From the NCBI GenBank assembly GCA_029688905.1, contig JARULB010000003.1, positions 248,001 to 312,000 of the forward strand: a DNA stretch of 64,000 bases, given 5' to 3'. Within the stretch, counting starts at the first letter, position 1. Each line of letters begins with the position of its first letter. Of the stretch, positions 1-64,000 are shown piece by piece. The stretch is from Balneolales bacterium ANBcel1 (GTDB lineage: Bacteria > Bacteroidota > Rhodothermia > Balneolales > Natronogracilivirgulaceae). A model generated the notes under the pieces. It saw nothing but the letters and a program-made list of their open reading frames with translations. It ran no database searches and was not told the origin of the DNA. The position numbers and the translations under genes were made by a program.

Positions 1-119
1 CTTCATCAGCATATAAACTTTTTTGGGCCGGAATGCAAACTTGGACAGAGATAAAGGCGGGTTTTGGGGGTCGCATGAAAATGCGCTAACCCGAATTCTC
101 AGAAATGTGAATGTGGGTA

Positions 120-278
120 TCAGCGGCGCATGTAACGACTGAACGTTCCCATTCCATCGTAGTCGGTGTCGGTTTCCACAATGCTTTTCCTATGCCGGGT
201 GTAGTCCTGAATCAAGCCAATGGGGAGGATAAGAAGCAGAATGGCAAGGGCAATGAGAGTAGCGAGTAACGGTGTCAT
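120..278 (-). CDS. Small single-pass membrane protein, 52 aa
   Basis: A short reading frame of 52 codons with an ATG start and a TGA stop. Residues 3-23 form an uninterrupted hydrophobic helix rich in Leu, Ile and Ala. It is followed by a charged tail (QDYTRHRK, then an acidic ETDTDYDG stretch) ending in Arg-Arg. This is the pattern of a one-pass inner-membrane protein with a cytoplasmic tail. No clear Shine-Dalgarno precedes it, which is common in this window. It lies downstream of the DUF389 gene on the same strand with a gap of about 150 bp. I do not recognise a family. The hydrophobic-then-charged layout is unlikely by chance, but coding is not proven. Confidence 0.5.
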   Translation of the reverse strand: MTPLLATLIALAILLLILPIGLIQDYTRHRKSIVETDTDYDGMGTFSRYMRR

Positions 279-428
279 AGGTATTGGCGTTGGATTGATT
301 CCTGTTGAAACGGAACATGTCAGACAAACACATTATGTTCCTTGTCACGCTCAAAACCCACATTGTGATATTGCCGTTCCTTTTTCCGGCTGGCAAGTTT
401 TTTTCAACGTGGGGCGGCATCCCGGCGT

Positions 429-2303
429 CTAGTTGCGCAGTGCCATCACAATCTCCAGCTCCACCTCCCGGTTCAGCTCTGCTTCGATCTGCTGTTTAAT
501 GCCTGCTAATTGCTCCTTGTCGAGGGGCTCGTCAGCCACCATCGTGACTGACAGGGTCAGCGGTCTCATACCCTGAATGCGAACATCCCGCAGTGTAACC
601 TGCTCCGCCTGCCACCCGTCCAGAGCACGGATCACATTGCGCTCAAAAATCATATGCTGAAACCCGAGGTACAGCGGAATGCTGAAGATGACCACCGCCG
701 CTAATGAGACAAACACCCCTTTTGTCGCAAGCCGAAAAGGACTGTACCCAAGTAGCAGGAAAGTGACCGAACCCGCGAGGACCATCCCTGCCAGGTTGGT
801 GAGCAGCAGGAGTGTTGCTCCGGAAAAGACATTCCAGTCCATCCACCCCAGACCTATTCCGGCAACGGCGAGTGGCGGAACCAGCGCAACCGCAATTGCC
901 ACACCTGCCAGTGTCTTTGCAACCTCTTCGCGTGCATGCGCATAAGCACCGGCCACTCCAGAGGTAACCGCGATGCCCAGGTCCAGCAGGTTCGGACTTG
1001 TGCGGGCCATGATTTCCGAGTTTGGTGTATGAATCGGTGTGACCCAGGTGATGGCTACGGCAAATGCAAAGGAGAGCCCAAGTCCCGCCAGAATGGTATA
1101 GATACTCCCGAGAATCAGCTTTTTCTCCTGTCGCAGGGTTGCCATACTCAGCGAGATAATCGGTGCCATAAGGGGGGCCAGAATCATCGCCCCGATAACC
1201 ACAGGCGCAGAGTCTGCAAACAGGCCAAACGTTGCCAGAATCGTGGAGAGGACCATGAGCATCAGATAGGTACCTTTGACCTGCGCGTTACCCCGTAATA
1301 CTTCAAACAGATCCCTGAACTCCTCCGTTGTTGCGCGCCGAATCAGTGGAAGCTTGCGCTCGGTCAGTTCCCTTGCAGCCTCACCCAGTGGAAGTGATCC
1401 CGTCCTGAATATTTCATTCGTTTCGGGAGTTCCTTCCGGCACTTCCATTTGCTCTCCGGGAATAATACGGATCTGTTTTTTTCTGGTTTCAAGCGATATT
1501 TCGGTGGCCGTCCGGTTGTCACCATCTTCGGTAAACGTCAGTTCATCTCCTGATCCGGATAGAGTAAGCTTGTCCGTTCTGATATGCGCACCAAATGCGG
1601 GAAACTGTTGCATCTTCCAAAGGGAGCGAACGGCATTCCTCATCAGCTCCATGATACTTCTGGGGCTGATCATCAGTATATGGAACATGCCATCATTGTG
1701 AAACGAAGTGCCGGGTATAAGGCGTGACAGCCAGGAATATGTTCTGTATGGCACGGCAACAATACCCGAAACAGCCGCCTTCAACACACTACCGTCCTTT
1801 TTTGTTATTTCCAGCCGGAACGGCCGCAACTTTAGAAAGCTGCCGAACAATATCCGTATTCGCTTCCAGAGACCAATCGACATGTAAAACTTGCTGGTGG
1901 TCAGCAGGAAGTTACTTCCGACAACCACACTGCTGAATATCGGCCTTTCATTGCAATAAAGCAGGTCTATCTCCCTTGCCACGGCATCACTTTTAAGATG
2001 CTCCACCGCTTTTCCAACATCGGAACCTGTTCCGGTGATCGCACAAATACGAAAAGCGTCGGGGTGTGGCAAAACCGCAATCACCGCCTTTGATTCGATT
2101 AAACCGGGTAGCAGTTTTTTTATCTGATGATCGCCCAGGTACAGGATCAGTTGCTCCTCCGGTTGTACCTCCGGTACCGCATCTCCCTTGAACACTTTGC
2201 TATGTCCGATCATATCCGCAAGCATCGGTTTCAGTGTATCATGGACAAAAGCCTCCTCACCGGAGTCATATATCAGTGTGTAGCGCTTCTCTACAGAACT
2301 CAT
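429..2303 (-). CDS. DUF389 (TIGR00341-like) membrane protein with N-terminal degenerate lipid-kinase-like domain
   Basis: A protein of 624 aa in two parts. Roughly the first 290 residues look like a YegS/diacylglycerol-kinase fold: an LPHPDAFR segment sits where the kinase has its GTxND loop, an EIDLLYCNERPIF stretch follows, and a late NDGMFHILMISPRS strand matches the kinase beta-sandwich. The GGDGT nucleotide motif is missing, so it is probably not an active kinase. From about residue 340 comes the DUF389 domain with six or so hydrophobic helices, including the small-residue-rich APVVIGAMILAPLMAPI segment typical of the family. The ATG at 2303 is preferred over a TTG at 2318 because it has GGGG/GAAGG upstream and lies 5 nt after the stop of the MmcQ/YjbR gene, so the two are probably cotranscribed. 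The function of DUF389 proteins is not established; transport or membrane signalling is a guess. Confidence 0.85.
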   Translation of the reverse strand: MSSVEKRYTLIYDSGEEAFVHDTLKPMLADMIGHSKVFKGDAVPEVQPEEQLILYLGDHQIKKLLPGLIESKAVIAVLPHPDAFRICAITGTGSDVGKAVEHLKSDAVAREIDLLYCNERPIFSSVVVGSNFLLTTSKFYMSIGLWKRIRILFGSFLKLRPFRLEITKKDGSVLKAAVSGIVAVPYRTYSWLSRLIPGTSFHNDGMFHILMISPRSIMELMRNAVRSLWKMQQFPAFGAHIRTDKLTLSGSGDELTFTEDGDNRTATEISLETRKKQIRIIPGEQMEVPEGTPETNEIFRTGSLPLGEAARELTERKLPLIRRATTEEFRDLFEVLRGNAQVKGTYLMLMVLSTILATFGLFADSAPVVIGAMILAPLMAPIISLSMATLRQEKKLILGSIYTILAGLGLSFAFAVAITWVTPIHTPNSEIMARTSPNLLDLGIAVTSGVAGAYAHAREEVAKTLAGVAIAVALVPPLAVAGIGLGWMDWNVFSGATLLLLTNLAGMVLAGSVTFLLLGYSPFRLATKGVFVSLAAVVIFSIPLYLGFQHMIFERNVIRALDGWQAEQVTLRDVRIQGMRPLTLSVTMVADEPLDKEQLAGIKQQIEAELNREVELEIVMALRN

Positions 2304-2308
2304 AGCCT

Positions 2309-2689
2309 TCAGCCCCAATTATTGCCACTCGTGGTGTCCAACAGCTCCCGGTTCTTTTTGGAAAGTTTGGAAACCACCAGTCCATAGGAGTGCAGGGTCC
2401 ATTCTCTCAGGAACGCTTCCGGAACCGGTCTGCCCGGGATATCCATCCTGATGGAGTTCCAGTGCTTTTTGTTCATATGATATCCTGGTCTCACAAATTC
2501 GTGCTGTTCCCTGAGCTCCAGCGCCTTCACGGGATCGCATTTCAGGTTGATCATGGAGAATTCGTCCAGGTCAACCAATGCATACATTTTGTCCATGACA
2601 AAAAACACCAGCGCCCCGGGTCCGAACGGCAGACGCTCTTCGGTCCCCGGTAATGAGAGACAAAACGCACGATATGATTCAATGTCCAT
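2309..2689 (-). CDS. MmcQ/YjbR family protein
   Basis: A 126-aa protein matching the MmcQ/YjbR family (double-stranded-DNA-binding-like CyaY fold) along its whole length. It has the N-terminal LSLPGTEERLPFG segment, the central LKCDPVKALELREQ helix, the PGYHMNKKHWNSI motif, and the family ending in which the helix SYGLVVSKLSKK follows the LREW residues. The usual length is 110-125 aa. The ATG has GGAG six bases upstream. It is the first gene of a two-gene unit with the DUF389 protein. The biological role of the family is poorly defined, and DNA binding is inferred only from the fold. Confidence 0.9.
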   Translation of the reverse strand: MDIESYRAFCLSLPGTEERLPFGPGALVFFVMDKMYALVDLDEFSMINLKCDPVKALELREQHEFVRPGYHMNKKHWNSIRMDIPGRPVPEAFLREWTLHSYGLVVSKLSKKNRELLDTTSGNNWG

Positions 2690-3013
2690 TTATTACTCCG
2701 GCAATATGAACAGGCTTTCCGGCCCGCAATTTCCGGAATATAATATACCAATACGACATAAGCCCGGAGGTTGTCGCAATCTCCTCGGTTGTCGGAGTAT
2801 TACACAATGCGTTATTCGGTTCTTTTTGTTTGGAGCCGCTTTGTGCTTACTCTGAGCGATCTCAAAACCTGCTCGTTGATGGCGCCGGCTCTGATTTACA
2901 TAGCCAATAATGCCCTTGCATTCGGAATCATCCATCGTGCAAAACCCGACTATCGCGTCCTTTTTCTTTCGCATAGCAGATAATTTGTTATTTTTGCGAC
3001 AGAAAATAACACC
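2690..3013. other. Intergenic region between divergent genes
   Basis: This stretch of 324 bp separates the divergent MmcQ/YjbR and FNT genes and should hold both promoters. Short open frames occur on both strands but none has family-like composition or a ribosome-binding site. Apart from the candidate -7 element near its right end I see no defined element. Confidence 0.5.
2989..2996 (+). promoter_or_regulatory. Candidate Bacteroidota-type -7 promoter element for the FNT gene
   Basis: The octamer TATTTTTG fits the Bacteroidota -7 consensus TAnnTTTG and lies 18 bp before the ATG of the FNT gene, which would give a short leader. The matching -33 TTTG element is not clear, so this is a weak call. 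Confidence 0.3.
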
Positions 3014-3877
3014 ATGACCAATATAACCCGATCACAAACCAGTAAGAGCAGAAATCAGCGCTACCCGGTGCTCGATCTTGACGCCTATTCTCCGGAAGAG
3101 GTAGCGAACCGGGTACTGCAAGTGGGCGTTAAGAAAGTCCGGTTCCCTGCGATTGCCACTTTCATGCTGGGCCTGCTTGGCGGCTCTTTCATCTCGCTGG
3201 GTGCCATTTATCAGGTGATTGTGCTGGCAAGTCCTTCCATAAGCGACAGCACCGCAGTCATTATCAGCCCGTTTCTCTATTCGATGGGCTATATCATCGC
3301 CTTTATCTCAGGCGCTGAAATTTTTACCACCAACAACCTGGCGGTCATGAGTCTGGCCTCTGGAAAAATCAGAATCATCGAGCTGGTGAAAAACTGGAGC
3401 GTGGTGCTTGTTGCCAACATCATCGGCGCCATATTTATCGTATTGCTTTTCTTTTTTTCCGGACAGAGCTATCTGTATGAGGGAAAGGTGGCGGATGAAG
3501 TACTGTTTTTGAGTTCCGAGAAGCTTTCTTACTCGGTTCCGCAGATGTTTATTCAAGGACTCTTTGGAAACATGCTGATCTGCGCGGGCGCATGGCTGGC
3601 CATGGCCGGCCGTTCGGTCACCGACAAGTTCCTGGCTCTGCTGTTCCCGCTCTCGGCAGTTCCGGCCATCGGTTTCCAGCACGCCACAGGAAACATGTTT
3701 TATTTCTTTCTGTCGTTCCTGCTGATTCAGGACGGGCAGCTGGAAGGGCTGGAAGCCTCATTCGGAATCCTGACCGGCCTGCTGAGCCTTGCGGTAGTAG
3801 CTATCGGCAACATTATTGGTGGCGGGTTGTTTATCGCCATGAGCTACTACTTCGTTTATGTCTATTGCAAGTGGTAA
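3014..3877 (+). CDS. Formate/nitrite transporter (FNT) family channel
   Basis: A 287-aa protein with six hydrophobic helices, the size and layout of the pentameric FocA/NirC channels that move formate, nitrite or related small anions across the inner membrane. The family's QGLFGNMLICAGAW segment on TM4 is present. So is the central pore histidine in GFQHATGNMF, which aligns with the FocA GFEH motif. A GNIIGGG stretch lies in the last helix. The first 30 residues are a polar cytoplasmic extension. The substrate cannot be read from the sequence. The 3' end overlaps the convergent cation ATPase gene by 16 bp. Confidence 0.9.
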   Translation: MTNITRSQTSKSRNQRYPVLDLDAYSPEEVANRVLQVGVKKVRFPAIATFMLGLLGGSFISLGAIYQVIVLASPSISDSTAVIISPFLYSMGYIIAFISGAEIFTTNNLAVMSLASGKIRIIELVKNWSVVLVANIIGAIFIVLLFFFSGQSYLYEGKVADEVLFLSSEKLSYSVPQMFIQGLFGNMLICAGAWLAMAGRSVTDKFLALLFPLSAVPAIGFQHATGNMFYFFLSFLLIQDGQLEGLEASFGILTGLLSLAVVAIGNIIGGGLFIAMSYYFVYVYCKW

Positions 3878-6564
3878 TTCCGGAAAAGCACCTTTTCCAG
3901 CTCCACCAGCACGAAGACCGTCAGACCGGCAGCCAGCGCCCACATCCAGTAAAAGCCATTCACCGGCTCGGTACCGAACCAGCTGTTCATAAAGGGGGCA
4001 TACACAAACCCTGACTGTAGCACAGCAAGGACAGCAATTGCCAGAAATACCACCTTGTTACTGAAGAAGTTGCGGCCGATGGTAAAGTTATGGAGGTTTC
4101 TGCAGTTGAGCAGATAAAACGCCTGGCTCACTACCAGTACGTTGATGGCTACGGTGCTTGCCAGTTCCTGTGCCTGTCCGTTCACATACAGATAAAAGAA
4201 CGTGCCCAACGCGAATCCACCGATAATGACCGAGACAAACAACAGCCGCCAGACAAAATAGCGATCGATGATCGGCGCGTCTGCGTCCCGCGGCTTCCGT
4301 TTCATAACCCCGGCTTCGGTCGGTTCGAACGGCAGCGCCAGCGCCAGTGTCACGGCCGTCACCATATTCACCCAGAGTATCTGAACCGGACTTACCGGCA
4401 TAGTCAAGCCCAGCACAATGGCGGAAATAATGAGCAGGGCCTGGGCTCCATTGGTCGGCAGCAGAAAGAGGATCGCTTTTTTCAGATTGTCGTAGATGGT
4501 ACGCCCCTCTTCCACAGCCCGGGCGATGGAGGCGAAATTGTCATCGGCCAAAACCATATCTGCCGCCTCTTTGGTTACTTCCGTGCCTTTAATACCCATG
4601 GCAACTCCAACACTGGACCGTTTCAGGGCCGGCGCGTCATTAACCCCGTCTCCGGTCATGGCCACCACATGATTTCGTATCTGCAGCGCCTTAACGATTC
4701 GCAATTTGTGTTCGGGACTGGTTCGGGCATAAATATCATATTCGGTCACCATATCCCGCAGTTCTTCATCCGGGGTATCTTCGATATCCTTTCCGGTGAT
4801 CGCCTCTTTCCCCTCGCAAATCCCGAGCTGTTCGCCGATGGCCTTGGCCGTAATTGCGTGGTCGCCGGTGATCATCTTCACCGTTATGCCGGCCTCCTTG
4901 CACCTCTTGACCGCCTCGATGGCTTCGGGCCGGGGCGGGTCAATGATACCGACCAGACCCAGGAGAACGGTCCCGTCGCCTACATCCTCTTTCTCCAGGC
5001 CGGATTTCGAGCCATCCGCCTTCTGTACGGCCGCCGCAATCACTCGCTCTCCCTTGGCGGCAATATCATCAATCACCGACTGCATCTCCTCCCGGTCAAA
5101 CTCTTTCTCCCCGTCAGATGTCAGAACCGATGAGCACATTTCCAGAATTCGCTCCGGGGCCCCCTTGATAAGGATCACGCGCTCCCCTTCATATTCATGC
5201 AAGGTAGCCATGTATTTGTGATCCGACTCAAAAGGGATTTCATCCAGTTTTTTGAAGTCTTCCATCTCCAGACCCGACTTCCTGCCGAGTGTGACCAGGG
5301 CGCCGTCGGTCGGATCTCCCTCCATCGTCCACTCCCCGTCCTCTTCGCTGATGCGTGCCTCATTGCAGAGTGTCACGGCCTCGAGCAGCCTGCGCAGCAC
5401 CCTGTTTTCTTCTATTTGGGATGTCTCCAGGGCATCCTCCGAATCCTTCTTCCTGATCTCTCCCTCGGGCTTGTATCCCGAACCGTCGACAAGAAACTCC
5501 TCGCCATCCGCATAGACGGTTTTGGCCGTCATCTCATTTTTTGTGAGGGTACCGGTTTTATCGGAGCAGATCACCGTCACCGCTCCGAGGGTCTCCACGG
5601 ACGGCAGTTTTCGGATGATGGCGTTTCTGGATGCCATCGTCTGTACCCCAAGTGCCAGTGTGATGGTAACGATGGCCGGCAGGCCTTCCGGTATCGCGGC
5701 CACGGCAAGACCGATAACCGCCATAAACAGTTCAAGCACCTCGAAATCATGGAACAGATAGCCGATACCGAACAGGATTGCGGTCATTCCCACAATGGCG
5801 ATGGACAACTTCTTGCCAAATCGCTTGATCTGACGGAGCAGCGGCGTTGTTATCTCATCCACTTCGCTTATCATCCGGTTGATCCTGCCGAGTTCGGTGT
5901 CACCGCCTGTTGCAAAGACCACACCGGTGGCTTTGCCGTACGTAGCCATGGTACCGTTGAACCCAACCGAAGTGCGGTCACCGACAACAGCGTCTTCTTC
6001 CACCTCGTCAGGCGTCTTTTCAACGGTTTCCGACTCGCCGGTCAGGGCCGATTCCTCCACCTGAAATCCGTTGGCCTCGACAATGCGCAGGTCGGCGGGT
6101 ATTTTATCCCCCGATTCCATCAGCACCACATCGCCGGGTACCAGATCATCGGCATCCACGGTTATCTCCTCTCCTCCGCGTATGACTTTCGCTTCGAGCG
6201 ACAGCATCTCCTTGAGGCTTTCCAGTGCCTTTTCCGCCTTCCCTTCCTGCACAAATCCGATAACCGCATTGATCAGCACCACCGCAAGGATCACCCATGT
6301 ATCGATCCAGTGCCCCATAAGCGCCGTTACGACCGCCGCAATGATCAAAATGTAGATCAGTACATCATGAAATTGCAGAATGAACCGCATCAGCGGTCCG
6401 CGCTTCTTTTGCTCCGGCAATTTATTCGGACCAAACTCATCCCGCCGTTTTTTTGCCTCATCCGCCGTGAGCCCTTCTCCTGAATCCGTATCGAGGTCCC
6501 TTACCACATCCTCGCCCGACATACTGTGCCATTTCCGGTCGGTGATTTCGTCTTTTTCAATCAT
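3862..6564 (-). CDS. Cation-transporting P-type ATPase (P2 type, Ca2+-ATPase-like)
   Basis: A 900-aa ATP-driven cation pump of the inner membrane. It shows all hallmarks in order: an N-terminal cation-ATPase domain with KLPEQKKRGPL, the actuator motif LTGES, the ion-site PEGLPAIVTI in M4, the phosphorylated Asp in SDKTGTLT, the nucleotide-binding KGAPER, and the hinge TGDGVNDAPAL. A C-terminal block of about six helices contains NMVTAVTLALALPFEP. The PEGLP motif and M5-M6 region place it with the P2A/P2 (Ca2+ or Na+/K+-like) group; the ion is not certain. The ATG at 6564 is chosen over an upstream TTG because of a GGAAAA purine tract before it. It lies 95 bp downstream of the symporter gene on the same strand. 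Confidence 0.92.
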   Translation of the reverse strand: MIEKDEITDRKWHSMSGEDVVRDLDTDSGEGLTADEAKKRRDEFGPNKLPEQKKRGPLMRFILQFHDVLIYILIIAAVVTALMGHWIDTWVILAVVLINAVIGFVQEGKAEKALESLKEMLSLEAKVIRGGEEITVDADDLVPGDVVLMESGDKIPADLRIVEANGFQVEESALTGESETVEKTPDEVEEDAVVGDRTSVGFNGTMATYGKATGVVFATGGDTELGRINRMISEVDEITTPLLRQIKRFGKKLSIAIVGMTAILFGIGYLFHDFEVLELFMAVIGLAVAAIPEGLPAIVTITLALGVQTMASRNAIIRKLPSVETLGAVTVICSDKTGTLTKNEMTAKTVYADGEEFLVDGSGYKPEGEIRKKDSEDALETSQIEENRVLRRLLEAVTLCNEARISEEDGEWTMEGDPTDGALVTLGRKSGLEMEDFKKLDEIPFESDHKYMATLHEYEGERVILIKGAPERILEMCSSVLTSDGEKEFDREEMQSVIDDIAAKGERVIAAAVQKADGSKSGLEKEDVGDGTVLLGLVGIIDPPRPEAIEAVKRCKEAGITVKMITGDHAITAKAIGEQLGICEGKEAITGKDIEDTPDEELRDMVTEYDIYARTSPEHKLRIVKALQIRNHVVAMTGDGVNDAPALKRSSVGVAMGIKGTEVTKEAADMVLADDNFASIARAVEEGRTIYDNLKKAILFLLPTNGAQALLIISAIVLGLTMPVSPVQILWVNMVTAVTLALALPFEPTEAGVMKRKPRDADAPIIDRYFVWRLLFVSVIIGGFALGTFFYLYVNGQAQELASTVAINVLVVSQAFYLLNCRNLHNFTIGRNFFSNKVVFLAIAVLAVLQSGFVYAPFMNSWFGTEPVNGFYWMWALAAGLTVFVLVELEKVLFRNYHLQ

Positions 6565-6659
6565 CTGTTTTCCGTTGGATTCCAATAGTTACGCAATGCT
6601 GCTATTCTACTCGCAAGGTATTGTACGCTTTAGGTAACACCTTGCCGCGGCTAAATAGT

Positions 6660-7838
6660 TTATGGCATAGCAGCATCATTGCCATCTCCTGCCCAGGAAT
6701 CCACCATCAGCGATATGGCCCCGTCTCCGGTCACATTGCACGCGGTACCGAATCCGTCCTGGGCCATATACAGTGCCAGCATCAGTCCCTGTTGCGCCTC
6801 GGTGAAGCCCAGTATGGATGACATCAGGCCAAGCGCGGCGACCACGGCCCCGCCGGGCACCCCCGGTGCGGCGATCATGGTCACGCCAAGCAGAATAATA
6901 AATGGCAGGAAGTTGCCGAAATCGGGCGTACCGCCCCCAAGCACGACAACAGCCACCGAGCAGGCCACCAGTGTGATGGTACTGCCGGCAAGGTGGATGG
7001 TAGCGGACAGCGGAATTACAAACTCGGCAATTCGTTCGGTTACCTGGTTGGATTTGGCACTTTGCAGGGTTACCGGGATGGTGGCGGCACTGGACATGGT
7101 TCCCAGGGCGGTGGTATAGGCCGGCAACATGTTCCTGAGCGCTTTGAGCGGATTTTTCCCGGTGCGAATTCCGGCGATGCTGAACTGCACCAGCAGATAG
7201 CCCAGATGCATCGAGATAATGAGCAGAAATACCCTGGCGAATACACTCAGCGTCTGAAACGCCTCACCTGTAGCGGCCATGTCGGCAAAAATCCCGGCAA
7301 TATGAATCGGCAGCAGCGGGATGATGATTTTTGTAATCACCAGTACGATGATGGCGCGGAACTCTTCCATGACATGAAACAGGGCGGATTGCGCTTTCTC
7401 ATGGCGGAGGAAGTTGATACCCAGGCCGAAGATAAACGATGTAACCAGCGCCGTCATCACACCCATGATGGGCGGCGTGCTTATTTCGATGAAGGGCATC
7501 AGTCCGGCGGCACCCGGATTTCCTGCGGCCCCATCCGTAATAAAAAACGGAATCACCAGAATGGCGATGAAAAAGGCGACGATTCCGGCGACCAGTGTCG
7601 ATGCGTAGGCGAGTCCGGCCGTTCCAGCCAGCAGTTTGCCGGCCCTGGCGCCAAGTTCCGCGATGCCGGCGGCGATAAAGCCGATGATGATCAGCGGTAC
7701 GATATAGCCCAGAAACTCACCGAACAAATGGGTGAACGTGTACAGAATGCGTCCGGCCCATTCCGGCAAATACAGGCCGATAAGAATTCCGGAAATGATT
7801 CCGATGATGAGTCTGGGCAAAAGGCCGATTTTTTTCAT
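6660..7838 (-). CDS. Dicarboxylate/amino acid:cation symporter (DAACS/GltPh-like)
   Basis: A 392-aa secondary transporter of the glutamate-transporter fold, driving uptake of a dicarboxylate or amino acid with Na+ or H+. The serine-rich HP1 hairpin appears as GTMSSAATIPVT. The HP2 tip is MIAAPGVPGGA, and TM8 carries the substrate motif QDGFGTACNVTGDG. The usual SSSS of HP1 is reduced to SSAA. The arginine or aspartate normally found on TM8 is replaced by threonine near TACNV, so the substrate may be neutral. The length fits the family. It is upstream of and probably cotranscribed with the P-type ATPase. Confidence 0.9.
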   Translation of the reverse strand: MKKIGLLPRLIIGIISGILIGLYLPEWAGRILYTFTHLFGEFLGYIVPLIIIGFIAAGIAELGARAGKLLAGTAGLAYASTLVAGIVAFFIAILVIPFFITDGAAGNPGAAGLMPFIEISTPPIMGVMTALVTSFIFGLGINFLRHEKAQSALFHVMEEFRAIIVLVITKIIIPLLPIHIAGIFADMAATGEAFQTLSVFARVFLLIISMHLGYLLVQFSIAGIRTGKNPLKALRNMLPAYTTALGTMSSAATIPVTLQSAKSNQVTERIAEFVIPLSATIHLAGSTITLVACSVAVVVLGGGTPDFGNFLPFIILLGVTMIAAPGVPGGAVVAALGLMSSILGFTEAQQGLMLALYMAQDGFGTACNVTGDGAISLMVDSWAGDGNDAAMP

Positions 7839-8317
7839 GATAACGAAGGTTGACAGGATGCGGCCCCGTGCCCGGGACGGTTTCAGGGGCCGGTTTCGTT
7901 TTGCATGGACTGTTCCGGGGTTTCGGTTTCCGTTGCGCTCACATTATATCGCGGCGCGCACTACATGATACCCCCAAGGCTTGAATATAATGGTTATGCC
8001 GGATTTTCCATCCTTTAATCCGCTGAGTGCAAAAGCTCAAACTGCGTGCGGTGCTTTATTCCGGAGTTCGCTATTTTTGACTGCCCGGCTTGCCGGGAAC
8101 CTGTCCGGGGCCGGGCCACGCATCATCTTACGGGCCATGCATCACCTCCGGGCCAGGCATCATCGAATACCGGTTTTTTTGCCCCGATCCGAAAATATTT
8201 TTCACCGGTGGCGGATCAACCCGTACCATTACCCGAAGCGGTTCCCTGTCCCGGCCGGAACAATACCGGGCACCTGTTTCCCGATTTCAGCCCGACTGAC
8301 CCCAAACTCAGTTTCAC
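7839..8317. other. Intergenic region between divergent transporter genes
   Basis: This 479-bp stretch separates the symporter from the unknown membrane protein. It holds a three-copy imperfect repeat, annotated separately, and a 7-bp inverted repeat CGGCCCC/GGGGCCG at about 7861-7893 with an 18-nt loop. Open frames on the plus strand here run out of frame into the following gene and have no family-like composition. No gene is supported. Confidence 0.5.
8112..8163. repeat. Three-copy imperfect direct repeat, 15-bp core
   Basis: Three near-identical 15-mers of the form CGGGCCANGCATCAY begin at 8112, 8131 and 8149, spaced 19 and 18 bp apart. They lie about 155 bp upstream of the start of the unknown membrane protein and could be operator sites or a simple local duplication. 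Confidence 0.5.
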
Positions 8318-9856
8318 ATGGATATTATTGCAGATCAAATAGCGAGCGTTCACATTCTCAACCAATACTGGCTCACGCTGCTGATGGTCATTTCCATGGT
8401 GCTGGTTTCCCGCACCTTTGTGGCCGGCACGCGCTACTCGCCCATCCTGATTATTGTGGTATTTGGATTGATCATGGGGTACGTGCTTGTGAACACCGGA
8501 CTTGCCACACCCGGCCTGCCCGAATTTCCGATCGTTGAGCTAACCAGCAGGGTGACCATCACCGCCTTGATGGCCTCATTTTTTGTAGGCGGACAAGAGA
8601 TCCGTAAAATTTTTTCCAACCGCGAGATCGATCCGACTGATATTGTGGTACCTTCGTCCAAGGAACTTTTTCTCGGCACCTATGCCACGCAATTTATGTT
8701 TCTGGTGCGCGGCTTCTTTATCCTCACCGGCATTGAGGCGCTCAAACGCCTGATCACCGGGTATTCCACCGGCGAGCCCCTCGACCATTTCTATCCCCTT
8801 CTCGGGTATATCGGCCTGGTGGCTTCCATCATCCTGATCGACCATCGGGCCAAAATCACCAACAAGGCAATGTACATCCGCAAAGGCCTCATTGAAACGG
8901 GTATGATCCTGCTGATGATGGTGGTCGCCTACCACATCTCGGTGTGGATTCGTCCGACTATCGCGCTTCCGGAGATCTTCTTCGCCATGATTCTCTCCGT
9001 GATGCTCGGCATGGTGATGGTTGACTGGAAATTCGGGCCTACCATCCGGTCGCTTCTCTTCGCGGGTATCCCGATCGTTCTGGCGGCCAACTTTATGGTC
9101 GGAGGTTCCCGCATTGCCGAAGCCTTTCAGCTTACGGGCATGACATCCGTGCTCTCGTTCGGCTTTTTCGGCCAGTTGCTGTGGATGTTCGGTGGCCTGG
9201 CCATTCTCATCTTCTTCGGTGCCGCCAACCACATCCGCAATCTTGCTCCCGGTATGGCGGGATCGCTGTCGCACTCCGGCCTCACCGGAGCCTGCACGGC
9301 CGGCGACCTGGGTCCGCAGGCTGCGGTTCGCGCGCCCATCATGATCAACATCCCGTTCATCGGCCACATTTTTGTCTTCTCGATTCTGGCGGCAAGCGCA
9401 ACAACCGGACACCTGATCATCTCCTACACTCTGATCGTTGTGGCCGCCGGCGCCGCGCTAACCATCTGGGCCTTGAAAACCCTGCGGGGCGCAATGGGTC
9501 AGGAGAAACAGGAGATTCGCGGTTTGATGATCTTCTCGCTCGGCTGGCAGCTGGTGGCCGTATTCGGCGGCTTGCTGATGCTCAGCATTTCGGGTATGGG
9601 CCTGGCTGATGCCGTGATGGCCAATGCCTCTGCCATCTCGCACTTCGGCCTCTTTGCCGCCATCCAGGGCGGCATGTTCGGTGCCGAGGCGGCTGGAATG
9701 ATCGCGTTCGTTTTCGCCATGCCGTTCCTGGTGCATCCGCTGGTCTTCGGGATTTTCGGAAAAACCGCTGAAAACGACGGTATCATGCCGGAGAAAATCG
9801 TCTATCTCCTTGCACTCATTGGTGTCGCCGGTGTACTTTACTCCATGGTATTCTAA
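8318..9856 (+). CDS. Unrecognised polytopic membrane protein, transporter-like
   Basis: A 512-aa very hydrophobic protein with an estimated 12-14 membrane helices and no signal peptide. The C-terminal half has small-residue-rich helices interrupted by conserved-looking polar loops: GAANHIRNLAPG, a GLTGACTAGDLGPQAA stretch, and MFGAEAAGMIAF. This resembles the broken-helix architecture of secondary transporters such as the glutamate (GltS) type. I cannot assign a family. A soluble loop near residues 95-120 (REIDPTDIVVPSSKE) separates the first helices. It stands alone between a divergent symporter and the pyrophosphorylase gene. A role in ion or organic-anion transport is inference only. Confidence 0.75.
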   Translation: MDIIADQIASVHILNQYWLTLLMVISMVLVSRTFVAGTRYSPILIIVVFGLIMGYVLVNTGLATPGLPEFPIVELTSRVTITALMASFFVGGQEIRKIFSNREIDPTDIVVPSSKELFLGTYATQFMFLVRGFFILTGIEALKRLITGYSTGEPLDHFYPLLGYIGLVASIILIDHRAKITNKAMYIRKGLIETGMILLMMVVAYHISVWIRPTIALPEIFFAMILSVMLGMVMVDWKFGPTIRSLLFAGIPIVLAANFMVGGSRIAEAFQLTGMTSVLSFGFFGQLLWMFGGLAILIFFGAANHIRNLAPGMAGSLSHSGLTGACTAGDLGPQAAVRAPIMINIPFIGHIFVFSILAASATTGHLIISYTLIVVAAGAALTIWALKTLRGAMGQEKQEIRGLMIFSLGWQLVAVFGGLLMLSISGMGLADAVMANASAISHFGLFAAIQGGMFGAEAAGMIAFVFAMPFLVHPLVFGIFGKTAENDGIMPEKIVYLLALIGVAGVLYSMVF

Positions 9857-9996
9857 TACTTCCTTTTTCGGTGCGTGCCCCTGCAGACGGCAGGGGCGTA
9901 GCCGCCTGATTTTCGGTACACCTTCCGGCAGGTGAGCTTGTCCTGCCGAACGATGTGCAAATTCCATTATTTCCAACCCCAAATCCATGAAATCGC

Positions 9997-11022
9997 GTGA
10001 GAGATATTAATATTGCCGTTGTGCCCGTGGCCGGACTGGGTACCCGCCTCCTGCCCGCTACCAAATCACAACCCAAGGAAATGCTGCCCGTAGGCAGAAA
10101 ACCCGTTGTTCAGTATGTTGTGGAAGAACTGGCCCAGGTCGGGGTCGAGAGGCTGCTGTTCATTACCGGTCCGGGCAAAGCTTCCATCGAAAATCACTTC
10201 GACCTCAACCACGAGCTCACCCAGACGCTCAGAAACGAAGGCAAGGAAGAGCTGCTCTCCGAGCTGGCATTTGAAAGAGCTTCCATCCAGTATTTCTTCA
10301 CCCGGCAGCGCCAGCTGCTCGGATTGGGTCACGCCATACTCTGCGCCGAGCCTTTCATCACCAACGAGCCTTTTATTGTCGCCCTGGGCGACTCCATTAT
10401 CGGGATGCATGACCAGAGCAGGATTGTCGAGCGCATGACCGAGTGCTTCCACACTCATCAGGCCGATGCCGTCATCGCCTTCGAAGAGGTTCCGAGAGAG
10501 GAAGTGTTCCAGTATGGAGTCGCCAAGCCGAAACCTCCCGCAAATCCGGCGGGTGACGCTAAATCCGACAATCCGAATGCCGGCCTCCCCGCTTCACAAA
10601 GCGGCAAAACGGACTTGAACGCCCGTTCCGGCGCTGCCGAAGCTTCGGGAACCCCAACGAGCCTCGGTCCGGGTGATTTCTTCGAGATTGAAGACCTGAT
10701 TGAAAAACCGCCGGTTGACGAAGCTCCCAGCAACCTTGCCATTGCCGCCCGCTACATCCTCAAACCCGGTATCTTTGACGCCTTGAAACGGACGCAGCCC
10801 GGTGTCGGCGGCGAAATACAGCTCACCGACGCCATACGGCTTCAAATCCGTGAAGGCGCCAGGGTATACGGCGTGCGTCTGGGCAAAAACGAAACCCGTT
10901 ACGACATCGGCAACTTCGGTTCCTACTTCAGGGCATTCACGGAATTTGCCCTTTCCGACGAAAAGTACGGAGCCGAACTTCGCGAATACCTCAAAACACT
11001 GACCCATGCTGATCATTCGTAG
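9997..11022 (+). CDS. galU: UTP--sugar-1-phosphate uridylyltransferase (GalU-like) with low-complexity insertion
   Basis: A 341-aa nucleotidyltransferase of the GalU family, which makes UDP-glucose (or a related UDP-sugar) from UTP and the sugar 1-phosphate. The N-terminal nucleotide loop VAGLGTRLLPATKSQPKEML, the ALGDSII strand and the C-terminal TRYDIGNFGSYFRAF motif are clear. An unusual hydrophilic insertion rich in Pro, Ala, Gly and Ser occupies residues 178-226, between the strand ending QYGVAK and the FFEIEDLIEKP strand. The start is a GTG; a nearby ATG at 9987 is out of frame. The end overlaps the glucuronokinase gene by 17 bp. Given that neighbour, the substrate may include glucuronate 1-phosphate (inference). 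Confidence 0.88.
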   Translation: MRDINIAVVPVAGLGTRLLPATKSQPKEMLPVGRKPVVQYVVEELAQVGVERLLFITGPGKASIENHFDLNHELTQTLRNEGKEELLSELAFERASIQYFFTRQRQLLGLGHAILCAEPFITNEPFIVALGDSIIGMHDQSRIVERMTECFHTHQADAVIAFEEVPREEVFQYGVAKPKPPANPAGDAKSDNPNAGLPASQSGKTDLNARSGAAEASGTPTSLGPGDFFEIEDLIEKPPVDEAPSNLAIAARYILKPGIFDALKRTQPGVGGEIQLTDAIRLQIREGARVYGVRLGKNETRYDIGNFGSYFRAFTEFALSDEKYGAELREYLKTLTHADHS

Positions 11023-12019
11023 AAAAGCCTGTGCCCGCGCCGGCTTTCTCGGAAACCCGTCCGATGGCTATCACGGAAAGACCATCTCCCTGACCGTCCC
11101 CGTTTTTTTTGCCGAAGTCGTGCTTTACGAATGGGATGACGTCGAAATCGTTCTGGCCGAACAGGACGGGGCCCGTTTCCGGTCGGTTCACGAACTCGCC
11201 AACGATGTCAAGCTGCACGGCTATTACGGGGGGATACGCCTCATCAAGGCGACGATTAAAAGATTTGTCGAATATTGTGTGCAGCGGGACATTCCCCTGC
11301 ACTCCCGGAATTTTTCCATCCGGTACAACTCCACCATTCCCCGCCAGGTCGGTCTCGCGGGCTCCAGCTCCATCATCGTTGCCACCCTGCGGGCATTGAT
11401 GGCCTTTTATGATGTCACCATGCCGAAAGAAGTACAGCCGTCGTTTGTGTTGTCGGTGGAACGGGACGAGCTCGGCATCGCGGCCGGCCTTCAGGACCGG
11501 GTTATCCAGGTGTACGAGGGGCTGGTGTACATGGACTTCTCCAGGGAGGCGGAACAGTCGTCCTGCGGATACAAACACTACCATTACGAGCCTCTTGATC
11601 CAGGCCTGCTGCCACCCGTGTATGTCGCCTATCACAGCGGCCTCAGCGAACCCACCGAGATTTTTCACAACGATATCGGTGGACGCTACCGCCGCGGCGA
11701 ACCCGATGTGGTAAACGCCATGACCCGGTTTGCAGAAATTACCAGGGAGGGGCGGCAGGTGCTTTTGGATGGTGATTTCCAGCGGCTCTCCGAACTTGTC
11801 AATGAGAACTTCGATCTGCGTGACCGCATATCGCGCCTGCCGGAATGGCAGCGCCGAATGGTGTTCGCAGCCAGAGAGTGCGGTGCCAGCGCCAAATTCG
11901 CGGGATCGGGCGGAGCCATTGTCGGGATCTACGAGGGTCCGGAAATGCTCCGGAGACTCCGCGACCGGCTCGACGAAATAGAGGTAAAAACCATCACTCC
12001 CGATATCACCGCCTGCTGA
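11006..12019 (+). CDS. GHMP kinase, glucuronokinase-like
   Basis: A 337-aa small-molecule kinase of the GHMP family. The ATP loop IPRQVGLAGSSS is at residues 111-122, and the C-terminal glycine motif AKFAGSGGAIVG is near residue 300. The N-terminus RAGFLGNPSDGYHGKTIS, the HGYYGGIRL segment and the ELGIAAGLQDRVIQVY segment are, from memory, strikingly like plant glucuronokinase. That enzyme phosphorylates D-glucuronate to glucuronate 1-phosphate. Translational coupling to the upstream pyrophosphorylase (17-bp overlap) fits a two-step route from free glucuronate to UDP-glucuronate. Another GHMP substrate, such as a different sugar acid, remains possible. Confidence 0.82.
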   Translation: MLIIRRKACARAGFLGNPSDGYHGKTISLTVPVFFAEVVLYEWDDVEIVLAEQDGARFRSVHELANDVKLHGYYGGIRLIKATIKRFVEYCVQRDIPLHSRNFSIRYNSTIPRQVGLAGSSSIIVATLRALMAFYDVTMPKEVQPSFVLSVERDELGIAAGLQDRVIQVYEGLVYMDFSREAEQSSCGYKHYHYEPLDPGLLPPVYVAYHSGLSEPTEIFHNDIGGRYRRGEPDVVNAMTRFAEITREGRQVLLDGDFQRLSELVNENFDLRDRISRLPEWQRRMVFAARECGASAKFAGSGGAIVGIYEGPEMLRRLRDRLDEIEVKTITPDITAC

Positions 12020-12155
12020 TCCGGCCGGTTTCGAACACCGGGACAGCCACCCGGGCCGAATGAATCTGCACGTGAGTCCGGCACAATCCGTCTCCGACCG
12101 GGTTCATTCGCCGGAGATCTGCCGATCGTTTAATTCCGAAGGGGCCGATCTTTCC

Positions 12156-12173
12156 GGACATGGTTGTCCTTTT
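12156..12173 (+). terminator. Possible intrinsic terminator after the glucuronokinase gene
   Basis: A short stem GGACA/TGTCC with a TGGT loop is followed by TTTTC. It lies about 140 bp after the kinase stop, just before the convergent DUF2911 gene. The stem is only five pairs, so the call is weak. Confidence 0.35.
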
Positions 12174-12207
12174 CACATCACGGATTACGCAGTCAGCCCC
12201 GGCCAAA

Positions 12208-12765
12208 CTATCGCTCTTCAATCTGAAACGGGATCTTGACATCCTTCCAGTGCAGGATGGCCTTTCCGGCACTGCCCTCCACATCCTCGAAATAAAACAT
12301 CATTTGCTCCATGTGAACCGCCTCCTGGGGAGCAACATCCACCCGAAGAACATCTTCAGCGGAATCGTATCGATAGGCGCCCCACTGCTCCGCAATCGCA
12401 TTGAAGATGAGGGTCCATTCACCGGCGCCCCGGGGAATAGTGAACAGGCTGTAGGTGCCGGCATCCAGCGATTCACCCTCTACCAGGACATCCTCCGAAA
12501 ACGTAATGGTGGTTGCCTCGTCGGCACCGGTCCGCCAAACGCGGTCAAACGGTACGAGTCCGCCGAATATTTCGCGCTCACGTACCGCCGGGCGGCCATA
12601 GGTGATGGTTACTTCCGTAGTGCCGATGGTTTGGGAGACCAGGGCATTCGGACTGATTCTGATATCGTTTCGGGGGCGTTCCTGCGCTGACGCCGCTGCG
12701 CATACAACAAGGCCGAGCATTGCAACAGCCAGAAACATGCCTGAGGCACGATGAATTGCTTGCAT
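12208..12765 (-). CDS. DUF2911 domain secreted protein
   Basis: An exported protein of 185 aa from the chosen ATG. Residues 1-27 are a signal peptide (basic MQAIHR start, hydrophobic core, AASA-QE cleavage). The body matches DUF2911, common in Bacteroidota and relatives, with VTITYGRPAVREREIFGG, the VWRTGADEATTITF strand and the AGTYSLFTIP motif. An in-frame ATG 14 codons upstream (12807) would give an over-long n-region, so the internal start is preferred. The function of the family is unknown; location is periplasmic or outer membrane. It is convergent with the kinase gene and appears monocistronic. Confidence 0.85.
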   Translation of the reverse strand: MQAIHRASGMFLAVAMLGLVVCAAASAQERPRNDIRISPNALVSQTIGTTEVTITYGRPAVREREIFGGLVPFDRVWRTGADEATTITFSEDVLVEGESLDAGTYSLFTIPRGAGEWTLIFNAIAEQWGAYRYDSAEDVLRVDVAPQEAVHMEQMMFYFEDVEGSAGKAILHWKDVKIPFQIEER

Positions 12766-13024
12766 GATTTTTTCGGGATTCGGGTTCCGGTTGATACTCC
12801 ATTCCATTTTTCAAGATATTATTTTTGCACGTTATCAAAAAACACGGGTGTAGGCCGGGCCGGGGGCTTCTGCATCGCTGCCGGAACATCCGAAAAATTT
12901 CTGTTGCCCGAATGCCCCATATTTGGTGATATTGAACCGTGTGCGGCATGAGTGTTAGCCGCCATTTCAGGATCTAGCGTGATCCGAACGCATCCAACAT
13001 CAACTTTGTAACAGGGAGATAACC

Positions 13025-13300
13025 ATGTCAGGTGGAATGCAAATATTTAAGAGCAAGGAACTCAAGACGCGCCAGGAAGCAGCGGATTTCCTGCATCAAT
13101 TGGCTGAGAAAGTCGCGGGAGGAAAAGTCCAGATCATGCAGAACACCGAGGAGGTGTTTCTGAACCTTCCGGAAGAGGTAATCCTTGAAGTGGAGGTAAA
13201 GAACAAGGAAAAAGGCCGGCGGGGGATGCAACAGAAGCTCGAGCTGGAGATCAAATGGTATGAAGGGGGGCAGGGGTACGGTCCGACGGAAATCCGCTGA
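13025..13300 (+). CDS. amphi-Trp domain-containing protein
   Basis: A 91-aa cytoplasmic protein with the layout of the amphi-Trp domain. A helix (TRQEAADFLHQLAEKVAGGKV) is followed by beta strands (VFLNLPEEVILEVEVK) and a terminal KLELEIKWYEGG strand with the conserved Trp. A good AGGGAG ribosome-binding site precedes the ATG. The role of the family is unknown. It stands alone and is convergent with yajQ. Confidence 0.85.
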   Translation: MSGGMQIFKSKELKTRQEAADFLHQLAEKVAGGKVQIMQNTEEVFLNLPEEVILEVEVKNKEKGRRGMQQKLELEIKWYEGGQGYGPTEIR

Positions 13301-13334
13301 CGCCCGGCCCGTCCACCTCTCGTTGCACTTCGGA

Positions 13335-13371
13335 AATAGCGGCCGGTTTGCGGCCGGACCCGGGCGCTATT
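13335..13371. terminator. Stem-loop between the convergent amphi-Trp and yajQ genes
   Basis: The arms AATAGCG (13335-13341) and CGCTATT (13365-13371) enclose an inner CCGG/CCGG pairing. On the plus strand the stem is followed by TTGTTTC. It overlaps the yajQ stop codon. The hairpin is convincing, but the T-tract is short. Confidence 0.45.
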
Positions 13372-13858
13372 GTTTCATGTTGACAAACTGCAGGGGTACC
13401 CCGAACGACTTCTCCTTGAGCAGCCGGATCACTTCCTGAAGCTCATCGATTTTCTTGCCGGTAACCCGCACCTGCTCATCCATAATCGAGGGCTGCACTT
13501 TCAGTTTTGCGCCCTTGATCTCCTTGACGATTTTTTTCGCGGTTTCCCGGTCTATCCCCTCGCGAATCACCGCGTTCTGCTTCACCGCTCCCGATGTGGT
13601 ACCTTCTTCCTGTCCGAATTCCAGCACTTTCGGGTCCAGCCCCCTTTTTATGAAATTCCGGACAAGCATCTCTTTCACCGCCTTCAGCTTCATGTTTTCC
13701 GCAGCCAGCAGATCAATGCGCTTCTCATTTTTTGAAAAACGGACCTCGGTGTGCAACCCCCTGAAATCGTACCGCGTGCTGATCTCCTTGAGGGTGTTGT
13801 TCACCGCGTTATCCACCTCCTGGGGGTTGAGTTCATTTACGACATCAAAAGACGGCAT
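13367..13858 (-). CDS. yajQ: YajQ family nucleotide-binding protein
   Basis: A 163-aa protein matching YajQ over its full length: the MPSFDVVNELNPQEVDNAV start, ISTRYDFRG, the middle AVKQNAVIREGIDRETAKKI segment and the C-terminal KKIDELQEVIRLLKEKSFGVPLQF. YajQ proteins have two ferredoxin-like domains. Some bind cyclic di-GMP and act with a transcription regulator, and others were linked to nucleic-acid binding. Which role applies here is not visible. It is a single gene. Confidence 0.93.
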   Translation of the reverse strand: MPSFDVVNELNPQEVDNAVNNTLKEISTRYDFRGLHTEVRFSKNEKRIDLLAAENMKLKAVKEMLVRNFIKRGLDPKVLEFGQEEGTTSGAVKQNAVIREGIDRETAKKIVKEIKGAKLKVQPSIMDEQVRVTGKKIDELQEVIRLLKEKSFGVPLQFVNMKQ

Positions 13859-14053
13859 GGAAAATCCTCTGCATTACATGGTTGAAAAGAGTTGACTTTT
13901 CGGCAAGGTAAAAACTTTACGCCTCACCTGCTGATTATTCCGCCGGAACGCAGGTGGTGACCGGCCAGTATCATGCCATATACATCTGGCTCAAAAAAGC
14001 GACAACCGGACACAGGATCCAGTCCCGGCCGACATCAGGCCATATGCTGCAGG

Positions 14054-14069
14054 GTAACAATTTCTTAAC
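14054..14069 (+). promoter_or_regulatory. Candidate Pho box upstream of phoB
   Basis: The 16-mer GTAACAATTTCTTAAC contains two TAAC units exactly 11 bp apart. The same 16-mer with one mismatch lies upstream of pstS in the same orientation relative to transcription. Eleven base pairs is the known spacing of PhoB half-sites. It sits about 80 bp before the phoB start. Confidence 0.6.
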
Positions 14070-14149
14070 CCGGATTGCATTTCATTCCATGCCGGGAGTC
14101 CGTATTATCAATCAGGCAACTATTTCGTAACCTTTTAATCACACCGGCT

Positions 14150-14833
14150 TTGTCGAAAACGCTGATTCTTGTTGTGGATGATGAGCACGATATCCTTGAG
14201 CTCGTTGAATACAATCTGATTAAACAGGGCCATGATGTGATTATGGCCGACAATGGGGCCGACGGAATTCTTCTTGCTGAAAAGCACAAGCCGAACCTGA
14301 TATTGCTGGATATCATGATGCCTAAAATGGACGGGCACCAGGTATTGAGCCACTTGAAAAGCCATGCCTCGCTTAAAGGCACCCCGGTCATTTTTCTCAC
14401 GGCAAAAAGCGATGAAGAGACGGAAGTTAAAGGGCTGGATCAGGGAGCCGACGACTATCTCACCAAACCCATAAGCATCTCCAAGCTGATGTCCCGTATC
14501 AAGGCCGTTCTGAGAAGAGTGCGGAAGCCAGGGGAAATCCAGTCGGTGATTAACGTCCATGACCTGCAGATAGACCGGGAAAAGTATGTGGTGTTGAAAG
14601 GCGGCAAAGAGCTGCACCTGCCCCGCAAGGAGTTTGAGCTGCTGTTCTACCTGGCCGGAAACAAGGGAAAGGTGCTCAGCCGCGAAACGTTACTCAACAA
14701 CATCTGGGGAAATGTGTATGTCGTTGACCGGACTGTTGACGTGCATGTGCGAAAGATTCGTGAAAAACTGGGAAATAGTTACATTGAAACCGTAAAAGGC
14801 ATCGGGTATCGATTTAAAAATGAGAGCTCCTGA
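14150..14833 (+). CDS. phoB: PhoB-like response regulator (OmpR family)
   Basis: A 227-aa two-domain transcription factor. The receiver domain has the acidic pair D10/D11, the phosphoacceptor D54 (LILLDIMMPK), T84 and K106. A winged-helix DNA-binding domain follows, with PRKEFELLFYLAGNKGKVLSR and the family ending DVHVRKIREKLG...IKTVKGIGYRF-like segment. The TTG at 14150 is taken as the start because the protein then begins directly at the first strand and because the candidate Pho box lies upstream at 14054. No ATG is available in frame. It overlaps phoR by 14 bp and faces the pst-phoU genes, so it should be the phosphate-starvation regulator. Confidence 0.88.
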   Translation: MSKTLILVVDDEHDILELVEYNLIKQGHDVIMADNGADGILLAEKHKPNLILLDIMMPKMDGHQVLSHLKSHASLKGTPVIFLTAKSDEETEVKGLDQGADDYLTKPISISKLMSRIKAVLRRVRKPGEIQSVINVHDLQIDREKYVVLKGGKELHLPRKEFELLFYLAGNKGKVLSRETLLNNIWGNVYVVDRTVDVHVRKIREKLGNSYIETVKGIGYRFKNESS

Positions 14834-15908
14834 GTCCAGCGGCACCCTGTTCCGTCTGGGATACCGGCTGGCGCTGCTTCCGGCAGCCCTTTCGGGTGTC
14901 TTTTCTGCCCTGTCTGTCTATCTTGCCGGATCTTCCCTTACCGTTTCGGTTGCTTCCGGCCTGCTGGTCATGGTCGGCGTGTTGGCGGCTGCGTACCTCC
15001 TTGCCGCCCGTCTACTTCGGAAAAGGCTTGACCGCCTGGAGTCCATTATTTTCAAAAGCTCCCGAAGCAAATTCAAACTATTGCAAAACAAGCCGGAGAA
15101 AGACGAGCTGGACCTGCTTATCCATGAAGCCGAGCAGGCAAGAAACGCGATCCACAAGGAATTCGAGCAAATGGACCAAACCGAGAACTATCGGAAAGAG
15201 TTCATCGGTGACATCTCTCACGAATTGAAAACACCCATCTTCACCGTTCAGGGATATCTGGAGACCCTGCTGGACGGCGCACTGGAGGATCCCGCCGTAA
15301 ATCGCAAGTTTTTGGAAAATGCGATGAAAAATACCGCCAGGTTAACCAACCTGACCAAGGATCTCATGGAGATATCCAAGCTGGAAACCGGTGAGCTTCG
15401 GCCGAACATGCAGCTGGTCCCTCTGAATTCCGTCATCAATGAAGTGCTTGAAACACTACAGTATAAAGCGGATCAAAGCGGCATCACCCTGGAATTCAAA
15501 AAAAGCCGGTCCAATATATTCGCAATTGCCGACCGCAACCAGCTCCGGCAGGTTTTGATCAACCTTGTTGAAAACGCGATCAAATACAACCGACCCGATG
15601 GAAAAGTGACCATCCACACAGACATCTATAGCCTCAATCCCTCCAAAGTTATTGTAACCGTGCGTGATACGGGGATCGGCATCGAAAAGGAAGACATCAA
15701 ACGGGTAACCGAGCGATTTTTTCGGGTGGACAAGTCGCGGTCGAGAGAACAGGGCGGCACCGGCCTTGGGCTGGCCATTGTGAAACACATCCTCGAATCG
15801 CATCACGAGCAGCTTCAGATCGACAGCACGCCGGGCGAAGGATCGGTATTCCAGTTTACCTTAAAAAACGCGGATCACCACCACGAGCGTACTCCCTCTC
15901 CGGAATAG
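14820..15908 (+). CDS. phoR: PhoR-like sensor histidine kinase
   Basis: A 362-aa membrane sensor kinase. Two hydrophobic helices lie at about residues 18-36 and 40-63 with almost no periplasmic loop, as in PhoR. A linker comes next, then the phosphoacceptor H134 in the DISHELKTP box. The ATPase domain carries the N box NLVENAIKYN, G1 DTGIGI, the F box ERFFRVDKSRSR and G2 GGTGLGLAI. There is no recognisable PAS domain, which makes it shorter than E. coli PhoR (431 aa). It overlaps phoB at the start. Convergent phoU follows after only 35 bp. It most likely senses the PstSCAB-PhoU complex rather than phosphate directly. Confidence 0.88.
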   Translation: MRAPESSGTLFRLGYRLALLPAALSGVFSALSVYLAGSSLTVSVASGLLVMVGVLAAAYLLAARLLRKRLDRLESIIFKSSRSKFKLLQNKPEKDELDLLIHEAEQARNAIHKEFEQMDQTENYRKEFIGDISHELKTPIFTVQGYLETLLDGALEDPAVNRKFLENAMKNTARLTNLTKDLMEISKLETGELRPNMQLVPLNSVINEVLETLQYKADQSGITLEFKKSRSNIFAIADRNQLRQVLINLVENAIKYNRPDGKVTIHTDIYSLNPSKVIVTVRDTGIGIEKEDIKRVTERFFRVDKSRSREQGGTGLGLAIVKHILESHHEQLQIDSTPGEGSVFQFTLKNADHHHERTPSPE

Positions 15909-15943
15909 GCGCAAGCCAGGCCGTCCTTTGCCTGTCAATAGCT

Positions 15944-16603
15944 TCAGCTTTTTTCCACATTTTCGACCATTTCCCCGGTCACCAGATAGATAATCCGTTC
16001 ACAAATATTGGTCACCCTGTCGGCGATCCGTTCCAGGTTGTGTGCCGTCCAAATCAGATAGGTGCATCGGGTTATGGTACCCGGCTTTTCAATCATGATG
16101 GAAATAAGCTCGCGGTGCACCTGATGATACAGCTCATCCACTTCGTCATCCTTTGCTGATATTGCGCGCGCCTCCTTGTCGTCTCGTTCCGAATAGGCCG
16201 CCAACGCCTTGTTGATCATTTCGATGGATATCGCCGCCATGCGGGGTATATCGATCAACGGTTTTACGGGGGGCTCTCCATTCAGGCGGATCACAATTTT
16301 GGCGATGCCTGCGGCATAATCGCCCATTCGCTCAAGGTCGGTGATAATATTCAGAACCGCGATGATTTCCCGCAGGTCTTTGGCCACCGGTTGCTGGGTT
16401 GCGATCAGGTTGATGCATTTGTCCTCAATTTCCCAGCGTTTGTCGTTGATCTGCTTGTCACCGGCTTTTACTTTCGCGGCCTTTTCGACATCCCGCTCCT
16501 TCAGCGCATCCACAGAACGTCCCACCGCCGTGGTCACCATTTCCGCCATGGTATACATCTCTTTTTCAATTCCGGAAAGGTGCTTTTCAAATGCAACTCG
16601 CAT
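15944..16603 (-). CDS. phoU: Phosphate signalling protein PhoU
   Basis: A 219-aa all-helical protein with two PhoU repeats. Each carries the family motif for metal and partner binding: INDKRWEIEDKCINLIATQQP...LREI...DLERMGDYAAGIA in the first half and the equivalent EVDELYHQVHRELI...HNLERIADRVTNICERIIYL in the second. PhoU damps signalling from PhoR when phosphate is plentiful. A strong GAGGAG precedes the ATG. It follows pstB on the same strand after a 201-bp gap in which no clear terminator was seen. Confidence 0.94.
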   Translation of the reverse strand: MRVAFEKHLSGIEKEMYTMAEMVTTAVGRSVDALKERDVEKAAKVKAGDKQINDKRWEIEDKCINLIATQQPVAKDLREIIAVLNIITDLERMGDYAAGIAKIVIRLNGEPPVKPLIDIPRMAAISIEMINKALAAYSERDDKEARAISAKDDEVDELYHQVHRELISIMIEKPGTITRCTYLIWTAHNLERIADRVTNICERIIYLVTGEMVENVEKS

Positions 16604-16804
16604 GATTTATGACTCCTCAAAGATTATTATTTAAAATCGTGCAGATTCGTTGGTGCGGATGATTATATGGCCAGACTACCGCGTACCGGCCGGCTCATTT
16701 GCTGTAGATTCACTATGCTTTTTTTATGACCGGCGTTTGGAAGCAACACAAAGCGAATATCAACATTATATTACTACGTATGGTGATAAAAGCCTAAAGT
16801 CGAA

Positions 16805-17833
16805 TCATCCGAATCGGCCGGTGATGTATTCTTCTGTTCGGGATTGCTTCGGATTGGTGAACAGGGTATTGGTTTCCCCGGCCTCCACCAGCTCCCCGAC
16901 ATAAAAAAACCCGGTCTGATCGGAAATCCGCGCCGCCTGCTGCATGTTATGGGTAACTATGACAATGGTAACCTGCTTTTTCAATGTGTGGATCAGCTCC
17001 TCAATCTTGCTTGTGGATTGCGGGTCAAGTGAGCTGGTAGGTTCATCCATCAACAAGACTTCCGGATCTACCGCGAGTGCCCGGGCGATTGAAAGCCGTT
17101 GCTGCTGGCCGCCCGACAGGCTGGAACCGGGACTCTTCAGCCGGTCTTTGACTTCATCAAACAAAGCGGCTTGTCTGAGTGCGCGTTCGCAGACTTCGTC
17201 CAGTAACTTCCTGTTCCTGATACCAACCAGTTTGAGTCCGGCCACCACATTATCATATATCGACATTGTCGGAAATGGAGTCGGTTTTTGGAACACCATA
17301 CCGATGCGACGGCGGATGAGCACGGGATTGACATCATCCCCATAGATATTTTTCCCATCCAGGAGAACCTCGCCGGTCACTTTCGCCGAGCGAGTGAGGT
17401 CGTGCATCCGGTTCAGAGCCCGCAAATAGGTGGTCTTCCCGCAACCGGAGGGGCCGATCAGGGCGGTGACCTGTTTATCCTTCAGTGAAAGTGATACATC
17501 CATGACTCCGACGACCGATCCGTATTTGACCGTCAAATTTCTGGCCTCCAATCGAGTCTTCCTTTCGGCTGAGCTGTCTGGGTTTTCTTTTAATGAGGTG
17601 TTTTGAGACACGGGTTTCCGGGTTATGTTTTCTGTATTGGGTTTACTGTCTGATATCTTCCGCACACTCAATCGGGGTGGCTCCTGGAGCTTGGTGTCCG
17701 GCTCCTTATGTAATTTGAATGCAGTAGTATCCGATGGTTCACACTCTGCTTTTCGTTGCTTTAACAGTCCGGGTGTGACCGGATGACAAAACGGCGTTGT
17801 TTCAGTTGCAGATAATGTATTTGATGTTTGCAT
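16805..17833 (-). CDS. pstB: Phosphate ABC transporter ATP-binding protein PstB with N-terminal extension
   Basis: The ATPase of the high-affinity phosphate importer. The core from about residue 94 to 342 is standard PstB: Walker [10 protein letters not shown] (127-135), the PstB-type [15 protein letters not shown], the signature [15 protein letters not shown], Walker B VLLMDEP and the switch His in IVTHNMQQA. The first 93 or so residues are an extra hydrophilic, low-complexity segment with no recognised fold; most PstB proteins are about 250-270 aa. No other Met lies before the core, so the extension is either real or translation begins at a non-ATG codon. It lies 49 bp after pstA. Confidence 0.93.
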
Positions 17834-17882
17834 ACAGAGTTTTACCGCTTCTTCTTTTTCCAGGTGTTGTTTCTGGTTTGAA

Positions 17883-18743
17883 CTATCCGCTTTTTTGTCT
17901 TGTGGCCAATCGTGCGGTAATAAAAGTGAACATCACAAATGCCAGAAGCACTATGGCGGCCGCCCAGCCCATGGTATGCCAGTGCGAGTACGGACTGATG
18001 GCCAGGCTGTAGAGCCGCTGGGGCAGGGTGTCGGCCGGACCCAGTATCATCCCCAGCCAATGATTCGGCAGATAGTTGTTGCCGAACGATGTAAACAGAA
18101 GAGGCGCGGCCTCCCCGGCGGCGCGGGCAAAGGCGATAAGTATTCCGGTTACCAATCCGGTTTTCGCAGCCGGCATAACGGTTGACAAAACCACACGCCA
18201 GCGCGGGAGTCCGATGGCCAGCCCGGCTTCCCGTATTGACCATGGAATGGACATCAGCGAGCTTTCCGTGGTACGCGCCACAATGGGAAGCATCACAAAG
18301 GAGAGCGCCACCCCTCCGGCCAGGCCGGAAAACGTACCCATCGGCTTGACAATCAGTACAAAGGCAAGCAGTCCCTTCAGGATGGCCGGCATGCCGTTCA
18401 GCGTGTCATTGAGAATGCGCAGAGGCGGATTCAGCTTGTGATCCGGGTATTCGGAAAGCATGATACCGGCTCCCATCCCGATGGGAACGGCGATCATCAA
18501 GGCCATGAAATCGACAACCATGGTACCGAGAATGGTGTGAACGAGTCCGGTGGGCCGTCCCTGCATCGCCCGCGACGGCGACCCGAGCTCCTGGGTAAAG
18601 AAATCCCAGTTCAGTGCCCCGATACCGTTTACGATTACGTGGACGATAATGATGACCAGCGGAAGCAACACCAGTATGGTGCTTACCACCAGCAGGACTT
18701 CCATGATCCGGTCACGAATATTTCGTTGCAACATCGTTCTCAT
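17883..18743 (-). CDS. pstA: Phosphate ABC transporter permease PstA
   Basis: A 286-aa inner-membrane permease with six predicted helices. The ABC permease coupling segment is visible as [35 protein letters not shown], with the EAA-like helix and Gly typical of the PstA/PstC pair. The late [16 protein letters not shown] segment is the PstA hallmark. Its ATG overlaps the pstC stop by 4 bp (ATGA), which indicates translational coupling. Confidence 0.94.
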
Positions 18744-19744
18744 ACGACCTGCCCTCCTGTTATGGAATACTTCCGCGTCAGGTATGCCGCAAGCAGATTG
18801 ACTACCAAGGCGATGATAAACAGCGTAAATCCAATCGCCATCAGGCTGGAGAGGTGGAGCGATTCGACGGCTTCACGGAATTCGTTTACGATGACCGACG
18901 GCATGGTAGCACCGGCTCCCAGAATTGAAAAGGGGAGTGTGTTCTTGTTTCCGATGAGCATGGCAACCGCCATGGTTTCGCCGATTGCTCTGCCCAGCGA
19001 CAATATGGCGCCAGCCATGATTCCGCCGCGGGCATAGGGAATCACCGCCATTCGGATCACCTCCCAGCGTGTGGCACCGAGAGCCCGGCATGCCTCGCGT
19101 TGCTCGACCGGCACCGATCGGATGGCATCTTTGGTGAGGGCCGTTGTATAGGGAACGATCATTATGGCCAGCACCACTGTGGCGGTAGCCATTCCGTAAC
19201 CCATGGGATTACCGAGAAGGGGCAACAGGGCCGGGTGATTCATATCCGCCCATTCAAATACCGGCATGTAAACCGTTTCACGCAGCCACGGGGCCAGGAC
19301 AAAAATCCCCCAGATTCCAATCACAACACTTGGGATGGCGGCAATCAGCTGTACCAGGTTATCTATGATGCCGGAGAGCCAGCGCGGGGCGTATTCCGCT
19401 GAAAAAATGGCCACGGCTATGGCCGGGAAAAAGGAAAGCACCAGCGCCAGGGCACTTGTTACTATGGTTCCAAACAGAAACGGAAGAGCCCCGAAAGTCA
19501 GCCGGACCGCGGGGTCCCAGGTGGTACCAGTCACAAACTGAAAATAACCGAACTGCTGAAATGAGAGTCTACCCTCGCCATACAGCACAACTGCCATGGC
19601 TCCGGCAAGCAGCATAATCGAAATACCCAGAGCAACTACCACAGTGGAAAAAATACGGTCTCCAAGCCATCGGTATATGATCGAGGGCGGTTCTTTTAGC
19701 AACTGCCTGGTTTGTTGTGAAATTTCGGAATCCTTTGTCTTCAT
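18740..19744 (-). CDS. pstC: Phosphate ABC transporter permease PstC
   Basis: The second permease of the phosphate importer, 334 aa from the chosen ATG. A GTG 18 codons upstream is possible but less likely. It has six helices, the PstC segment LVQLIAAIPSVVIGIWGIFVLAP, the coupling helix TKDAIRSVPVEQREACRALGATRWEVI and the downstream GRAIGETMAVAMLIGN. The 40-residue cytoplasmic N-terminus is polar. It follows pstS, from which it is separated by a hairpin terminator, and is coupled to pstA. Confidence 0.94.
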   Translation of the reverse strand: MKTKDSEISQQTRQLLKEPPSIIYRWLGDRIFSTVVVALGISIMLLAGAMAVVLYGEGRLSFQQFGYFQFVTGTTWDPAVRLTFGALPFLFGTIVTSALALVLSFFPAIAVAIFSAEYAPRWLSGIIDNLVQLIAAIPSVVIGIWGIFVLAPWLRETVYMPVFEWADMNHPALLPLLGNPMGYGMATATVVLAIMIVPYTTALTKDAIRSVPVEQREACRALGATRWEVIRMAVIPYARGGIMAGAILSLGRAIGETMAVAMLIGNKNTLPFSILGAGATMPSVIVNEFREAVESLHLSSLMAIGFTLFIIALVVNLLAAYLTRKYSITGGQVV

Positions 19745-19789
19745 GTAATAATAGGTGAACTTGTTAAATGCGATCGGTAATGCCGTACG

Positions 19790-19836
19790 AAAAAACACCG
19801 TGACAGAGGGGCTTTCGTTTGCCCTCCGCCACGGTG
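19790..19836 (-). terminator. Intrinsic terminator between pstS and pstC
   Basis: On the minus strand the arms CACCGTG and CACGGTG, extended by a GGAGGGC/GCCCCTC-type pairing, enclose a short A-rich loop and are followed by TTTTTT. It starts about 15 bp after the pstS stop and ends before pstC. Such an internal terminator would make pstS mRNA more abundant than mRNA for the permease genes, as expected for a binding protein. Confidence 0.75.
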
Positions 19837-19849
19837 ATGGTTCACGCTG

Positions 19850-21004
19850 TCAGATCAGTTGTCTCTCTGCGAGTATCTGTTCTCCGATTAATTCACCACG
19901 CCATTTAATCTGGCGGATCATATTGATTGCACGTTCCAGTGCTGCCTCGGGTATTTCGGCATATCCAAGCGACTCCGCCAAATTCTGGCCATCGGTAACG
20001 CTCCAAACCAGAAACCGCACCAGTTCTTCCGCCTCATGGCGATTGCTGACGGCATTATTGGCGTCAAGGTTTTCATAGACCAGCATCCAGGCAAACCCGG
20101 CAATGGGATAGCCGTATTCGGCCGGGGTATTGGTGAACAGCACCCTGGTGTCCTCCGGCAGTTCAATATTGGCAGCCTCGGTTGTTGCCGCAAAACTCGG
20201 TTCGATCACATTGCCCGACGCGTTGATGACCGATCCAAAAGACATGTCGTTCAGCAGAGCGTATGAAAGGCTGTTATAGCCGATTGCACCGGGAGTGTTA
20301 ATTACGGCTCCGGCCACTCCTTCATTCCCATTTCCCCCGATGCCTGTTGGCCAGTTCACGCTGGTGGCATATCCTACCTGCTCACGCCACTCGTCGGATA
20401 CGCGGGAAAGGAAGCTGGTCCAGACATTGGTGGTCCCGGAACCGTCCGACCGGTGCACTACGGTAATGGGTGTGGAAGGCAGGTCTGTATTCGGGTTCAA
20501 TTCGGCAATTCCGGGATGATTCCAGCGAGTGATCTTCCCCATGAAAATTTCCACGAGGAGGTTTCCGTCAAACACCAGTGTCTCGGTCACACGAGGGAGG
20601 TTATAAGTGGGCACCACATCGGCCAGGGTGATCGGGATATTAAAAGCCCGTCCACCGGTCGCTTCCTCAATGTTGCGCATCACCTCATCGGAGAGAAACG
20701 CTTCCGACATGCCGAACATCACGGTTTGTTCCATGAATTGGCGAATGCCGCCTCCGGAGCCGATGGACTGGTAGTTGACGGTTATCCGGTTACTGGTGAG
20801 GTCACGGTAATCATCCGCCATAGCGGTAATCAACGGGGCCGGGAAAGTGGCTCCGGCTCCGAGAATATCAATTCTGGCACTGGATGCGGCTCCGCCGGTT
20901 CGGTCACCCCGCAGTTGTCCGGGAGTTTCACCACCTCCATTTCCACACGCGAAGGTCAGAAACAGAAGGCTCAATGCCGTCAGATAGAATTGTGAGAATT
21001 TCAT
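19850..21004 (-). CDS. pstS: Phosphate-binding protein PstS, probable lipoprotein
   Basis: A 384-aa periplasmic phosphate-binding protein. Residues 1-18 form a lipoprotein-like signal ending in LTFAC (a loose lipobox), followed by a Gly-rich linker. Phosphate-contacting motifs are GAGATFPAPLI near the N-terminus, QSIGSGGGI, and HRSDGSGTTNVWTSF in the middle. The ATG at 21004 is chosen because it opens the signal peptide; an upstream start at 21067 would add 21 polar residues. First gene of the pstS-pstC-pstA-pstB unit, with a candidate Pho box about 140 bp upstream. Confidence 0.94.
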   Translation of the reverse strand: MKFSQFYLTALSLLFLTFACGNGGGETPGQLRGDRTGGAASSARIDILGAGATFPAPLITAMADDYRDLTSNRITVNYQSIGSGGGIRQFMEQTVMFGMSEAFLSDEVMRNIEEATGGRAFNIPITLADVVPTYNLPRVTETLVFDGNLLVEIFMGKITRWNHPGIAELNPNTDLPSTPITVVHRSDGSGTTNVWTSFLSRVSDEWREQVGYATSVNWPTGIGGNGNEGVAGAVINTPGAIGYNSLSYALLNDMSFGSVINASGNVIEPSFAATTEAANIELPEDTRVLFTNTPAEYGYPIAGFAWMLVYENLDANNAVSNRHEAEELVRFLVWSVTDGQNLAESLGYAEIPEAALERAINMIRQIKWRGELIGEQILAERQLI

Positions 21005-21144
21005 AGGGTATGTTTTCTTTCCGTTACAGGAGTTGTTCCGATTGATTGTATCAGGCTTGGTCATCATGCAAAAAGGCAGATTCGCTTTGTTTCATCCTTA
21101 TAACCTGTGCTGAAAATGCAGGTATGCAAGTTTAGGAACCCCTC

Positions 21145-21182
21145 GTTACGGTTGTATTATGTCAGCGTTAAGGAATTGTTAC
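21145..21182 (-). promoter_or_regulatory. Candidate Pho box upstream of pstS, four 11-bp units
   Basis: Read on the minus strand, TAAC/TAAC/TAAT/TAAC units recur at exactly 11-bp intervals; on the plus strand GTTA, ATTA, GTTA, GTTA begin at 21145, 21156, 21167 and 21178. The distal pair reads GTAACAATTCCTTAAC, 15 of 16 identical to the element before phoB. PhoB binds 11-bp direct repeats in other bacteria. Confidence 0.65.
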
Positions 21183-21359
21183 GATTTACTACGCCGCATC
21201 TATTTTCACATCGGGAGAGGGATTGCAATCAATGCGGCTGCTCGTGAATCATATCGCCGGGAAGGGTTTCGCGTACGATTACTGCTGGTTTTCAATATTT
21301 CACGACATTACGCTGTGTTTACAATCTCTTTACCTGTATTTAACACCGGCATTGATGTG

Positions 21360-21404
21360 GGCCCGAAAATTTGCTTGTTTCGCAAGCTTCCGGGCCTTTT
21401 CTTT
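21360..21404 (+). terminator. Strong intrinsic terminator without an upstream gene
   Basis: The arms GGCCCGAA and TTCCGGGCC (one bulged C) enclose a second hairpin GCTTG/CAAGC with loop TTTCG, followed by TTTTCTTT. It is oriented to stop plus-strand transcription, yet the nearest upstream gene, pstS, runs the other way. It may end a small RNA starting near the Pho box. Confidence 0.6.
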
Positions 21405-21561
21405 GCATAGCTATACGCAACTTTCAATTATCTGTCAGGAACCGGGTCCTGTCGCTTCCCGCTCCGATCAACAATCAGATTCAAAGTGTGCGGTTTCCAG
21501 GAACCATGATCCGTAGTGCCCAGACCCATACCGTGCCAACACTACCCGTAACAAGCAGGTG

Positions 21562-22722
21562 ATGACCGAACCTGTCCATCGATGGATTTTTATCGTTTCA
21601 TGCAGCGCTATGCTGGTTTTCGGGATCGTCATGACGATCCTCGGCACCGTTTTGCCGTCGGTCATCGCAAGGTTTCAAATCAGCAATGCCGAGGCGGGCA
21701 CCCTTTTTGTATTTTTTAGTTCGGGGTTACTTGGCGGATCCCTGGTTTTTGGTCCCGTCGCCGACCGTTTTGGCTACAAATGGCTCCTGAGTTCAAGTTT
21801 GCTTTTGGCTGCCATGGGGCTCTTCGGAATTGCCTTTTCCCCAACCTATCCGGTACTTGGAACCGCACTGGTTATTTGCGGGTTTGCGGGGGCCGCCATC
21901 AACGGGGGAACCAACGCGCTGGTATCGGATATCAGCGAAGGCAAGCGGGGAGCACGACTGGCACTGCTGAGTGTTTTTTTTGGCATCGGGGCGTTTGGCG
22001 TTCCTCTCATTTTCGGATCCCTGCTTGACCGATTCCCCTTCGAGGGTTTGATCTCCGCCATCGCCGTGACCGTGCTTATACCGCTTGGCCTGATACTCTC
22101 ACTCCGGTTTCCCCCACCCAAACATGAACACGGTTTTCCCGTAGCCGAAGGCCTGGGACTACTGAAGGAGAAAACCCTGCTTCTCTTCGGACTCATTCTG
22201 GTGATTCAGGGCGGACTGGAGATGTCCATGGGTGGATGGTCGGCCGCCTATTTCACCGACATCCTGCAGGTCTCTTCCAGCCGGGCGGTTCTGTCTCTTT
22301 CATTGTTCTGGTTCGGCGTAACACTCATGCGGATGTTACTGAGCTTTCTCTTGCTCCGGTTTCCGGCAACGGCCATCATGTATGTCAGCTACCTGTGCGC
22401 ATTCACCGGATCCCTGGTACTGCTTTCGACTTCCTCGCCGGCCATCGCCCTTGCCGGGATTATACTGACCGGAGCCGGTCTTGCCGCAGCATTCCCGGTT
22501 GTACTCGCCTATGTCGGCGACTTGTACCGGCATCTTTCGGGTACCGCCTTCAGTATCATTCTGGTGATGGCCCTGGCGGGTAACATCACCATGCCCTTCC
22601 TGATCGGCCAGCTGTCGGAAGCGTTTGACCTGCGCATTGCCCTCATCCTTGTCCCGGTTGGAATCCTCCTTTGCCTGGCACTTTTCGGCATCAGTGAACG
22701 GCGGGTTAAAAGTGCACTTTGA
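21562..22722 (+). CDS. MFS transporter
   Basis: A 386-aa major facilitator with 12 hydrophobic helices. The loop 2-3 motif is present as GPVADRFGYKW, and the mirrored loop 8-9 region is weak. Helix 1 starts after a short polar N-terminus. A GWSAAYFTDIL segment opens the second half, as in sugar and drug carriers of the FucP-like group. The substrate cannot be told. The ATG at 21562 is preceded by AGGTG. An upstream hairpin terminator suggests it has its own promoter. Confidence 0.88.
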   Translation: MTEPVHRWIFIVSCSAMLVFGIVMTILGTVLPSVIARFQISNAEAGTLFVFFSSGLLGGSLVFGPVADRFGYKWLLSSSLLLAAMGLFGIAFSPTYPVLGTALVICGFAGAAINGGTNALVSDISEGKRGARLALLSVFFGIGAFGVPLIFGSLLDRFPFEGLISAIAVTVLIPLGLILSLRFPPPKHEHGFPVAEGLGLLKEKTLLLFGLILVIQGGLEMSMGGWSAAYFTDILQVSSSRAVLSLSLFWFGVTLMRMLLSFLLLRFPATAIMYVSYLCAFTGSLVLLSTSSPAIALAGIILTGAGLAAAFPVVLAYVGDLYRHLSGTAFSIILVMALAGNITMPFLIGQLSEAFDLRIALILVPVGILLCLALFGISERRVKSAL

Positions 22723-22759
22723 TTGCACACCGAAATCCGGAATCGGACTTCGACAACTC

Positions 22760-22796
22760 CGGCACCGAACTGCCGAATGCATCCCGGTTTTTTTTT
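22760..22796 (+). terminator. Possible intrinsic terminator after the MFS gene
   Basis: A short CGGCA/TGCCG stem is followed 12 bp later by CCCGG and then a run of nine T. Placement about 40 bp after the stop fits a terminator, but stem and T-run are not directly joined. Confidence 0.35.
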
Positions 22797-22929
22797 GTTT
22801 GGGAGATACCGGAGACAGTCACCCATCCACCCAACAAGATCGCTGGTTATGATGTAACCTCTTGATTATCAACACAGTTTTCTGAAGTCAGGTCATAGAC
22901 ACCATCCACTATTTCAAAAAAGGAGCACT

Positions 22930-24060
22930 ATGGTTACCGAAAAAACAATTAAACAGCTTATTGATAAAAACGGTGAACCGAAAATCACGATCACCCTGCC
23001 GACCCACAAAGTAGGATCCGATCGCCAGCAAAATCCCATACGTTTCAAAAACCTGCTTGCAAAAGCTGGTGAGGCTCTCACCGCCAAAGGGCTGAAGGAT
23101 CACAATGTCGACGACTTCCTGAAACCTGCGAAGGCGTTGCTTGGCGAGTCGCTGTACTGGTCGGAAATGGGACACGGAATGGCCATCTATATTACAGCCG
23201 ACCATTTCGAGGTTTTCAAACTGCCCTATGAAGCCGATGAAATGGTTTATATCCAGGATCATTTTCTGGTGACCCCGCTCCTGCCGATGGTCAGTACTGC
23301 CGGCAGCTTTGTCATTCTGGCCATCAGTCTGGAACGAACCCGGCTTCTGCGATGCACCCGCTCTGCGGTGGAAGACATCACGCCGGAGGATATTCCCGCC
23401 GCCATAAATGACTGGCTCGAAGAGAAGCCGGAACAGCAGATTCAGTTTCATACCGGAAGCAATGACGGAGACAGTGCCGTTTACTTCGGGCACGGCAATA
23501 CCGGAGAGGAGCACAAAGAGATTGTGGAAGAGTATCTGAAGGATGTGCACAAATCGGTGGCTCCGGTGATAAAAAAACTCCGGGATCCCCTCATACTTTC
23601 AGGCTTGCAGAAAAATGTCGGGTTGTATCGGAAAACAGAGCAGCATATTCGTAAGCTGGATCAGATCATTGATCACAACCCGGACGACCTTTCCGATGCC
23701 CAGTTGCGCGACAAAGGCTGGGAAATCATCCGGGAGCATTTCCTGAACAACCTGTACGACTCACTCGAGAAGTACCGCAACAGCGCGTCGGATCGGGTTT
23801 CGAACGACCCCTCCGAAATTATTCCTGCAGCTGTAATGGGTAAGGCCGGTGCCATTTTCATCGCGAAAAATGCCATCAAGTGGGGGAAGTACGACGAGGA
23901 AACTCATAAGGTGCTGTACCGGAACAAGCCCGGCGATGGCGATGTAGAGCTGATGAACTGGCTCTCCATCAAGGGACTGGAAACCGGCAGCAATGTATAT
24001 GTGCTTCCCAGGCAGGATATGCCCGTTTCGGCCGATGTTGCGGCACTGTTCCGCTATTAA
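22930..24060 (+). CDS. Bacterial archaeo-eukaryotic release factor-like (baeRF) family protein
   Basis: A 376-aa cytoplasmic protein with the features of the baeRF families. It has an N-terminal region starting KITITLPTHKVGSDRQQNPIRFKNLL, a central strand SFVILAISLERTRLLRCT, and a C-terminal eRF1/Pelota-like domain ending in a GSNVYVLPRQDMP strand. The SAVYFGHGN stretch resembles the loop region where eRF1 has its GGQ, but no GGQ is present. Family members are proposed to act on stalled ribosomes or in translation stress, without firm data. A clear AGGAG lies before the ATG. The gene is single, convergent with the Na/Pi carrier gene. Confidence 0.8.
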   Translation: MVTEKTIKQLIDKNGEPKITITLPTHKVGSDRQQNPIRFKNLLAKAGEALTAKGLKDHNVDDFLKPAKALLGESLYWSEMGHGMAIYITADHFEVFKLPYEADEMVYIQDHFLVTPLLPMVSTAGSFVILAISLERTRLLRCTRSAVEDITPEDIPAAINDWLEEKPEQQIQFHTGSNDGDSAVYFGHGNTGEEHKEIVEEYLKDVHKSVAPVIKKLRDPLILSGLQKNVGLYRKTEQHIRKLDQIIDHNPDDLSDAQLRDKGWEIIREHFLNNLYDSLEKYRNSASDRVSNDPSEIIPAAVMGKAGAIFIAKNAIKWGKYDEETHKVLYRNKPGDGDVELMNWLSIKGLETGSNVYVLPRQDMPVSADVAALFRY

Positions 24061-24190
24061 GCGGGGTTTTGGTACTCGCGGCCGCATGGCTGCCGTTTAA
24101 AAATCCCTGGCAGCGGAATGCAGCCGTCGGGTACTGTGCGGCTCTGTTCCATGGAGTAGCTGATTCTCAGACAACCGGGAAAAAACTGAG

Positions 24191-24216
24191 AAAAAAAATT
24201 ACGGCGTCCGGCGTAA
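24191..24216 (-). terminator. Possible terminator after the Na/Pi cotransporter gene
   Basis: On the minus strand a TTACG/CGTAA stem with an eight-base GC-rich loop is followed directly by TTTTTTTT, 16 bp after the stop codon. The stem is short but the U-tract is strong. Confidence 0.45.
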
Positions 24217-24231
24217 ACCGGGTGCCTTTTT

Positions 24232-25935
24232 TTATTTCAGGCCGGCGGCCGCTTCGTTCACGTTCAATACGTGATCTCCGATTTTTTCCAGGCGATTGAT
24301 GAAATCCAGGTAGTAGATTCCCGCTTTGACATCATAGTCACCATGCTCAAGGCGCACATAATGGGATTGGCGAAGCTCGTCGCGCAACGCGTCAATCTTG
24401 GCTTCCATCAGCTCGGCTTCTTTCATATCGACATCGCCGTAGTCGCCCGTAAGATTATCCCGCATGAGTCGCAGGGCATCCTGAAGCAGCTGCATCATAT
24501 CCTGAATCTCCTGGTTGGCGCTATCCGGCATTTTAATGCCTTCCGACAGCATCCTGTCGTAGGTTCGGGAGATCTGGTAGTAGAGGTCGGCGATACGTTC
24601 CAGGTCGTTGATCATGCGGAGCATACTTCGCACTCTCCGCGAGGAGGTCTTGGTCAAGTTATACTCCGAAAGGTTGGTCAGATACTGCGCCACTTCCAGC
24701 TCAATCCGGTCGGTGATCTCCTCCCGCTCCTTGATCTTGTCCAGGAACTTCTGATGTTTGTCCTCACTTTTGAAAAACAGGCCGTACGTGCTGAAGCTTA
24801 TCTTTTCGGTAACTTTTGCCAGCAGCTCGACCTCTTTGTACGCCTCGTCAATAGAAAGCTCGGCGGTGGGCATCAGGCCGCCGCTGATATATTTAAGCGT
24901 TTTCTGCTCATCCTCCCTGCCCCGCGACGGCTGTATCCAGGTAACGAGCCGGATCAGATAGGGCACAAACGCAAACAGCACCAGCACATTGACGACATTG
25001 AAAACCGTATGGAAGAGTGCGAGGCCCATGGTTGCATTAAGCCTGGCCTCCGGCGAATCGTCCAGTATCGACAGGTGGGCCGGGGTATAATTCAGTATGA
25101 TGTAATCAACAAAATTCAGGAAGTAGGGCAGCAACGCAAGCATCCACAACACCCCGATCACATTAAAAAACAGGTGGAACCGGGCGGCACGCTTGGCGTG
25201 CACGTTTCCGATGAGAGCGGCAATATTGGCGGTAATCGTTGTCCCGATGTTCTCACCCAGAATCATGGCCGCGGCAATGGGGAAGTTGATCCAGCCCTGA
25301 GCCAGCATGACCAGCGTTATGGTGGTTGCGGCACTGGAGGATTGGGTAACCAGGGTCAGAATGGTTCCGACGATGACAAAAATCAGTGTTGTGCCAAACC
25401 CGAAGTCGGTGAACCGGTCAAGGAATGATAGAATTTGGGGGTTTTCCTGGATATCGGGCACCGCATCCTTGATGAACTCCAGGCCGATGAACAGAATACC
25501 GAATCCGATCATGGCCTCGGCGACGTGTTTCAGCTTGGTATTACGGACAAATAAAAAGGGGAAGAAGATTCCGATCAGGCTGACGGCGATCGGGGTGATC
25601 TGAAACCTGAATCCGAACACCGATACCATCCACGCCGTTACGGTGGTTCCAATATTTGCCCCCATGATGACACCGGTCGACTCCAGGAAGGTCAGCAGCC
25701 CGGCATTGACAAAACTCACGACCATCACGGTGGTCGTGGTGGATGACTGGGTGATGGTTGTTGCGGTAAAACCGGTGGCGATGCCGGTAACGCGGTTGGT
25801 GGTCATTCCCTTCAGAATGCCGCGCAGTTTATTTCCGGCCACTTTCTGCAACCCGTCACTGAAAATTTTCATCCCGTAGATAAAAATACCCAGCGACCCG
25901 ATCAGCTGCAGAAAATCAAATAAGTTATAGGTCAT
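24232..25935 (-). CDS. Na/Pi cotransporter family protein with PhoU-like C-terminal domain
   Basis: A 567-aa protein for sodium-coupled phosphate transport. Two inverted-repeat membrane halves carry the family QSS motifs, ITQSSTTTTVMVV near residue 65 and VTQSSSAATTITLVML near residue 200, each followed by GANIGTT or GENIGTT. About ten helices reach to residue 350. The last 200 residues are helical and PhoU-like (RMINDLERIADLYYQISR, and LDFINRLEKIGDHVLNV), as in NptA/YjbB-type proteins. It is unlinked to the pst cluster, but its presence points to a second phosphate route. Direction (uptake or export) is not evident. Confidence 0.93.
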   Translation of the reverse strand: MTYNLFDFLQLIGSLGIFIYGMKIFSDGLQKVAGNKLRGILKGMTTNRVTGIATGFTATTITQSSTTTTVMVVSFVNAGLLTFLESTGVIMGANIGTTVTAWMVSVFGFRFQITPIAVSLIGIFFPFLFVRNTKLKHVAEAMIGFGILFIGLEFIKDAVPDIQENPQILSFLDRFTDFGFGTTLIFVIVGTILTLVTQSSSAATTITLVMLAQGWINFPIAAAMILGENIGTTITANIAALIGNVHAKRAARFHLFFNVIGVLWMLALLPYFLNFVDYIILNYTPAHLSILDDSPEARLNATMGLALFHTVFNVVNVLVLFAFVPYLIRLVTWIQPSRGREDEQKTLKYISGGLMPTAELSIDEAYKEVELLAKVTEKISFSTYGLFFKSEDKHQKFLDKIKEREEITDRIELEVAQYLTNLSEYNLTKTSSRRVRSMLRMINDLERIADLYYQISRTYDRMLSEGIKMPDSANQEIQDMMQLLQDALRLMRDNLTGDYGDVDMKEAELMEAKIDALRDELRQSHYVRLEHGDYDVKAGIYYLDFINRLEKIGDHVLNVNEAAAGLK

Positions 25936-26135
25936 ATGGCACTAATGAGGCGGTTCCCCATGTTCCGAAGTCCTGTATGCAATCTAATAATCTTTCCTGG
26001 CAATTGAGCTGTTATCGACAGTGCCAAAGTTATCATTAAATTGTGAAAAAAAATGGAAAGAAATTGCGACAATCGCAGGACGTCATCACACGAAGGAACC
26101 GCCTGGCCGGCAAGCGGAACCATCAACCGGCCATA

Positions 26136-27461
26136 TTAGAACAACGACCTCATAAAGTAGTATCTCAGGGAGATATCGAGACGAAAATCGGAGCGTGTGT
26201 CGTACACATTGCCGAAATCCCTCCGGTCGTGTACATAGGCTACGCTGCCGGTCACCGCGATATTGTTTTCTATAAAATAGGTGACTGCCGAATTGATCCG
26301 GAATACACGGTCACTTACGCTGTCGTCACCGCTTCCCAGTTTTTCGTAGTTATTGGAAATGGCGCTTTGAATCAGGATGCGGTCCGTGAGATTGTAGAGG
26401 TGCCCCACTTCAAAACCGACCTGAAACAGGCTTTCGTTATCATCTTCATCCGAGTAGGTGGCCATTCCCAGACCGATATTGGCCCTTGCTGAAAACATCT
26501 GCTCCAGATTCAGGTTGTGGAACATGCGGCCGCCAAGATTAACCCCGATTCGGGTTTCCGATCCATCAAGGTCCCACAAGGTATTTCCATCCTCTTCCCG
26601 CTCATCGGTAAACCTCTGATGATCAACAAAAACCGTAGCGTTTCCGTCCCAACCCTGAAAGCGCTGGCCGGTGGTTTCCATAAGGGTCTCCGTCAGAAAG
26701 TACGCTTCATAAAAACTGAGCGAGCCGAGCTGGTCGGGGGCAATTTGCCCGACTTCATTCCAGAAGTGCCTGGCGGGGCGGTCATATCTTCTGTTGAACC
26801 CGGTTCTGCGTGCGAAAACGTTTGCCATTCCCTGTATTTGTGCATCGTTGAGCTCGCCGACGCCGACGGCGTTCATCCGCTCGTTAAATCGCAGCGCGCG
26901 AATGACAGGGGTTACATCACGAACCCGTCCATATCCGATACCACCGCTCAGCTGCAGCCTGGAATCGGTTCTGCGCTGGAACTGATCCACCCCGACATCC
27001 CGGTCTACAGCTCGTCTGTTGGTATTAAGATCAAAGGAGGCCTGCCCGATTCCAAAAAGCAGGTGTTCAAAATAGTACCGGCCGGTGCCATTCAGCGCAA
27101 GGTCGGTTCTGAATTGCCGGTCTGTAATTTCGTTTTCATTGGGATCCTCCTGATGGTTGCGGAACAACTGCATCGGCAGCTGCGCCCGTGCATCCAGTAC
27201 AAGTTTTTCACTTTCGCGGTAGAAAAAATAGACGGGGTTAATCCTGCCGGCAGTGTTCCGGTTCTTCCAATCATTAAAATCATTCACTGCGCGGAACGAA
27301 CCGTCAAAGTCAAGATACAGCAAATCATAGCCCCAGTCGGGGAGACGATAATTTTCAAGGTGAAGGGTTTGGTCAGGGTCGGTAAAACCGATCGTTTCCT
27401 GGGCATTTACTGCCTGACTGCCCAACAACAATACAAGTATCAACAGTAGAATTTTTTTCAT
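26136..27461 (-). CDS. Outer-membrane beta-barrel protein, unknown
   Basis: A 441-aa exported protein: signal peptide MKKILLLILVLLLGSQAVNAQ cleaved at NAQ-ET. The body alternates polar and hydrophobic residues in strands separated by turns rich in Asp, Asn and Gly, and it ends with a strand finishing in Phe (YYFMRSLF), the usual signature for outer-membrane insertion. No family was recognised. It is divergent from the HsdR-N-like gene. Confidence 0.75.
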   Translation of the reverse strand: MKKILLLILVLLLGSQAVNAQETIGFTDPDQTLHLENYRLPDWGYDLLYLDFDGSFRAVNDFNDWKNRNTAGRINPVYFFYRESEKLVLDARAQLPMQLFRNHQEDPNENEITDRQFRTDLALNGTGRYYFEHLLFGIGQASFDLNTNRRAVDRDVGVDQFQRRTDSRLQLSGGIGYGRVRDVTPVIRALRFNERMNAVGVGELNDAQIQGMANVFARRTGFNRRYDRPARHFWNEVGQIAPDQLGSLSFYEAYFLTETLMETTGQRFQGWDGNATVFVDHQRFTDEREEDGNTLWDLDGSETRIGVNLGGRMFHNLNLEQMFSARANIGLGMATYSDEDDNESLFQVGFEVGHLYNLTDRILIQSAISNNYEKLGSGDDSVSDRVFRINSAVTYFIENNIAVTGSVAYVHDRRDFGNVYDTRSDFRLDISLRYYFMRSLF

Positions 27462-27652
27462 GGGTACACCTCTTCGCTATTAAATAATAATTACGGGAGG
27501 CAATGGAAGGCACATGCCCCCTTGCTGGAAATAAATAGATAAACACTCCCCTTAATGCCGGAAAACTAACACTTTTCAACATTTTTCCATGATTATTTTT
27601 TTTTAAGGTGCCGGCTTGCAATGATTTGACCTCGTTGGCCCGGTTCATTGGA

Positions 27653-28921
27653 ATGGCGCCGTCCAATCCCTATTTTGATGAGATGCGCGAACCCTTACAT
27701 ACCTTTTCACCCCTGGCGGCCCATCATTATCCGCAGTTCCGATTCCGCGACGGAATGCGCTTGCTCTGGAATCCGCTTGAAAAAAAAACCGCCCGCATTC
27801 GTCCGGAAGAGCGTGTCCGGCTTCAGGTTATAGATTACCTGACTCTGGAGGCCGGTTTTTCTCCAAACCGGATTGCCACGGAAAGAGCGGTTCCTTCCCG
27901 GTATTCGCGCGGCAGGACCGATGTCCTTTGCTACGACACATCCTTTGCTCCCCTGATGCTGGTCGAATGCAAGGCAGAAAACGTTGTGCCGGGGCCAAAG
28001 GCTGCGACCCAGTCGGCTGTTTACAATCGATTTGTGAAGGCGCCTTATATACTGCTAACCAACGGCCTGCATGATGCCCTGTTCCATGTAACCGACTCCC
28101 TTGAACACCTGCCTCCCGGCCGGTACCCTTCTTTTCTTTCCCGCGGCGGCTTTACCGACTCAACTTCGGAGTACTGGATGAACCGCGGCTTCCTGCACAA
28201 CAATATGGAGCAACAACCAGCATCCCTCCTGTCGGGGCTGCTCTGCCATCTTTTCCATGTATCGAGTGTCGCGAAAAGCTACATAAGAGTCTCCTTTCCC
28301 GACGACGGAATGCCCCTCCATCACTATTACGCACTGCTCTCTGTTCCCGGTCACACCGAGACCCTTTACGCTTTCACCCTGATGGCCATTTCGGAAGATC
28401 AAACAGCCCTGAGCGTCATCTCCAATTCTGGAGGCCGAAACACCGGCTGTCTCCGGATGCTCCTCTCGAATGACGGCAGCATCACCACCATAGAGCATTA
28501 TCGCCCAGGCAAAGGTAGCATAACACTTCCCCCGATCTCAGGTGTGGAAGAAATCCTGGGAAACCTGCCTCTCTCATCCGGAATAACCGATCGTAAGTCC
28601 GAAGCAGATCCGAACCCGGCAGGACGCTACAAAACGGATGATCCCCCCGGAACAGAACCTTCCGGCACAGGCAGGTCAGTCGATCAGGGGCCCGTCGTGA
28701 AATGTCCCAAAGCCCCATCGATCCGGCGGAAGGATTCTGATTCCCGGCATAAGGACAAAACGGATAAGATCTCCACCGACCGGCTGCCTTTGACGGAATC
28801 TGCTGCTCGTGCCCCGGACGACGCAACGGATGTGGCGCACATGACATATGAAGAACAGCACGACCCGGTGCTGATCGGGTTGTCTGAGGTGCTGAAATCC
28901 TTTTTCAACGATAATCATTAA
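27653..28921 (+). CDS. Type I restriction enzyme R protein N-terminal-like (HSDR_N) domain protein
   Basis: A 422-aa protein from the chosen ATG (an upstream GTG at 27608 would add 15 residues). Residues about 45-165 resemble the HsdR N-terminal nuclease domain, with EERVRLQVIDYL, the metal-binding Asp in GRTDVLCYD and the ECK of LMLVECKAE, the PD-(D/E)xK core. No helicase domain is present, and there is no methylase or specificity subunit nearby, so this is not a type I system. The central part (about 175-310) is unassigned. The region from about 320 to 395 is hydrophilic and disordered. Standalone proteins of this kind are common in Bacteroidota with unknown role. The stop lies 17 bp before the peptidase gene. 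Confidence 0.8.
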   Translation: MAPSNPYFDEMREPLHTFSPLAAHHYPQFRFRDGMRLLWNPLEKKTARIRPEERVRLQVIDYLTLEAGFSPNRIATERAVPSRYSRGRTDVLCYDTSFAPLMLVECKAENVVPGPKAATQSAVYNRFVKAPYILLTNGLHDALFHVTDSLEHLPPGRYPSFLSRGGFTDSTSEYWMNRGFLHNNMEQQPASLLSGLLCHLFHVSSVAKSYIRVSFPDDGMPLHHYYALLSVPGHTETLYAFTLMAISEDQTALSVISNSGGRNTGCLRMLLSNDGSITTIEHYRPGKGSITLPPISGVEEILGNLPLSSGITDRKSEADPNPAGRYKTDDPPGTEPSGTGRSVDQGPVVKCPKAPSIRRKDSDSRHKDKTDKISTDRLPLTESAARAPDDATDVAHMTYEEQHDPVLIGLSEVLKSFFNDNH

Positions 28922-28938
28922 TACAATTGCTGATTTCC

Positions 28939-30267
28939 ATGTACCAGAATCACCGACAAAAACTCCTGAATCTGTTCCGCGAGCAATCCGGCCATTTGAT
29001 TTATCTCAAAGGCGGATCGGTTGCCGGGCGCTATCACACCGACTTTGAGTATCCGTTCCGGCAGGAGTCCAACTTCCTCTACCTCACCGGTATTGATGAA
29101 CCCGACATGGCCGCTTTTTTTGAATGCGGCAGCGGTGAATACACACTGGTGATCCCTCGCCGATCCTCTCAATTTGCCGTATGGATGGGATACATTCTCA
29201 CACCCGAGGAGTACCGGGAGCGATACGGTCCCGACCACATCATCTACAATGACGAGGTCCACGACTGGCTGAAGAAACGGGCCCCTCAGCAGATTCATAT
29301 TCTGCCCGACAGCGGTGACGAGATCGCAAAAGCCGGATATCAGACCGAATCAGGCGAACTGCAGGACGCCCTGGCCTACTGCCGGGTCATCAAAACTGAT
29401 GGTGAGATGGATTGTCTGAAAAAAGCTGCTTCCGCTGCCAATCAGGCACATCTGGAAGTGATGAAGGCGGTCGGACCGGGTGTTCGGGAATATGAAATGA
29501 AGGCCCTTTTCGATTACCACACCCACCGGCACGGTATGGTTCATGCACCATACTCCGGTATTTTTGCGAGCGGACCCGGTTCCGCCATCCTGCATTATAC
29601 CGGTTACCGCAGAACAGTTGAAGCCAATGAGCTTTTTCTGGTGGATGCCGGTGCGGAGTATGCCGGTTACGCCGCCGATGTCACACGCACCATGCCGGCG
29701 GGAGCGTCGTTCACCCCGCTTCAGGCCGACCTCTACGATATCGTCCTGGATGCCCAAAACACAGCGCTGAACCTCATCCGGCCGGGTAACAAAATGGAGG
29801 ATCTCCACCTTGCCGCCGCGCGCTGCATCGCTTCCGGACTCCGCGACTGCGGACTGCTCCGTGGGTCTGTCGACGACCTCATGGAAACCAACATCTTCGC
29901 CCTTTTCTTCCCCCACGGGCTGGGCCATTTTCTTGGCCTTGATACCCACGATGTAGGCGGGTACCCGAAAGGCACCGAAAAAATCGACCGGCCCGGACTC
30001 CGTTTCCTGAGAGCCCGCCGAACTTTTGAAAGCGGCATGGTGCTCACCATAGAACCGGGCCTGTACTTCATTCCCGCACTGCTGGAACCCGCTTTTGAAG
30101 ACGGCAAAACATCGTCCTTCCTCAACAGGGAGAAGCTGGCCGGGTTGCTGGATTTCGGTGGCATACGCATTGAAGACAACGTCATTGTTCGGGACGACGG
30201 GATGGAGAATCTTACCACGGCTCCCAAAACCAGGCATGAGATCGAGCATGTGAAACAAGGTGACTGA
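28939..30267 (+). CDS. pepP: Xaa-Pro aminopeptidase (M24B)
   Basis: A 442-aa metallo-aminopeptidase that releases N-terminal residues linked to proline. Residues 1-140 are the creatinase-like N-domain with the NFLYLTGIDEPD segment. The C-terminal pita-bread domain holds the dinuclear metal ligands: Asp in FLVDAGAEY, Asp in YAADVTRTM, His in FPHGLGHFLGLDTHD, Glu in LTIEPGLYF and Glu in IRIEDNVIV. The ATG at 28939 is chosen over a TTG four codons earlier. It is probably cotranscribed with the preceding gene. No signal peptide, so cytoplasmic. Confidence 0.92.
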   Translation: MYQNHRQKLLNLFREQSGHLIYLKGGSVAGRYHTDFEYPFRQESNFLYLTGIDEPDMAAFFECGSGEYTLVIPRRSSQFAVWMGYILTPEEYRERYGPDHIIYNDEVHDWLKKRAPQQIHILPDSGDEIAKAGYQTESGELQDALAYCRVIKTDGEMDCLKKAASAANQAHLEVMKAVGPGVREYEMKALFDYHTHRHGMVHAPYSGIFASGPGSAILHYTGYRRTVEANELFLVDAGAEYAGYAADVTRTMPAGASFTPLQADLYDIVLDAQNTALNLIRPGNKMEDLHLAAARCIASGLRDCGLLRGSVDDLMETNIFALFFPHGLGHFLGLDTHDVGGYPKGTEKIDRPGLRFLRARRTFESGMVLTIEPGLYFIPALLEPAFEDGKTSSFLNREKLAGLLDFGGIRIEDNVIVRDDGMENLTTAPKTRHEIEHVKQGD

Positions 30268-30389
30268 TTAGCCTGTCTGTCCCTGCAACGTCCGTGAATC
30301 GTTCTCACAGAATCATGGATAGGGAGTGCCCAATTTGTTAAATTACGAACTTGCCACTCGGCCTGATCCCTCACCTTTTTTCATCCGTG

Positions 30390-32405
30390 ATGTCCAACAA
30401 CTACAGAGCTCTTACCCGCGCATACCGGCCTCAGTCATTCGAAGACATCGTTTCCCAGGAGCATGTCAGCAATACTCTGAAGAACGCGATCGCCAACAGC
30501 AGGTTAAGCCACGCCTACCTGTTTTGCGGTCCGCGCGGTGTCGGCAAAACCACGATGGCGCGTGTCCTAGCTCGAACGATCAACGAAGTGGACGCCGATG
30601 TTGACGGAGAGGAGCTGAACAACACGTTGAATATCATCGAGATTGATGCGGCTTCCAACAACAGTGTGGAGGATATCCGCAGCCTGCGGGAGCGGGTTCG
30701 CATTCCACCGCAAAGCGGCCGTTACAAGGTTTACATCATCGACGAGATTCACATGCTCAGCAAGTCGGCCTTCAATGCGCTTCTGAAGACACTGGAGGAG
30801 CCGCCCGCCCATGTGATATTTATTTTCGCCACAACCGAGCCGCATCGTATTCTGCCCACGATCCTGTCGCGCTGCCAGCGATTCGACTTCCGCCGTATTA
30901 CGGTGGATGAAATTGTCGGCCAGCTTGAAAAGATTGCGGACAGGGAAAATATCGAGATTGACAGGGAGTCGCTGCATGTGATTGCCAAGAAGGCGGATGG
31001 TGCTTTGCGGGATGCACTGGGCATTCTGGATCAGGCGATCGCCTTTTGCGGCACCCGAATTGCCTATGACGAATTGCACCGGGCATTGAATATCGTCAGC
31101 TCGGAGCGGATGTTTGAACTGACCGACGCCCTTATCCGCAGGGACGCCAGTGCCGGTATGGCACTTCTTCATCATCTGCTGCACATCGGCAACGACATCC
31201 AGGAATTCCTCGGCGCGCTTACCGAACATTTCCGGAACCTCTACCTGGCAAAAGACTCGCAGAATTTTTATCTCATCGAATCGACCGAGGAGACCAGGCA
31301 ACGCTATCAGGAGATGGCGGCGGGCTTCTCCGAGGATGACCTGATGCGCATGATGCACATTTTGCACGATGCCCAGTTTTCCATCCGCAATGCGCAGCAG
31401 CCCAGGATTCACCTGGAAATCACGCTGCTCAAACTGTTTCATATGACCCGCAGCGACGGCCTGGCGCAACTGCTTCAGAAACTGGAGATGCTTGAGCAGG
31501 GGCTGGGGACCGAGGACCCATCCGGCGGCCCGAAAGAAACCGCTGGCAGTCAGCCGGGGAGCAATTCCCACGGCAGTGCCCGGAGCAGTGCTTCAAGCCC
31601 CGCGCCCGGTGGCGGATCCCCGGGGCGGAATCGGTCTTCCAGTGCTTCCGAACCCGGACAGCCTCCTCCACCATCCACAGAAAATAAACCAACGGCAGAA
31701 AGGCACCAGGCGAATTACGAGGCTTCGGGCAGTCAGCCGACAGGCAATTCCGGACAACCGGCCGGCGGCGGCAGACCGTCACCTGACAAAGAGTATGCAC
31801 CGGCACATTACGGGTCTTCACCCGCCACGGTCTCCGACACTTCTGATGTGTTTGGCCCCTCCATCAGGCCGGCTGAAAGCCACCTGACAGCGGTCTCCCT
31901 TCCGGCAAAACAGTCTCCGGTCGGTGAGGATCATCCCGTAAGGGGAAACCTGGCCCTGTCGCCAAAACCCAGGCCCAGGGCGATGCCATCCGACAGTCCC
32001 GGATCCGGCACAAAGTCCGGGGAAACACAAGCAAAGGAGCCATCAGATTTGTCGGAAATCGAGCAGATCTGGCCGCAATACCTTGAAAAAGTTCAGCTTA
32101 CTGCCGGAAACATGGTCTCTTTCACGCTGCAGAAAGCCCGGCCCGTTTCGCTGGAAAGCGGTGTGATCACCCTCGAGTGCCACGACAGCTTTACCTCCGA
32201 CATCATCCGGGACAAACAACGCAGGCTTTGTGATACTCTGAGAGAACATTTCGGCTTTTCCGTGCGTTTTACATCACGGCTCGTGGAAGCGAAACAACGA
32301 ACCGATACCATCCATGACCCGTACGAGCATTTTTCCAAACTCCAGAAAAAGGACCCGAAACTGAAGAAAATTGTGGATTTGTTCGGCGCGGAACTTGAGT
32401 ATTGA
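30390..32405 (+). CDS. dnaX: DNA polymerase III subunit gamma/tau
   Basis: A 671-aa clamp-loader ATPase. Walker A is GPRGVGKTT (residues 47-55), Walker B is IIDEIHML, and sensor 1 is in the ATTEPHRILPTILSRCQRF stretch. The zinc module with four Cys that normally follows Walker A is absent: residues 63-80 run INEVDADVDGEELNNTLN. Domain III follows to about residue 360. A Pro/Ser/Gly-rich linker then runs to about 550, and a C-terminal tau-like domain ends the protein. The ATG at 30390 gives the canonical start YRALTRAYRPQSF. It heads a dnaX-ybaB-recR unit, a conserved arrangement. Confidence 0.95.
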   Translation: MSNNYRALTRAYRPQSFEDIVSQEHVSNTLKNAIANSRLSHAYLFCGPRGVGKTTMARVLARTINEVDADVDGEELNNTLNIIEIDAASNNSVEDIRSLRERVRIPPQSGRYKVYIIDEIHMLSKSAFNALLKTLEEPPAHVIFIFATTEPHRILPTILSRCQRFDFRRITVDEIVGQLEKIADRENIEIDRESLHVIAKKADGALRDALGILDQAIAFCGTRIAYDELHRALNIVSSERMFELTDALIRRDASAGMALLHHLLHIGNDIQEFLGALTEHFRNLYLAKDSQNFYLIESTEETRQRYQEMAAGFSEDDLMRMMHILHDAQFSIRNAQQPRIHLEITLLKLFHMTRSDGLAQLLQKLEMLEQGLGTEDPSGGPKETAGSQPGSNSHGSARSSASSPAPGGGSPGRNRSSSASEPGQPPPPSTENKPTAERHQANYEASGSQPTGNSGQPAGGGRPSPDKEYAPAHYGSSPATVSDTSDVFGPSIRPAESHLTAVSLPAKQSPVGEDHPVRGNLALSPKPRPRAMPSDSPGSGTKSGETQAKEPSDLSEIEQIWPQYLEKVQLTAGNMVSFTLQKARPVSLESGVITLECHDSFTSDIIRDKQRRLCDTLREHFGFSVRFTSRLVEAKQRTDTIHDPYEHFSKLQKKDPKLKKIVDLFGAELEY

Positions 32406-32502
32406 AACGTGATGGCTTCTTGTTTCGGCTTCGGACACACTGCCGGCCTGGCCCGCAACGGAACCAGGCAGACTAACTGATTTTTAAAAATGGAGGACCC
32501 CT

Positions 32503-32832
32503 ATGAATATGGCCGACATGTTTGGCAAACTGAACGAGTTTCAGAAAAAAATGGAAGAGACCAGAGAACAGCTTCATCTCATTGAAGTAGAGGCGGAAGC
32601 CGGTGGCGGGATGGTGCGGGTGAAGGCCAACGGCAATCGCCAGATCACTTCCATCACTCTTGACAGGGATGTCATTGATCCGAATGATACGGAGATGCTG
32701 GAAGACCTGGTCATAGCCGGGGTCAACCAGGCCCTCAAAAAAGCGGACGAAGCCGCCCAGGAAAAAATGGGTGAAATTACACGGGGCATGATGCCCGGTG
32801 GGCTTGACCTTGGGAGCCTGGGCTTCAAGTAA
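32503..32832 (+). CDS. YbaB/EbfC nucleoid-associated protein
   Basis: A 109-aa DNA-binding protein with the family layout: a helical N-terminus (FGKLNEFQKKMEETREQL), central strands (VEAEAGGGMVRVKANGNRQITSI) and a C-terminal helix ending with MMPGGLDLGSLGF. It binds DNA as a dimer and is thought to organise the nucleoid. A strong GGAGG precedes the start. It lies between dnaX (98 bp after) and recR (29 bp before), a classical order, so the three genes are likely cotranscribed. Confidence 0.95.
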   Translation: MNMADMFGKLNEFQKKMEETREQLHLIEVEAEAGGGMVRVKANGNRQITSITLDRDVIDPNDTEMLEDLVIAGVNQALKKADEAAQEKMGEITRGMMPGGLDLGSLGFK

Positions 32833-32861
32833 GGCGTAATATATTATCAGGCAAGGACCTA

Positions 32862-33464
32862 ATGCAACTTATATCAGAAACGCTTGAACAGGCTGTCGAG
32901 CAGCTTGCCCGCTTGCCGGGGATGGGTAGAAAATCCGCCCAACGTATTGCCATGCATCTTCTCAAGCAGAACGACGAGCAGGTATACCGGCTTTCCCGCG
33001 CCATCTCCGAACTGAAAAAGAACATACAATACTGTTCCGTCTGTTTTAACATCACGGATCAGGATCCGTGTCCGATTTGCACCTCGGAAAAACGAAATAC
33101 CGGTGTTGTATGTGTGGTCGAGGAGCCGAAAGACGTCTATGTGATCGAACGGACCAAGGAATTCGGCGGCCGTTATCATGTCTTGGGCGGAGTGATATCA
33201 CCTCTGCAGAATATTGGTCCAAATGAATTGCGAATCAATGAACTGGTAGGGAGAATACGAGACGGTGAAGGGATTCAGGAGTTAATACTCGCTCTGAATC
33301 CGGATGCGGAAGGCGAGGCCACCGGCTATTACATCAATAAGTTGGCTCATCCCATGGGTGTGAATGTCACACGTATCGCGCACGGGATTCCGATGGGAAC
33401 CGATCTGGAGTTTATTGACGACGCCACGCTGACGCGTGCTTTTGCGGGACGCCGCACTTTTTAA
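32862..33464 (+). CDS. recR: Recombination protein RecR
   Basis: A 200-aa protein acting with RecF and RecO in loading RecA at gaps. It has the N-terminal helix-hairpin-helix (LARLPGMGRKSAQRIAMHLL), a four-Cys zinc finger (CSVC...CPIC), and the Toprim domain with VCVVEEPKDVYVIE and a LNPDAEGEATGYYI stretch. It ends normally with the AFAGR-type C-terminus. It follows ybaB. Immediately after the stop lies an octamer tandem repeat and then a terminator. Confidence 0.96.
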   Translation: MQLISETLEQAVEQLARLPGMGRKSAQRIAMHLLKQNDEQVYRLSRAISELKKNIQYCSVCFNITDQDPCPICTSEKRNTGVVCVVEEPKDVYVIERTKEFGGRYHVLGGVISPLQNIGPNELRINELVGRIRDGEGIQELILALNPDAEGEATGYYINKLAHPMGVNVTRIAHGIPMGTDLEFIDDATLTRAFAGRRTF

Positions 33465-33477
33465 ACTCCCGGTCTTT

Positions 33478-33565
33478 GACTGCCGGAGACACCGACCCCC
33501 GGACTGCCGGACTTATCGACTCCCCGACTCGCTGACTTACCGACTTGTCGACTCCCCGGCTTACC
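33478..33565. repeat. Degenerate 8-bp tandem repeat, 11 units, consensus GACTNNNN
   Basis: Eleven consecutive octamers with no gaps. Seven begin GACT (GACTGCCG, GACTTATC, GACTCCCC, GACTCGCT, GACTTACC, GACTTGTC and others) and the rest differ by one or two bases in the core (GAGA, GACC, GGCT). The second half of each unit varies. It starts 14 bp after the recR stop and ends just before a terminator. Confidence 0.8.
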
Positions 33566-33570
33566 GAGAA

Positions 33571-33604
33571 TAAAAAGGCGGACCCAGGAAAAGGGACCGC
33601 CTTT
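33571..33604 (-). terminator. Terminator between recR and the porin gene
   Basis: The arms AAAGGCGG and CCGCCTTT, with an inner CCC/GGG pairing, form an 11-pair stem. On the minus strand the stem is followed by TTTTTAT, so it ends the porin transcript. On the plus strand only TTT follows, but the stem may also serve recR. Confidence 0.7.
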
Positions 33605-33735
33605 GATGCACGTCTTCTGTTTTAACCGGAGTTCATTCACAGCCATCGAGCCTTTTCCGACGGAGAGACCGGAGGTTACTGCCGGCGAGCGTCAGAACTG
33701 CTGAATGTCGAATCGGTGGAATCCGGCTTCACCAA

Positions 33736-34863
33736 TCAGAAATAAAACTGGAACTGCATCATTACCACATGAGTCAGGTCGTCAAAGTCGACGGAATCGC
33801 TTTCCAATGTCCTGAGGCTGTAGGCCAGCATGATCCGGTTGTGAGTAAACCGGCCGCCCTGCAAGGCGCTCAGACTGTAGGAGCCTCCCAGGGTTGCAAA
33901 TACCTGGGCTGTGGAGTCCATATCGCCACCGTCATTATACCAGTATTCGCCCATGGCATACAATTCGATGTGGGGCTTCACCAGAATACCGCCGAACAGT
34001 GACGCGCCGATGTAATTCTGTGCTCCAAAAGGCTCGACATCCTGGTAGCTGATCCCGATAATATCTGTTTTCAGACGGACGGGCTGGTCCCCGGGCTGCG
34101 GTCCCCAGTAGGCGTTTGCGGAATAAGAGAAGTAGTTACGTCCGACACCGCCGATAGCCGTGAGGTCGTTCTTGGAGGTGTTGGCGCTTGCAAACACTCC
34201 GAGCTCCAGGGCATCGCGTCCGGACGGCCAGTGGGTCGCCGAGCCGCTGAATGCAAAGCCATCGGTTTCAATACCGCCGTCCACCGGGTTGTGACTGATG
34301 CCCCTGCCGAAATTGAGGGCGTTATGGCCGTTGTGCAGAAACGCCCGCACTTCCCATTGGGGATTGCTCCAAAGTGCTTCCACTCCATAGTCGCGGCCAT
34401 CTGCTCCGATCGTCATACGGGCCCACATATCTGAAATGGCGGGCCTGTCGATCGCGTCGATGGCGGCATGACCGGTCCTTGCATACGCCCGGGGCTGGGT
34501 GCCCACAAATCGTCCGGTGCGGAGGGTGAGGTTGTCATTCAAATAATACTCACCCCTCAGGTCCAGCCATCTTGCAGAGGCACCCGACCCTTCCATTTGC
34601 ATGAACAGGCCGAGGCGATCCGAAATATCCACAAGCAGCCGCAGTCTCATGCGACGGACTCCGAACCCGACCCTGTCCACATCATCTGAAGTGTAGGTTA
34701 CCCTCGGCTGCAGGGTTCCGCTGATTCTCAACGAAATATCATCACTCACCGTCCGTACAATGCCGTTGTCGCTCTCCTGTCCAAATGCCTTTCCGGGCAT
34801 CATCATCAACAGTGCAAAACCAGACACAAGCAGTAAACATCTGACCGTACTCATAAGCTTCAC
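33736..34863 (-). CDS. Phosphate-selective porin O/P-like outer-membrane protein
   Basis: A 375-aa outer-membrane beta-barrel. The signal peptide ends at KAFG-QE. The start of the barrel, ISGTLQPRVTY, and the RRMRLRLLVDISDRLGLFMQME strand match the OprO/OprP family, in which Arg/Lys-rich strands attract phosphate. The last strand MMQFQFYF ends in Phe, as required for outer-membrane assembly. The preceding leader contains a CCTGCC/GGCAGG hairpin (34885-34901). A phosphate role is likely from the family and the phosphate genes nearby, but some members carry other anions. Confidence 0.8.
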   Translation of the reverse strand: MKLMSTVRCLLLVSGFALLMMMPGKAFGQESDNGIVRTVSDDISLRISGTLQPRVTYTSDDVDRVGFGVRRMRLRLLVDISDRLGLFMQMEGSGASARWLDLRGEYYLNDNLTLRTGRFVGTQPRAYARTGHAAIDAIDRPAISDMWARMTIGADGRDYGVEALWSNPQWEVRAFLHNGHNALNFGRGISHNPVDGGIETDGFAFSGSATHWPSGRDALELGVFASANTSKNDLTAIGGVGRNYFSYSANAYWGPQPGDQPVRLKTDIIGISYQDVEPFGAQNYIGASLFGGILVKPHIELYAMGEYWYNDGGDMDSTAQVFATLGGSYSLSALQGGRFTHNRIMLAYSLRTLESDSVDFDDLTHVVMMQFQFYF

Positions 34864-34989
34864 GTTTTAATAGTTTACGATTCCCCTGCCAGCAAGGCAG
34901 GCTTCCCCTCATATTTCACAATAAATTAATGTGATACTACCACATATACTATTGATAAATCATAAAGTATATATGAACAGCGGCTGGAA

Positions 34990-35559
34990 TCAGAAAAGGC
35001 GGGTCTGGGTCGTGTCTCTCTTTTCGGCCTGTTCTATCCGTGGGCGGGCATGCTGTCCGCGGTATATCGGGAGCATTTCCGGAGCAAACTTACGGTCAAA
35101 CATCCTGCGGGCAAAACCCTGCAGCGCTTTTTGTCCGTTGTTTGTGATGGCCAGCATGCCGCTGTCATACTCCTGCAGAAAGCCGAACTGGCGAAGGTCA
35201 TTGACGATCAGGAAGGAGAGCTGGGGAATAAAGCCGGTTTGTGACTCGATGTGACTCCGGTGGTTGTTGTCGTCCGGCGGATAGACCGCCATACCCAGAA
35301 TATTGAATTCCACCTCGGTAAGAGGATAACCGGCGGAGTCTTTGGTCAGCAGCTTGTCCCAGGCACTCTGGCTGTAGTGCAAGCCGAACCAGAACTTGGC
35401 CTCTTTGACCAGTTTTCTGGACAGCGCACAGGCAAAATACTCTCCGGAGGATGCTTTTTGGGGTTCGCCACGCGAGCGGTACATGCCCACCAGAGATGCC
35501 AGGTCCAGCATCTGCAGATTGGGCGGATACATAAAAAAGTCATCTGACTTTTTTTGCAT
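34990..35559 (-). CDS. Unrecognised protein downstream of topA
   Basis: A 189-aa soluble protein with no signal peptide. The ATG at 35559 has GAGGT seven bases upstream, and it begins 10 bp after the topA stop, so the two are very likely cotranscribed; a longer frame from 35682 would overlap topA. An LTEVEFNILGMAVYPPDDNNHRSH segment and the final QFGFLQEYDSGMLAITNNGQKAL segment suggest a winged-helix end (strand-turn-strand then ALQGFARRMFD helix). No family recognised. It could be a DNA- or RNA-binding partner of topoisomerase, but that is a guess. Confidence 0.7.
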   Translation of the reverse strand: MQKKSDDFFMYPPNLQMLDLASLVGMYRSRGEPQKASSGEYFACALSRKLVKEAKFWFGLHYSQSAWDKLLTKDSAGYPLTEVEFNILGMAVYPPDDNNHRSHIESQTGFIPQLSFLIVNDLRQFGFLQEYDSGMLAITNNGQKALQGFARRMFDRKFAPEMLPIYRGQHARPRIEQAEKRDTTQTRLF

Positions 35560-35569
35560 GGCTACCTCA

Positions 35570-38155
35570 CTACCCGACTTTTTGTTTGATGAGATCCAGA
35601 ACGGCTCCCATATCCATCGACTCGGGGTCTTTTCCTTTTGGGATACTGATGTTCTTTTTTCCGTATTTAATATACGGACCATAGCGTCCGGTCATAATCT
35701 GGATTTTTTCACCATGTTCGGGATGCTCCCCCATATCCTTGATGACCGAAGAGGTGGCTCTGCCCTTTTTCATCGATTTCTGCTTGAGCAGCTCCACGGC
35801 CCTGCCAAGTTCGACGTCAAGAACATTGTCGGTGGCCGTCAACGACTGAAATACCCCGTCGTGCACCACATAGGGACCAAACCGTCCAATTCCCGCCTTG
35901 ACCTCCTTCCCGGTTTCCGGATGTTCGCCCAATGACCGGGGCAGGGACAGCAACCTGACCGCCGTATCAAAATCTACCTCTTCCGGTTTCATTCCTTTCA
36001 GCAGTGATACCCGCTTGGGTTTGGGGGCGGCCCCTTTTTTCTTTTTATCACCGCCCTCCGGAGTTTCACCAAGCTGGACATACGGCCCGAAACGACCGGA
36101 AAGCACAAAAATCTCTTCTCCGGTTTCCGGATGCTTTCCAAGAGATTCCGGCCCTTTTTTACTCTGTGAAACCAGCTCCTGCAACTTCTCAACCGTTATA
36201 TCGCTGGGAGCGAGGCTTTCCGGTATAGAGCTCATCACCTCTTCCCCGTCCTCGCTTTTCTTCTGGACGTAGGGGCCGAAACGACCAAGGAACACCTTCA
36301 TGCCATTCAGTCCATCCACCGGCAAATCAATATGACGAGCCTCCTGCGGATCTATCTTGGACTCCTGATTCTCGACCATCGTCTTCAACCCTTTCTCCCC
36401 TTCATAATAAGATTTCAAATATTGAAGCCGGTTCTCCTTGCCTGTGGCGATGTCATCGAGTCGCTGCTCCATTTCGGAGGTAAACTGCTCATCCACCAGA
36501 TCGGAAAAATACTTCTCCAGCAGTTCGGTTACAGCAAATGCGGTAAACGTCGGCACTAGAGCATTTCCCTCTTTTCTCACATAATCCCGTTCCATAATGG
36601 TGCCAATAATGGTGGCATACGTACTGGGCCGCCCTACACCATCCTTCTCGAGCTGCTTCACCAGGCTGGCTTCCGTAAAACGGGCGGGGGGCTTGGTCTC
36701 ATGCTCAAGCGGTTTCACCTCCCTGCAGACAACCTCCTGATCCTGCTGCAATTCCGGCAGTACGGACTCGCGGTCCTCCAATGTCACATCCGGATCATCA
36801 CTCCCTTCAACATAGGCGCGAAAAAAACCGGGGAAGAGGATTTTCTTGCCACCGGCCTTGAATATTGCCTTTGACTGATCCGATTCGGCCAGAATTTGCA
36901 CATTGGTGAATTCCATCCGGGCTTCGGCCATTTGCGTAGCCATGGTACGCTTCCAGATCAGGTCATACAGTTTTGCTTCCCGGCCGCTCAAAACCGTATC
37001 CGATGGTGTGCGAAATGAGCTTCCCGCCGGACGTATCGCCTCGTGGGCCTCCTGGGCTCCTTTTGACTTGCCGGCGTATTTACGAACGCCATCACTCAGA
37101 TACTCCTTGCCGTACATGCGCTCAACAGCCGACCTGGCCGCTTCCACCGCCTGATTAGAAAGATTGGTCGAATCGGTACGCATGTAGGTGATGTACCCCT
37201 CCTCATACAGCTTTTGCGCTATGCGCATGGTATCGCGAGCGGAGTACCCAAACTTTCTGTTCGCTTCCTGCTGCAGGGTAGATGTGATAAACGGAGGAGC
37301 CGGCGATTTTTTTTGCGGACGTTTCTCAATGGACTGAACATGCCATCTGCCGGCAAGCAGCTCTTCCCGAAGTCCTTCGGCCTCCTCCTTGCCAAGCAGT
37401 GTCACTTTGCCGGGGTTTTTCAGTTTTCCCGTAGCTTCACTAAAATCCTTGCCCCCGGCCAGGCGCTTGTCATTCAGATGGGTCATTTCCGCTTCAAACT
37501 TCCGGGCGCCGGCCTCATCCGAAGTTTTCAAAACGGCCTTGAGGTCCCAGTAGCTCCCGCTGCGAAATCGCATCCGCTCCCGTTCCCGGTTCACCAGAAG
37601 CTGCACGGCGACCGACTGCACGCGTCCGGCCGACAAACCCGGACCAATTTTCTTCCACAGCAGGGGCGAAATGGTATATCCGGCCAAACGGTCGATAATT
37701 CTCCGGGCCTCCTGGGCATGAACCAGGTTCATGTTGATCTCCCGAAAGTCCTTCAGCGCCTGCTCGATGGCCTCCTGTGTTATTTCGTGGAAAACCATGC
37801 GCTTGACGGGAATTCGGGGGTTGAGCTCATCCATTATGTGCCATGATATTCCTTCACCTTCACGGTCTTCGTCCGTAGCCAGAATCAGCTCATCAGCCTC
37901 CTTGATCAGCTTCTTGAGCCGGGTGACGGTTTTCTTTTTCTGGGGTGAAATGACATACAACGGCTCATAGTCGTTGTCAACGTCAATCCCGAGTGTCGCC
38001 CACTTGTTTTTTTTCAGCTTTGCAGGTATCTCCCTGGCCGATGCCGGCAGATCGCGGATGTGGCCGTTGCAGGAATCCACGGTAATGGATTTCGGCAAAA
38101 ACTTCTTGATGGTTTTTGCTTTGGTAGGTGACTCGACAATGATAAGCGATTTCAT
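35570..38155 (-). CDS. topA: DNA topoisomerase I (type IA)
   Basis: An 861-aa enzyme that relaxes negative supercoils. The Toprim domain starts KSLIIVESPTKAKTI, with the acidic DxD/E in ATDEDREGEGISWH. The nucleophile Tyr is in EGYITYMRTDSTN, and ARFTEASLVKQLEKDGVGRPSTYA is the family core. The C-terminus has no zinc fingers; instead about four copies of a GRFGPYVQ-like unit (Toprim_Crpt-type repeats) run from about residue 620 to the end, as in many Bacteroidota. It is followed closely by an unknown gene. Confidence 0.96.
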   Translation of the reverse strand: MKSLIIVESPTKAKTIKKFLPKSITVDSCNGHIRDLPASAREIPAKLKKNKWATLGIDVDNDYEPLYVISPQKKKTVTRLKKLIKEADELILATDEDREGEGISWHIMDELNPRIPVKRMVFHEITQEAIEQALKDFREINMNLVHAQEARRIIDRLAGYTISPLLWKKIGPGLSAGRVQSVAVQLLVNRERERMRFRSGSYWDLKAVLKTSDEAGARKFEAEMTHLNDKRLAGGKDFSEATGKLKNPGKVTLLGKEEAEGLREELLAGRWHVQSIEKRPQKKSPAPPFITSTLQQEANRKFGYSARDTMRIAQKLYEEGYITYMRTDSTNLSNQAVEAARSAVERMYGKEYLSDGVRKYAGKSKGAQEAHEAIRPAGSSFRTPSDTVLSGREAKLYDLIWKRTMATQMAEARMEFTNVQILAESDQSKAIFKAGGKKILFPGFFRAYVEGSDDPDVTLEDRESVLPELQQDQEVVCREVKPLEHETKPPARFTEASLVKQLEKDGVGRPSTYATIIGTIMERDYVRKEGNALVPTFTAFAVTELLEKYFSDLVDEQFTSEMEQRLDDIATGKENRLQYLKSYYEGEKGLKTMVENQESKIDPQEARHIDLPVDGLNGMKVFLGRFGPYVQKKSEDGEEVMSSIPESLAPSDITVEKLQELVSQSKKGPESLGKHPETGEEIFVLSGRFGPYVQLGETPEGGDKKKKGAAPKPKRVSLLKGMKPEEVDFDTAVRLLSLPRSLGEHPETGKEVKAGIGRFGPYVVHDGVFQSLTATDNVLDVELGRAVELLKQKSMKKGRATSSVIKDMGEHPEHGEKIQIMTGRYGPYIKYGKKNISIPKGKDPESMDMGAVLDLIKQKVG

Positions 38156-38308
38156 GCGCGATTATTTAAGAATTAGAAACAGCTTTCCAGAATACAGAAA
38201 TCTGCAGACAAATAAATCAGCCAACTTCTCCATGATGGACTCGGAAGAGAGCCGCATCCCCGCATGCCGGCGCACCGCTTGTGGTCACCCGATAACAGCC
38301 TGCTCTGC

Positions 38309-38788
38309 TCAGGACTGAATTTCATCGATTGTCCGCAGCACTTCGGCGGCATGGTCTGCCGTATCGATCTTTTCGATCACGGCCTGAACGGTTCCGTCTG
38401 TATCTATAAAATACGCCGAGCGGGACGGACCTGTAAACGTCTTGCCATACATTTTCTTCTCGACAAGAGAATCGGTTGCCCGGGCAAACCGGTGCTCGGG
38501 ATCGGAGGCAAGAAGATAGTTAATTCCCAGTTTTTCAGCGTAGTTTTTGTGGGATCGGCAGGTGTCTTTACTGATAGCAATCAACCGGTACCCCTTCTGG
38601 GCGATACTCGCTGCCTTTTCCGCAAGACTGCTGTTCTGCCGATCACAACCGCTGGTGTTGTTTTTCATGTAGACCGATACGACCACCGGCCTGTCCAGCA
38701 AATCGGAAAAAGCGACACTTTTCTGCTGCTCTCCATCCAGAATTTCAATGGTGAAAGAGGTATCCAGCTTCTCTCCTTTTTTAATCAT
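38309..38788 (-). CDS. Peroxiredoxin (Bcp/AhpC-TSA family)
   Basis: A 159-aa thiol peroxidase. The peroxidatic Cys lies in KNNTSGCDRQNSS, where most Bcp proteins have DxTPGC. The resolving Cys normally five residues later is Ser. A second Cys occurs about 30 residues on (SKDTCRSHKNYAEKLG) and may serve instead. The later YGKTFTGPSRSAYFIDTDG segment, with Arg for active-site support, is typical. It lies 96 bp after the ArsR-type regulator and may be under its control. Confidence 0.88.
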   Translation of the reverse strand: MIKKGEKLDTSFTIEILDGEQQKSVAFSDLLDRPVVVSVYMKNNTSGCDRQNSSLAEKAASIAQKGYRLIAISKDTCRSHKNYAEKLGINYLLASDPEHRFARATDSLVEKKMYGKTFTGPSRSAYFIDTDGTVQAVIEKIDTADHAAEVLRTIDEIQS

Positions 38789-38884
38789 CTCGTTTTATGG
38801 TTTGGCGTGACTGTTTCAAACGGTTACTCCGATCATATCCAATCATCTAAAACCATTGAATCGTTCCTGTCCGGCTTTTTCTAC

Positions 38885-39187
38885 TCAGCGCTGCAATGTT
38901 TTCTTTGCGCATTCATAGATATCGAATATGCCCGCATCCGTCACAGAATAATACACGTACCGGCCCTCCTTCCGAAATGTTATTATCCCGTTTTTCCGTA
39001 ACAACGACAGATGCTTGGACACATTGGCCTGACATGCTCCGGTTGCCTCTACCAGACCGTTTACAGACTGCTCCTTCGATCTGAGTGCAAACAAAAGCCG
39101 CAGCCTCATCGGCTCCGCCATCAACTTCAGACGGGCAGCTACATCCTCAAACATACTGCTGTCATCATTAAGACTTGAACTGCTCAT
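38885..39187 (-). CDS. ArsR family transcriptional regulator
   Basis: A 100-aa winged-helix regulator. The helix-turn-helix reads SVNGLVEATGACQANVSKHLSLLRKNGI, followed by the wing FRKEGRYVYYSV. The usual ELCVCDL metal site is missing. Two Cys are present, one in the recognition region (TGACQ) and one near the C-terminus (IYECAKK), so a thiol-based sensor (sulfide- or redox-type) is possible. It sits upstream of and in line with the peroxiredoxin gene, which supports a redox link by context only. Confidence 0.88.
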   Translation of the reverse strand: MSSSSLNDDSSMFEDVAARLKLMAEPMRLRLLFALRSKEQSVNGLVEATGACQANVSKHLSLLRKNGIITFRKEGRYVYYSVTDAGIFDIYECAKKTLQR

Positions 39188-39441
39188 AATCCTTACAATC
39201 TAAATTTCTGTTTCTCCAATGATCAATCAGCCGGCAACTCCGCTCCTGATTACAATAATTAAAAAATACTAACAAAACCAGCCTGACAAGAGCTGCGTTG
39301 CCGCCGGAACTACAGCAATGATTGTGCCGAATACTCATTATTTATCATTGCAACAGGTTTTCGTGTGCGGTTTCCCTCTCAGTTGTGTACTTTACATCCA
39401 TTCCTTCCACCGATTTTTTCTACGGATCAGAACAACCGCCT

Positions 39442-40623
39442 ATGTCCGATGCATCGACATATACCCTCAGCCCATCCGGCCAGAACCGGACTCAAACCGA
39501 GCAGGAGATCAGAAAAGCCTGTGACCTCATGGATCAAATCTACCAGGATGGGCACTATCCGAAAATGACAGTGTCTCGGTCATGGTCGAAACACAACCCT
39601 GTGATCGCCGGCGAGTTTGCAAAACCGCACGTTTACCGCTGGTACCTTCAGCGTGAACTCGCAAAGATGTTGAGCACCGGTGCCGAGATCACCATCTCTT
39701 CATCAAGAAAGGCCGTCTCCCTGAACGACCCCGCATTGCTGGATGCACTTGATGAAGATCACTGGGACTTCACCCAGAAGAAGCTGTTCCTGTTTCCCGC
39801 AGAACGGATCGACCTCTCGCTCGACCGCCTGGAGCACTATACCGGAACACCGGCAAGCGACTTCCAGCGGTACATCATGTTCACCAACTACGACATGCAT
39901 GTGGAGGTATTCAAGTCACGCTTCCCGGACTGCACGAAACCTGGAAGAAAAGTCCAGATGCCGGCCTATCACCACAAGCTGGAAAGCAATCTGGGCCTGA
40001 CGCTCATCAACATCGGGGTCGGCCCCTCCAACGCGAAAACCATCACCGATCACATTGCCGTACTGCGCCCGGATGCCATGATCATGGTCGGCCATTGCGG
40101 CGGACTCCGCAACCATCAGGAGATCGGCGACTTCGTACTCGCTTCCGGATATATGCGCGCCGACGGGGTGCTCGACAGTAGTATGCCGAAAAATGTCCCC
40201 ATCACCCCCAATTACCTGTTGAACCACCATCTCCAGACCGTCCTTGACGATGAAAAAATGACCTACCGCACCGGTACGGTGTACACCATCGACAACCGGA
40301 ACTGGGAGTTCATGAAACAGAGGGTCGTGAACGAAATACATGTCAGCCGGAGCATCGCCATCGACATGGAGTCGGCCACCGTGGCTACCAACGGGTTCCG
40401 CTACCGGATTCCCAATGCCACGCTGCTGTGCGTAAGTGATAAACCCCTGCACGGCAAACCCAAACTGGGGGAGTCGGCACAATCTTTCTACCAGAACTCG
40501 AAGGAGCGTCACCTCAATATCGTCATCAAAGCCATTGAGCTCTCCAAGGACTTTTTCCCCGGCGGAATGCCCAATGCCAGTATCCGTGCCCTGGATGAAC
40601 CGCTTATGGGTGGGGGGGGATGA
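39442..40623 (+). CDS. amn: AMP nucleosidase
   Basis: A 393-aa enzyme that hydrolyses AMP to adenine and ribose 5-phosphate. The N-terminal AMP nucleosidase domain reaches about residue 170. The nucleoside-phosphorylase fold then has the motif IGVGPSNAKTITDHIAVLRPDAMIMVGHCGG, the YTIDNRNWEFM segment and the IAIDMESATVATNG catalytic strand. The ATG at 39442 is used; an upstream frame would add 40 unrelated residues. The C-terminus ends with four Gly coded partly by a run of eight G (40612-40619), a potential slippage site just before the stop. Confidence 0.92.
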   Translation: MSDASTYTLSPSGQNRTQTEQEIRKACDLMDQIYQDGHYPKMTVSRSWSKHNPVIAGEFAKPHVYRWYLQRELAKMLSTGAEITISSSRKAVSLNDPALLDALDEDHWDFTQKKLFLFPAERIDLSLDRLEHYTGTPASDFQRYIMFTNYDMHVEVFKSRFPDCTKPGRKVQMPAYHHKLESNLGLTLINIGVGPSNAKTITDHIAVLRPDAMIMVGHCGGLRNHQEIGDFVLASGYMRADGVLDSSMPKNVPITPNYLLNHHLQTVLDDEKMTYRTGTVYTIDNRNWEFMKQRVVNEIHVSRSIAIDMESATVATNGFRYRIPNATLLCVSDKPLHGKPKLGESAQSFYQNSKERHLNIVIKAIELSKDFFPGGMPNASIRALDEPLMGGGG

Positions 40624-40689
40624 CCTTCTGCCATGTTTTCCGAGCAGAACCGCCTCTCACCTGGCTGATACCCGTAAACCGACCTGTCG

Positions 40690-41130
40690 ATGCCTTCCCA
40701 ACCCGTCTGCCGTATCGTCTCCGCTGAAGATATCCTCCCGCTTCGGGCACGGGAACTCAGATCGGGCAAGCCTGCCGACTCGGCCGCATTTCCCGAAGAC
40801 ACCTTTCCGGACACCCTTCATTTCGCCGCTTATATCGATGGTACGATCGCCGGCTGCCTCACCCTGATCCCTCGAAACACACCGCACCCCGCCTGGCAAC
40901 TGCGGGGGATGGCTACCGATAGCCCATTCCAGCGCATGGGCATAGGCTCCTCGCTGCTCACCTTTGCCGAAACACACCTGCGCTCGAAACAGAACCCGCT
41001 GCATATCTGGTGCAATGCCCGGGTCGCCGCCGTACCCTTTTACAAAAAGTCGGGCTATCGTGTTATATCACAGGGGTTTATCATCCAGGACATCGGACTC
41101 CATTACAAAATGGAGAAAATAATCCTGTAA
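40690..41130 (+). CDS. GNAT family N-acetyltransferase
   Basis: A 146-aa acyltransferase. The acetyl-CoA-binding motif A is visible as LRGMATDSPFQRMGIGSSLLTFAE, the Q/RxxGxG/A loop being QRMGIG. A strand PLHIWCNARVAAVPFYKKSGYRVISQGF forms motif B. The acceptor is unknown. It follows amn by 66 bp, so a shared transcript is possible. Confidence 0.85.
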   Translation: MPSQPVCRIVSAEDILPLRARELRSGKPADSAAFPEDTFPDTLHFAAYIDGTIAGCLTLIPRNTPHPAWQLRGMATDSPFQRMGIGSSLLTFAETHLRSKQNPLHIWCNARVAAVPFYKKSGYRVISQGFIIQDIGLHYKMEKIIL

Positions 41131-41476
41131 GGATTGCCCTGCGGCCAACTCTAATGTACGACAACTCCGGGGAATCAGCCGCCAGCTTCACGGTGTTCGA
41201 ATCCCTTGCCGATTCCGGAGCATCAGATAGTGCGTTTTCGTTTTTTCTGGTGCTTCCCACCGTTGTCACTGCACGATCCGGTTTTGAGTTTCTTGTCCCG
41301 TTCATTATTGCAGCATATTACGGTGTATCTGCCCGCCGGGCATCAGGATGGTCTTACTATACATGACAGCCGTCTTTGAGTTATCACCAAATTACCTGAA
41401 ATCTGCCGCTATATAACACCCCGAGAGCCTTTTCCCTTGCCAATAGCTTTATTCCCGCTATCATCGTTTACACCAT
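41131..41476. other. Intergenic region between GNAT and radC
   Basis: A 346-bp stretch. A frame at 41154-41366 could encode a 70-residue peptide with a hydrophobic C-terminal half, but it has no ribosome-binding site and no recognised family. Nothing else is supported beyond a likely radC promoter. Confidence 0.4.
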
Positions 41477-42181
41477 ATGTCGACCGATTTATACAAGCGC
41501 ACCCGCATGGTCAGGGATCTTGCGGAAGACGAACAGCCCCGGGAGCGACTCATCCGCCTGGGGGCCGATAATCTGACGGATGCCGAACTGGTGGCCATTT
41601 TGCTGCGCTCCGGCAGCAGAAAACAGAATGTCGTGGACACCAGCCGGCAGATACTGAGCCGGTTCGGGGGCTTGCACAAGCTGGTGAGAAGAAGCTGGCG
41701 GGAGTTACGTGTGATCGACGGCATTGCGGATGTAAAGGCAATTACCCTCGAAGCCGCTTTCGAACTATCCCGGCGCCTGCAATCCGGCCAGAACGGGAAG
41801 CCCGTCTTTTTCCGGACGCCGGAGGATGTGGCTGCATTTTTTGGTCCACGGCTTCGGGATCTTCAGACCGAACAGTTTCTTGTGGTATTTCTGAACGCCG
41901 CCAAAGCGGTTACCGGGCATCAGGTAATCAGCAAAGGTGGGAAAACGGCTACCATTGTCGATCCGGCCGAGGTTATGAGGCAGGCCATCATGAATGAGGC
42001 AAACAGTATCATCATAGTCCACAATCATCCCTCGGCAAACCGGAAAGCTTCCCGGGCCGATATCGCCATAACGAAAAAGCTGATGCAGGCCGGGGAGATG
42101 CTGGACATAACCCTGGATGACCATGTGATTATCGCCGGCCGAGACTATCTGAGTCTTCGCACGGAAGGGTTGATGGGCTGA
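41477..42181 (+). CDS. radC: RadC/JAB domain DNA repair-associated protein
   Basis: A 234-aa protein. The N-terminal UPF0758 domain (RLIRLGADNLTDAELVAILLRSG and a helix-hairpin-helix) is followed by the JAB/MPN metal-binding domain with the histidine motif IVHNHPSANRKASRADIAIT. RadC proteins have long been linked to repair, but the activity is uncertain. The stop codon lies inside the first unit of the heptamer tandem repeat that follows. Confidence 0.93.
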   Translation: MSTDLYKRTRMVRDLAEDEQPRERLIRLGADNLTDAELVAILLRSGSRKQNVVDTSRQILSRFGGLHKLVRRSWRELRVIDGIADVKAITLEAAFELSRRLQSGQNGKPVFFRTPEDVAAFFGPRLRDLQTEQFLVVFLNAAKAVTGHQVISKGGKTATIVDPAEVMRQAIMNEANSIIIVHNHPSANRKASRADIAITKKLMQAGEMLDITLDDHVIIAGRDYLSLRTEGLMG

Positions 42182-42280
42182 GGATCGATAGTTGAGGATC
42201 GATGGCTGAAGCATAATGGCTGCGGGCTGAGAGTCAATGGCTGAAGGTTGATGGTTACACGATGATGGGTTGATAATCGC
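42176..42280. repeat. Degenerate 7-bp tandem repeat, 15 units
   Basis: Fifteen consecutive heptamers in register: GGCTGAG, GATCGAT, AGTTGAG, GATCGAT, GGCTGAA, GCATAAT, GGCTGCG, GGCTGAG, AGTCAAT, GGCTGAA, GGTTGAT and so on. GGCTGAR recurs four times and GATCGAT twice. The first unit overlaps the end of radC, and the tract ends 80 bp before argS. Confidence 0.7.
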
Positions 42281-42359
42281 TTATGCCGCCATTAGAAATA
42301 CGGGCGTAGCTCTCTGAAAGCTCGTATATTGGGCTCCTCAATTATAACACAACAGGACT

Positions 42360-43994
42360 ATGTACGAGTATCTCGAGGAACTGATAAGAAACGCGCTTAA
42401 AAAGATTGCGCCGGAACTGGATAACCCTGAAATCACCATTGAAAAACCGAGGGTTCCCGAACACGGGGATGCCTCCACGAATGTTGCTCTTGCGCTTGCA
42501 AAAACACTGAAAAACAACCCGCGTGAGATAGCCCGACAGCTGGCCGGCCATATCGATGCCGCATCAGGCTACATTGAGAGTGTGGAAATAGCCGGACCCG
42601 GTTTTATCAATTTCCGGTTTTCTTCCGACTGGCTCTCAGAGAGGCTGACCGATGCGCATCGTGCTGGCAAAACCTTCGGACAAAGTGACCATCAGGCAGG
42701 AAAAAAGATTCAGGTGGAATTTGTAAGCGCCAATCCTACCGGCCCCCTCACTGTCGGCCACGGCCGGAATGCCGTGCTTGGGGACACTATTGCGCGCGTA
42801 CTGGAATGGACCGGAGCGGATGTCCAGCGCGAGTATTACTTCAACAACGCCGGCCGCCAAATGCGTGTGCTGGCCGAAAGTGTGCACGCCCGCTACCTGC
42901 AAGAGCTTGGAAAAGACGCTCCGTTTCCGGAAGGGGGTTATGAAGGGACCTACATCACGGAAATAGCCAAAAACGTGCGAAAAACACATGGCGACTCGCT
43001 CACCGATCCGAAGCACCTGTCTGTGTTTGGCAAGGCCGCCGAGGAAGAAATCTTCATGGATATCCAGAAGACCCTCGAGCGGATGAATATCACCATGGAC
43101 TCCTTTTTCAACGAAAACACGCTGTATGAAGACGGATCGATCGAACGGGTAGTGTCACAGCTTCGGGAAAAAGGGCTTATATACGAACAGGACGGTGCCA
43201 CCTGGTTTAAAACCACCTCCTTTGGAAAAGACAAGGATACGGTTCTCATCAAGAGCAGCGGCGAGCCGACCTACCGCCTGCCCGACATCGCCTACCACAT
43301 CAACAAACTCGAACGTGGTTTCGACCTGGCCATCGACATATTCGGTGCCGATCATATAGCCACCTATCCCGACGTAATTTCGGCGGTTCAGGCATGCGGC
43401 CACGACAGCAGCCGGATCGATGTAGTAGTCTATCAATTCGTTACGATTGTCAAGGACGGCAAGCCTTTCAAGATGAGCACACGCAAAGCCAACTTTGTGA
43501 CACTCGACGAACTGATGGATGAAGTGGGAGCGGATGTCACCCGGTTTTTTTTCCTGATGAGAGCGCCGGGAACCCATCTCGAGTTCGACATCGATGAGGC
43601 CCGGCAAGCCGGGGAGAAAAACCCGGTGTACTATCTGCAATACGCCCATGCCCGGATTCAAAGCATCATGAACAAGGTCAGGGACACCTATTCTTTCGAC
43701 AGTAAAACACCGGATTTCAGCCTGCTGACTCACGAAGCGGAAGCCACTCTCACAAAACGTTTACTGGAGTTTCCGGAAGTGATTGTGGTTACGGCCTCAC
43801 TGCGGGAGCCTCACAAACTGATCGGCTACCTCAACGACCTGGCAACGGCTTTCCATAAATTCTATCACGATTGCAGAATTCTCGGAGAGGACGAGGAGCT
43901 GGCTTTTGCGCGGACTGAGTTGCTCACCGTTACCGCCAACGTACTGGCAAACGGCCTCGGAATACTAGGCATCTCGGCCCCCGAAAAAATGTAA
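42360..43994 (+). CDS. argS: Arginine--tRNA ligase
   Basis: A 544-aa class I synthetase charging tRNA-Arg. The N-terminal additional domain is present (EIARQLAGHI...GFINFRF). The HIGH box appears as NPTGPLTVGHGRN and the KMSKS-like loop as FKMSTRKANFVTLDEL, as in many ArgRS. The C-terminal anticodon-binding DALR domain ends with ILGISAPEKM. AGGA precedes the ATG. Transcription is probably separate from radC, given the repeat tract between. Confidence 0.96.
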   Translation: MYEYLEELIRNALKKIAPELDNPEITIEKPRVPEHGDASTNVALALAKTLKNNPREIARQLAGHIDAASGYIESVEIAGPGFINFRFSSDWLSERLTDAHRAGKTFGQSDHQAGKKIQVEFVSANPTGPLTVGHGRNAVLGDTIARVLEWTGADVQREYYFNNAGRQMRVLAESVHARYLQELGKDAPFPEGGYEGTYITEIAKNVRKTHGDSLTDPKHLSVFGKAAEEEIFMDIQKTLERMNITMDSFFNENTLYEDGSIERVVSQLREKGLIYEQDGATWFKTTSFGKDKDTVLIKSSGEPTYRLPDIAYHINKLERGFDLAIDIFGADHIATYPDVISAVQACGHDSSRIDVVVYQFVTIVKDGKPFKMSTRKANFVTLDELMDEVGADVTRFFFLMRAPGTHLEFDIDEARQAGEKNPVYYLQYAHARIQSIMNKVRDTYSFDSKTPDFSLLTHEAEATLTKRLLEFPEVIVVTASLREPHKLIGYLNDLATAFHKFYHDCRILGEDEELAFARTELLTVTANVLANGLGILGISAPEKM

Positions 43995-44042
43995 CTCCGC
44001 AAGATCAAGACGGTCATTGCCATCCCGAACGGTGGGCGGCAC

Positions 44043-44450
44043 CTATTTCTGGTAGCCCGATCGTGGCATATCCAGCCGGTTACGGGACCATTCATACGCC
44101 TCGTTGAGAGAGAACACCGTCTTGTGCTTCACCCCCGAACCGATACGTGACTTTTGCCACCACATTAGCATGGTGAGGTAAAGCCGCATGACAGGGGAGG
44201 AAACCACCATGGCGGTACCGGCAAGATCGTGGCTGCCAGAATTTCCCAGCCAACGGATCAGCATCTCCCGAACCTCTCCCGAAAGATGATTCATCTCCCT
44301 CAAATCAATCACGAAACAGTATTCGTCGTCCCGCGACTGAAACATTTCGAGCCGCTGAAGGAACCGTTCCATATCCTCCCGTGACTCCTTTCCGGAAAAT
44401 GTAATGATGACAATCGGCCAGCGATTATCATCGATATCAATAACTGCCAT
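44043..44450 (-). CDS. SpoIIAA/STAS-like small protein
   Basis: A 135-aa cytoplasmic protein with the strand-helix alternation of SpoIIAA/STAS-like folds: WPIVIITFSGKESREDMERFLQ, EYCFVIDLREMNHL at the position of the STAS functional loop, and a helix EVREMLIRWLG. A C-terminal helix with NEAYEWSRNRL ends the domain as in the SpoIIAA-like group. No phosphorylatable Ser is evident in the loop. Role unknown. It lies between convergent argS and the SAM-adenosyltransferase gene upstream on the same strand. Confidence 0.6.
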   Translation of the reverse strand: MAVIDIDDNRWPIVIITFSGKESREDMERFLQRLEMFQSRDDEYCFVIDLREMNHLSGEVREMLIRWLGNSGSHDLAGTAMVVSSPVMRLYLTMLMWWQKSRIGSGVKHKTVFSLNEAYEWSRNRLDMPRSGYQK

Positions 44451-44618
44451 AGTTGATTAACTGAGCATGATTCCCCGTACAATGAATAATAAAGCACCGA
44501 CAGTCCGGCGGTACGATTATCGCTAATAGTTGTCAGGATCAGTAACCTGACCTGCACGGGCGGGCATCCCTGATAATGTGTTTTTTTGATTGCAGAATGT
44601 TATACCTCGTTCGATCTG

Positions 44619-45425
44619 TCAAGATACGCCTTTTTGAACTACCAAAGAAACCGGGGCGCCCTTTTCGATTCCCAGCATCTGCTCGGCATTTCCCTTGTTT
44701 ATGGCGATTTCCAACATACCGGAGCTGCCGACCAGGGCCAGTGGTTCGCCGTCAGGCACTTCGGAAAACGTTTTTGAAACCCGCTTCAGGATGGTGTTTC
44801 CGACATATATTTTGAATGCGTGGCCGTGCTCATACTCCCGGAGCATCGGTTCGGGGATATTAGAAACCAGATTTCCGTAGCGGTCGATATGCATGATCCA
44901 GCCCTGAATCCCCTCATCATCCGAAATAGGTTTCGCCCAGCGGTACTGGGTCAGTTCGGTAAACTTGTTGCCAAAGGATCCCATCGGCACACCGTTGGCC
45001 TTGTGAGCTGCCACCGGAGCGAAAATATCCCGGCCATGAAATGTGGGCGAAACTTCAGAACGCCAATACTCCGGGTTGGTAAGCTCCACCACCTGATGCT
45101 CTTCGCCCTCAATAACCAGCGAAAAAAGGCCGTTTTCGGGACCGACGAAAAATTGATCACGGACCTTCAAAAGCACCGGGCGGCGTTCACCTCCCACGCC
45201 GGGGTCCACGACTGCCAGATGTACGGTTCCCGGAGGGAAGAGAAAGGCTGCGTTCTTCAGCACCCATGCGCCGGCCATGATGTCCTGTGGTGGCAAATCA
45301 TGGGATATATCGACCAGAGTGGCCCCCGGACAGATTCCCATAATCACAGCCTTCATGGCGCCGACATAATAATCCTGACATCCGAAATCGGTCGTCAGTG
45401 TAATAATCCGGCAAGGGTCCGGCAT
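44619..45425 (-). CDS. SAM hydroxide adenosyltransferase (DUF62)
   Basis: A 268-aa enzyme of the DUF62 family, which hydrolyses S-adenosylmethionine to adenosine and methionine with a water-derived hydroxide. The start LTTDFGCQDYYVGAMKAVI, the SHDLPPQDI segment, AVVDPGVGG, the GPENGLFSLV loop and the family's FHGRDIFAPVAA are all present. The chlorinase/fluorinase-specific insert loop is not seen, so halogenation is unlikely. It starts 8 bp after the dnaN stop, so the two are cotranscribed. Confidence 0.88.
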   Translation of the reverse strand: MPDPCRIITLTTDFGCQDYYVGAMKAVIMGICPGATLVDISHDLPPQDIMAGAWVLKNAAFLFPPGTVHLAVVDPGVGGERRPVLLKVRDQFFVGPENGLFSLVIEGEEHQVVELTNPEYWRSEVSPTFHGRDIFAPVAAHKANGVPMGSFGNKFTELTQYRWAKPISDDEGIQGWIMHIDRYGNLVSNIPEPMLREYEHGHAFKIYVGNTILKRVSKTFSEVPDGEPLALVGSSGMLEIAINKGNAEQMLGIEKGAPVSLVVQKGVS

Positions 45426-45433
45426 ATCCGGTA

Positions 45434-46549
45434 TTAACTGTAACTGTTGAGCATTACGGGCATAACCAGCATCAGCATGTCCTCATCGTCGTCCTGAACA
45501 GATGGACGGACGATGCCGGCCCGGTTGGGGGTGGAAAACTCGAACACCACTTCAGGATCATCGATATTATTGAGCACGTCCATGAGATAGCGGGCGTTAA
45601 ACCCGATCTCCATCGGCTCGTCGGTATACTCGGAGGCAATATTCTCTTTCGCCTCACTGCTCATATCCAGATCCTCCGCAGAAATCACGATTTCGTCCGG
45701 TTTCATCTGCAGCCGGATTTGCCTGGTCGTCGAACTGGAGAACACCGCTACCCGCTTGACTGTTGCCAGCATCTGCTCGCGGTTGATTTTGAGTGTTTTG
45801 TCGTTCTCGCGGGGGATGACGGACTCGTATTTCGGATACTGTTCGTTGATCAGCCGGGTAATGACCATGGTATTGCCGGACTGGAAGCTCACATGCTCTT
45901 CGGTGACAACCATTTCACATTTGGATCCGTCAAGCGCCTTGGCCACCAGAGTCAGGGCCTTTTCCGGAACGATAAACGAAAGGGCGCTCGAAGCCGATAT
46001 GTCGGTACGCACCAGGCGCACCAGGCGGTGTCCGTCGGTTGCCACGATTCGGCTCTCGTCCTCTCCGATATCAAAAAACACTCCCATCATGGCCGGCCTA
46101 AGGTCATCGCTTGAAACGGCAAAGCTGGTTTTTTTGATGGCGTCCTTGAGCCCCTTGGTATCAATTTTCATTTCACGGCCATTCTCCAGAGCCGGCATGT
46201 CCGGAAAGTCCTCGGATTTCTCTCCCGCCAGTTTGTAGGTCCCCTTGTCGGTGCGGAACCGGACCTGGGCTTTATCATCAACCTCAAACGTAACCGGTAT
46301 ATCCGGCAGCTGCCTCAGTGTTTCCAAAAGGCGGCGGGCAGGAATGGCGACCGCGCCCTCCCGGGACACATCCGCCTCAACATGCTCAATAATACTGACC
46401 TCCAAATCCGAAGCACTCAGTTTGACACGATTCTCCTCCGTCTCAAAAAGTACCGTTTCCAAAATGGGAAGAGTGGCCTTGTTGGGTACCGCACCGATCA
46501 CCGCCGAAAGACTGCTTACCAGGTCGCCGCTTGTGACATTGAATTTCAT
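45434..46549 (-). CDS. dnaN: DNA polymerase III sliding clamp (beta subunit)
   Basis: A 371-aa clamp protein with three similar domains; the N-terminal MKFNVTSGDLVSSLSAVIGAVPNKATLPIL start and the C-terminal end LMLVMPVML are characteristic. The ATG at 46549 is chosen because AGGT precedes it and the upstream frame adds unrelated residues. It is not beside dnaA here. It is divergent from the PorV-like gene and followed by the DUF62 gene. Confidence 0.95.
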   Translation of the reverse strand: MKFNVTSGDLVSSLSAVIGAVPNKATLPILETVLFETEENRVKLSASDLEVSIIEHVEADVSREGAVAIPARRLLETLRQLPDIPVTFEVDDKAQVRFRTDKGTYKLAGEKSEDFPDMPALENGREMKIDTKGLKDAIKKTSFAVSSDDLRPAMMGVFFDIGEDESRIVATDGHRLVRLVRTDISASSALSFIVPEKALTLVAKALDGSKCEMVVTEEHVSFQSGNTMVITRLINEQYPKYESVIPRENDKTLKINREQMLATVKRVAVFSSSTTRQIRLQMKPDEIVISAEDLDMSSEAKENIASEYTDEPMEIGFNARYLMDVLNNIDDPEVVFEFSTPNRAGIVRPSVQDDDEDMLMLVMPVMLNSYS

Positions 46550-46754
46550 AGAATTACCTGATCGTTGAAAATGGTTGATAAATACTCTATTTGTGCAAAT
46601 GGTAAAGTACAAAAATCCGGATTTTATTCTAAGAAATAGTGATGGTTCATTCAATCACCAACTTTTCATTCCTTCAAAATTTTTTTTGACAACAATTCGT
46701 TATTTTCTCATTTACCGTAATCGTTACCCTGCCTATTTCAACCCTTTTGTTTTT

Positions 46755-47840
46755 ATGGTCTTTCGGCCCGCAAGTGCGGCAATTCTGCTGATACTGCTTT
46801 CCTCCCCATCGCTTTCGCAGGGTTTTGAAGAAGCAAAGTACGGCGGCGACTTCCTCTCTGTCGGAAGCGGCGCCAGGCCCCTCGGTATGGGCGGCGCCTT
46901 CACTTCGGTGACCAACGATGTGTTGTCCGGCTACTGGAACCCCGCAGGGCTCACCGGTGTCGACAACTGGCAGTTCGCCTACATGCACTCGGAGCGCTTC
47001 GCCGGTGTGGTCGGCTACGACTATGGTGCGGTAGCGGTACCGGTTCAGGGATCCGGCGGTGTTGTAGCGCTCAGCTTCTTTCGTCAGGGGGTGGATGGCA
47101 TCAAAAACACACTCCATGCATGGGATCCGGAACAAAACCGGCCACGATCCGATCCCGAAAGCTACATGACAGAGTTCAGTGCCTCCGATATAAGCCTGTT
47201 CCTATCCTACGCCAATAGCTTTTCAGACCGGTGGCACTGGGGCGTTACCGCCAAGGCGCTTCATTCACGGCTCGGGCCCTTCGCCAATGCCTGGGGATAC
47301 AGTCTGGATGCAGGTATTCAGTTGCGGGGCGACCGGTACCGTTTTGGCGTCAACCTCCAGAATATCACCACTCTCATGAAGTTCTGGAATGTCAACCAGA
47401 GCGAGCTCGAGGGGCTCGAATCCTTTATCAACCCGCAGACCGGTAAGCCCGAAACACTTCCCGAAGGCACCAACGAATATGTAAAACCGTCCGTGAAAAT
47501 CGGCGGAAGCCGCCTATTTGATTTCGGAGACATCACACTGCTGACCGCCATCGATACCGATATCCTGTTTGAGGGGCGCCGGACCTACTATCTCAATGTC
47601 GGGGATGTCAGCTTCGAACCCCACGCCGGCGCGGAACTGGGCTACAAGGATCTGATTTTTCTTCGGGCAGGTGTTACCGATATCCATTTTGATGACCGCA
47701 ACAACCTTTATATCGCACCCACACTGGGAGCCGGCTTTAGAGTAGGCGCGTTTATGTTTGACTACGGATTCAGCAGCTTTGCCGGCATGACTTCCGACCT
47801 GGGTTTTACACACCGAATTTCTCTGCAGGTAATGTTATAG
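46755..47840 (+). CDS. PorV/PorQ-type outer-membrane beta-barrel protein
   Basis: A 361-aa exported barrel. A signal peptide with cleavage near SLS-QG is followed by the family block FLSVGSGARPLGMGGAFTSV and ...SGYWNPAGL, which is typical of the PorV/PorQ proteins of type IX secretion and of UPF0164-like proteins in this phylum. The C-terminal strand is ISLQVML. The ATG at 46755 is used; an upstream frame would disrupt the signal peptide. In Bacteroidota such proteins bind or shuttle T9SS cargo, but PorV-like paralogues are common, so function is uncertain. Confidence 0.82.
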   Translation: MVFRPASAAILLILLSSPSLSQGFEEAKYGGDFLSVGSGARPLGMGGAFTSVTNDVLSGYWNPAGLTGVDNWQFAYMHSERFAGVVGYDYGAVAVPVQGSGGVVALSFFRQGVDGIKNTLHAWDPEQNRPRSDPESYMTEFSASDISLFLSYANSFSDRWHWGVTAKALHSRLGPFANAWGYSLDAGIQLRGDRYRFGVNLQNITTLMKFWNVNQSELEGLESFINPQTGKPETLPEGTNEYVKPSVKIGGSRLFDFGDITLLTAIDTDILFEGRRTYYLNVGDVSFEPHAGAELGYKDLIFLRAGVTDIHFDDRNNLYIAPTLGAGFRVGAFMFDYGFSSFAGMTSDLGFTHRISLQVML

Positions 47841-47893
47841 CGATTGGCTTTTTGTCACTTTAATTAACCGGTTTTCCCAAATACAGATTCCCT

Positions 47894-48835
47894 GTGACGA
47901 CTCCATTGACGGTAATACTGACCGGCCCTACCGCCACCGGGAAAACCGACCTTGCCCTCTCGATTGCCCGCTACCTGGACACTCCCGTCGTTTCCGCCGA
48001 CTCACGCCAATGTTACAGATACCTCAACATCGGCACAGCCAAGCCGCCTCCTGCTGTGCTTGAAGAGATCCCCCATTACTATATTTCCGTTCTGGATCCG
48101 GAAGAAACCGGCACAGCGGCGGATTTCGCGGAAAAAGCCATTAGCTGGAAATCTGATCTGGACAATCAGAAACGGTCCATGCTGGTCGCCGGCGGAAGCA
48201 CTCTCTACATTGAGAGCCTGATACGTCCGCTCGACCCGCTCCCGCCAAAAAGTGACGCCAATATCCGGGAATTGGAGTATCTGGCCGAGAAAAATGGCCT
48301 GAAAGAGATCCACAGAAAACTGCAGGAAGTGGACCCCGATTACGCACAACGTCTCGACGGACTCAATCCCCACCGAATGTTCCGGGCACTGGATGTCTGG
48401 ATGCAGACTGGTATTCCTTTCAGCCGGCTTCATCAGAATCGGGACCTGGCCGTCCCGGACAACATGCTGGTTTTCTGCCTTGACCGGGACAGGGCGGAGC
48501 TGCACGAACGCATCAACACCCGCGTCGATCAAATGTTTGAGGCTGGTTTGATGGATGAGGTCAGATCACTGCTTGAAATGGGCTACGACCCATCCCTCCC
48601 GTCACTACGTACCGTCGGGTACAGAGAGTGCATCGAGTGTCTGGTGCATCAGCGAATTACACCGGTGGAAGCCAGAGAGCAGATCAAGGCCCATACGCGG
48701 CAGTATGCCCGGCGTCAACTTACCTGGTTTCGGCGATGGAAAGGCGTGCAGTGGCTTAACCAGTCCGATAGAACCGGAAAAAGCATCCGGGAAGAGGTGA
48801 TCCAGGCCATGAAACAATTGGCAGATCACACATAA
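47894..48835 (+). CDS. miaA: tRNA dimethylallyltransferase
   Basis: A 313-aa enzyme that adds a dimethylallyl group to A37 of tRNAs reading UNN codons. The P-loop is GPTATGKTDLAL, and DSRQCYRYLNIGTAKP and GGSTLYIESL are family motifs. The later SLRTVGYRECIECL and ARRQLTWFRRW segments complete it. The start is GTG with no clear ribosome-binding site. It follows the PorV-like gene by 53 bp. Confidence 0.94.
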   Translation: MTTPLTVILTGPTATGKTDLALSIARYLDTPVVSADSRQCYRYLNIGTAKPPPAVLEEIPHYYISVLDPEETGTAADFAEKAISWKSDLDNQKRSMLVAGGSTLYIESLIRPLDPLPPKSDANIRELEYLAEKNGLKEIHRKLQEVDPDYAQRLDGLNPHRMFRALDVWMQTGIPFSRLHQNRDLAVPDNMLVFCLDRDRAELHERINTRVDQMFEAGLMDEVRSLLEMGYDPSLPSLRTVGYRECIECLVHQRITPVEAREQIKAHTRQYARRQLTWFRRWKGVQWLNQSDRTGKSIREEVIQAMKQLADHT

Positions 48836-48883
48836 AGGCTTTACCTTTAAGATTTCGACTCACCACCCCTAAACAATGGCACC

Positions 48884-49132
48884 ATGCAGGTAGAGATTGT
48901 CATCACTCTCCGGGAATCGATCCTGGACCCCAAGGGAAAAGCCTCCCACCACGCTCTGGAAAACCTTGGATTCAAAGATATCGCCGGCGTGCGGATCGGA
49001 AAATTCGTGCAGCTTGATGTAGACACGGACGATCCCGAGAAAGCTCGTGAAATCGCCGGTCAGGCATGTGAGAAATTGCTTGCCAATACCGTGATGGAGA
49101 ATTATGAAATTCGGCTGCCCGATAATGCCTGA
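48884..49132 (+). CDS. purS: Phosphoribosylformylglycinamidine synthase subunit PurS
   Basis: An 82-aa accessory subunit of the purine-pathway FGAM synthase. It matches PurS in length and motifs: ITLRESILDPKGKASHHALENLGF, then VRIGKFVQLDVDTDD. It precedes purQ, with which it forms a complex that needs purL (not in the window). Confidence 0.93.
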   Translation: MQVEIVITLRESILDPKGKASHHALENLGFKDIAGVRIGKFVQLDVDTDDPEKAREIAGQACEKLLANTVMENYEIRLPDNA

Positions 49133-49172
49133 AGCCGTTTCCTTCCGCCACCCTCAGTAAATCCATGCCCTA

Positions 49173-49871
49173 ATGAAATTTGGAGTTCTTGTATTTCCCG
49201 GATCCAACTGTGATCATGACGCCTATCACGCCCTGAAACATGTTCATGGTATTGAAACAAAATTTATCTGGCACAAGGAAACCTCGCTGGGTGATGTCGA
49301 TGCCGTGATCGTCCCGGGAGGTTTTTCCTACGGCGACTACCTTCGAAGCGGAGCCATCGCCAGGTTTTCACCCGTGATGGAGGCGGTTTCCGGTTTTGCG
49401 AATAAAGGCGGACCCGTACTCGGGATCTGTAATGGTTTTCAGATACTGCTTGAAGCCCGGCTGCTGCCCGGCACCCTGATGGCAAACGAACACCTTCGCT
49501 TTTCCTGCAAATATGTGTACCTGAGCTGTGAAAACCGGGACACCCCCTTCACCGGAAACATCCCGGAAAACAGGTTGCTGCACATCCCCATCGCCCATGG
49601 CGACGGAAACTATTTCGCTGAGGATGAGGTCCTCAAACGGCTTGAGGATCAAAACCAGATCGTTTTCCGTTACTGCGATGCATCCGGCGAAAGGACCCGA
49701 ATAGCAAACCCCAACGGATCGATAGCACATATTGCCGGAATATGCAACGAAAAGAGAAATGTGGTCGGTATGATGCCGCACCCCGAACGCGCCGTGGAAT
49801 CACATATCGGGTCGGATGACGGGCGCTATATCTTCGATTCCGCGATTTCATACCTGTCCGCCCTGGTGTAA
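49173..49871 (+). CDS. purQ: Phosphoribosylformylglycinamidine synthase subunit PurQ
   Basis: A 232-aa glutaminase subunit supplying ammonia for FGAM synthesis. The N-terminus [17 protein letters not shown] and the [15 protein letters not shown] segment are family-specific. The catalytic nucleophile is in LGICNGFQ, and the His/Glu of the triad in [10 protein letters not shown]. It is 41 bp after purS and 3 bp before the M42 peptidase, forming one operon. Confidence 0.95.
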
Positions 49872-49874
49872 CCC

Positions 49875-50912
49875 ATGAATGTTGCGCTGTTCAAAACTAT
49901 TGTCAATACACCGGGAGTTTCGGGATTTGAGGATCCTATCCGCTCGGTCATTGCCGGGCATCTTCAGGATGCGGCCGACCGGATCTCCACCGATTCCATG
50001 GGCAACCTTATCGCCACCAGGGGCAGCGGTGACAAACAACTCATGTTCGCTGCACACATGGATGAAATAGGTCTGATCAGCACCTATGTGGACGAGCAGG
50101 GATTCATCAGGTTTCACACCCTCGGCGGCTTTGATGTCAAGACACTCTTCGCACAGCGCGTAACCGTTCTGGGAAAGAAACATCTGCCCGGTGTGATCGG
50201 CGGGAAACCTTCTCATGTTTTGACTCCGGAGGAAAAAAAGAAAGCACCCGTATTGGATGATCTCTTTATTGATGTGGGTTTGCCATTGGATAAGGTCAGG
50301 GAGCTTGTCCCGATAGGAACGCCGATTGTCCGCGACCGATCCTGTATTGAAATGGGCGAACTTGTCACCGGAAAGTCACTCGATAACCGCATCTCCGTCT
50401 ATGCGCTGATGGAAGCGTTAAAAGCGTGCACCATACCCGCTGAGTATACACTGCATGCCGTGTTCACGGTACAGGAAGAGGTGGGCCTGCGTGGAGTTCG
50501 GGTGGCGGCAGAATCCCTGAAACCCGATATCGGTATCGCCATGGACATCACCATCGCGAATGACATTCCCGGTGTGGCGGCACAGAAAAAGATCACCGAA
50601 TCGGGGAAGGGGCCGGCGGTCAAAATCATGGACGGCAGCGTAATTTCCACCCCGGAGCTTGTCCGCTTTATTGAAAGGACGGCACAGGACCATGACATCC
50701 CACTGCAACGGGAAATTCTTACTTCCGGCGGAACAGACACCCCGGCCATGCAATATCTTACCGGAGGCGGGGCCAGGGTTAGCTGTATCTCCGTGCCTGC
50801 CCGCTATATCCACAGTACGGTAGAGGCGGCGTCAAAACAGGATATCGATCATGCTGTAGCGCTTGCTGTTGCCCTTATTTCAACGATCGACAGATTTCAA
50901 CCAACCCCCTGA
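49875..50912 (+). CDS. M42 family metallopeptidase
   Basis: A 345-aa cocatalytic zinc aminopeptidase of the TET/FrvX/YsdC type. Metal and catalytic residues: His and Asp in AAHMDEIGL, Asp in LDNRISVYAL, Glu-Glu in TVQEEVGLRG, Asp in AMDITIA, and His in RYIHSTVEA. No signal peptide, so it probably degrades peptides in the cytoplasm. It is translationally close to purQ (3-bp gap). Confidence 0.92.
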   Translation: MNVALFKTIVNTPGVSGFEDPIRSVIAGHLQDAADRISTDSMGNLIATRGSGDKQLMFAAHMDEIGLISTYVDEQGFIRFHTLGGFDVKTLFAQRVTVLGKKHLPGVIGGKPSHVLTPEEKKKAPVLDDLFIDVGLPLDKVRELVPIGTPIVRDRSCIEMGELVTGKSLDNRISVYALMEALKACTIPAEYTLHAVFTVQEEVGLRGVRVAAESLKPDIGIAMDITIANDIPGVAAQKKITESGKGPAVKIMDGSVISTPELVRFIERTAQDHDIPLQREILTSGGTDTPAMQYLTGGGARVSCISVPARYIHSTVEAASKQDIDHAVALAVALISTIDRFQPTP

Positions 50913-50996
50913 TATCCCCGCAGGCTGACTGCCCCCGGCGTTACCGCGGCATCAGACCGAATAATTCCGCTTATCATCCATAGCAATCCATCGGGA

Positions 50997-51752
50997 ATGG
51001 AACAGAAGACACTCCAAAAGCTGCACTGCAGTAACCTGGTAAAACGCTACAAAAAGCGAACGGTGGTAGATCATGTCTCCATTTCGGTGAATCAGTCAGA
51101 GATCGTTGGCTTGCTTGGTCCCAACGGAGCCGGTAAAACCACCTCTTTTTACATGGTGGTAGGCCTCGTAAAACCTGAAAAAGGGAATATTTTTCTGAAC
51201 GACACACGCATCACCTCCCTGCCCATGTACAAACGAGCAAGGCTGGGCATCGGCTACCTTTCGCAGGAAGCCAGTGTTTTCCGGAATCTGACCGTCCGTG
51301 AGAACCTGGAGTCCATTCTTGAGTTTTACCATCTCAGCAAAGCCGAACGGCGGGAACGTGCCGATGAATTGATTGAGGAATTCAATCTTCAGGCGGTCGT
51401 CAACAACAAGGGGTTCAATCTCTCCGGCGGTGAACGGCGGCGCACCGAAATTGCCCGCGCAATGGTAACCAATCCCGATTTTATCCTACTGGATGAACCG
51501 TTTGCCGGGGTGGATCCCATCGCTGTGGAAGACATACAGCAAATTATTTCACGTCTCAAGACCAAGAATATCGGAATTCTGATCACCGATCATAATGTTC
51601 ATGAAACGTTGGCTATCACCGACCGTGCGTATCTGATGTTTGAAGGGCGAATACTGAAAGAGGGCTCGTCCGACTTTCTGGCCGAGGATAAAGAGGCACG
51701 AAAACTGTATCTTGGAGAGCAATTCCGGCTTGACCGGTACAACTACGAATAA
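50997..51752 (+). CDS. lptB: LPS export ABC transporter ATP-binding protein LptB
   Basis: A 251-aa ATPase of the Lpt machine that moves lipopolysaccharide to the outer membrane. Walker [10 protein letters not shown], the LptB-type [18 protein letters not shown] segment, signature [15 protein letters not shown], Walker B FILLDEP and FAGVDPIAV, and the switch His in [10 protein letters not shown] are all present. It has a 251-aa length with a short family C-terminal end. It confirms a Gram-negative envelope. LptF/G genes are not in the window. Confidence 0.94.
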
Positions 51753-51766
51753 CCTGTTTCCAACTT

Positions 51767-52093
51767 ATGACTGTAGAAGAAGTTACTGTTCAGGAGCTAA
51801 AAAAAATCCAGGACGAAAACCAACCAGTCCATCTGGTGGATGTACGACAAAAGTACGAAAAAGACCTGGTGGATATTGGCGGGGACCTGATCCCGCTCGG
51901 GCAGCTTTCCAGCCGAATGGAAGAGCTCGAACCATACAAGGAGAAACCGATAATCGTCTATTGCCGCAGTGGAGCCCGCAGCGCGGAGGCGTGCCGGACA
52001 CTCATGGCCTCCGGATTCACCAATGTTAAGAATTTGAAGGGCGGCATTCTGAAATGGGCCGAAGAGATTGATCCCTCACTGCCCACTTACTGA
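51767..52093 (+). CDS. Rhodanese-like domain protein
   Basis: A 108-aa single-domain sulfurtransferase-like protein. It has VHLVDVRQKYEKDLVDIGGDLIPLGQL and the catalytic loop YCRSGARS, with Cys as nucleophile. The C-terminal motif NLKGGILKWAEEIDP is typical. Substrate unknown; it may carry persulfide. It lies 14 bp after lptB and is likely cotranscribed. Confidence 0.9.
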   Translation: MTVEEVTVQELKKIQDENQPVHLVDVRQKYEKDLVDIGGDLIPLGQLSSRMEELEPYKEKPIIVYCRSGARSAEACRTLMASGFTNVKNLKGGILKWAEEIDPSLPTY

Positions 52094-52128
52094 TCATTTT
52101 TCCTGGTGAACCCCGATTCCGGCCTCAC

Positions 52129-52149
52129 AACCGGCACCGGTTCTTTTTC
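52129..52149 (+). terminator. Intrinsic terminator after the rhodanese gene
   Basis: The stem AACCG/CGGTT with loop GCAC is followed by CTTTTTCTT, 36 bp after the stop. It is suitably placed to end the transcript before the convergent rho gene. Confidence 0.55.
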
Positions 52150-52215
52150 TTGTGTCACGGGAAACAGGGTGTGCTCTCGATACCCCGGCATGCCATATTA
52201 CCCTGCCCGACCATT

Positions 52216-52235
52216 AAAAAGCCCGAAGGTGAGGC
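52216..52235 (-). terminator. Possible terminator after rho
   Basis: On the minus strand GCCT and GGGC flank a CACCTTC loop and are followed by TTTTT, about 40 bp after the rho stop. The stem has only four pairs with one wobble. Confidence 0.4.
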
Positions 52236-52276
52236 GGTTTCTACATCCACAGAGTGGAGCAAGTTTAGAAAAAGGT

Positions 52277-53524
52277 TTAAACGTAAGCCGCAATCTGGTT
52301 CAAAAGCTCCTCGTTGCTTTCGGTTCGCTTTAAAACCTGAAGCAGGCTGGCCATCGACTCTTTCGGAGACTTTTTCAGCAGGTAGCGCCTCACCATATTT
52401 CGCTCTTCCAGCGAATCCTCGATAAATTTGTCTTCGTTTCTGGTGCCTGACGCTGCAATATTGATGGCGGGATAAATCCGGTCGTTGGCGATTTCCCGAT
52501 CCAGCACCAGTTCCATATTTCCGGTTCCCTTGAACTCTTCAAAGATGAGGTCATCCATACGGGAATTGGTCTCGATCAGGCAGGTCGCCACAATCGTCAG
52601 CGAGCCGCCATTTTCAATTTTCCGGGCGGAGCCAAAGATTTTTTTGGGAATATCAAGAGCCCGAATATCCAGGCCGCCCGACATGGTTCGCCCGCCGCCG
52701 CTTTGTGCCGCATTGTATGCCCTGCTAAGCCTCGTAATGGAGTCAATTAGCAGCACGGCATCTTTTCCCATTTCAGCGCGTCTTTTCACGTAACCGAGAG
52801 CCATTTCCGATATCCGGGTGTGACTTTTGGTGGATTTGTCGTTGGAAGATGCAAACACACGACCCCTGGTGGTACGAATAAAATCGGTTACCTCCTCCGG
52901 TCGCTCGTCCACCAACAGGATGGCCAGTTCAATATCAGGATGATAATCGTCGATGGAGCGGGCGATATTTTTGAGCAGCACGGTTTTTCCGGTTCTTGGA
53001 GGAGCGACAATCAGCGCACGCTGTCCTTTACCGATAGGCGCAATCAAATCGATAACGCGTTGCTCGGTTTCTTCCGGGTGCCGTGCCAGCTTGATTTGCT
53101 CGATCGGCATAATCGGAGTCTGCAGATCAAAACGTACCGCCCGGGCCCAGCTTTCATACGGCTCGTCGTTCACTTTATCGACGGTAATGAGCCGTTTGTT
53201 GCCACGCTGGTCCTGTTCAATTTCCCCCTCTACCAGCAATCCGGGTTTGAGGTTGAAAAACCGAACCATCTCCGGTATTACAAAAGGATCCTGGGGCGTC
53301 GCAGAAAACTCATGGTCCAGTTTTCTAAGATAGCCCAGCCCCTTTTCCGTCAGTTCAATGACACCCGAATAGGTGCCTGCCGGCTTCACATGCTGGTTAT
53401 CCAAAAAGGCGGGTTTTCCGCCCTGTTGCTTATGCTGGTTGTTCGGCCGTTTCCCTTTGGGACGGTTCTTGTTTTTCCTTTTTTTATTCCAGTTTCTGGA
53501 TTTTTTATCCTGAGGATTACTCAT
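52277..53524 (-). CDS. rho: Transcription termination factor Rho
   Basis: A 415-aa hexameric RNA helicase. The cold-shock RNA-binding domain starts near residue 48 (GTYSGVIELTEKGLGYLR). The ATPase domain has Walker A APPRTGKTVLLK and Walker B DAVLLIDSITRLSRAYN, the Q-loop GGGRTMSGGLD and the R-loop EEFKGTGNMEL. The N-terminal helical Rho_N domain is replaced by about 37 residues of Lys/Arg/Asn-rich sequence (KKRKNKNRPKGKRPNN), likely to bind RNA nonspecifically. The ATG at 53524 is used; a longer frame adds an unrelated stretch. Confidence 0.94.
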   Translation of the reverse strand: MSNPQDKKSRNWNKKRKNKNRPKGKRPNNQHKQQGGKPAFLDNQHVKPAGTYSGVIELTEKGLGYLRKLDHEFSATPQDPFVIPEMVRFFNLKPGLLVEGEIEQDQRGNKRLITVDKVNDEPYESWARAVRFDLQTPIMPIEQIKLARHPEETEQRVIDLIAPIGKGQRALIVAPPRTGKTVLLKNIARSIDDYHPDIELAILLVDERPEEVTDFIRTTRGRVFASSNDKSTKSHTRISEMALGYVKRRAEMGKDAVLLIDSITRLSRAYNAAQSGGGRTMSGGLDIRALDIPKKIFGSARKIENGGSLTIVATCLIETNSRMDDLIFEEFKGTGNMELVLDREIANDRIYPAINIAASGTRNEDKFIEDSLEERNMVRRYLLKKSPKESMASLLQVLKRTESNEELLNQIAAYV

Positions 53525-53694
53525 AATTGTATTGAATGTATAAGGGGCGAAATGTCCGGTACCCTCCCGTGCGAGGTGTATAGTCGCAGCGAATACCAAT
53601 AACAAGCTACAGGCAGGGCGTTCCCCTTAACAGGGCCCAACCTGTGCACTAACGATGGGAAAAAGTATGATCCGGAAAATCCGAGCCGGTCAGT

Positions 53695-54999
53695 TTACCG
53701 GATGGTTGTCTCTTCGGATATCCAGGAATAACATTCTCGTAATGACCCGTCTACTTTAAGAGTTTCACCGGTATTCCAACTCTGATAGAACTTCTCTTCT
53801 GCAGTTGGTGTCACCGGCTCATAGGTGCGATAAAGGCGATTAACCGTATTTTGTACGCCTCTATTACGCTCCAGAGCCCGATCCAGATAGTCCAGTACAA
53901 GCCAGTATACGGCCTTGTCCCGGCGGGTCATCTCGGAACCGGCACACATGGAAACCGCCTGGCCATAAATTTGGGCAATCACGATATAGGGCTGACCGAA
54001 CTGGGTATCTTCTTGAGCGGCACGCCGTGCAAAACGCCTGGCTTCCTCCAAATTTCGTAAACTGAGGTGATTCTCCGCAAGCCGCAAAGAGGTGCGTGCG
54101 CGTTCGGAACCGGACTGCTTCCCATGAGCTTCACTCAAAAAGCGGTTGGCCCGCTCAAGGCTTCCTTCATTTTCCGCCTTATCGGCCAAACGGAGAATAT
54201 TGGTTACCGACGGGTTAATCTCGTACATCCTCTCTGCTTTTTGCCTGGCCTGATCCCGGTTACCTACAGCGAGATACAGTTCATAGAGCTCTTCCAGAAG
54301 ATCCAGATTTTCAGGGTCATCGGCGAGATCTTCGTTTAACAGATCGATCCTCTCTTCAGGATCTGTTATCAACTCATTTCTGGTTTCTGCAAAGAAATCG
54401 CGGAGTGATTGACCCGCATATGGTTCCGCATCATTTATGATTGAAAACGCTCTTTCTCTGTTACCCTGCCTCGCGTAGTTGTTAACCAGAAGCTGCACGT
54501 AATACCCGTTGCCGGATTCGGTTGCCCTCCTGGGGTTGATATTGAACATGGCCTCGTAGTCTTCAAGCGCCATCTGAAAGCCACCGCTAATAAAATCCGA
54601 CTGTGCCTGCAAGAAACGTCCGCGATTGAAATGCCAGCGATACATATCTATTTCATCTTCGGTAAACAACCCGAAAACTCGATCGTACATCTGCAACGCT
54701 GAGTCCAGATACGCTTCACGCAGTGCAGGATCCGACTGTTTGTCGGCGATATTTTCATAAATATCGATCATGCGGCTGAAGTTCCGGTCGCCCCGAAAGT
54801 TTCCGGGGTACTCTTCCATCTCCTTGGGATGGGCTTCAATCAGCCACCGGCCATATAAAAGGGCCTGCTGATACTGCTCATTACGGTACTCTTCCGAAAA
54901 GAGCGATTGTACCTGTAGCGGGGTATACCCGAATGGCTGGGCGTTGATGGAGGCGGTTGCGACCAGCACCAGTACGGATACAAATAAGAATCTTGCCAT
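53695..54999 (-). CDS. TPR-repeat periplasmic protein
   Basis: A 434-aa exported protein with a signal peptide cleaved near SINA-QP. The body is helical with several degenerate tetratricopeptide pairs, for example ENLDLLEELYELYLAVGNRDQARQKAERMYEINP and the later segment AENHLSLRNLEEARRFARRAAQ. Conserved Cys are few (SMCAGS, RECYSW), one near the C-terminus. It probably acts as a scaffold in the periplasm. It follows the outer-membrane barrel gene by 28 bp in the same direction, so the two likely act together. Confidence 0.8.
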   Translation of the reverse strand: MARFLFVSVLVLVATASINAQPFGYTPLQVQSLFSEEYRNEQYQQALLYGRWLIEAHPKEMEEYPGNFRGDRNFSRMIDIYENIADKQSDPALREAYLDSALQMYDRVFGLFTEDEIDMYRWHFNRGRFLQAQSDFISGGFQMALEDYEAMFNINPRRATESGNGYYVQLLVNNYARQGNRERAFSIINDAEPYAGQSLRDFFAETRNELITDPEERIDLLNEDLADDPENLDLLEELYELYLAVGNRDQARQKAERMYEINPSVTNILRLADKAENEGSLERANRFLSEAHGKQSGSERARTSLRLAENHLSLRNLEEARRFARRAAQEDTQFGQPYIVIAQIYGQAVSMCAGSEMTRRDKAVYWLVLDYLDRALERNRGVQNTVNRLYRTYEPVTPTAEEKFYQSWNTGETLKVDGSLRECYSWISEETTIR

Positions 55000-55027
55000 G
55001 GTATTAAAATTATTCTGAAATAGCCTG

Positions 55028-56329
55028 CTATTGCAGACGTCGTTGAATGAACATCAGTTCGGATAAGTTGAAGGATACGCGTACTGCAAAAACCCTTTCC
55101 GACAGTAATCCACTGCCGTCGGATCCGCGAAAACCATACTCCGCATTGATATTAATGGAGGAAGAGGTTCGAAAAGAGGGCAGACCGAGACCGGCGTGCA
55201 GTGTTAGTGTTTCGATATCCTGACCATCGTTCAGCGAGAGGCTTCCCGTATCATATGAGACTCCCATTCTGTAAATAAACCGGGAAAGAAACGTATCAAC
55301 ATCTCTTCTGGATGCAATATACTGAGTTCCCATACCCATTTTCATCCTGTCATTGAAAAAAGGTTCTCGGTTTCCCTGGAAATTCGTGTACTCATCCCAG
55401 TTCTGATACAGTACATCAGCGCTGATCATCCAGTAAGGGTTTATATTGTAGGTAAAGCCCGCACTTGCCTCCAGCGGATACGTCACCTGCCCGTCTCCAT
55501 AAAAGGATTCTGGGTGAATGGTAATATCCGAAGAACCAATGCGGGATTCCAGTCTGCGTTCCGAATTCAGATCTACCGGCAGGGAGACGGTGGCGCCAAA
55601 GGCCATCCGATCATTCTCCCGGAATGCGTCTCTGTACTCCAGAAACACACCGAACCGGTGTCCGAATCCGTAGTGAGAGGTGCGCTCCTTTAATACAATT
55701 GCCCGATGATCAGGATCATCAATGGTGACCCGTTGATTCCTGTGAATCACACCCAGCATCAGGGATGGAGCATATCCCACAGAGATGTTATCGGTCAAAC
55801 GGACGCCAACTCCAGCTTCAATTCTATTTATTCCGCCAGACCCTGTACTTCTAACGGAATAATGCAGGTTTTCGCCTGTAATATTTTGTGCAGCGCCCAT
55901 GCGGTCCGTTACCTCGGTGGCATACCGTGCCGATGTAAGGGGGGTTATTGAAAATGAAACCCCTACTCGATTGCGTTTTACCGGCATGACCAGCTGTAAT
56001 GGTCCGGTGCGAAATCCAGTGGTGTTTGCCCGATAGTCATCGAACTCGGCCTCGTAGCTGCTGATTTCAAAACTGCCGGCGATGTTTGTCATTACAGCCC
56101 GCGCCCATGTTGCCGGGTTCGCACTCCCCGGTTGCCGGTTGTCATACAGCGCCGTTCCATAAACACCCATTCCATCAGCATAAGAGGAACGAACATCATG
56201 CGGCATACCAAGTCCGAATTGCGAGTAAATGGAACCGCCCTTCCAGATATCGTCTGCTTTCGCGTCATCAGCACCTGTGGAAACCAGTGCAACGGCAAAA
56301 AGGGTAATGGCCAATAGTGGTTGCTTCAT
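55028..56329 (-). CDS. Outer-membrane beta-barrel protein, unknown
   Basis: A 433-aa exported protein: signal peptide up to about KADD, then a plug-like stretch IYSQFGLGMPHDVRSSYADGMGVYGTALYDNRQPGSANPA-type N-terminus (the NPA motif near the start is typical of FadL/PorV-like barrels), followed by amphipathic strands. Its C-terminus runs SFNLSELMFIQRRLQ, without a terminal Phe. The ATG at 56329 is preferred over a TTG two codons earlier. It sits 12 bp after the DUF4270 gene. Confidence 0.75.
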   Translation of the reverse strand: MKQPLLAITLFAVALVSTGADDAKADDIWKGGSIYSQFGLGMPHDVRSSYADGMGVYGTALYDNRQPGSANPATWARAVMTNIAGSFEISSYEAEFDDYRANTTGFRTGPLQLVMPVKRNRVGVSFSITPLTSARYATEVTDRMGAAQNITGENLHYSVRSTGSGGINRIEAGVGVRLTDNISVGYAPSLMLGVIHRNQRVTIDDPDHRAIVLKERTSHYGFGHRFGVFLEYRDAFRENDRMAFGATVSLPVDLNSERRLESRIGSSDITIHPESFYGDGQVTYPLEASAGFTYNINPYWMISADVLYQNWDEYTNFQGNREPFFNDRMKMGMGTQYIASRRDVDTFLSRFIYRMGVSYDTGSLSLNDGQDIETLTLHAGLGLPSFRTSSSININAEYGFRGSDGSGLLSERVFAVRVSFNLSELMFIQRRLQ

Positions 56330-56341
56330 AAACAATTGAGA

Positions 56342-57550
56342 TTACTGCTCCTGTGATACTCTTGTAATGATAATTCTCGGTCTGATATCAGGATTATCTG
56401 TATTGCCAAAAAGCATGGGCAATACGCGGCCGTCATTAAATCCATAGGAAAGATATAAACGCCGTTCTGCCGGACTTCCGTACAATCTGTCTGTTGCAAA
56501 GTTTGTCAAATTGAACCGGTAGGACTGGTCTTCCGAACGCCTGTTAACCTGGGTAACGGGATCCCGGGTGATGGCGAAGTCCAGGTCATCCGATTCCAGG
56601 AAAAAAAGCCTGCTGGTTTCCGAACGCGGCCTGGTCAAATTGGGATGAGTGCCCGCCTGCATGGCAAGTGTGTCTTCATACACAACGAGTTCCAGACGAG
56701 AAAACATATCCGTGCCCAGATAATCTTCTGTAAACGGGATATCCAACATCAGCATGGCCCGTTGCGTGTTAAGCAGAGCCACCCCATTATCGGTCACCTG
56801 CCCGGGGCCGATGTCGGTATCCAGGCTGACCGCCCATCCTGAAGCAATCTTTTCCAGATTCAGAGTATCGTTTTCCGGGTGTTCAAAAACAAACCGGAAG
56901 TTCTGCATTTCGGTTGATATCAATTTATCAGCACCTCCGGAAGCGACTAGTGCCAGACCCGGCATATTGGCCCGATAGAGCGAATCGCGTACTGTTGCCG
57001 AGGTTTGCAGAAAAATACTCCGATAGGCATTAATCCACTCCTGATTTTCAATCGGCACATCCACCGAATCCGATCCGCTCACCGTAAAGCGGGCGATAAC
57101 CCGATCAGACAAGTTCGGGATGGAATCGTACCTCCAGGATGAGCTTCGCCAGGGCCGGTCGACTTCCACCAGGGCAAATTCGGCACTCTCTCCCTCTACT
57201 CCATAATGGTGGTCTATATTGAAGCGGACCCTTGCCCGGGCATTAGCGACAATCGTATCTCCGGTTTGCCTCGAAATCGATGGCCTCATCAATGCCGTTG
57301 CATGAATATTGCCGAAGACGGGATCGTCATAGTGCCCGGCTGTTACATAGGGCCTGTTTCCGCTGAAAGAGGGTGTGCTCACAACAGCAGTACTCTCAAT
57401 AAAAATTGTGTCTGCAACAATGCGCACATCATCCGGAGAATGTCTGTCGCCAACAACGGGCGTATCGTCACATCCAGGGAGAAGCCAGACCATGAGTATC
57501 AGGAAAAGCGGGGGGGCAAGACGGGACGCATGGCCGCCAAACGTATACAT
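56342..57550 (-). CDS. DUF4270-like lipoprotein
   Basis: A 402-aa lipoprotein; the signal ends with LLPGC and the mature part begins CDDTPVVGD. The N-terminal pattern VGDRHSPDD...DTIFIESTAVVSTP...VTAGHYDDPVFG matches DUF4270 of Bacteroidota, including the DPVFG hallmark. Later strands carry LDIPFTEDYLG and FNLTNFATDRL. Function is unknown. DUF4270 genes are typically next to a short glgA-like gene, exactly as here (18 bp downstream of it). AGAGG precedes the ATG. Confidence 0.82.
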   Translation of the reverse strand: MYTFGGHASRLAPPLFLILMVWLLPGCDDTPVVGDRHSPDDVRIVADTIFIESTAVVSTPSFSGNRPYVTAGHYDDPVFGNIHATALMRPSISRQTGDTIVANARARVRFNIDHHYGVEGESAEFALVEVDRPWRSSSWRYDSIPNLSDRVIARFTVSGSDSVDVPIENQEWINAYRSIFLQTSATVRDSLYRANMPGLALVASGGADKLISTEMQNFRFVFEHPENDTLNLEKIASGWAVSLDTDIGPGQVTDNGVALLNTQRAMLMLDIPFTEDYLGTDMFSRLELVVYEDTLAMQAGTHPNLTRPRSETSRLFFLESDDLDFAITRDPVTQVNRRSEDQSYRFNLTNFATDRLYGSPAERRLYLSYGFNDGRVLPMLFGNTDNPDIRPRIIITRVSQEQ

Positions 57551-57568
57551 AAAAATCGTTACCTCTGG

Positions 57569-58366
57569 TTATTCCGTAATCTGGTTATAGTAATCGGCGA
57601 ATTTGCTGGAAACATCCTGGGGAGACCCCTGAATTTTGTCCGGGGTCACTCCCAGCTCTTCAAATACGGGATCAAGCTCGACTCCCAGCTCATTGCCGGT
57701 TACTACGTGATCTGCATATTTGAGACCGGCTTTCAGGAAATCGACTTTCCCGTCGTCAAAAATGACGGAATCCCGGTCGAACTCATCAGGCAGGCCCATG
57801 ATATCCAGAATGGACGGGTCAAAAATTCCGTGATTGGTTGCACTGTGAACATTGAAAACCACCCGCGCCCGCGAAAAATTGTCATCGTCTTTGTAAATGG
57901 ATTTCAGAAAAACGGGAATCAATCCGGACGCCCAGTCGTGGCAGTGAATTACATCAGGTTTCCAACCCAGCTTCCTAACGGTTTCCAAAACCCCCTTATT
58001 ATAAAAAACAAGACGCTGGTCATTGTCCGGGAAAAACTCTTCGGTCTTTGGGTCGGTGAACAGGCCCTTTCTCTTGTAAAATGTGTCATTATCCAAAAAA
58101 TAGACCTGAAGCTTCGCATTTGGGATGCTGGCCACCTTGATACGCATGCTTTCCTCTTTACCGGCAACATTCACCTTGATACCAGCAAGGCGGATCACTT
58201 CATGGAGCCGGTTTCGCCGGTCATTGATGGATCCGTACTTGGGGAGCAGCAGGCGTATTTCAAAACCTTTGTCCTGCAGAGAGGCCGGCAGAAACCGAAG
58301 CAGGTCGGCAGTATGCGTCATTCTTGCGAAGGGCGAAATTTCAGCGGCAGCATATAGGATTTTCAT
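57569..58366 (-). CDS. Short glycogen/starch synthase-like protein (GT5 N-terminal half only)
   Basis: A 265-aa protein covering only the first Rossmann domain of GlgA. MKILYAAAEISPFA is the canonical start, but the ADP-glucose motif KTGGL is replaced by RMTHTADLL. The DVIHCHDWASGLIPVFLKS segment is intact, and the end of the domain HVVTGNELGVEL corresponds to the bridge. The donor-binding C-terminal half is absent and no remnant lies downstream, since DUF4270 begins 18 bp later. Short forms of this kind are known in Bacteroidota, so it is not a frameshift. Catalysis as a synthase is doubtful; a binding or regulatory role is possible. Confidence 0.85.
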   Translation of the reverse strand: MKILYAAAEISPFARMTHTADLLRFLPASLQDKGFEIRLLLPKYGSINDRRNRLHEVIRLAGIKVNVAGKEESMRIKVASIPNAKLQVYFLDNDTFYKRKGLFTDPKTEEFFPDNDQRLVFYNKGVLETVRKLGWKPDVIHCHDWASGLIPVFLKSIYKDDDNFSRARVVFNVHSATNHGIFDPSILDIMGLPDEFDRDSVIFDDGKVDFLKAGLKYADHVVTGNELGVELDPVFEELGVTPDKIQGSPQDVSSKFADYYNQITE

Positions 58367-58566
58367 AATGTATCAATTCACTATTCCGGGCGGTAGTTGT
58401 CATTTCCGGCACATATTAACAGCGAAACCCGGCCGGATTTCCGGTTTCAGTCTAACGGACCATGGCTCACATGTCGAAATAAATGGTTTCAAACAGTGAT
58501 CTGGGCTGGATTGGCCTAATTATACAATCTTCTAATATACGAATTATCGGGCGGATACTAAAACAA

Positions 58567-60111
58567 TCAGGCCTCTTCGGCCTCAATATCTGAAATATTG
58601 GAGTCGCTACGCACATCCTTGAAATTTCGATTGCTGATCGCAATGATATGGCGGATTTTGTCCTGGTCGACATTTTGGAACATTTCGTCCGTATAGCGCC
58701 ACATCCAGTTGTTTTCGGTGGTACCGGGGAAATTCATGCGGTGTTCACCGTCTAGCGCCATAAAATCCTGAAGAGGAAAAATGGCCTGGTTTGCGACCGA
58801 AAGCATCCCCAGCCGAATCAGCTCCCAGCTCACTTCCGAGCCGTCCGAGCGGGTGTATTCACGTAAATAATTTCTTTCCTTTTCCGGCGCCTGGCGATAC
58901 CAGCCGAGGGAGGTGTCGTTGTCATGAGTGCCGGAATAGACAATGCAGTTGGATGTTGTGTAATTGTGGGGCAGAAATCCGTTTCCGGGGTCATCAAAGG
59001 CAAACTGAAGCACTTTCATCCCGGGAAAATTAAATCGGTCGCGCAGAGCGACAACCGAGGGCGTGATGACACCGAGATCTTCCGCTATAATGGGCAATTT
59101 CCCAAGCTCCTTCTCTATGGCCACGAACAGTTTTTCGCCCGGACCTTTCACCCACCGGCCGTTTTGGGCAGTTTCCGCATCTGCAGCAACCTCCCAGTAG
59201 GCATCAAATCCCCGGAAGTGGTCGACCCGTATCGCATCGAACATGTGGAACATCTGCCGAAACCGGTCAATCCACCATTTGTATCCCTTATTCTCCAGTT
59301 TCTTCCAACGATACAACGGGTTGCCCCACAGCTGCCCGGTATCGCTAAAATAATCCGGCGGCACTCCGGCCACCAGCAGTCTGTTTCCGGTCTCATCCAC
59401 CTCAAAATACTCTTTGTTGGCCCATACATCGGCGCTGTTGTGGTCTACAAAGATCGGAATGTCCCCAATGATCTTGATACTTCGCTCGTTCGCGTACTTG
59501 CGAAGGCTCATCCACTGGTTGAAAAACTCGAACTGCACCCAATACTGGGCATCAACAGTTTCATTAAGTTGTTTCTTGGCATTATCGAGCGCCTTTTTTT
59601 CCCGCTTGGCCAGCGCTTTGTCCCACTGGTTCCAGGGTTTTCGACCATTGTCTATGAGGCAGGCCATAAACAGCACATAATCATCCAGCCACTCGCTGTT
59701 CTCCTGTTTAAACGCCTTGAATTGCCGCTGTTCGTCTGCATCATCCCGTTCATAAAACCGTTTGCAGGCGATGGAAAGCAACCTGTCCTTGATCTCATAC
59801 GCTTTTTCGTAGTCGGTTTTATCGCTTTGGGATACTCTTGCGGGGGCCAGCTCTTCTTCGGTCAGCAGCCCCTTTTCCTTGAGCATTTCCGGACTGACCA
59901 GATAGGGATTTCCCGCGAAAGCGGAATAGCTGGCATAGGGTGAATTACCGAAACCGGTCGGACCAAGCGGTAGAATCTGCCAAATCGCCTGGTTGGTTTG
60001 TTCAAGAAAATCGATAAAGCCGTACGCACCCTTTCCAAGGTCACCAATGGCAAAATCGGATGGAAAGGAAGTGGGGTGAACCAGGGTTCCACAAGATCTT
60101 ACGAAATCCAT
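58567..60111 (-). CDS. malQ: 4-alpha-glucanotransferase (GH77)
   Basis: A 514-aa amylomaltase that transfers alpha-1,4-glucan chains. Family motifs: YASYSAFAGNPYLVSPE near the N-terminus, IRVDHFRGFDAYWEV with the nucleophile Asp, the acid/base Glu in IAEDLGVITPSV, and YSGTHDNDTSLGW. Length and N-terminus match bacterial MalQ. It starts 16 bp after the glgB stop, so the pair forms an operon for glycogen-type glucan processing. Confidence 0.95.
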   Translation of the reverse strand: MDFVRSCGTLVHPTSFPSDFAIGDLGKGAYGFIDFLEQTNQAIWQILPLGPTGFGNSPYASYSAFAGNPYLVSPEMLKEKGLLTEEELAPARVSQSDKTDYEKAYEIKDRLLSIACKRFYERDDADEQRQFKAFKQENSEWLDDYVLFMACLIDNGRKPWNQWDKALAKREKKALDNAKKQLNETVDAQYWVQFEFFNQWMSLRKYANERSIKIIGDIPIFVDHNSADVWANKEYFEVDETGNRLLVAGVPPDYFSDTGQLWGNPLYRWKKLENKGYKWWIDRFRQMFHMFDAIRVDHFRGFDAYWEVAADAETAQNGRWVKGPGEKLFVAIEKELGKLPIIAEDLGVITPSVVALRDRFNFPGMKVLQFAFDDPGNGFLPHNYTTSNCIVYSGTHDNDTSLGWYRQAPEKERNYLREYTRSDGSEVSWELIRLGMLSVANQAIFPLQDFMALDGEHRMNFPGTTENNWMWRYTDEMFQNVDQDKIRHIIAISNRNFKDVRSDSNISDIEAEEA

Positions 60112-60127
60112 AATGTCCTGCTGAAGT

Positions 60128-62329
60128 TTACAATGATTTTATGATTACCCCTGCCAGGGGAGGGATGTTGATTTTCAAGCGGGCTGGCTGATTGTGACAC
60201 TCTTCGGCCTCGGCAGCCAACTCGGTGTTTCCGAAGTTACTTCCCCCATAGAACTCGGAATCACTGTTAAATAGTATCCGGTAGTTCCCCTCTCTTGGCA
60301 CCCCGATGGAATAATCGTAGTGAACCTGTGGTGTAAAGTTGAATATGCAAACAACGGAATCGTAATCATTTACCCCTCTCCTGATATAAGCGATGATACC
60401 ACTGTCGGCATCGGTGAAATCGACCCACTGGAACCCGCTCCAGTCAAAGTCGATCTGATGCAGGGGTTTTTGCTCCCGGTACAGCTTGTTAAGGTCGCGG
60501 ACAAGCGTTTGAATTCCCTTGTGGCGCTCGTAGTTCAGCAGCCCCCAATCAAGCGACTTCTCACTGTTCCACTCTGCCCACTGGGCGATTTCGGAGCCCA
60601 TAAACAGCAGCTTCTTCCCGGGATGGCAGTACATGTAGGTATAAAGCAGCCGGAGGTTGGCAAACTTTTGCCAATCGTCGCCGGGCATCTTCGAGACCAG
60701 TGAACGCTTCATGTGCACCACCTCGTCGTGCGAGAGAGGCAACAGGAAATTCTCGGTGAAAGCGTAGATCATCGAAAACGTAAGCTGATTGTGGTGATAC
60801 TTGCGGAAAATCGGGTCGATAGCCATGTATTTCAGCGTATCGTTCATCCACCCCATATTCCACTTGTAATCAAACCCGAGTCCGCCGGCATATGTCGGCC
60901 GGGAAACCATCGGCCAGGAAGTAGACTCCTCGGCCATGGTCACTACTCCCTCAAACTCCTCATTCAGAATTTCATTAAATCGTTTCAGAAAATCGATCGC
61001 CTCGATATTCTCACGTCCACCAAACTTGTTCGGCACCCATTCTTCATTTTCACGGGAATAGTCGAGGTAAAGCATGGAAGCGACGGCATCGACACGCATA
61101 CCGTCAATATGATATTTGTCGCACCAGTAAACTGCGTTGGATATCAGGAAGTTGATCACTTCCGTACGGCCGAAATTGAATATCAGTGTCCCCCAGTCGC
61201 GGTGTTCCCCCTGGCGGGGATCGGCGTGCTCGTAGAGGGCGGTCCCGTCAAACAGACGGAGGCCATGGTCGTCCTTGGCAAAATGGGCCGGTACCCAGTC
61301 AATAATCACGCCAATACCGGCCTGATGGCAGGTGTCTACAAAATGCATGAAGCCTTCCGGCTCACCAAAGCGGGAGGTCGGAGCAAAGTATCCGGTTGTC
61401 TGATATCCCCATGAAGGGTCGTACGGATGCTCCGATACCGGAAGCAACTCAATGTGCGTATAGCCGAGATCCTTCACATAGGGCACCAGCTCTTCTGCCA
61501 GTTCCCTGTACGTTGGAAATCCGTTCGGCGAGATTTCGTTTCTTTTCCAGGAGCCTAAATGGACCTCATATATGGACATCGGCTCGCCAAATCCCTTGCT
61601 CCGGCCCGCCATCCACTCCTGATCGTTCCATTCGTAGGTGTCGATGTTTTTTACGATGGATGCGTTTCTCGGCCGTAATTCGGAATAAAAGGCATAGGGA
61701 TCGGCCTTCAGCAGGGGTACATCCTGATCGGGAACCGCTATCTCGTACTTGTAGATATCCCCCTCACTGATGCCCGGTATGAAAATTTCCCAAAGCCCCT
61801 GCTCATGATACTTGCGCATGGGGTGGCGTCGGCCATCCCAGTCGTTAAACGTGCCGACAACACTGACCCTTTTGGCGCCGGGGGCCGCAACAACAAAACG
61901 GGTGCCGGACACCCCGTCGATGGTCATCAGATGCGCACCCATCCACTCATAGGTTTTGCGGTGGGTCCCTTCTCCCCAGTAATGGAGGTCATGGTCGCTA
62001 AGTGTCGGGCCAAATGAGTAGGGATCCACGATTTTGTAAGAGGCACCCTCGAAGGGGAAAATCTCATACGAATACGAGGGCGGCTCTTTGGCCCCTTCTA
62101 AAAAAATCTCAAATACCCCGCCGTCGCTTATCCGCTGCATCTCCTGATTGGATGTGCTCTCCTCAAGCCATATATTCACTTTTTCTGCGTTAGGCTGGAG
62201 AGTGCGAACTATAAAGCCCTTCTTTTTTCCCTTGCTCGCAGCATGGGGACCAAGGACAGAAAACGGATCGGAATGATCGGCCCCTTCAAGGGCATTGATT
62301 TGATCGTGATCTAAAAACTTGTGTTTCAC
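60128..62329 (-). CDS. glgB: 1,4-alpha-glucan branching enzyme (GH13)
   Basis: A 733-aa enzyme that introduces alpha-1,6 branches into glycogen. It has two N-terminal beta domains (PFSVLGPH, then VSVVGTFNDWDGRRHPM), and the GH13 core with DWVPAHFAKDDHGL, DGMRVDAVASMLYLDYSR (nucleophile Asp), TMAEESTSWP (acid/base Glu) and LPLSHDEVVH. The start is GTG with AGAGGAT five bases upstream. It is the first gene of the glgB-malQ unit, and the divergent lolC-type gene lies 136 bp away. Confidence 0.96.
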   Translation of the reverse strand: MKHKFLDHDQINALEGADHSDPFSVLGPHAASKGKKKGFIVRTLQPNAEKVNIWLEESTSNQEMQRISDGGVFEIFLEGAKEPPSYSYEIFPFEGASYKIVDPYSFGPTLSDHDLHYWGEGTHRKTYEWMGAHLMTIDGVSGTRFVVAAPGAKRVSVVGTFNDWDGRRHPMRKYHEQGLWEIFIPGISEGDIYKYEIAVPDQDVPLLKADPYAFYSELRPRNASIVKNIDTYEWNDQEWMAGRSKGFGEPMSIYEVHLGSWKRNEISPNGFPTYRELAEELVPYVKDLGYTHIELLPVSEHPYDPSWGYQTTGYFAPTSRFGEPEGFMHFVDTCHQAGIGVIIDWVPAHFAKDDHGLRLFDGTALYEHADPRQGEHRDWGTLIFNFGRTEVINFLISNAVYWCDKYHIDGMRVDAVASMLYLDYSRENEEWVPNKFGGRENIEAIDFLKRFNEILNEEFEGVVTMAEESTSWPMVSRPTYAGGLGFDYKWNMGWMNDTLKYMAIDPIFRKYHHNQLTFSMIYAFTENFLLPLSHDEVVHMKRSLVSKMPGDDWQKFANLRLLYTYMYCHPGKKLLFMGSEIAQWAEWNSEKSLDWGLLNYERHKGIQTLVRDLNKLYREQKPLHQIDFDWSGFQWVDFTDADSGIIAYIRRGVNDYDSVVCIFNFTPQVHYDYSIGVPREGNYRILFNSDSEFYGGSNFGNTELAAEAEECHNQPARLKINIPPLAGVIIKSL

Positions 62330-62465
62330 AGATCCTCTTATTCAGAGACGTTAGTATTGTCGCGTAAAATACAAAGTTTTATACTAAAATTAACCCGATT
62401 CACACGCTTCCGTAATATTTAGCACGAAAATAACTTAAGATCAAAAATAATTCCGCACAACATCG

Positions 62466-63698
62466 TTGAAAGCAAACCGCCTCATAGCAAGAAGATACCT
62501 TTTCTCACGAAAAAGAGTCTCCCTGATCACCACCCTGACCATGATCAGCATTGCCGGGGTTACCGTCGGCACCGCCCTCCTCATCGTCGTGCTTTCCGTA
62601 TTCAACGGCTTTTTCGATGTGATAAAGACCATGCTTCTGGCCAACGATCCGGACGTGCGTATCGAGGCGGCCGAGGGTCGTTCCTTTGAAACAAGTCCCG
62701 AACTGACCCGATTGCTTGACGATATTCCGGAAATCGCCATCCAGTCTCCCTTTATTCAGGGCAAGGTCCTGGTAGCTCATCGGGGAAACCGGGATCAGGT
62801 GGTGGTGGTCAAGGGGGTTGATCCGGATCTTTTTGCCAGGTTTGCCGACCTGGAGACCTTGATGAGTGTCGGCGGACTGGATTTGGCTGTACGTGACAAT
62901 CGGCCCGGAATCCTTTTATCCGAGCCACTCAGCCGCTCTGTACGACTTGATATTGGTGACGAGGTGTCTCTGTTGAGCGCTGCGGGCATGCAACGGGCAC
63001 TCACACAGTTCACCGGCCCGCGCGTCAGCCGCTTTGAAGTACGTGGCATCTACAGCCTTCAGCAGGTGGTGGATGATCCGGTGATCTATATTGATATCCA
63101 CGCTGCCGAACGGCTCTTCGACCACAGAAACCGATTGTCCGGTATTGATATCAGCCTTCATGAACACGAGAAGGCTGATGAGGTCAAGCACCGTCTCCAG
63201 GAGGCTCTTGGCGACGATTTTTTGGTGCAAACCTGGTACGACCTGCAGCGGCCGCTTTACGATGTCATGAACCTGGAAAAATGGGGAGCCTATTTCATCC
63301 TGATGATCATTGTACTGGTTGCAGTACTCAATATCGTGGGCTCACTCACCATGATCGTCATACAGAAACAGAGGGATATCGGCCTGTTGCGATCGATCGG
63401 GTTTCGCAAGAAAGATATCATGGCTGTTTTCTTCCGCCAGGGATGGTATATCGGACTGACCGGCTGCGCCATCGGTGGAAGCCTGGGGCTGTTCCTGGCC
63501 TATATTCAGGACCGGTTTGAACTTGTGAAACTGGCCGGAGCCGAGTCGTTCATCATATCCGCCTACCCCGTTGAGGTACTGTGGCAGGATGCCGCCTTTG
63601 TCCTTGGCGGAAGCCTGTTTCTTTGCCTGGCAGCAAGCTGGTATCCGGCGTTCCGGGCTGCTTCAATCGACCCGGCCGATGCCGTAAGAAACGAGTAG
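62466..63698 (+). CDS. LolC/LolE-type lipoprotein-releasing ABC permease
   Basis: A 410-aa inner-membrane protein with four helices of the FtsX/MacB family: one near the N-terminus (ITTLTMISIAGVTVGTALLIVVLSVFNGF) and three near the C-terminus, separated by a large periplasmic domain of about 230 residues. The N-terminal ARRYLFSRKRVSLI start, the MNLEKWGAYFILMIIVLVAVLNIVGSL helix and the RQRDIGLLRSIG-like segment QKQRDIGLLRSIGFRKKDI match LolC/E. These proteins detach lipoproteins from the inner membrane with LolD. The TTG at 62466 is the only sensible start. The ATPase partner is not in the window. Confidence 0.9.
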   Translation: MKANRLIARRYLFSRKRVSLITTLTMISIAGVTVGTALLIVVLSVFNGFFDVIKTMLLANDPDVRIEAAEGRSFETSPELTRLLDDIPEIAIQSPFIQGKVLVAHRGNRDQVVVVKGVDPDLFARFADLETLMSVGGLDLAVRDNRPGILLSEPLSRSVRLDIGDEVSLLSAAGMQRALTQFTGPRVSRFEVRGIYSLQQVVDDPVIYIDIHAAERLFDHRNRLSGIDISLHEHEKADEVKHRLQEALGDDFLVQTWYDLQRPLYDVMNLEKWGAYFILMIIVLVAVLNIVGSLTMIVIQKQRDIGLLRSIGFRKKDIMAVFFRQGWYIGLTGCAIGGSLGLFLAYIQDRFELVKLAGAESFIISAYPVEVLWQDAAFVLGGSLFLCLAASWYPAFRAASIDPADAVRNE

Positions 63699-63710
63699 TC
63701 CGCATCTGCC

Positions 63711-64000
63711 TTACTCGGCGTAGCTGTCGGGGAGGTCGTTCTCGTACAGAACCACATCTTTTTCCCGGAGCTCCCGCTTCAACAGGTCGTTTGCTTCAAA
63801 AAGACTGTTCACCACCGATATTTTAGCTTCATCAAAACCCTCTTCCCGCAAACCCTCATAGACAGGCCGGGTCTGCTCGGGACCAACCAGATACACATGA
63901 TCCAGATTGTGTGCGGCCATCCACCGCCCAAACCGGCAGTTTTCATGATCCTGTTTCTCTCCAAGCTCAATCATTCCCGGAGTCACAACAAACTTTCGAC
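63711..64000 (-). CDS. murF: MurF C-terminal fragment (UDP-N-acetylmuramoyl-tripeptide--D-Ala-D-Ala ligase), cut by the window edge
   Basis: The last 96 codons or so of a Mur ligase on the minus strand; the frame is open to the window edge. RKFVVTPGMIELGEKQDHEN, the YLVGPEQTRPVYEGLREEGF segment and the end DVVLYENDLPDSY are characteristic of the MurF C-terminal domain, which binds the growing peptide in peptidoglycan synthesis. It is convergent with the LolC/E-type gene, 12 bp apart. Confidence 0.88.
   Translation of the reverse strand, partial: RKFVVTPGMIELGEKQDHENCRFGRWMAAHNLDHVYLVGPEQTRPVYEGLREEGFDEAKISVVNSLFEANDLLKRELREKDVVLYENDLPDSYAE

Follow-up and report, generated by a model that had tools for sequence, protein, structure and literature searches.

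UDP-xylose, UDP-galacturonate and many polysaccharides of the cell surface derive from UDP-glucuronate, for which bacteria are generally thought of as having a single source, the oxidation of UDP-glucose. The locus described here, on contig C3 of a 3.3-Mb genome that is 98% complete, raises the question of whether a bacterium may also make it from free glucuronate, as an earlier note on the window (the whole stretch of 64,000 nucleotides that was analysed) had proposed for two overlapping genes. Sequence comparison makes it quite likely that the two genes form an operon for such a two-step route. The GHMP kinase would phosphorylate glucuronate at its anomeric oxygen with the gamma-phosphate of ATP. 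From the resulting glucuronate-1-phosphate and UTP, the co-translated GalU-like enzyme would form UDP-glucuronate and pyrophosphate; the former could then pass to UDP-glucuronate decarboxylase (yielding UDP-xylose), 4-epimerase and glycosyltransferases. We infer both chemical reactions, the choice of substrate and the direction of flux from the comparisons that follow.

The first gene of the pair (positions 9997 to 11022, forward strand) starts with GTG and encodes a GalU-like nucleotidyltransferase of 341 residues (PF00483, E = 1.6e-24), while the second (11006 to 12019, forward strand) starts with ATG and encodes a GHMP-superfamily sugar-1-kinase of 337 residues (PF00288 and PF08544). The 17-bp overlap reported earlier (11006 to 11022, forward strand) is exact to the base, and an overlap of the same length is found in loci from four phyla. 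Kinase and transferase are two open reading frames, with a stop codon and the overlap, not one polypeptide. Both motifs quoted in the earlier note were found in the second gene, on the forward strand, as kinase family signatures: RAGFLGNPSDGYHGKT near the N-terminus (residues 11-26; 11036 to 11083) and HGYYGGIRL (residues 71-79; 11216 to 11242). The first is nearly invariant among 35 bacterial relatives, with R11, G16-G21 and G24 invariant, and in the second G72 and G76 are invariant across the 35 sequences. The GHMP phosphate-binding loop IPRQVGLAGSS (11336 to 11368, forward strand), located by alignment, would be the ATP loop, as in GHMP kinases generally; P112, G116 and G119-S121 of the kinase are invariant in the same 35 sequences, as are G300-G303 of GHMP motif 3, GSGGA (11903 to 11917, forward strand).

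Directly 5' of the pair lies a gene for a multi-pass membrane protein of 512 residues (8318 to 9856, forward strand), which matches nothing in Pfam or NCBIfam at 0.01 and is not kept beside the pair in other loci. Farther downstream, the stretch from 14075 to 21067 resembles, by eye, a phosphate-regulation block with a PhoB/PhoR-like pair, PhoU and Pst transporter genes.

The GHMP-kinase domains (GHMP_kinases_N and GHMP_kinases_C in Pfam, E = 8e-12 and 3e-5) and the ATP loop are present in the kinase according to Pfam, alignment and fold, and its predicted structure (pLDDT 89.8) has the GHMP fold. No curated family claims the protein at NCBIfam cut-offs: its best match there is the heptose-7-phosphate kinase HddA (NF049969), with 53 bits where 600 are required, and its score of 49 bits against mevalonate kinase (TIGR00549) is below the cut-off of 163. 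Searches of the PDB with the single sequence and with a profile returned only distant HddA and mevalonate kinases (E about 1e-10, weak alignment), and a fold search with the model placed it nearest to sugar kinases, namely heptokinase WcbL and galactokinase. Clustering with other GHMP families had been put forward earlier as a test of the assignment, and the kinase falls outside the mevalonate, homoserine, galacto- and heptose-kinase families. Its relatives in alignment A1 are 40-79% identical. Arabidopsis glucuronokinase 1, compared in an approximate sequence and hence as a lead only, is 43% identical to the kinase over 324 residues (E = 4e-81). In the kinase tree, which was built without the genome's other three GHMP proteins, this approximate sequence joins the window-type bacterial clade (98/95) and not the diverged type described below, again as a lead only. 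We propose that the 337-residue kinase is very probably a glucuronokinase.

The partner contains only the Pfam families PF00483 and PF12804, its fold is closest to GalU structures in a fold search, and most conserved GalU residues are kept. However, its score against the galU model TIGR01099 (283 bits) lies below the cut-off of 326.8, as do those of window-type partners at large (about 281-305 bits), and window-type partners carry GDS-IIG where GalU has its GDD/ADD segment. A low-complexity insertion of about 45 residues (10537 to 10671, forward strand), predicted to be disordered (pLDDT below 50 at residues 188-222), is found in none of the other 29 partners of alignment A2. The partner is the sole close GalU homologue in its genome. 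Kinase-free relatives are without this GalU type, which argues that it is not a housekeeping enzyme; we propose that it is very probably a UTP:glucuronate-1-phosphate uridylyltransferase. The order is different in Larkinella (L050, 6001 to 7973), where the kinase comes first and the GalU downstream of it, at 377 bits, is above the GalU cut-off; kinases of this family thus have partners of more than one transferase type.

Far from being peculiar to one genome, the pair occurs widely among bacteria. When about 85,000 species genomes were scanned, 49 kinase loci came to light, the relatives belonging to Balneolota, Chloroflexota, Planctomycetota, Verrucomicrobiota, Acidobacteriota, Desulfobacterota/delta-proteobacterial lineages and Bacteroidota (Larkinella), and the closest ones retrieved to Balneolales/Balneolaceae. 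The GalU-like partner adjoins the kinase in about 43 of the 49. Among 38 related loci at which the gap was measured, the two genes overlap in 21 and lie within 20 bp in 29, and the identical overlap of -17 bp recurs in Balneolota, Chloroflexota, Verrucomicrobiota and Acidobacteriota. An overlap this frequent and this constant across phyla is not due to chance, and its identity in four phyla suggests that the pair has moved between lineages as a unit. In the 60 nearest genomes, which belong to the same order, kinase and GalU-like enzyme occur in exactly the same seven, with one extra weak match (83.6 bits) in G044, and no neighbour besides the partner is conserved across phyla in the kinase loci compared. 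The pair thus appears to be a dedicated, mobile unit. The linkage has exceptions, since no pyrophosphorylase lies within 1.5 kb of the kinase in 6 of 18 planctomycete cases, Thermoguttaceae included. Among 300 Chloroflexota genomes, a true window-type kinase was found only in the starting genome, and the weak matches in this phylum form a separate GHMP clade that the tree places outside with full support.

One clue to the product of the pair comes from Planctomycetota. An even draw of 294 genomes, with at least 90% completeness requested, yielded 18 with a window-type kinase, and the window genome's own UgdH served as the dehydrogenase query (identity 42% or more). UDP-glucose dehydrogenase is present in 6 of the 18 kinase-bearing genomes and in 29 of 30 kinase-free ones (Fisher p = 2.9e-6; 7.5e-5 if the two partial matches are scored against the hypothesis), values that overstate the significance because the genomes are phylogenetically non-independent; in the kinase tree, the kinases of dehydrogenase-less genomes nevertheless fall on some eight branches. 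Six related kinase-bearing planctomycete genomes outside the draw have zero members of the dehydrogenase superfamily. Diverged kinases occur in about 25 of the 294 genomes (the one that was aligned, from L052, shares about 35% identity with the window kinase), and dehydrogenase is present in 12 of 12 genomes with a diverged kinase.

Of the 12 kinase genomes that lack the dehydrogenase, 11 retain a homologue of UXS, the UDP-glucuronate decarboxylase. The UXS signature segments are present in ten proteins from such genomes, inside and outside the draw, and the homologue of lowest identity, the one compared with the PDB, matches human UXS1 at E = 1e-118, while no other enzyme comes within 1e-60. 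Genomes that have kept UXS and lost UgdH need another source of UDP-glucuronate, and the kinase pair readily suggests itself as that source. The pair is apparently able to replace UDP-glucose dehydrogenase, and in many Planctomycetota it has probably taken the place of the classical route.

Gene context also points to glucuronate. At three Thermoguttaceae-type loci a gene for the glucuronate isomerase UxaC lies 3' of the kinase on the same strand (PF02614, E = 4e-192). In L042, L043 and L051, from Thermoguttaceae and a related planctomycete of animal guts, the kinase is followed by UxaC and the pyrophosphorylase is not nearby; no member of the UDP-glucose/GDP-mannose dehydrogenase superfamily was found in these three genomes. 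Within the 60 relatives of the window's organism, UxaC is present in 6 of the 7 genomes with the kinase and in 14 of the 53 without it (p = 0.004), an association that loses significance when only the window's own family is considered (p = 0.15). The diverged kinase is followed by a shorter NTP transferase in all inspected loci but one (L136, at a contig edge). One planctomycete open reading frame of 554 residues (L146, 21 to 1685) has the kinase first, fused to an NTP transferase. In the planctomycete G113 (L175, 2661 to 5201), the diverged kinase abuts the short NTP transferase, and a divergent gene for myo-inositol oxygenase (PF05153, E = 5e-93) lies 58 bp away, open reading frame to open reading frame. 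It is possible that this cluster encodes a complete bacterial route of the plant type, starting from myo-inositol and ending at UDP-glucuronate. The oxygenase is found in 6 of 60 kinase-bearing and 0 of 20 kinase-free genomes, numbers too few for significance, and is absent from the window's genome; since most kinase genomes are without it, a plant-like supply from inositol is not general.

The genome of the window's organism has uronate metabolism of its own. A cluster on C6 reads UxaC-KdgK-KdgA-UxuA (UxaC assigned by HMM, the other names read from sequence) and adjoins an apparent polygalacturonase and pectate lyase, also read from sequence. UgdH is present, its nearest PDB chains being UDP-glucose dehydrogenases, and its gene overlaps the UXS gene on C1; an apparent UDP-glucuronate 4-epimerase, read from sequence, is encoded on C2. 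Because UgdH is present, the pair would here be a second route, a salvage of glucuronate alongside the classical one in an organism that also has a cluster for hexuronate catabolism, and it is not implied to be necessary. The earlier view of the pair as a different route from UDP-glucose oxidation therefore stands as regards a dedicated pair, but in this genome the route is an extra one.

Could the pair activate another uronic acid, above all galacturonate derived from pectin, to give UDP-galacturonate? The polygalacturonase and pectate lyase beside the UxaC cluster would fit, UxaC also acts on galacturonate, and a 4-epimerase could bridge UDP-galacturonate and UDP-glucuronate. We nonetheless consider this unlikely, and the rival is weakened by the planctomycete genomes that keep UXS, whose substrate is UDP-glucuronate, after loss of the dehydrogenase, as well as by the myo-inositol oxygenase, a producer of glucuronate, beside the cousin kinase. 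The plant galacturonokinase, moreover, is a galactokinase-like protein of another type.

Two further readings seem very improbable. One would make the pair a heptose-type system like HddA/HddC, or part of another sugar-1-phosphate pathway for cell-surface glycans, as might be expected from the top curated and PDB sequence matches of the kinase (HddA) and from its top fold match (WcbL). However, the kinase reaches less than a tenth of the HddA cut-off, the weakly matching Chloroflexota GHMP kinases stay outside its clade with full support, the partner is GalU-like and not HddC-like, and the genomic context is that of uronate metabolism. The other, to which we give equally little credence, regards the partner as the housekeeping GalU, making UDP-glucose beside an unrelated GHMP kinase; its likeness to GalU in sequence and fold and the lack of a second close homologue in the genome are in keeping with this. 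Against it, the partner is missing altogether from kinase-free relatives, nine window-type partners rescored against TIGR01099 gave 281-302 bits (cut-off 326.8), and its overlap with the kinase gene is preserved from phylum to phylum.

Activation of glucuronate to UDP-glucuronate, the activity predicted for the pair in the earlier note, is supported as the preferred reading by the loss of dehydrogenase with UXS kept, by the adjacency and co-occurrence of UxaC and by the myo-inositol oxygenase beside the cousin kinase. On balance, we lean somewhat towards a broader picture in which many bacteria make UDP-glucuronate without UgdH by means of a glucuronokinase-pyrophosphorylase operon that has spread horizontally, a compact cluster of myo-inositol oxygenase, kinase and pyrophosphorylase exists in at least one planctomycete, and the bacterial family may be ancestral to the glucuronokinases of plants and animals. 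If true, a glucuronate-fed route that is present in several phyla and accompanies loss of UDP-glucose dehydrogenase would alter the pathways predicted for Planctomycetota and other groups, offer two-enzyme, NAD-free tools for the production of UDP-glucuronate, and point to a possible bacterial origin of the pathway in plants and animals. The open-access literature searched yielded no description of a glucuronokinase from bacteria or of such an operon; a langur gut metagenome paper lists KEGG K16190 (GLCAK) without comment. The chemistry is known from plants and from the zebrafish enzyme, and what would be new is a different, dedicated pyrophosphorylase in an operon that is widespread in bacteria.

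Among known systems, HddA and WcbL share the GHMP fold and are the nearest solved structures to the kinase, but they are only about 19% identical to it in structural alignment and the kinase is far below the family cut-off. GalU (TIGR01099) resembles the partner in fold and most conserved residues, whereas window-type partners fall below its cut-off, carry the GDS-IIG segment and are co-inherited with a kinase. The plant glucuronokinase GlcAK (EC 2.7.1.43; At3g01640 in Arabidopsis) is likewise a GHMP kinase, and its approximate sequence, 43% identical and taken as a lead only, contains the RxGFLGNPSDxYxGxT and GYYGGxRL segments. Plants combine it with UDP-sugar pyrophosphorylase (USP) in a two-step logic (PMC3938481, PMC6329318), and this part of the parallel drawn in the earlier note holds. 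The other part does not, because the bacterial partner is a dedicated GalU-type enzyme (PF00483) of about 300 residues encoded in the same operon, with no eukaryotic UDPGP-type domain in Pfam, and not a broad UDP-sugar pyrophosphorylase; the window's genome also differs from the plant route in having no myo-inositol oxygenase. In animals, DrGKUP of zebrafish and Xenopus is a bifunctional glucuronokinase/putative pyrophosphorylase whose kinase activity has been measured (PMC3938481). Animal GKUP is one protein of 619 residues with an N-terminal transferase domain of 260 residues, and only stand-alone transferases were reported from bacteria and archaea (PMC3938481). DrGKUP and the pair described here both join a kinase of the glucuronokinase family to a bacterial-type nucleotidyltransferase. 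In the window, however, the two are encoded by overlapping genes and the GalU-like transferase is longer, while the planctomycete fusion in L146, with its kinase first, has the reverse domain order of DrGKUP.
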